From the NCBI GenBank assembly GCA_021798635.1, contig JAJZGH010000087.1:1-17611 (forward strand): DNA of 17,611 nucleotides, written 5' to 3'. The DNA comes from Planctomycetota bacterium. Lineage in GTDB: Bacteria; Planctomycetota; Phycisphaerae; WQYP01. The notes under the pieces are model-generated. The model was given only the letters and a program-made list of their open reading frames with translations. It searched no databases and was not told the origin of the DNA. The position numbers and the translations under genes are program-made. Below are positions 1-17,611 of the stretch, in pieces (the stretch's first letter is position 1; each line of letters opens with the position of its first letter).

Positions 1-305
1 TCGAGTATTAATGCTGCCCTGCGGGGTACAAACGGCATACGGCACCTTCCTTCCTTGGAAAGGATATAGTATACGCCATCGAATCTTGAATTGTAATGTT
101 ATTTTGGAATCACACTACTAGAAAGCGGCTCTGTTCAAAATAAGCGTAGCATGGTTGAGAATATAAATCTATAACCAAATGCGATATTTTTAACGCGCTT
201 TGCGACATTGTGCGTGGCGATAAAGCTGTCTAACTTTTAACGCCTGCAGAAATTCCGGCCTGTCGAACTTCCGTTGGCGATTGTCTTGCACGGAACATCT
301 CGGGT
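1..305. other. Gene-free left edge
   Basis: I see no convincing gene in this stretch. Short ORFs here have no ribosome binding site, and one runs through the terminator at 306-336. The stretch is AT-rich between about 60 and 200 and holds one copy of a ~40-bp direct repeat (169-208). A gene ending or starting beyond the left edge cannot be excluded. Confidence 0.5.
169..208. repeat. Dispersed direct repeat, copy 1 (left of PEP-CTERM gene)
   Basis: This 40-nt segment matches 1489-1528 in the same orientation with four mismatches by eye. Its most conserved core is GCGCTTTGCGACAT at the right end. Weaker similarity continues some 20 nt to the left in both copies. The two copies flank the PEP-CTERM gene 1320 bp apart. 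The function is unknown; it could be a dispersed genomic repeat or the scar of a duplication. Confidence 0.65.
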
Positions 306-336
306 AAAAAAAGGCCCCGCCAGTGCAGGCGGGGCC
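306..336 (-). terminator. Intrinsic terminator of the PEP-CTERM gene
   Basis: A perfect 9-bp GC-rich stem (GGCCCCGCC at 313-321 with GGCGGGGCC at 328-336) encloses a 6-nt loop. Read on the minus strand it is followed by seven T residues (306-312). It lies about 33 nt past the stop codon of the PEP-CTERM gene, so that gene is probably monocistronic. Confidence 0.9.
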
Positions 337-368
337 GTGCGGAGCATTGATGAAAAGGGATACCAGGG

Positions 369-1139
369 TCAAGCCGGCCGGCGGCGCTTCAGCAGCAACA
401 GACCCAGTGCGCCAACGGCCACCAGCCCCAGTGATGCCGGTTCGGGAACAGCGGTGACGTTGAATGTGAGAATGCCAACATCCTTGTAGTTAGCATTGTA
501 ACTGGTCTGACCGGTGGCAAAGGTATATCCTGTAATCGCAACATTGTAGCCGCCGACCGTGTAGCTCGTTGCACCGGAGTATGAAATCAGATGTTTGCCG
601 CCGCCAAGTCCGTAATTGTCGTTGTAATCCTTAACCTCCGTTCCGGAAAGCTGAACGGACGGCGTTGAACCGGTGCCGCTGATGGCGGAGTTGGTGGGAG
701 TAGTGAACACCGCCAGGTCCGGCGTTGCTGCGGCACCTGCGGTTCCGGGATTGTATGATCCGGAACTGCCGCTGAAGAAGGCTGTCAGAACGGCTGACTC
801 TCCGCTATACGAAGCACCGCCGTGAGCGACGAAATCCAGAGTCGTGGTGCCCAGCGCCAATCCGATGTCGATGTCATGCGCGCCGTAACCGGTGCTCCCA
901 AAATTTGCACTGGTTGCGTACGAAAGATTCGGCCCAACCCCAAAACTGATGCCGTTGTCGAAAGGGTTGTTATTACCGTTGGTCGTCAACCGATTTGCTG
1001 TGGCATTTTCGGCCCCGGTTGTACTATTCCCCGGAGCAATCTCGGCACCCGTGAAGTAAAGTACCGGTGCCGCGTTGACTGATGCCGCGCCTATCGCGGC
1101 CACAGCGGCGGCTCCTAATGTCAGTAGTGTGTTACGCAT
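369..1139 (-). CDS. PEP-CTERM sorting domain protein
   Basis: A secreted protein of 256 aa. Residues 1-23 form a Sec signal peptide with a likely Ala-X-Ala-type cleavage at VNA. The body is rich in Gly, Ser, Thr, Asn and Ala and shows no catalytic motif that I recognise. The C-terminus is a textbook PEP-CTERM tail: VPEPAS at 231-236, a hydrophobic segment to about 250, then KRRRPA. Proteins of this class are cut near PEP by an exosortase (EpsH/XrtA type) and are usually linked to exopolysaccharide or extracellular matrix. The start at 1139 is preferred because AAGGAG lies 6 nt upstream; an in-frame extension to 1187 runs through that site. A strong terminator follows at 306-336. No exosortase gene is in the window. 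The identity of the tail is clear, but the function of the body is unknown. Confidence 0.92.
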   Translation of the reverse strand: MRNTLLTLGAAAVAAIGAASVNAAPVLYFTGAEIAPGNSTTGAENATANRLTTNGNNNPFDNGISFGVGPNLSYATSANFGSTGYGAHDIDIGLALGTTTLDFVAHGGASYSGESAVLTAFFSGSSGSYNPGTAGAAATPDLAVFTTPTNSAISGTGSTPSVQLSGTEVKDYNDNYGLGGGKHLISYSGATSYTVGGYNVAITGYTFATGQTSYNANYKDVGILTFNVTAVPEPASLGLVAVGALGLLLLKRRRPA

Positions 1140-1239
1140 AAAAATCTCCTTCAAAAAATGCAGTATTGGCTCTTTCCTCCGACCCATTGGACGGAAGATT
1201 GCTTCTCCGGCGACACACCGAAGATTATTATTGTTGTCA

Positions 1240-1258
1240 TGTCGGAGTCATTCCGACA
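1240..1258. promoter_or_regulatory. 19-bp palindrome upstream of PEP-CTERM gene
   Basis: TGTCGGA at 1240-1246 and TCCGACA at 1252-1258 form a perfect 7-bp inverted repeat with a 5-nt spacer. It sits about 100 nt upstream of the PEP-CTERM start. A TAATAAT-like -10 on the minus strand lies at about 1225-1231, which would place the palindrome near a -35 region. It is an operator candidate, or alternatively a small hairpin in the leader RNA. Confidence 0.45.
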
Positions 1259-1488
1259 GCCCATATCATTCCTAAAGCCCCATGCTTGGTACGAATCCAG
1301 TCACCTCGCTTCCTCATTATTTGTCAGCGCTCCAGCGATTCCCTTCGCCTTGATTCCCAACCCCCAGTCCGGCGGGGTCTGATAAAACTCAGCATCCGTG
1401 GTCTGCCGGCAGCCGCAGAATTAAGCTGCAAAAACCGCCTGCAACAGAGCACGGCTAAAGGGACTATACAAGGTTCTGAAATGAAAAG

Positions 1489-1528
1489 CTATAACTAAAT
1501 GCGTCATTTTTAGCGCGCTTTGCGACAT
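1489..1528. repeat. Dispersed direct repeat, copy 2 (right of PEP-CTERM gene)
   Basis: Second copy of the repeat at 169-208, same orientation, 36 of 40 positions identical by eye. On the minus strand both copies begin with ATGTCGCAAAGCGCG and stay in the same open frame for 13 codons. Two of the four differences are synonymous and the other two are conservative. The frames then diverge and stop after about 32-35 codons, so the coding potential is weak. Confidence 0.65.
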
Positions 1529-1609
1529 AAAAAACGACGTTCAATGTTGGCCGTCGGGCATCACAGCCCCAGCGCAGCCCACGGGGGCGTGGCAATTTTT
1601 CCAGGCATG

Positions 1610-1762
1610 GCCGAATTAACGCCAAATCAGGCGGAAATCACAACATTTTTTACCGTCTCGCCAAGAGCCTTCCAGAGATTCTTTTATCGTGTGTTCCACC
1701 ACCGGCAGAGCCGGCGGCTTTGTGAAGATTCCCCACACTGCCGTGTTGCCTGGAAAATTGCC
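1610..1762. repeat. REP-like intergenic repeat, copy A
   Basis: This segment resembles 6895-7030 in the same orientation. The conserved blocks are a start CCGAA.TAACGCCAA, a centre CCACCACCGGCA.AGCCGG and an end GAAAATTGCC, separated by a more variable and longer spacer here. The centre folds as a hairpin (arms 1699-1706 and 1710-1717, 3-nt loop, one G-T type pair). Both copies are intergenic. This is the usual pattern of REP or MITE-like elements, but no terminal repeats or target duplication are evident. Confidence 0.6.
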
Positions 1763-1873
1763 ACGCCCGCCAACGGGACAATCCAACGGGTCCGGGACAT
1801 TTGAACGGTTTGGGCGTAAACTATAGGCGGTGATCGACAGGTGCAAACAAGTACAGTGGCAAAGGGCTGCATT

Positions 1874-2365
1874 ATGAAAAATACGAATCAGGGATCCCAG
1901 GTGGGATTTATCGCCCCCGACTTCACGCTGCCGGAAGCGCCGGGAAAGAATTGGACGCTTAGCCAAACGCTGGGCCGCCCGCGCGTGCTGGTGTTTTACC
2001 CGGCGGATTTCAGCCCCGTCTGCAGCGATCAGTTGGCCATTTATAATGAACTGCTTGAAGAATTCAAACGCTTTAACGCCTTGCTGGTGGGAATATCCGT
2101 CGATGGGGTCTGGTGCCACAAGGCGTACAGTCAAAGCCGCAAACTCGAATTTCCGCTGTTGGCGGATTTTGAGCCTAAAGGCATGGTATCACGGCGTTTC
2201 GGCGTATACCGCAATGAGGATGGCATTTGCGAACGGGCAATCTTTGTACTCGATGCTGCGGGCGTGATCCGTTGGCGCTATGTTTCACCGATCGAAATTA
2301 ATCCCGGTGCCGATGGCATTTTGCATGCTCTGGAATCGCTTGCTACGGATAATGTCCAGGCATAA
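1874..2365 (+). CDS. Peroxiredoxin (AhpC/TSA family, AhpE/Bcp-like)
   Basis: A thiol peroxidase of 163 aa that should reduce hydrogen peroxide or organic peroxides in the cytoplasm. APDFTLP at 14-20 is the typical entry of the thioredoxin-like fold. FYPADFSPVC at 41-50 is the active-site loop, with the peroxidatic Cys at 50 and Ser in place of the usual Thr three residues before it. Arg121 in ERAIFVLD matches the conserved active-site Arg. Cys81 (WCHKAY) and Cys119 are possible resolving cysteines; otherwise it works as a 1-Cys enzyme. Start at 1874: AAAGGG lies 7-8 nt upstream, and the 11 residues before it lack family similarity. The next gene begins 11 nt downstream, so the two are almost certainly cotranscribed. 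Confidence 0.93.
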   Translation: MKNTNQGSQVGFIAPDFTLPEAPGKNWTLSQTLGRPRVLVFYPADFSPVCSDQLAIYNELLEEFKRFNALLVGISVDGVWCHKAYSQSRKLEFPLLADFEPKGMVSRRFGVYRNEDGICERAIFVLDAAGVIRWRYVSPIEINPGADGILHALESLATDNVQA

Positions 2366-2376
2366 GGAAGTACCAC

Positions 2377-2946
2377 ATGCGACTCGAACCGCCACGTCCG
2401 GCCCTTACTCCGCCCCTGGGGCCGGAAGATCATATTTCCGGTCCGCCTGACGCGGTTGTGGAACTCGTTGCCTTCGGGGATTATCAGTGCCCGCATTGTC
2501 ATACCGCCCATCCGATCACGCAGGCAATGATGGAGGAATTCAAGGGACAGCTACGCTTTGGCTGGCGACACTTTCCGTTAAGCAAAATTCACCCCGATGC
2601 GCGAAATGCCGCCAGTGCTGCCGAAGCGTGCGGTGACAAATTCTGGCTCATGCACAACTTGCTTTTTTCCGACACGGGAAAATTATCGCGTGACAATCTG
2701 CTGCAATACGCCCGGCAGTTGGAAATTGATACTCAGGTAATCGCAACGGCACTGGATGAAAACCGCTACGGGGAACTGATTCGCAGGCATATTGCCAGTG
2801 GCTTGCGCAGCGGTGTCAACACTACGCCGACGTTTTATATCAATGGCCGGCGGCATAATGGCGGCTTTGACCAGCAAACGCTGTCTGCCGCGTTAAATGA
2901 GGCGATAGCCGCGAAAACAGGATCTCCGGGAAAATCGCCGCCGTGA
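2377..2946 (+). CDS. DsbA-like thioredoxin-fold oxidoreductase
   Basis: A protein of 189 aa of the DsbA/Thioredoxin_4 group. The redox motif CPHC is at 38-41 within FGDYQCPHCH. The inserted helical domain spans about 50-140, and the cis-Pro loop TTPTFYING is at 149-156. The C-terminal strand and helix finish the fold. No signal peptide or N-terminal membrane segment is visible, unlike exported DsbA or BdbD proteins, so it is probably cytoplasmic. It may act as a thiol reductant or disulfide handler. AAGGAAG lies 7 nt before the ATG. It follows the peroxiredoxin by 11 nt, which suggests that it recycles the peroxiredoxin or shares its stress regulation (inference). The tail after residue 175 is Pro/Gly/Lys-rich and likely disordered. 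Confidence 0.9.
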   Translation: MRLEPPRPALTPPLGPEDHISGPPDAVVELVAFGDYQCPHCHTAHPITQAMMEEFKGQLRFGWRHFPLSKIHPDARNAASAAEACGDKFWLMHNLLFSDTGKLSRDNLLQYARQLEIDTQVIATALDENRYGELIRRHIASGLRSGVNTTPTFYINGRRHNGGFDQQTLSAALNEAIAAKTGSPGKSPP

Positions 2947-3027
2947 GATCGGCCAAGGGCATAACAGGACTGGACACTTTTCCGCCACCGGCGCAAAGGA
3001 TTGGAAAATGAAGGAGTCGGCACAACG

Positions 3028-4056
3028 GTGACCATTTTGCTGGGAATTCTGGGCCTGCTGGTGCTGATCTTGACCAGCATTGATCTGCTGTGGACGACAT
3101 TTGTTGAGGGTGTCGGACCGATGAGCCTGCGGGTGGCGCTGGTGGTGGGGAAGCTTTTGCGCTATTCGGTGCTGCATGGAAAAACACGTCGCCTGATGGC
3201 CTGGGGCGGGTTACTGGTGGTCATGGCATCCCTGGCCACGTGGACGCTTCTCATCTGGACCGGATGGACCCTGATTTTCTGTTCCTGGCCCACCGCTGTG
3301 GTCGCCGCCGGCACGGGGCAGCCCGCCGATGTTGTCCAGCGCATCTACTTTACAGGCTACAACCTCTTTACCTTGGGCCTGGGTGATTTTGTCCCACGGG
3401 GCGGACTGTTTCAGATTCTTACTGATTTATGCTGTGCCAGCGGCTTTTTTCTTTTCGGCGCGGCCATTGCGTATTTGGTCCCGGTAATTTCCGCAGCCAC
3501 GCAGAAGCGGCAGGTGGGCGTGTATATATGGTCGTTGGGGAAAAATCCCGCCGATATTATTTTCCGGGCCTGGAACGGTGCCGATACCACCGCGTTGCAG
3601 CCGCACTTCATCGCGTTGACCGCCATGCTACTGGGACTGGGGGAAAATCACCTGACCTATCCGGTGCTGCACTTTTTTCATTCCGCCAAGCGCTCGGCCG
3701 GGGTGGGAGCGAACATCGCCATTCTGGATGAGGCCATTACTATCATGGAATGCGGCCTGGAAAAAGGATGCAGTCTGGATTTGCCATCGCTGGGCGCCGT
3801 GCGGGAGGCGATCAGCGAATACATTGTGACACTCAAGCCGGTGTTGATGCTCGTTTACGATGATGGCGATCCTCCGGCGCCATCGCTGGCACCCTTACGG
3901 GAAATCGGCCTGCCCGTGGTGGATGATGCGACCTTCGCCAAAGCGCTGGAAAATCAGGCGGAACGGCGGCGGCTTCTGCGAAAACTGGCACGCATTGAAG
4001 GATGGACCTGGGATGCGGTATGGCCTGAAAAAATTGATCTCACGCGCGGGATATGA
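3028..4056 (+). CDS. Two-TM pore-loop ion channel family protein
   Basis: An inner-membrane protein of about 342 aa. A first hydrophobic segment lies at the N-terminus (about residues 1-22), a second at about 59-85, a re-entrant pore with TLGLGD at about 115-120, and a last TM at about 132-156. The layout is that of two-TM potassium-type channels (Ion_trans_2), but the filter reads GLGD where classic potassium channels have GYGD. The C-terminal ~180 residues are soluble and unlike a RCK/TrkA_N nucleotide domain as far as I can see. The start is uncertain. GTG 3028 has AAGGAG 12 nt upstream; TTG 3001 would extend it by 9 residues but has its SD adjacent. An ATG at 3008 with an ideally spaced AAAGGA opens a 7-codon frame whose TGA overlaps this GTG. 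The stop overlaps a potential start of the next gene (ATGA at 4053). Confidence 0.82.
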   Translation: MTILLGILGLLVLILTSIDLLWTTFVEGVGPMSLRVALVVGKLLRYSVLHGKTRRLMAWGGLLVVMASLATWTLLIWTGWTLIFCSWPTAVVAAGTGQPADVVQRIYFTGYNLFTLGLGDFVPRGGLFQILTDLCCASGFFLFGAAIAYLVPVISAATQKRQVGVYIWSLGKNPADIIFRAWNGADTTALQPHFIALTAMLLGLGENHLTYPVLHFFHSAKRSAGVGANIAILDEAITIMECGLEKGCSLDLPSLGAVREAISEYIVTLKPVLMLVYDDGDPPAPSLAPLREIGLPVVDDATFAKALENQAERRRLLRKLARIEGWTWDAVWPEKIDLTRGI

Positions 4057-4103
4057 TACGATTCCCTGGCGTGTCCGGTTGTTTTTTTTCGATGAGTGTT
4101 GCT

Positions 4104-4985
4104 ATGTCCATTCGTTTGTTTACTGGCGTGATCGCTGCGGTCCTGCTGTTAATTATGGGTAGTGGAAATGCACCTGGCGCGAATGCCGCTAAAACCGTCA
4201 CGATTTACCCACTTGGAGATTCCATCACCTTCGGCTTTAGCCGCGCGACCAGAGACCACCGTATACCGGGGGGCTATCGGGCGGAGCTTTATACCCTTTT
4301 AACCCATGCTGGCTATAACGTGCATTTTGTCGGGTCCAGTACCCGCAACCCCACAATAAACCTGGTCCGGCATCACGCGACACAGCATGACGGCTGGCCC
4401 GGCTGGCGGATTGATCAGATTGCCTCCCATGTTAAACAGTGGCTGGCCCGCAGCGGCTACCGATTCAAAGGTCCCGCCTATCCCAACTTTATTCTGCTGC
4501 ATATCTCCACCAATGATATTATTCAGCATTTTGACCCGAAATATCCGGGTAAAAATGAGTCTGAATCGCAATTTATGCGCGATATGGAATCGCGCATGAC
4601 ACAGCTTGTTCAGGAACTTGTGACCTTGCGGCCCAAGGCTCATCTGCTGGTGGCGGAAGTTATTCCTCTGGGCGGCTGGTCGCCGAAAATCAAGTCCGCG
4701 CTTTGGAATAAGGACGTGCGCGAATTTAATGCGTTTGTGAAAACGCACCTGGTACCGGCATGTCAGGCTAAAGGGGAACGGGTAACCGCGGTGAATCAAT
4801 ATGCCAATTTTTCTACGCCGACGGGCAAGCCGATCTGGAAACATTTGCCGGACAAATGCCATCCGGATTCCTACGGCTACCGCCTGATGGGGCGCACCTG
4901 GTTTAAAGCCATCATGGCTATTTTGAAAAGGCCGACCGCGACGGAGGCGAATCACGTTATGAGAGTAAATCCTGTTCCGCGTTGA
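4104..4985 (+). CDS. Secreted SGNH/GDSL-family hydrolase
   Basis: An esterase or lipase-like hydrolase, 293 aa from this start. Residues 1-29 are a signal peptide ending near GANA, so the protein is exported. Block I is PLGDSITFGF with nucleophile Ser40. Block II Gly lies in GGYR (56-59). Block III is STND (Asn137) in place of the common GxND. Block V is DKCHPD with Asp250 and His253. The family acts on acyl or acetyl esters of lipids, carbohydrates or cell wall; the substrate here is unknown. Upstream in-frame starts exist at 4053 (ATGA overlap with the channel stop) and 4092. I prefer 4104 because it gives the cleanest signal peptide and avoids a T8 tract at 4082-4089. The 3' end overlaps the convergent trmB by 29 bp. 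Confidence 0.88.
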   Translation: MSIRLFTGVIAAVLLLIMGSGNAPGANAAKTVTIYPLGDSITFGFSRATRDHRIPGGYRAELYTLLTHAGYNVHFVGSSTRNPTINLVRHHATQHDGWPGWRIDQIASHVKQWLARSGYRFKGPAYPNFILLHISTNDIIQHFDPKYPGKNESESQFMRDMESRMTQLVQELVTLRPKAHLLVAEVIPLGGWSPKIKSALWNKDVREFNAFVKTHLVPACQAKGERVTAVNQYANFSTPTGKPIWKHLPDKCHPDSYGYRLMGRTWFKAIMAILKRPTATEANHVMRVNPVPR

Positions 4986-5691
4986 GCTCAACGCTGCCGC
5001 ATTGAGTTATTGGTTTTTTCAGGGCGATGCTGTTGAAGCTGCGGTTTTCCAGGATGTATTTTTTTTCAAAATTGGTACCCACCAGCAGGCCGTCGGCGGT
5101 GGGCAGCGGGGGCACAAAATCAATGATCTGCAAAGGCTTGAATTCGGAGCACACCGTGCGAATGTGTTCAAAATATTCGGCGTGATCGGTGACAATGCGC
5201 AAGATGCCGCCCGGCACCAGAACGCGCAAGGCCTGGTGCAGAAAGGGCGTTTGAATCAAGCGGCGTTTGTGGTGGCGCGCTTTGGGCCACGGATCGGGAA
5301 AATAGACATGCAGGGCATGCAGCGACTGATCGGGCACATGGGCACGTATCCACCAGTTGGCATCCGCGCGAACCATGCGGGCATTGGGAAGTTGATGCCG
5401 CCGGAGACGATCGGCGGCAAAATCACAATAAGCGCGAGCCCATTCAATACCGACAAAGTTATGCTTTGGGAATTCCGTTGCGGCGGCCAGCAGGAAGGTG
5501 CCTTTTCCCGAACCGATCTCCATCTGCACGGGATTATTATTAAGAAAAATGTCCCGCCAGGAAATCATGCCCGCATCATCGGGAACAAGAAGCAGGGCCG
5601 GTTCGGGAATTAAATTGGGCTTTAATGCCAAAGGAAAATCCTTGCCTCGGACAAGCTCGTGGGAAAAAACTCGGAATAACCCGGGCAGCAT
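4957..5691 (-). CDS. trmB: tRNA (guanine-N7-)-methyltransferase
   Basis: SAM-dependent enzyme that makes m7G46 in the variable loop of tRNA. It is 244 aa, close to the usual family length. EIGSGKG at 58-64 is the SAM-binding glycine loop, GIEWAR at 81-86 holds the acidic ribose-binding residue, and FPDPWPKARHHKRRL at 131-145 is the TrmB signature. TDHAEY at 168-173 and TNFEKKY at 206-212 are the conserved C-terminal blocks. The frame is open upstream to 5832, but that part runs through a structured RNA with a U tract, so I chose the ATG at 5691 even though its SD is weak. The upstream leader with a terminator-like end suggests control by attenuation (inference). The gene overlaps the hydrolase gene tail to tail. 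Confidence 0.92.
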   Translation of the reverse strand: MLPGLFRVFSHELVRGKDFPLALKPNLIPEPALLLVPDDAGMISWRDIFLNNNPVQMEIGSGKGTFLLAAATEFPKHNFVGIEWARAYCDFAADRLRRHQLPNARMVRADANWWIRAHVPDQSLHALHVYFPDPWPKARHHKRRLIQTPFLHQALRVLVPGGILRIVTDHAEYFEHIRTVCSEFKPLQIIDFVPPLPTADGLLVGTNFEKKYILENRSFNSIALKKPITQCGSVELNAEQDLLS

Positions 5692-5708
5692 TGGAAAACC
5701 GGCGCAAT

Positions 5709-5785
5709 AAAAAAGCCGCCACGGGCTGCCGAGTGGGGCGCGGCAGCTTTCGTGTGGGCAAAGTGGGAACCCACACGGTGGCGGC
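5709..5785 (-). ncRNA. Candidate three-way-junction RNA with terminator U tract
   Basis: Read on the minus strand, a closing stem P1 (8 bp, 5778-5785 with 5715-5722) encloses two hairpins. P2 has 8 bp (5770-5777 with 5751-5758) and P3 has 7 bp (5741-5747 with 5725-5731). All 23 pairs are Watson-Crick. P2 stacks directly on P1 with no linker; AAA joins P2 to P3 and CC joins P3 to P1. Six U residues (5709-5714) follow P1 at once, so the module doubles as an intrinsic terminator. Both loops carry a C-rich CCCACT sequence (loops of 11 and 9 nt). It ends about 18 nt before the trmB start. It may be a small RNA gene end, an attenuator or a riboswitch-like leader; I do not recognise a known class. 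Confidence 0.6.
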
Positions 5786-5804
5786 AGTTTCAAAATCTGC
5801 TGCG

Positions 5805-5925
5805 TCCGATGTTCGTTTCGCTCCTCCGCCAAACTGACGGAAAACCTTATAATAAAAAACTGGCTTAATTTTATAAACCAGTCACTTATTACTTCCGTCC
5901 GCCTGGAGGCACGAACGAACCCGGA
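5805..5925. repeat. Long imperfect hairpin (inverted repeat)
   Basis: Paired blocks, outer to inner: TCCG 5805-5808 with CGGA 5922-5925; GTTCG 5811-5815 with CGAAC 5916-5920; two TT/AA pairs and CG/CG; CCTCC 5823-5827 with GGAGG 5905-5909; GACGGAA 5836-5842 with TTCCGTC 5893-5899; TAATAA 5850-5855 with TTATTA 5886-5891; ACTGG 5859-5863 with CCAGT 5878-5882. The loop is 14 nt. That is about 36 pairs over 121 nt, interrupted by small bulges. It lies between the minus-strand promoter and the junction RNA, so it would be the 5' part of the same transcript. A MITE-like element is the alternative. Confidence 0.55.
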
Positions 5926-5996
5926 TTTTACGATCGAAGGTCAGCCGCCGAATCCCAAAAAAAGATCACAGGGCCATGTCCACAATCGACGTAGAC

Positions 5997-6024
5997 AGTA
6001 TAACCCCATGGATGGCAAAGTCAA
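5997..6024 (-). promoter_or_regulatory. Sigma70-like promoter for trmB leader RNA
   Basis: On the minus strand, TTGACT (6019-6024) is followed after 16 nt by TATACT (5997-6002). Both hexamers match the sigma70 consensus in five of six positions. Transcription would start near 5990 and run through the long hairpin and the junction RNA towards trmB. There is no minus-strand ORF before trmB, which supports a noncoding leader or separate small RNA. Confidence 0.6.
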
Positions 6025-6027
6025 GTT

Positions 6028-6053
6028 AACCGGTCAAACTAACCGGTCAAACT
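6028..6053. repeat. 13-bp tandem repeat in divergent promoter region
   Basis: AACCGGTCAAACT occurs twice head to tail (6028-6040 and 6041-6053). GTCAA recurs at a strict 13-bp interval starting at 6020, 6033 and 6046, so a degenerate third unit precedes them. Each unit centres on the near-palindrome TTAACCGGTCAA. The units lie just upstream of the minus-strand -35 and about 10-35 bp upstream of the comB -10. They look like binding sites for a shared regulator. Confidence 0.6.
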
Positions 6054-6063
6054 GAAGATACGA

Positions 6064-6093
6064 TATGATGTTTCCAGTTTTTAATAATGAGGA
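6064..6093 (+). promoter_or_regulatory. Putative comB -10 element and ribosome binding site
   Basis: TATGAT at 6064-6069 is a good -10, but no -35 resembling TTGACA sits 16-18 nt upstream. That position is taken by the second 13-bp repeat unit, a layout typical of activator-dependent promoters (inference). GAGG at 6089-6092 lies 6 nt before ATG 6099 and supports that start over ATG 6087. Confidence 0.45.
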
Positions 6094-6098
6094 CGCCC

Positions 6099-6842
6099 AT
6101 GATTGATGTTGTCTTACTGCCCGCAATGCTCAATGAGATGCTTCTACCGCAAAGTCAGGTGGTGGTATTTGATGTTTTGCGCGCCAGCAGCACCATCGTT
6201 ACCGCGTTACATAATGGCGCCCGGGAAGTGCGATTATTTTCAGATGTGCAAGCCGTTCTCCAGGCACGGGGACAGGTGCCCCCGCCTGTGCTTTCAGCCG
6301 GAGAACGCGGCTGCATGAGGGTGCCGGGATTTGATCTGGGCAATTCCCCGGCTGAATATCAGACGCACCGGGTTGGCGGAGCATCCGTGCTGTTAAGCAC
6401 CACCAATGGCACACGGGCTGTGGCGGCGGCGCAGACGGCGGCCGATATTTTTATCGGATCACTGCTTAACGCCCAGGCGACCGCTGAAGCATTGCAGCCG
6501 CAACTGGATCATCTGCATACGCTGATGGTTCTGGCGGGAACCGACGGCCAGATAGCGCAGGAAGATGTCATCGGGGCTGGGGCGGTTTTGTGGCATCTGC
6601 TGGGCGGCACGTACCGCATTGATCTGCCTTACACCGACACCGCCTGGATGGCGTATCACTGCTTTGCTTCCGTGCGGGAGCGGCTGGGAGCGGCGTTGCG
6701 GCTGGGAGCGGGAGGAATCAATGTCATTGAAGGGGGATTCGAAGATGATATTGACCTATGTTCAAAGCTTAATTCCATGCCGCTGCCAGTGCGGGTGCAC
6801 AAAAACCCGTTGCGGGCGATGGCTGTCCCGCCGGCACGCTGA
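6099..6842 (+). CDS. comB: 2-phosphosulfolactate phosphatase family protein (ComB)
   Basis: Mg-dependent phosphatase family that converts 2-phosphosulfolactate to sulfolactate, a step of coenzyme M synthesis in methanogens. The same family is widespread in bacteria that make no coenzyme M, where the true substrate is mostly unproven. The 247-aa protein has the family blocks FDVLRASSTIVTAL at 24-37, GER at 68-70, FDLGNSP at 78-84, TTNGTR at 101-106, QEDVIGAG at 154-161 and DDIDLCS at 216-222. ATG 6099 is chosen for its GAGG at 6-nt spacing. No comA, comC or other sulfonate gene is in the window, so the pathway role is open. The gene stands alone, divergent from trmB and convergent with the SRPBCC gene. 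Confidence 0.88.
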   Translation: MIDVVLLPAMLNEMLLPQSQVVVFDVLRASSTIVTALHNGAREVRLFSDVQAVLQARGQVPPPVLSAGERGCMRVPGFDLGNSPAEYQTHRVGGASVLLSTTNGTRAVAAAQTAADIFIGSLLNAQATAEALQPQLDHLHTLMVLAGTDGQIAQEDVIGAGAVLWHLLGGTYRIDLPYTDTAWMAYHCFASVRERLGAALRLGAGGINVIEGGFEDDIDLCSKLNSMPLPVRVHKNPLRAMAVPPAR

Positions 6843-6894
6843 CCGGTGAAAAATCAGTATCTTCCGCAGGGCATGGAAATTGTTTCGCGCCCGT

Positions 6895-7030
6895 CCGAAA
6901 TAACGCCAACTCCGCAGGAAATCGCGGCGTTTGGTCACGAGCCTGGGTGCTGTTATGGCACGCTCCACCACCGGCAAAGCCGGCGGCTATGTGAAGCTGT
7001 CCAGCACCCCCGTGTGAAGCGAAAATTGCC
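6895..7030. repeat. REP-like intergenic repeat, copy B
   Basis: Second copy of the element at 1610-1762, same orientation and 17 nt shorter by eye. The central hairpin (arms 6968-6975 and 6979-6986) has loop AAA where copy A has AGA. It lies between the convergent comB and SRPBCC genes. A further small hairpin CTTGG/CCAAG follows at about 7029-7043. The paired structure here may help end transcription from one or both sides, but no U tract follows the main hairpin. Confidence 0.6.
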
Positions 7031-7050
7031 TTGGCTTTTCCAAGCGGAAC

Positions 7051-7563
7051 TTATGCCTGGCGGTGAATGGTCACCGGCTCCATTTGCCTGGCTTTGACGC
7101 TTTGTTCACCCAGCAGCAGTTCAGGGATGACGCGCTGGCGGAAGGCAAATATTTCAAAGAGTTGTCGTTGCACCAGCAGGTGGTGCCCCAGCACGCCCAG
7201 CGATCCAAAGGGCAGACGATAAAGTACTTCATCAAAAATGACCGTCCCCTGATCTTCCGGCCAGAAGCGATGCGTATGAACCCATTTTGCATAAGGCCCC
7301 TGAAGTTGTTCATCACGGAATTGACGAGGGGGATTGTACAGGGCAATGCGCGTTTTCCAGCGGATCGGCAGGCGCAGCCAGTTGATGGTGTAGTTCAGGA
7401 TTGTGCCTTCCCGCATGGGGATATCCCCCGGCGTGCGAATCGTAAAATTCAACCACGGCGGAGTGATGCGGGAAAGATTTCCGGCATCGGCGAAAAATGG
7501 AAAAACCTTTTCCAACGGCAATGGAAGCCAGAGTTGACAGGTCAGTCGATATTCGCGTGCCAT
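7051..7563 (-). CDS. SRPBCC (START-like) family protein
   Basis: A small helix-grip protein of 170 aa. Members of this family bind hydrophobic ligands or act as cyclases and dehydratases. The pattern is that of the SRPBCC_3-like group: LPLEKVFPFFADAGNLSRI at 15-33, PPWLNF at 35-40, the EGTILNYTI block at 52-60, LPIRWKTRI at 65-73, QLQGPYAKWVHTHRF at 86-100 and the long C-terminal helix at about 120-145. The start at 7563 has AGGGAG 5-6 nt upstream. An in-frame ATG at 7599 overlaps the secDF stop (TGATG), so translational coupling is possible. It is last in the tgt-yajC-secDF run. The ligand is unknown and no link with export is established. Confidence 0.82.
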   Translation of the reverse strand: MAREYRLTCQLWLPLPLEKVFPFFADAGNLSRITPPWLNFTIRTPGDIPMREGTILNYTINWLRLPIRWKTRIALYNPPRQFRDEQLQGPYAKWVHTHRFWPEDQGTVIFDEVLYRLPFGSLGVLGHHLLVQRQLFEIFAFRQRVIPELLLGEQSVKARQMEPVTIHRQA

Positions 7564-7598
7564 GAAGACTCCCTGAAATCCCAATTTGCAAGTTGACA

Positions 7599-10500
7599 TC
7601 AGCTTCCGGCTGGGAGTTCCTTGTCGCCACCTTTATACGGATTATCAGGAAGGGCTTTCTTTACCGGCGCGTCCTTCATGTGCAGCAGCATGGGTGAGGC
7701 AATCGCCAACGTACTATATGCACCGGTGATCACACCAATCAGCATGGCGTACGCGAAGCCATGCACGCCCTGGCCGCCCCAGATATACAGAATTAACACC
7801 ACTGAAAATACGGTAAACGTGGTCCAGATCGTTCGACCAAAGCATTGATTGATGGAGTCGTTGACCAGTTTTGCGGTTAGCGGCTGGCGGGAGCGACCGC
7901 GGTTTTCACGCACACGGTCAAAAATAACGATGGTATCGTTCACGCTGTAGCCAATAATGGTCAGATACGCGGCGATCATGGTCATATTGATCTTAAAATT
8001 ATCCACGAGCATAAAATGCCCGAACCAGGTTCGATGGATATACACCGCTAAAACCGTGGCCGCCACTGCGACGATGGCATCGTGCAGCAGTGAGAATATG
8101 ACGCCAAAGCCGTAACGCACCCCACCGAATCGTATCCATACATACGCCACAATCAGCAGCAGCGAGACCAGCACAGACATGACCGCATTAAGCCGCGCTT
8201 CGCTGGCCACCTGCGGGGCAAAACTGGTGACCCCGGCCAAGCCGCCTGAGGTAGTTAAGGCGGTACGGACAATGCGCCATTCGGGAGCGGCAACCTGCGA
8301 TTTCCATTGCGAAACCAGGCCGCTGTTATCCGCGCGATAAAGCAGACTGGGGTCCGAAGCGACTACCACAGCATCCGTGGCTGCGGGCTTCCGGCCCGGC
8401 GCTGCCGGTGCGAACACAATTGGAATCACCCGGAAGGGGCGGTATTGCAAAGAGGCAAAATCCGGTTCCTGACTCATGGCCCGTATCCGTGATTCAATTT
8501 CCGAAGCGCTTTGCGCCGGGCTGATGTGCCGCAGGAAAATCGCCACACCTCCCCGGAAATCCCCAATGTCCGCGCGGGGCAGGCCGGGCGCCATGTTGGT
8601 AAGGTTGGCATGGGTAATGGGCATCACGGCATGATCATCCAGCAGGTCCTGAATATGCCGAGATCGAACGGCCACGTGCATAAATTTCAGCTTGCGCGTT
8701 ACTTTAATGGAATCCGCGAATTGCGTTTCCAAAGCGTGCGTAAGCTGCTGCACCGGCACATCCGATACGGCTGCGGAAGCAGCAGTCGGCGAGGCCGGCT
8801 TAGTCTGCGGCGGATTGACGATACTGGTGATAATCACAAACTGGTTGTGATGCGTACCGACGGAATAGACCGTTGCATGGCGCAAGGCCTTAAGATTCGT
8901 GTCATGCCGGCCAATATCCTGCACACGTTTGCGTACCGCGGATACGGACATCTGCAATCCGGGCCGCAATTGCAGGGTAACCTGCGTGCCGCCGTTAAAT
9001 TCGGTGTCATATTTTTTATTGCCGCGCGCAATAAATGTGATGATGCCGGAAATCATGATAATGCCGGAAATCACCCAGAAAATCCGTCGCTTACCGATCC
9101 AGTCAAAATTGGTAACCGTAAAGACCCGCATAAACGGCCAGCGGCCTTTAAGCCAGGTAAAGGTAAACAGATCGCGGAAATATTCCTGGATGGAAAGATC
9201 ATCAATTTTCCGCATGATGCCGGCCCGGATGGCGGCGATCATCAGCGTACGCGTGACAAACAGAGCGGTGAACATGTGCACCGCCAAACCGATTAACAGC
9301 GTAATACCGAAGCCTTTAACATCTTCCGATCCCATGAAGATCAGGACGATACTGGTCAGAGAGGTGGTTAAATTGGCATCAAAAATTGTCCAGAATACGC
9401 GGTCATACCCCTGTTTAACCGCCAGCCAGAGCGACGCACCTTTATGAATTTCCTCGCGGATACGTTCATTGATAAGGATGTTGGCATCCACCGCCATACC
9501 CAAAGTCAACACCACGCCGGCGATTCCGGGCAGGGTGAACGTGGCATGAAGAAGTGCCATCACGCCCAAGGTCAGCAGCAAATTCAGCATCAGGGCCACA
9601 TCAGCAAACAAGCCCGTGATGGTGTAATAAATAAACATGAAACCCAGAACCACGATCACCGCGATGACCGCACTTCGCAAACCGGCCTTGAGGTTGTCGG
9701 CACCCAACGTGGCACCAATAGTCTGCACCGAGATCGGCTGTGATTGCAGCGTGGCGGGTAATGATCCGGCGTTAAGGGTTTGTACCAGCAATTGGCCCTG
9801 CTGCTGAATATCTTTGGCAGGATTCCGGGCCGAGGGCATTCCCAGCGTAATTTGCCCGGAACCGGCGATGGTGCTTTGAATCGTGGGAGCGGTGATGGCC
9901 TTGCCATCGAGCAGAATGGCCATGTAGCGGCCTACGTTTTGACTGGTTAGCGCCCGCATGTACGCAGCACCAACGGTATCCAGGTTGAACCCTACCGCCA
10001 GTTCGCCGGTTTGCGGATCGGTTTGCAATTGGGCGTTGCTCACCTGCCAATGTGCGCGGCTGGTGCCATGGGTCAAAGCCCGCGCACTGTTGGTATACAG
10101 CAGGATGTAATGTTGACCTTCATACTCGCCTACCGGGTAGAGCTGGCGCGATCGCAAAATATCTTTGCCGTCACGCGGATCAACTTCAAACCAGGCTGTC
10201 CCGGCAGGCGTGTATCCATTGTGCGGCCCCTTGGTGGCTAATTGGGCCAAGGCCCGCTGGGCACCGGCATTCTGCGGGTTAACGGTAATGCGGAAGTCCA
10301 AAACCCCCGCACCGCGCAACATACGTTCAAGTTCCTGCGGGCTGTCCAGACCGGCGCTGTGTTGCCGGACCTGCTGATAGGCGGCCTGAATCTGGAGAAT
10401 CAGTTTTTCCCGATCGACATGGCGTTTGATCAGATCACTTAAGGCGGCTTGCGCCTGGGGATTTTTTCGGCCATAGGTGGATGACAGCAAATTCGCCAGA

Positions 10501-11126
10501 TGCTGCACATTGACATTAAAGGCCAACACTTTTTGCAGGGTGTTCTGGTAGGCGGCAGTCGTATTATTCAACAAGGCAATATCATGCGCCGGCATATTTT
10601 GCGGATCATTGGCAAACCGCCCCGCCACTTTCCGCGCTGCGGCCAGAGCGTCATAACGCGTGGCCAGCGTTTGCAGCAAGGTTAAACGCTGGGGAATGCC
10701 CTGTGCGAGAATTTTTATCTGGGCCTGCCGCTGGTTTCCGGACAGCGCCATCGCCGAGCCAATCTGCGAAGGCATGATATTGTCAGCCAGAAGTTTATCT
10801 ACGAGTTTCTGGTAATTGCTCTGGGCCTGCCGCGACGCGGTGCTGGCCAGCGGCATTTGAATTTCGATTCGCTCCCCGGCCAGAACGCGCCAGACCAGGT
10901 TATGCACATTCCCCGGATCCACGCGCCGACGCAGCACGGAAATCACCTGCTGGGCAAGGATATTTGGATCGCCCTTATAGCCCGGCGGCACATTGAGCTG
11001 ATAGATCAGATCGGTGCCACCCGATAAATCAATACCGCCCTTGAGGCCATTGGAAAAAATGCAGAACAGTGCCAAAGCAATGGCACCGAAGATCAGAATA
11101 AACCGGGAAAGCAGATTGGATTTCAT
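7599..11126 (-). CDS. secDF: Fused protein translocase subunit SecDF
   Basis: An inner-membrane protein of 1175 aa joining SecD and SecF, which uses the proton gradient to pull exported proteins through SecYEG. SecD part: TM1 at about 8-27, then GIDLSGGTDL at 31-40 and a long periplasmic region to about 480. Five TMs follow with GMAVDANILINERIREE at 543-559 (Asp547 matches the proton-path Asp of TM4). SecF part: TM at about 682-700, YDTEFNGGT at 706-714, a periplasmic region to about 975, and five TMs with GYSVNDTIVIFDRVREN at 1059-1075 (Asp1064). Both periplasmic regions carry extra helical or Ala/Gln-rich sequence (about 100-270 and 770-960), making the protein larger than separate SecD plus SecF of E. 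coli. It follows yajC after 85 nt and touches the next ORF. Confidence 0.95.
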   Translation of the reverse strand: MKSNLLSRFILIFGAIALALFCIFSNGLKGGIDLSGGTDLIYQLNVPPGYKGDPNILAQQVISVLRRRVDPGNVHNLVWRVLAGERIEIQMPLASTASRQAQSNYQKLVDKLLADNIMPSQIGSAMALSGNQRQAQIKILAQGIPQRLTLLQTLATRYDALAAARKVAGRFANDPQNMPAHDIALLNNTTAAYQNTLQKVLAFNVNVQHLANLLSSTYGRKNPQAQAALSDLIKRHVDREKLILQIQAAYQQVRQHSAGLDSPQELERMLRGAGVLDFRITVNPQNAGAQRALAQLATKGPHNGYTPAGTAWFEVDPRDGKDILRSRQLYPVGEYEGQHYILLYTNSARALTHGTSRAHWQVSNAQLQTDPQTGELAVGFNLDTVGAAYMRALTSQNVGRYMAILLDGKAITAPTIQSTIAGSGQITLGMPSARNPAKDIQQQGQLLVQTLNAGSLPATLQSQPISVQTIGATLGADNLKAGLRSAVIAVIVVLGFMFIYYTITGLFADVALMLNLLLTLGVMALLHATFTLPGIAGVVLTLGMAVDANILINERIREEIHKGASLWLAVKQGYDRVFWTIFDANLTTSLTSIVLIFMGSEDVKGFGITLLIGLAVHMFTALFVTRTLMIAAIRAGIMRKIDDLSIQEYFRDLFTFTWLKGRWPFMRVFTVTNFDWIGKRRIFWVISGIIMISGIITFIARGNKKYDTEFNGGTQVTLQLRPGLQMSVSAVRKRVQDIGRHDTNLKALRHATVYSVGTHHNQFVIITSIVNPPQTKPASPTAASAAVSDVPVQQLTHALETQFADSIKVTRKLKFMHVAVRSRHIQDLLDDHAVMPITHANLTNMAPGLPRADIGDFRGGVAIFLRHISPAQSASEIESRIRAMSQEPDFASLQYRPFRVIPIVFAPAAPGRKPAATDAVVVASDPSLLYRADNSGLVSQWKSQVAAPEWRIVRTALTTSGGLAGVTSFAPQVASEARLNAVMSVLVSLLLIVAYVWIRFGGVRYGFGVIFSLLHDAIVAVAATVLAVYIHRTWFGHFMLVDNFKINMTMIAAYLTIIGYSVNDTIVIFDRVRENRGRSRQPLTAKLVNDSINQCFGRTIWTTFTVFSVVLILYIWGGQGVHGFAYAMLIGVITGAYSTLAIASPMLLHMKDAPVKKALPDNPYKGGDKELPAGS

Positions 11127-11145
11127 TGTGTTTCCAGAATTCTCC

Positions 11146-11161
11146 GGCCGCCGCGGCGGCC
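11146..11161. repeat. 16-bp perfect palindrome in yajC-secDF gap
   Basis: GGCCGCCGCGGCGGCC is a perfect 16-bp palindrome, 20 nt upstream of the secDF ATG and just before a GGAG on the minus strand. In RNA it can form a very stable short hairpin or pair between molecules. It may protect the message or limit ribosome access; it has no U tract. Confidence 0.45.
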
Positions 11162-11211
11162 CGCCATTGTGTACCCCCCGGCGCTACCGGGTCCATAGCC
11201 GGACATCGCGA

Positions 11212-11793
11212 TCAGACTTTATCCGGGGCCGCATCCCCTTCATCCAGCACTTTAATAATCGAAGATTTGGTATAGCGTTCTTTGATGTTGTTGGCCTCAT
11301 CAACTTTCAAGACTACTTCATCATCCCGAACCTCAACCACTGAAGCAATCAAACCGCCCGCCGTTACCACGCGTGAACCGCGCTTCATGGCATTGTACAT
11401 CTGATCGCGCTTTTTCTGTTCGCGTTTGCGCCCGGAACTCATGAAGAAAAATACCACAATAAGCATCAACGCCAGCGGTGCGAAACTCATAATTTCACTG
11501 GTTACTGTTTCCGGCGGCTGGGCCGGCTGACTGGCGGCGGCGGGTGCGTTTGCACCCCCTGCCGTTGCGGAAGCTGGTGCCGCGCCGGTCGTGGAGGCCG
11601 TTGGAAGTGCAGCCGGAGTTGTCGGGGCGATGGACGGAGCCGGCATGGCCGCAGTCGGGGCGGCGGTGGTTCCACCACCTGCTACCGGCTTGGCGGTAGC
11701 AATCGTCGGCTGGGCCGCAGCCCGGGCAAGCGATGGAGCGCCAAAAAACGCACAGGAAAGACATAGCAACGCCAATACGATCCATGATTTCAT
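11212..11793 (-). CDS. yajC: Preprotein translocase subunit YajC, N-terminally extended
   Basis: Accessory subunit of the SecDF-YajC complex in the inner membrane. The C-terminal half is standard YajC: TM at about 103-119, basic SSGRKREQKKRDQMY at 119-133, then LKxG-type KRGSRVVTAGGLIASVV at 137-153 and the small beta domain to about 183. Typical YajC is about 110 aa and begins at the TM. This one has 193 aa, with a signal-peptide-like start (1-26, ending ARAAA) and about 70 residues of Ala/Pro/Thr-rich sequence. If the signal is cleaved, the low-complexity segment sits in the periplasm before the TM. GGAG lies 8 nt before the ATG at 11793. It lies between tgt and secDF, the canonical order. 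Confidence 0.92.
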   Translation of the reverse strand: MKSWIVLALLCLSCAFFGAPSLARAAAQPTIATAKPVAGGGTTAAPTAAMPAPSIAPTTPAALPTASTTGAAPASATAGGANAPAAASQPAQPPETVTSEIMSFAPLALMLIVVFFFMSSGRKREQKKRDQMYNAMKRGSRVVTAGGLIASVVEVRDDEVVLKVDEANNIKERYTKSSIIKVLDEGDAAPDKV

Positions 11794-11823
11794 GGAAAAT
11801 CTCCAAAAGGGGACGAGAATTAA

Positions 11824-12032
11824 GGAGTTAGAAGTTAGGAGTTAGAATGGTTCACGATTTAACTGCCATTCCTGTTCACCCTGCTAACTTTTCATATCCC
11901 AAATTCAAATGACATCCAAAACCTATTACTACCGTAACATTCTCTTGCAAGCGGCCAAGGCCGCCCTATCCTGCCGACATCTCGCCGGGATCAACCCGCA
12001 GGCTCGCTTCCCAGCTCCTAACTCCTAACTCC
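11824..12032. repeat. Inverted heptamer arrays bounding the tgt-yajC gap
   Basis: On the left are three heptamers (GGAGTTA, GAAGTTA, GGAGTTA; 11824-11844). On the right are two full units on the opposite strand (TAACTCC twice, 12019-12032) plus a degenerate one. They face each other and include a perfect 13-bp inverted repeat (11833-11845 with 12018-12030). The 170-nt interior has no ORF and holds a GCGGCC/GGCCGC hairpin at about 11951-11964. The right array starts 10 nt past the tgt stop and the left one ends 30 nt before yajC. It resembles short tandemly repeated heptamers or a MITE-like insertion. Confidence 0.55.
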
Positions 12033-12042
12033 CGGAGGTTAC

Positions 12043-13155
12043 TCACTGGGCCGTGCCCGGCGCAATGAGCATAGATCCGTGATTGTCGCGTATCGCCTGT
12101 CGAATGTCCAGCATCCACCGTTGGAAGAAGCGCAGGTTATGCAGGGAGATCAGCGTTGGTCCCAACATTTCCCCAACCGCGAATAAGTGCCGCAGGTAAC
12201 CGCGGGAAAAATGCTGACAGCACATGCAATCGCAGGAAGCGTCCAATGGATTCATATCGCGAATGTACTTGCTGTTTCGTAAGCGAATGGGGCCGGCGGA
12301 GGTAAATGCCAATGCATTGCGGCCATTGCGCGTGGGCAACACGCAGTCAAACATATCCACGCCTCTTTTCACCGCTTCCAAAATATCTACCGGGTATCCG
12401 ACCCCCATTAAATAGCGCGGGCGCGCTTCAGGCAGCAGCGGCGTGGCATGGTCAATGGTGGCGATCATCCGGTCATGCCCCTCCCCCACCGCCAGGCCGC
12501 CCAGGGCGTAGCCATCAAAATCCATGGCAATCAGCGCCTCGGCACAGCGCATCCGCTGATCCGGATTCGTTCCACCCTGCACAATGCCAAATAACGCCTG
12601 CCGGTTTTCCGGGTCCAGTTTTTCATGTTCCTCGCGGCAGATACCGGCCCAGCGAATCGTGCGGTCCATTGACTCGGCCAGCCGCTCCGGCGGACAATCC
12701 GCCGGGGGGCAATCATCAAAGGCCATGGCAATATCCGCACCAAGTTCATGCTGTATTTTCATGGATTCCACCGGCCCCAGGCGAATGGCAGCGCCATCAA
12801 TATGCGATTTAAACACCACGTGGTCACGATCAAAATGTCGCAAATCCGAAAGGGAGAACACCTGAAACCCTCCGGAATCGGTAAGCATCGGCCCATTGAA
12901 GCCGGAAAACTTCTGTAAGCCCCCCAGGTCACGTACCACTTCGGATCCCGGGCGCAGCATAAGGTGATAGGTATTTCCCAGGATAATCTGGCATCCCGCC
13001 TGATGGAGCATCTCGGGGGTAAGGCCTTTGACGGACCCGCGAGTTCCAACGGCCATAAAGGCGGGCGTGTCAAAGGTGCCATGCGGTGTGTGTACGCGGC
13101 CCAAGCGTGCCTTGGTGGAAGAATCGCGGGCGATTATTTCAAATTTCAAAGTCAT
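12043..13155 (-). CDS. tgt: tRNA-guanine transglycosylase (queuine/preQ1)
   Basis: Exchanges G34 for preQ1 in tRNAs with GUN anticodons, the committed step towards queuosine. It is 370 aa, normal for the bacterial enzyme. Asp93 in MLTDSGGFQVFSL is the proposed acid/base, GIVQGG at 190-195 lines the base pocket, LGGLAVGE at 218-225 matches the specificity loop, and Asp270 in DMFDCVLPTRNGRNA is the nucleophile. The zinc site is Cys308, Cys310, Cys313 and His339. The ATG at 13155 is preferred over a GTG at 13176 because FEIIARD starts right after it as in homologues. No SD precedes it and a -10 lies only 8 nt upstream, so the transcript may be leaderless. It is first of the tgt-yajC-secDF group. 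Confidence 0.96.
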   Translation of the reverse strand: MTLKFEIIARDSSTKARLGRVHTPHGTFDTPAFMAVGTRGSVKGLTPEMLHQAGCQIILGNTYHLMLRPGSEVVRDLGGLQKFSGFNGPMLTDSGGFQVFSLSDLRHFDRDHVVFKSHIDGAAIRLGPVESMKIQHELGADIAMAFDDCPPADCPPERLAESMDRTIRWAGICREEHEKLDPENRQALFGIVQGGTNPDQRMRCAEALIAMDFDGYALGGLAVGEGHDRMIATIDHATPLLPEARPRYLMGVGYPVDILEAVKRGVDMFDCVLPTRNGRNALAFTSAGPIRLRNSKYIRDMNPLDASCDCMCCQHFSRGYLRHLFAVGEMLGPTLISLHNLRFFQRWMLDIRQAIRDNHGSMLIAPGTAQ

Positions 13156-13163
13156 GGCGAAAG

Positions 13164-13193
13164 AGTATAGCGGCACTGCAAATTAATGGTAAA
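13164..13193 (-). promoter_or_regulatory. Putative tgt promoter (leaderless transcript)
   Basis: On the minus strand, TTTACC (13188-13193), an 18-nt spacer and TATACT (13164-13169) lie just before the tgt ATG at 13155. The expected start point would fall within a few bases of the ATG, which agrees with the absence of a Shine-Dalgarno sequence. Confidence 0.45.
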
Positions 13194-13303
13194 TAATATT
13201 GCGTTGGACTTGCTGCGCTGCTACACTTTTGCAGGCTCGCAGGGTGTGAACGCCTGTTAAGCCCGATTTTACACTACTTTTCTGCGGAAATGGATGGCTT
13301 TTT

Positions 13304-14332
13304 ATGTCAATTATTGAGGTTGCCCTAAAGGCGGGCGTATCACCCTCTACCGTTTCACGCGTCATGAATGATCACCCGCGCGTGGCCACAGAAACCGCAC
13401 GAGCCGTGCGAAAAGTAATGGCTGAACTGGGCTATGTGCCATCGGATAACCGCCCGGGGCCAAAACCACTGCATCGTGCGACGCCGGCTAAACCTACGGT
13501 AGCGTTTATTATTTTTGGCGCATCCCATCATGGAAACACGCCGGGATTTGAACAACTGGTCCGCGGCGTATCGGAAGCGGTCAATAAAAGTTCCATGGGT
13601 CTGGCAATATTTCATCACCAGGATTCCACCCGACCGCCGGATCGTCTGCTGGATAGTGCGGTGCACGGTCTGCTGCTGCACGGTGAAATTCCCAGTGCGG
13701 AAGTTCAAGCGAAATTCGGAAAAATTCCGGCTGTTTGGCTCATGGGTAATCATCAGCGCCCCACCTGGGGTGATCAGGTCATGCCGAATCATTACGAAGT
13801 GGGCAGCCTGGCGGCTGAGCATCTGCATTCCCATGGCCATAAACATCTGGTGTTTATGAATATGGATGCGCAACATTGGCCTTTTCGGCTTTACTATCAG
13901 GCATTTGCCGCGGCCGCCGAACAACTTGGAGCATCGGTAACGCGCGTGGACGATGTCATAAAACCCAGCTCGGATTATTGGTTCAAATATGACCAATCCA
14001 CCATTGAGGGCATTGCGGACCGCTACCTGGCATTGTCCCCCCGCCCGACCGGAATTATGATTGCCGATGACATGCAGGCCGCGATGATCCAGCCGGTATT
14101 GCAACGCAAAGGCGTGCCCGTGCGGCCCGGTGAAGTTGAAATAGTATCCGTGAATAATGAGCAGCCTTATCTCATAGGACTTAATCCGCGGCCCACGGTG
14201 GTGGACATCCGGGCCAGCGCCATCGGCCAGCGCGGCGTAGCCCAAATCCGCTGGCGGATCAAGCATCAGGAAGTGACCGATCGGATCATGATGCTGGTAC
14301 AGCCGGAACTCGTGCCTTCATCAGCACATTGA
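13304..14332 (+). CDS. LacI-family transcriptional regulator
   Basis: A DNA-binding regulator of 342 aa. The N-terminal HTH is clear: IIEVALKAGVSPSTVSRVMN at 3-22, then RAVRKVMAELGYVPS at 33-47. After it the usual hinge (ARxL) is replaced by a Pro/Arg/Lys-rich linker to about 64. The sugar-binding-protein-like domain follows at about 65-335: VAFIIFG, GFEQLVRGVSEA, HGLLLHGEIP, VGSLAAEHLHSHGH at 166-179, TGIMIADDMQA at 249-259, and VSVNNEQP at 281-288. Such proteins usually sense sugars or nucleotides and repress nearby catabolic genes, but no sugar gene is adjacent, so target and ligand are unknown. It is divergent from tgt. A weak GGATGG precedes the ATG. Confidence 0.9.
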   Translation: MSIIEVALKAGVSPSTVSRVMNDHPRVATETARAVRKVMAELGYVPSDNRPGPKPLHRATPAKPTVAFIIFGASHHGNTPGFEQLVRGVSEAVNKSSMGLAIFHHQDSTRPPDRLLDSAVHGLLLHGEIPSAEVQAKFGKIPAVWLMGNHQRPTWGDQVMPNHYEVGSLAAEHLHSHGHKHLVFMNMDAQHWPFRLYYQAFAAAAEQLGASVTRVDDVIKPSSDYWFKYDQSTIEGIADRYLALSPRPTGIMIADDMQAAMIQPVLQRKGVPVRPGEVEIVSVNNEQPYLIGLNPRPTVVDIRASAIGQRGVAQIRWRIKHQEVTDRIMMLVQPELVPSSAH

Positions 14333-14415
14333 GCCGTGCCATGCTTACAGGCTCCGTTTACCCCAGTTGCGTGAGACTCCACATCTAATTTTGTATTTCC
14401 GCTTGGCGCTCGCAT

Positions 14416-14443
14416 TTGGATGCAGACTATCGTAGGATAGAAT
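14416..14443 (+). promoter_or_regulatory. Putative promoter of the XRE-fusion regulator
   Basis: TTGGAT (14416-14421), a 16-nt spacer and TAGAAT (14438-14443). The -10 matches five of six consensus bases and the -35 is weak. The predicted start near 14450 puts the palindrome at 14461-14496 just inside the transcript. A 5-bp inverted repeat CTATC/GATAG overlaps the -10. Confidence 0.4.
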
Positions 14444-14460
14444 TCGGACAGGCGAGCCGG

Positions 14461-14496
14461 TTTGAGAATAGCGCAGATGTACGCCTTATTCTCAAA
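14461..14496. promoter_or_regulatory. 10-bp inverted repeat, operator candidate
   Basis: TTTGAGAATA (14461-14470) and TATTCTCAAA (14487-14496) are perfect 10-bp inverted arms with a 16-nt spacer, so their centres are 26 bp apart. The site lies between the putative promoter and the start of the HTH regulator, a position typical of autorepression. It could also form a stem in the leader RNA. Confidence 0.55.
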
Positions 14497-14523
14497 CATG
14501 CTCCGAAAATTGAACGGTCACGG

Positions 14524-15387
14524 ATGATGAACGGAAACGAACTACCTAATGAATCAGGCGCTTTGCAACACTTTAAAGGGCGGCGCTCTATTGTGCTAAT
14601 TGAGAATCCCGGGGAAGTGCCCCGCCTGGCAGCCCGGCGCAAGCTTAATTCGGTAATAGTCGCCGCCAACAACATCAGCCTGGACGCCATCGCCCACGCG
14701 GTGGTCAGTTCACCGCGCAAAGCGGGTGTGCTGGTTATTCCATGGCTGCCGCGCGCGGAGATTTTCCCATTTCTACTGCGCGGTTTTCATCGCGTTTTAC
14801 CGTTGTGTATTACCGCCTTCCCGGAAAATGCTAGGCGACTCTGCGACGCCATTATGGCGGCCGAGCCGGCACGGCTTATTGGCGCGGTTTCGGATATGGC
14901 GCTGGCGGCGGTTACTCTTTTTCGCGCTGATTTATCCGCGATCTGCGTGCCCCAACACTGGTTTGACCAAAGCGGGGATATGGCGGATATGCGGGCCTTG
15001 AAGCTCGAGGAAGATGGTTCCGTCGTAAAAATCGGTTCCCGACGCTGGGAATCACACCACATCATCCGCGACTTTGATGCGAATTTCCGCCGAACTTTAC
15101 GCCGTATGGAACTTACGAAGAACAATTCTCTGGGTGGATTGATTCGCAGTACCCGTACGCAGCGGCGGCTTGGGCGGGACGAATTTCCCGGCATTGATTC
15201 TAAAACCATCGCCCGTATTGAACGCAATGAAATCAACCGGCCCCAGCGTGAAACACTTCGTTTAATTGCCCAGACGCTCGGCCTGCCGGTTGAACAACTC
15301 CTGGAGAAAATCGCCCAACCTGCGACTGATGCACCGGCACTGTACCACCCGATAGCCCAAGCCGGGGAACACTCCGCCAGCGCGTGA
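14524..15387 (+). CDS. Regulator with unknown N-terminal part and C-terminal XRE-type HTH
   Basis: A protein of 287 aa from ATG 14524. Residues 203-262 form a Cro/C1-type HTH (LGGLIRSTRTQRRLG, then DSKTIARIERNE, then ETLRLIAQTLGLPVEQLLE). HTHs of this type usually sit at the N-terminus, so the C-terminal position is unusual. Residues 20-172 show alternating strands and helices (IVLIEN, SVIVAANN, AGVLVIPWLP, RVLPLCITAF, RLIGAVSDMALAAVTLF) that I cannot assign; it may be a Rossmann- or receiver-like sensor. A basic stretch RDFDANFRRTLRRMELTK joins the two. No SD is clear, and an in-frame TTG at 14416 would add 36 residues but overlaps the promoter. It lies 139 nt upstream of the siroheme reductase in the same direction and may regulate it (inference). 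Confidence 0.72.
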   Translation: MMNGNELPNESGALQHFKGRRSIVLIENPGEVPRLAARRKLNSVIVAANNISLDAIAHAVVSSPRKAGVLVIPWLPRAEIFPFLLRGFHRVLPLCITAFPENARRLCDAIMAAEPARLIGAVSDMALAAVTLFRADLSAICVPQHWFDQSGDMADMRALKLEEDGSVVKIGSRRWESHHIIRDFDANFRRTLRRMELTKNNSLGGLIRSTRTQRRLGRDEFPGIDSKTIARIERNEINRPQRETLRLIAQTLGLPVEQLLEKIAQPATDAPALYHPIAQAGEHSASA

Positions 15388-15467
15388 CCGCAGCAATAAT
15401 CACCTATTAAACATGTATGTATTAGATTTTGTTATGGCCGATATAAGCCCTAAATATTGACATTTTA

Positions 15468-15496
15468 TTGACCATTCAAATTCCTATCTGTATGAT
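15468..15496 (+). promoter_or_regulatory. Sigma70-like promoter of siroheme reductase
   Basis: TTGACC (15468-15473), a 17-nt spacer and TATGAT (15491-15496) form a near-consensus promoter 30 nt before the ATG at 15527. A second TTGACA at 15457-15462 precedes it. The gene therefore has its own promoter and need not depend on the upstream regulator's transcript. GGAG at 15512-15515 is the likely ribosome binding site, at a rather long 11-nt spacing. Confidence 0.65.
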
Positions 15497-15526
15497 GGGT
15501 TTTGGTTATTTGGAGTTCTTGAAATT

Positions 15527-17284
15527 ATGACCGCAGAAACTGGTAATATCGTAACCGCCGATGGCAAGAAGCTTAATAAGGTTGAAGCCATTAAACTCGC
15601 GAAGGACGGCTTGGATGTTTGGGAGAATATTTTTCAATACGCCGCTGCGGACGTTACCCAACCGCTGGACCAGCTTTTAAGTCCCAAAGATTTTGAACTA
15701 TTCCAGAAGACAATCCCCAACGCCACGAGCGCGGAAGTTATCCGCAGCGCCCAACGCAAAGCAAAAATTTCCGAAGAGGACTTTGTCCGCCTGCGGTGGT
15801 TCGGCATTTATCAGCACTTGCCCAACCTTTGCCACTTTATGCTGCGCATTCGCATTCCCAATGGATTTGTCAGCGGCGTGCAACTTCAGGAAGTTGCGGA
15901 CATTGTAGACCAATATGCCAACGGCTTTGCCGATATCACCACCCGCCAGTGCTTTCAACTACATTGGTTGACCATTGAAGCCTTGGCAGAAATTCTTCCA
16001 CGCTTGGAACGCGTGGGTCTGGTGAGCAAATTTGCCTGCGGTGATACACCGCGAAATGTTGTCGGCTGTCCGCTGGCAGGCCACCTGGCCCATGAAGTCA
16101 TTGACGCCACTGGCGTGGTGCAAAGTACCAACCAGATGTTCCTGGACGGGAACAAGGAATTCAGCAATTTTCCGCGTAAATTTAAGACGGCCCTGGCCGG
16201 ATGCCATCTGCATTGCCATCAACCGCAAATTAATGACATCGGCATGTTCGGCGTCAAGCGGACCAATCCCCGCACCGGTCAGGAAGAATCCGGTTATGGC
16301 GTAACCGTTGGCGGGGGATTATCCAGTCAGCCCTACATCGGGCAGGGTTTGCGCGTGTTTATCACGCCGGAGCAGGTACCGGCGGTTTGCCGGGGGATCG
16401 CCCACATTTTCCGCGATCACGGCTATCGTGAAAAACGTACACGGGCACGCATGAAATATCTGGTCTCGGACTGGGGATGGGAAAAATTCCGTGACTATCT
16501 GGAAGCGGATATCGGCTTTAAGCTGGAACATGATGACAATATCGCGGCACCGGAATTTGCACCGCATACCGACCACCTTGGCTCCGGCCCGCAAAAACAG
16601 GCCGGCCTATCTTATATCGGCGTGCCGGTTGAACGCGGTCGTATCAGCGGCAAGCAGATGCATGCGGCTGCGGAAATAGCCAATCGGTTTGCCGGAAAGG
16701 ACTTGGCCAAATTAGCTTTGTCCAACAAACAGAACCTCATATTTCTCAATATTCCCAATGAGTCGGTGTCGGCTATGGCCCGTGAATTGGATGCCGTCGG
16801 ATTACCCCCCCACGCCCCGCTGTGGCGCACCAGCCTGATTTCCTGCACCGGCACGCAGTTTTGTAATTTGGCCATTGTGGAAACCAAGGAACGGGCGAAA
16901 AGTATTCTTGCGCATCTCGAGGCGCATGTCACCATTGATACACCCATTATGATCAGTGTCACGGGCTGCCCCAACAGTTGCTCACAATATCAGATTGCCG
17001 ACATCGGCCTGATGGGCGTGGTATGCAACTTCCGGGGCCAGCGCGGCACTGAAGCCTATCAGATTGTTCTCGGTGGCGGACTGGGCGGAGATGCGGGCTT
17101 TGCCAAAGTCGCCCTGAAAAAAGTTCCCGCGGATTATGTACATAAATCCATTACTCAAATTGTCGATGCGTATAAAACCAATCGCGTGGATGACGATGAA
17201 ACCTTCCGACAATTCGTACACCGGGCGGCCCCGGAGCAACTTACGCAATGGTTGAACATCCCCGAAATGGCGGAAGTGGCATAA
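15527..17284 (+). CDS. nirA: Ferredoxin-dependent nitrite/sulfite reductase
   Basis: A cytoplasmic siroheme and 4Fe-4S enzyme carrying out six-electron reduction of nitrite to ammonia or sulfite to sulfide. The 585-aa chain shows the two-fold repeat of the family: ferredoxin-like half-domains at about 88-130 and 359-390, each followed by a siroheme domain. TTRQCFQLHWL at 138-148 and GDTPRNVVGCPLAG at 172-185 are in the first half. The cluster ligands Cys440 and Cys446 (CTGTQFC) and Cys481 and Cys485 (CPNSC) are in the second. The CTGxxFC and ETKERA sequence resembles assimilatory nitrite reductases more than CysI. The substrate cannot be fixed from sequence alone, because mycobacterial sulfite reductases share this pattern. 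No nitrate transporter, nitrate reductase or cys genes are in view. The gene has its own strong promoter. Confidence 0.93.
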   Translation: MTAETGNIVTADGKKLNKVEAIKLAKDGLDVWENIFQYAAADVTQPLDQLLSPKDFELFQKTIPNATSAEVIRSAQRKAKISEEDFVRLRWFGIYQHLPNLCHFMLRIRIPNGFVSGVQLQEVADIVDQYANGFADITTRQCFQLHWLTIEALAEILPRLERVGLVSKFACGDTPRNVVGCPLAGHLAHEVIDATGVVQSTNQMFLDGNKEFSNFPRKFKTALAGCHLHCHQPQINDIGMFGVKRTNPRTGQEESGYGVTVGGGLSSQPYIGQGLRVFITPEQVPAVCRGIAHIFRDHGYREKRTRARMKYLVSDWGWEKFRDYLEADIGFKLEHDDNIAAPEFAPHTDHLGSGPQKQAGLSYIGVPVERGRISGKQMHAAAEIANRFAGKDLAKLALSNKQNLIFLNIPNESVSAMARELDAVGLPPHAPLWRTSLISCTGTQFCNLAIVETKERAKSILAHLEAHVTIDTPIMISVTGCPNSCSQYQIADIGLMGVVCNFRGQRGTEAYQIVLGGGLGGDAGFAKVALKKVPADYVHKSITQIVDAYKTNRVDDDETFRQFVHRAAPEQLTQWLNIPEMAEVA

Positions 17285-17388
17285 CATTTCCGGAACGCTT
17301 TCTTCACGTCTCCATCGGTCCTGGGCCTGAGCCGGCGCTTACCGAGGCCAATACGCCGTTACAACCGGGCCATTACCTGTGCAAGCTC

Positions 17389-17611
17389 CTATTGCTTTGG
17401 AGTGTTTAAAACTTCCGTTACGGGAATCTGAACCTCGCCATACTTAAGCCAGGGCAGCACAAACGGACTGTTATAAGCCAGATATCGGGCGTCGCCGTCC
17501 GCCTTATATTGGCTGGCGTGCGCCGCGAGCCATTGCGCCACTTTTTTCTCCGCCCGTTCAAAACGTCCCGCCGTATATTGTCCTCGCACGCCAATACTGG
17601 CCACCAGCATC
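17389..17611 (-). CDS. SOUL-type heme-binding protein, C-terminal fragment
   Basis: Only the last ~73 codons are inside the window; the gene continues past the right edge. The Met at 17610 is probably internal. The fragment matches the end of the SOUL/HBP family: VASIGVRGQYTAGRFERAEK, then KKVAQWLAAH, then YLAYNSPFVLPWLKYGEVQIPV, where the pattern aromatic-x-x-Pro followed by xEVxIPV is characteristic. Members bind heme or other tetrapyrroles. It converges on the siroheme reductase with a 104-nt gap that shows no clear terminator. The family call is moderately secure, but the role is unknown. Confidence 0.72.
   Translation of the reverse strand, partial: MLVASIGVRGQYTAGRFERAEKKVAQWLAAHASQYKADGDARYLAYNSPFVLPWLKYGEVQIPVTEVLNTPKQ

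Follow-up and report, generated by a model that had tools for sequence, protein, structure and literature searches.

The window analysed here, a stretch of 17,611 nucleotides of Planctomycetota DNA, carries on its minus strand, ahead of the tRNA methyltransferase gene trmB, a compact and strongly paired sequence that raises the question of whether it is the end of a leader that controls this gene or an RNA in its own right. The initial annotation had left the choice between a new small RNA and an attenuator responding to a ligand or tRNA. We computed the structure of the element, its conservation, the compensatory changes in its stem P2, its U tract, a promoter-like site upstream, and its synteny with the exceptions to it. 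The element is almost certainly a conserved functional RNA element, probably represents a previously undescribed family of small structured RNAs that is order-specific as far as searched, and is best read, with some confidence, as primarily a small RNA that stands alone, with some transcription running on into trmB.

On the minus strand, nucleotides 5785-5715 are predicted to fold into a three-way junction with 8 pairs in P1, 8 in P2 and 7 in P3 (Table 1). The 23 consecutive Watson-Crick pairs that had been described are thus borne out, almost without unpaired bases at the junction (J1/2 of 0 nt, J2/3 of AAA, J3/1 of CC), and the minimum free energy of positions 5700-5800 is -50.1 kcal/mol compared to a mean of -29.6 kcal/mol for dinucleotide shuffles (z -6.4; 0 of 200 shuffles as good). 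Two further features had been pointed out from the sequence and are present as stated: both hairpin loops, UUCCCACUUUG and CGCCCCACU, display CCCACU, and six T (TTTTTT, 5714-5709) directly follow the closing stem P1. Both the U tract and the G-U pairs are consistent with the minus strand, to which we therefore assigned the element. Folding each of the 21 loci compared separately predicted the junction every time, and all of them carry at least five T starting no more than 2 nt from the stem, so that the eight pairs of P1 as a GC-rich helix and the U tract behind it form a predicted intrinsic terminator in 21/21 loci. A protein-coding reading was rejected because element lengths of 71, 72 or 73 nt would break any reading frame.

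Table 1. Features of the locus on the minus strand of the window.
Feature	Positions	Strand	Remarks
Promoter-like site TTGACT-16-TATACT	5997..6024	-	10/12 match; -211 from element
Variable 5' part of predicted transcript	5786..5990	-	Stretch -82..-10: identity between genera 0.48, as shuffled
Three-way-junction RNA element	5715..5785	-	71 nt here, 71-73 nt elsewhere; z -6.4
P1, 5' strand GCCGCCAC	5778..5785	-	8/8 pairs invariant in 17 distinct rows
P2, 5' strand CGTGTGGG	5770..5777	-	2 double-changed pairs (9 cells)
Loop L2 TTCCCACTTTG	5759..5769	-	CCCACTT invariant in 18 aligned rows
P2, 3' strand CCCACACG	5751..5758	-	Pairs with 5' strand of P2
P3, 5' strand GCTGCCG	5741..5747	-	No double change
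Loop L3 CGCCCCACT	5732..5740	-	Whole loop invariant in 18 aligned rows
P3, 3' strand CGGCAGC	5725..5731	-	No double change
P1, 3' strand GTGGCGGC	5715..5722	-	8/8 pairs invariant, as for 5' strand
U tract (six T)	5709..5714	-	With P1, intrinsic-terminator-like end; at least five T in 21/21 loci
trmB (tRNA m7G methyltransferase)	4957..5631	-	PF02390, E 2.8e-40; TTG start probable at 5631, ATG at 5691 also possible

The comparison of these 21 loci from nine genera (the window and 20 fetched from other genomes) revealed an element identity between genera of 0.84-0.97 with a mean of 0.91 (184 pairs), while the stretch directly upstream from -82 to -10 is no more alike between genera (0.48; 169 pairs) than shuffled sequence (0.48). 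For one pair only, this can be set beside the RNA of the signal recognition particle (SRP), which is 90% identical between G001 and G014, with the element 87.5% identical between the window and G014. The TrmB proteins of other genera are 49-66% identical to that of the window. A single copy in 17/17 near-complete genomes with ca. 91% identity, as opposed to 49-66% for TrmB, points to a core role of the element.

To follow individual pairs, we used an alignment of 18 rows, i.e., the window and 17 genomes, leaving out the copies of G001, G005, G008 and G024 that are close to included rows. The predicted structure pairs in 98.2% of its cells, compared to 32-44% for versions slid along the alignment, a value reached by none of 500 shuffles. 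Compensatory changes occur in P2, where one pair appears as GC, AU or GU and another as UA, CG or UG, while neither P1 nor P3 has any double change and P1 is without a single pair swap in the 17 distinct rows. The nine double-changed cells give a covariation score that no shuffle (500) reached; the number of double-changed pairs (2) was reached by 118/500 shuffles and that of further pair types (8) by 296/500. Because P1 and the loops never vary and the pair counts are matched by shuffles, the covariation supports P2 and not the whole structure. Mismatches were found in four rows for P2 and in three rows for P3, and the latter three carry an extra G before P3 instead. In a tree of TrmB proteins, with a poorly resolved backbone and lineages read by eye, G014 is the sister of G016, and G015 falls with G018/G023 (93/91, below the tool's star). 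Judged by eye on this tree, the AU pair of P2 lies on two lineages and its CG pair on two, namely G014/G016 and four g4 genomes, so that the structure has been kept through compensatory changes by two P2 pairs, each on two lineages. The covariance search that the initial annotation had proposed has therefore returned both of the signs it had named, covarying stem changes (in P2) and conserved CCCAC loops.

The covariance model R1 built from the 18-row alignment, which scores the window at 107.6 bits (the window being one of the model's own sequences), found one copy each in 21 of the 28 genomes that make up the family of the window and, in the genome set used, its whole order. A copy is present in all 17 genomes with a completeness of at least 90% and no more than 5% contamination, and in 4 of the remaining 11. 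Among the seven genomes without one, five (G002, G004, G010, G026 and G028) are also without a detected trmB, the trmB search in G022 gave only a weak partial match, and in G017 trmB lies too close to the contig start to judge. With blastn, 21 of 101 relatives, the nearest of which is G001, matched the region, all of them members of one family. Outside the genus of the window, these matches comprise the element and at most ca. 10 nt of flank. Beyond the family, no match at E<=0.001 was found in a class sample of 397 genomes (369 outside the family) and no credible copy in a phylum sample of 392 genomes, in both cases with stricter Infernal filters at which weak matches are lost. Two weak matches at E<=0.1 in the phylum sample (26.0 and 25.8 bits; E of 0.006 and 0.012 per genome) are about what chance gives over 392 genomes. 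Scanning genome contigs for the DNA pattern of the element yielded 30 stretches, of which 20 are true copies (>100 bits), all from records titled as Planctomycetota or Phycisphaerales metagenome-assembled genomes (MAGs). The other ten, rejected at no more than 20.6 bits, were from Streptomyces (five), two contigs of one Eubacteriales MAG, Microthrixaceae, Buttiauxella and Bdellovibrionales, and two viral contigs were set aside. The plasmids and phages searched gave no match to the element. The regions upstream of trmB at 13 loci of other families, drawn from 92 other-family genomes with a match, reached at best 11.8 bits with the unfiltered model and contained nothing similar by eye. As far as searched, the element is thus specific to one order of Planctomycetota.

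Its position ahead of trmB was part of the original description and holds in 19 of the 21 genomes with a copy, where trmB is the next gene downstream. In the window, the start of trmB had been placed near 5700 and was moved to the probable TTG codon given in Table 1, as this is where the N-terminus shared by the other genera (mostly MALR.NL or MALK..L) lines up; on the other side of the element lies the divergent comB gene for 2-phosphosulpholactate phosphatase. Upstream neighbors vary between genera and can be on either strand. The start codon of trmB lies 17 nt past P1 in G018, 18 nt in G023 and 24 nt in G015, with a maximum of 142 nt in G011; at such short distances, trmB is probably transcribed through the element in the first three. 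The two exceptions are G014, in which an ORF of 456 aa sits between the element and trmB, and the draft MAG G012, in which trmB is on another contig than the element. The G012 copy has the top score of all (5.1e-25; 110 bits) with its U tract kept, and lies between a divergent ORF of 579 aa starting 430 nt upstream and a converging ORF of 534 aa that ends 329 nt past the element start. No recognizable same-strand gene follows it. The only same-strand ORFs nearby are one of 93 aa upstream and one of 85 aa that begins at +138 of the element start; neither has a homologue among the loci compared. Independence of the element from trmB rests mainly on this one genome.

Elsewhere in the window, two other kinds of repeats were seen. 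A 66-nt unit carrying CCACCACCGGCAAAGCCGGCGGC or a close variant of it occurs twice, at 1681-1746 and 6950-7015, with 77% identity between the copies, and looks like a dispersed palindromic repeat or a shared terminator-like hairpin. A 49-nt direct repeat (86%) at 160-208 and 1480-1528 ends in GCGCGCTTTGCGACAT and flanks an ORF (369-1187) with a product ending in a PEP-CTERM-like tail.

That the element has its own promoter had been proposed from the window, where a 10/12 site lies at 6024-5997. Such sites are near chance in the window alone (2 in 1.3 kb on both strands with 1.3 expected), but a like site recurs across genera: 18 of the 19 loci with 600 nt upstream have a sigma-70-like site of at least 10/12 located 97-349 nt upstream on the strand of the element, two more loci being cut by contig ends. 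The spacer is 16 nt in 17 of the 18 sites and 17 nt in G014, with AATAAT, and only G016 is without a promoter-like site within 600 nt upstream. Mononucleotide shuffles (200 each) reach such a site in 0.5-7.5% of cases per locus. Because loci within one genus are not independent, the count is also given by genus, as 8/9. G012 has an 11/12 site at -199. A perfect TATAAT ending 7 nt before P1 was seen only in this stand-alone copy (locus L078), and a -10 box directly before the element was discarded in favor of the upstream site. Transcription of the minus strand would thus start near 5990, and with a promoter-like site upstream the predicted transcript consists of a lineage-specific 5' part, the conserved junction and a U tract at the end. 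Folded as a whole, this transcript still contains the junction in 17 of 18 cases, with G009 as the exception.

The second large hairpin that the initial annotation had placed between promoter and junction is present in the fold of the 5' part as a long hairpin from ca. 5925 to 5805 with an inner T-rich stem-loop, but matches reaching this region are confined to the genus of the window, and one genome of that genus folds otherwise. The sequence of the hairpin region is alike in four of the five aligned loci of the genus and differs in G006, where mainly the last ca. 60 nt before the element are alike.

These data bear on the strongest rival to a stand-alone small RNA, which is that the junction serves as an aptamer for a metabolite, a tRNA or TrmB itself, fused to a terminator that controls trmB in cis, with the G012 copy as an orphan of a rearrangement. 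We consider this unlikely on balance, though still a serious contender. The persistence of trmB as the next gene in 19/21 genomes while the upstream genes change is what one would expect of it, the start codon shortly past P1 in three genomes looks cis-acting, and the two conserved loops on near-equal arms may recall aptamers with docked loops. A mutually exclusive antiterminator, however, was not found among the 18 loci searched, as the 5' part paired better than shuffles (p<=0.05) with the 5' strand of P1 in 0/18 and with its 3' strand in 1/18. A terminator stabilized by its ligand would need no antiterminator. The 5' part is also unconserved between genera, there is no Rfam match to the element, and an orphaned leader should decay, yet the G012 copy scores best. 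Pairing of the 5' part with loop L2 was seen at p<=0.05 in five of the 18 loci (L079, L084, L087, L088 and L089, from three genera) and with L3 in two, which is not consistent across genera. Of the two options that had been left open at the outset, the small RNA is thus favored, because the best-scoring copy, that of G012, has a promoter-like site and no recognizable same-strand gene downstream, while the attenuator is without direct support, with neither an antiterminator nor a T-box or riboswitch known to Rfam. It stays a rival because trmB follows the element so regularly and the case for independence comes from a single draft genome. For a stand-alone small RNA gene, the sequences offer a promoter-like site at 18/19 loci and one candidate stand-alone copy.

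The loops had been likened to those of small RNAs that target the G runs of Shine-Dalgarno sequences. Crude searches of 17 genomes, with the loop-complement pattern read backwards as control, gave such targeting no clear support: complements of L2 near ATG numbered 92 compared to 106 control matches, and those of L3 110 (including two that are the element's own antisense) compared to 84. In G016 alone, complements of L3 numbered 19 compared to 7 in the control. The 12-mer complement of L3, GAGTGGGGCGCG, occurs 18 times in the 17 genomes, 17 times inside the element and once outside, with 12 occurrences of its backward control; its scarcity outside the element may reflect chance or avoidance. 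Hfq was found in none of the 28 genomes of the order by a search that was positive in 5 of 14 control genomes, which sets the element apart from Hfq-dependent small RNAs.

The absence of a clear excess of targets would also suit an RNA that is bound by a protein or plays a structural role, as a ribonucleoprotein or a decoy, with loops and P1 frozen because a protein reads them. This explanation accounts best for the frozen P1, of which no pair is swapped in 17 distinct rows, and in the one pair compared the element is conserved almost as well as SRP RNA. Invariant loops would, however, be expected as well of small RNAs that base-pair with several targets. We regard the protein-binding or structural reading as improbable. 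An ordinary intrinsic terminator or dispersed palindromic repeat, which would account for a GC-rich stem followed by T, is very hard to reconcile with a single match per genome, 84-97% identity including the loops, and a place before trmB with changing upstream genes.

We return to the preferred reading of a small RNA with read-through into trmB, in which every step from the start of transcription to termination, read-through and the action of the loops is inferred. Transcription would begin at a promoter 97-349 nt ahead of the element (at -211 in the window). The 5' part of the transcript would be specific to the lineage and the conserved three-way junction would form its 3' domain, with P1 and the U tract terminating transcription. 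The released RNA, ca. 280 nt here and perhaps processed to a core of ca. 80 nt, may act in trans through UUCCCACUUUG and CGCCCCACU on G-rich RNA partners without Hfq, or these loops may bind a protein. In most genomes, some polymerases would pass into trmB, so that the RNA gene would also serve as the leader of trmB. More tentatively, and with doubts outweighing our confidence, we suggest that the element is an order-specific core RNA with a frozen P1 and paired CCCAC loops that are recognized either by a protein dedicated to them or by some abundant RNA, and that trmB is expressed by leakage. If this is true, the core RNA would be a lineage-specific ribonucleoprotein or a global regulator in bacteria that seemingly lack Hfq.

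Little seems to be known about small RNAs of Planctomycetota, with hardly any among the matches listed in the open-access literature, and a core role would fall to this one in organisms where Hfq was not found. The element therefore offers a test case both for small RNA action in this phylum and for how a small RNA gene and a housekeeping gene can share one transcript.

Rfam gave no match on the window at gathering score, and with the threshold relaxed to an E of 10 no match overlapped the element; in eight relative loci it found only a tRNA and nothing on the element. A T-box, riboswitch or other leader known to Rfam was dismissed on these grounds, as was the 6C small RNA (gathering score; E up to 10), and SRP RNA was ruled out by the presence of the SRP RNA of the genome elsewhere in 17/17 genomes. 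Among the matches listed in the open-access literature, including passages of PMC2864571, PMC5089854 and PMC10470900, no account of this RNA was found.

Three known systems nevertheless invite comparison. With riboswitch and T-box attenuators, the element shares a structured leader with a terminator near the start codon of an RNA-modification gene; unlike them, it has no Rfam match, no alternative pairing that we could find, and one copy without an evident gene to control. The loops of 6C and B11 of mycobacteria display a run of six C, whereas those of the element read CCCAC and CCCCAC, with each loop on its own arm of a closed three-way junction. What is common to them is the pair of C-rich loops, an analogy and not membership, and in Mycobacterium abscessus a reporter with a G tract in its 5' UTR is reported to escape B11 repression only when both C-rich loops are mutated (PMC10470900). 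Similar in arrangement is UpsM of Rhodobacter sphaeroides, which is described as a small RNA of 206 nt with four structured regions that is freed by an intrinsic terminator in the mraZ leader, is exclusive to one family, and is processed with a need for Hfq and RNase E, while mraZ relies on read-through from the UpsM promoter in about one of 100 events (PMC5089854). The element differs in being a three-way junction before trmB, in a lineage where no Hfq was found, and in having one genome with the RNA but without the adjoining gene. The likeness is one of arrangement only, by analogy and not by membership: here too, a probable small RNA and its predicted terminator lie in the leader of a housekeeping gene that is predicted to be fed by read-through.
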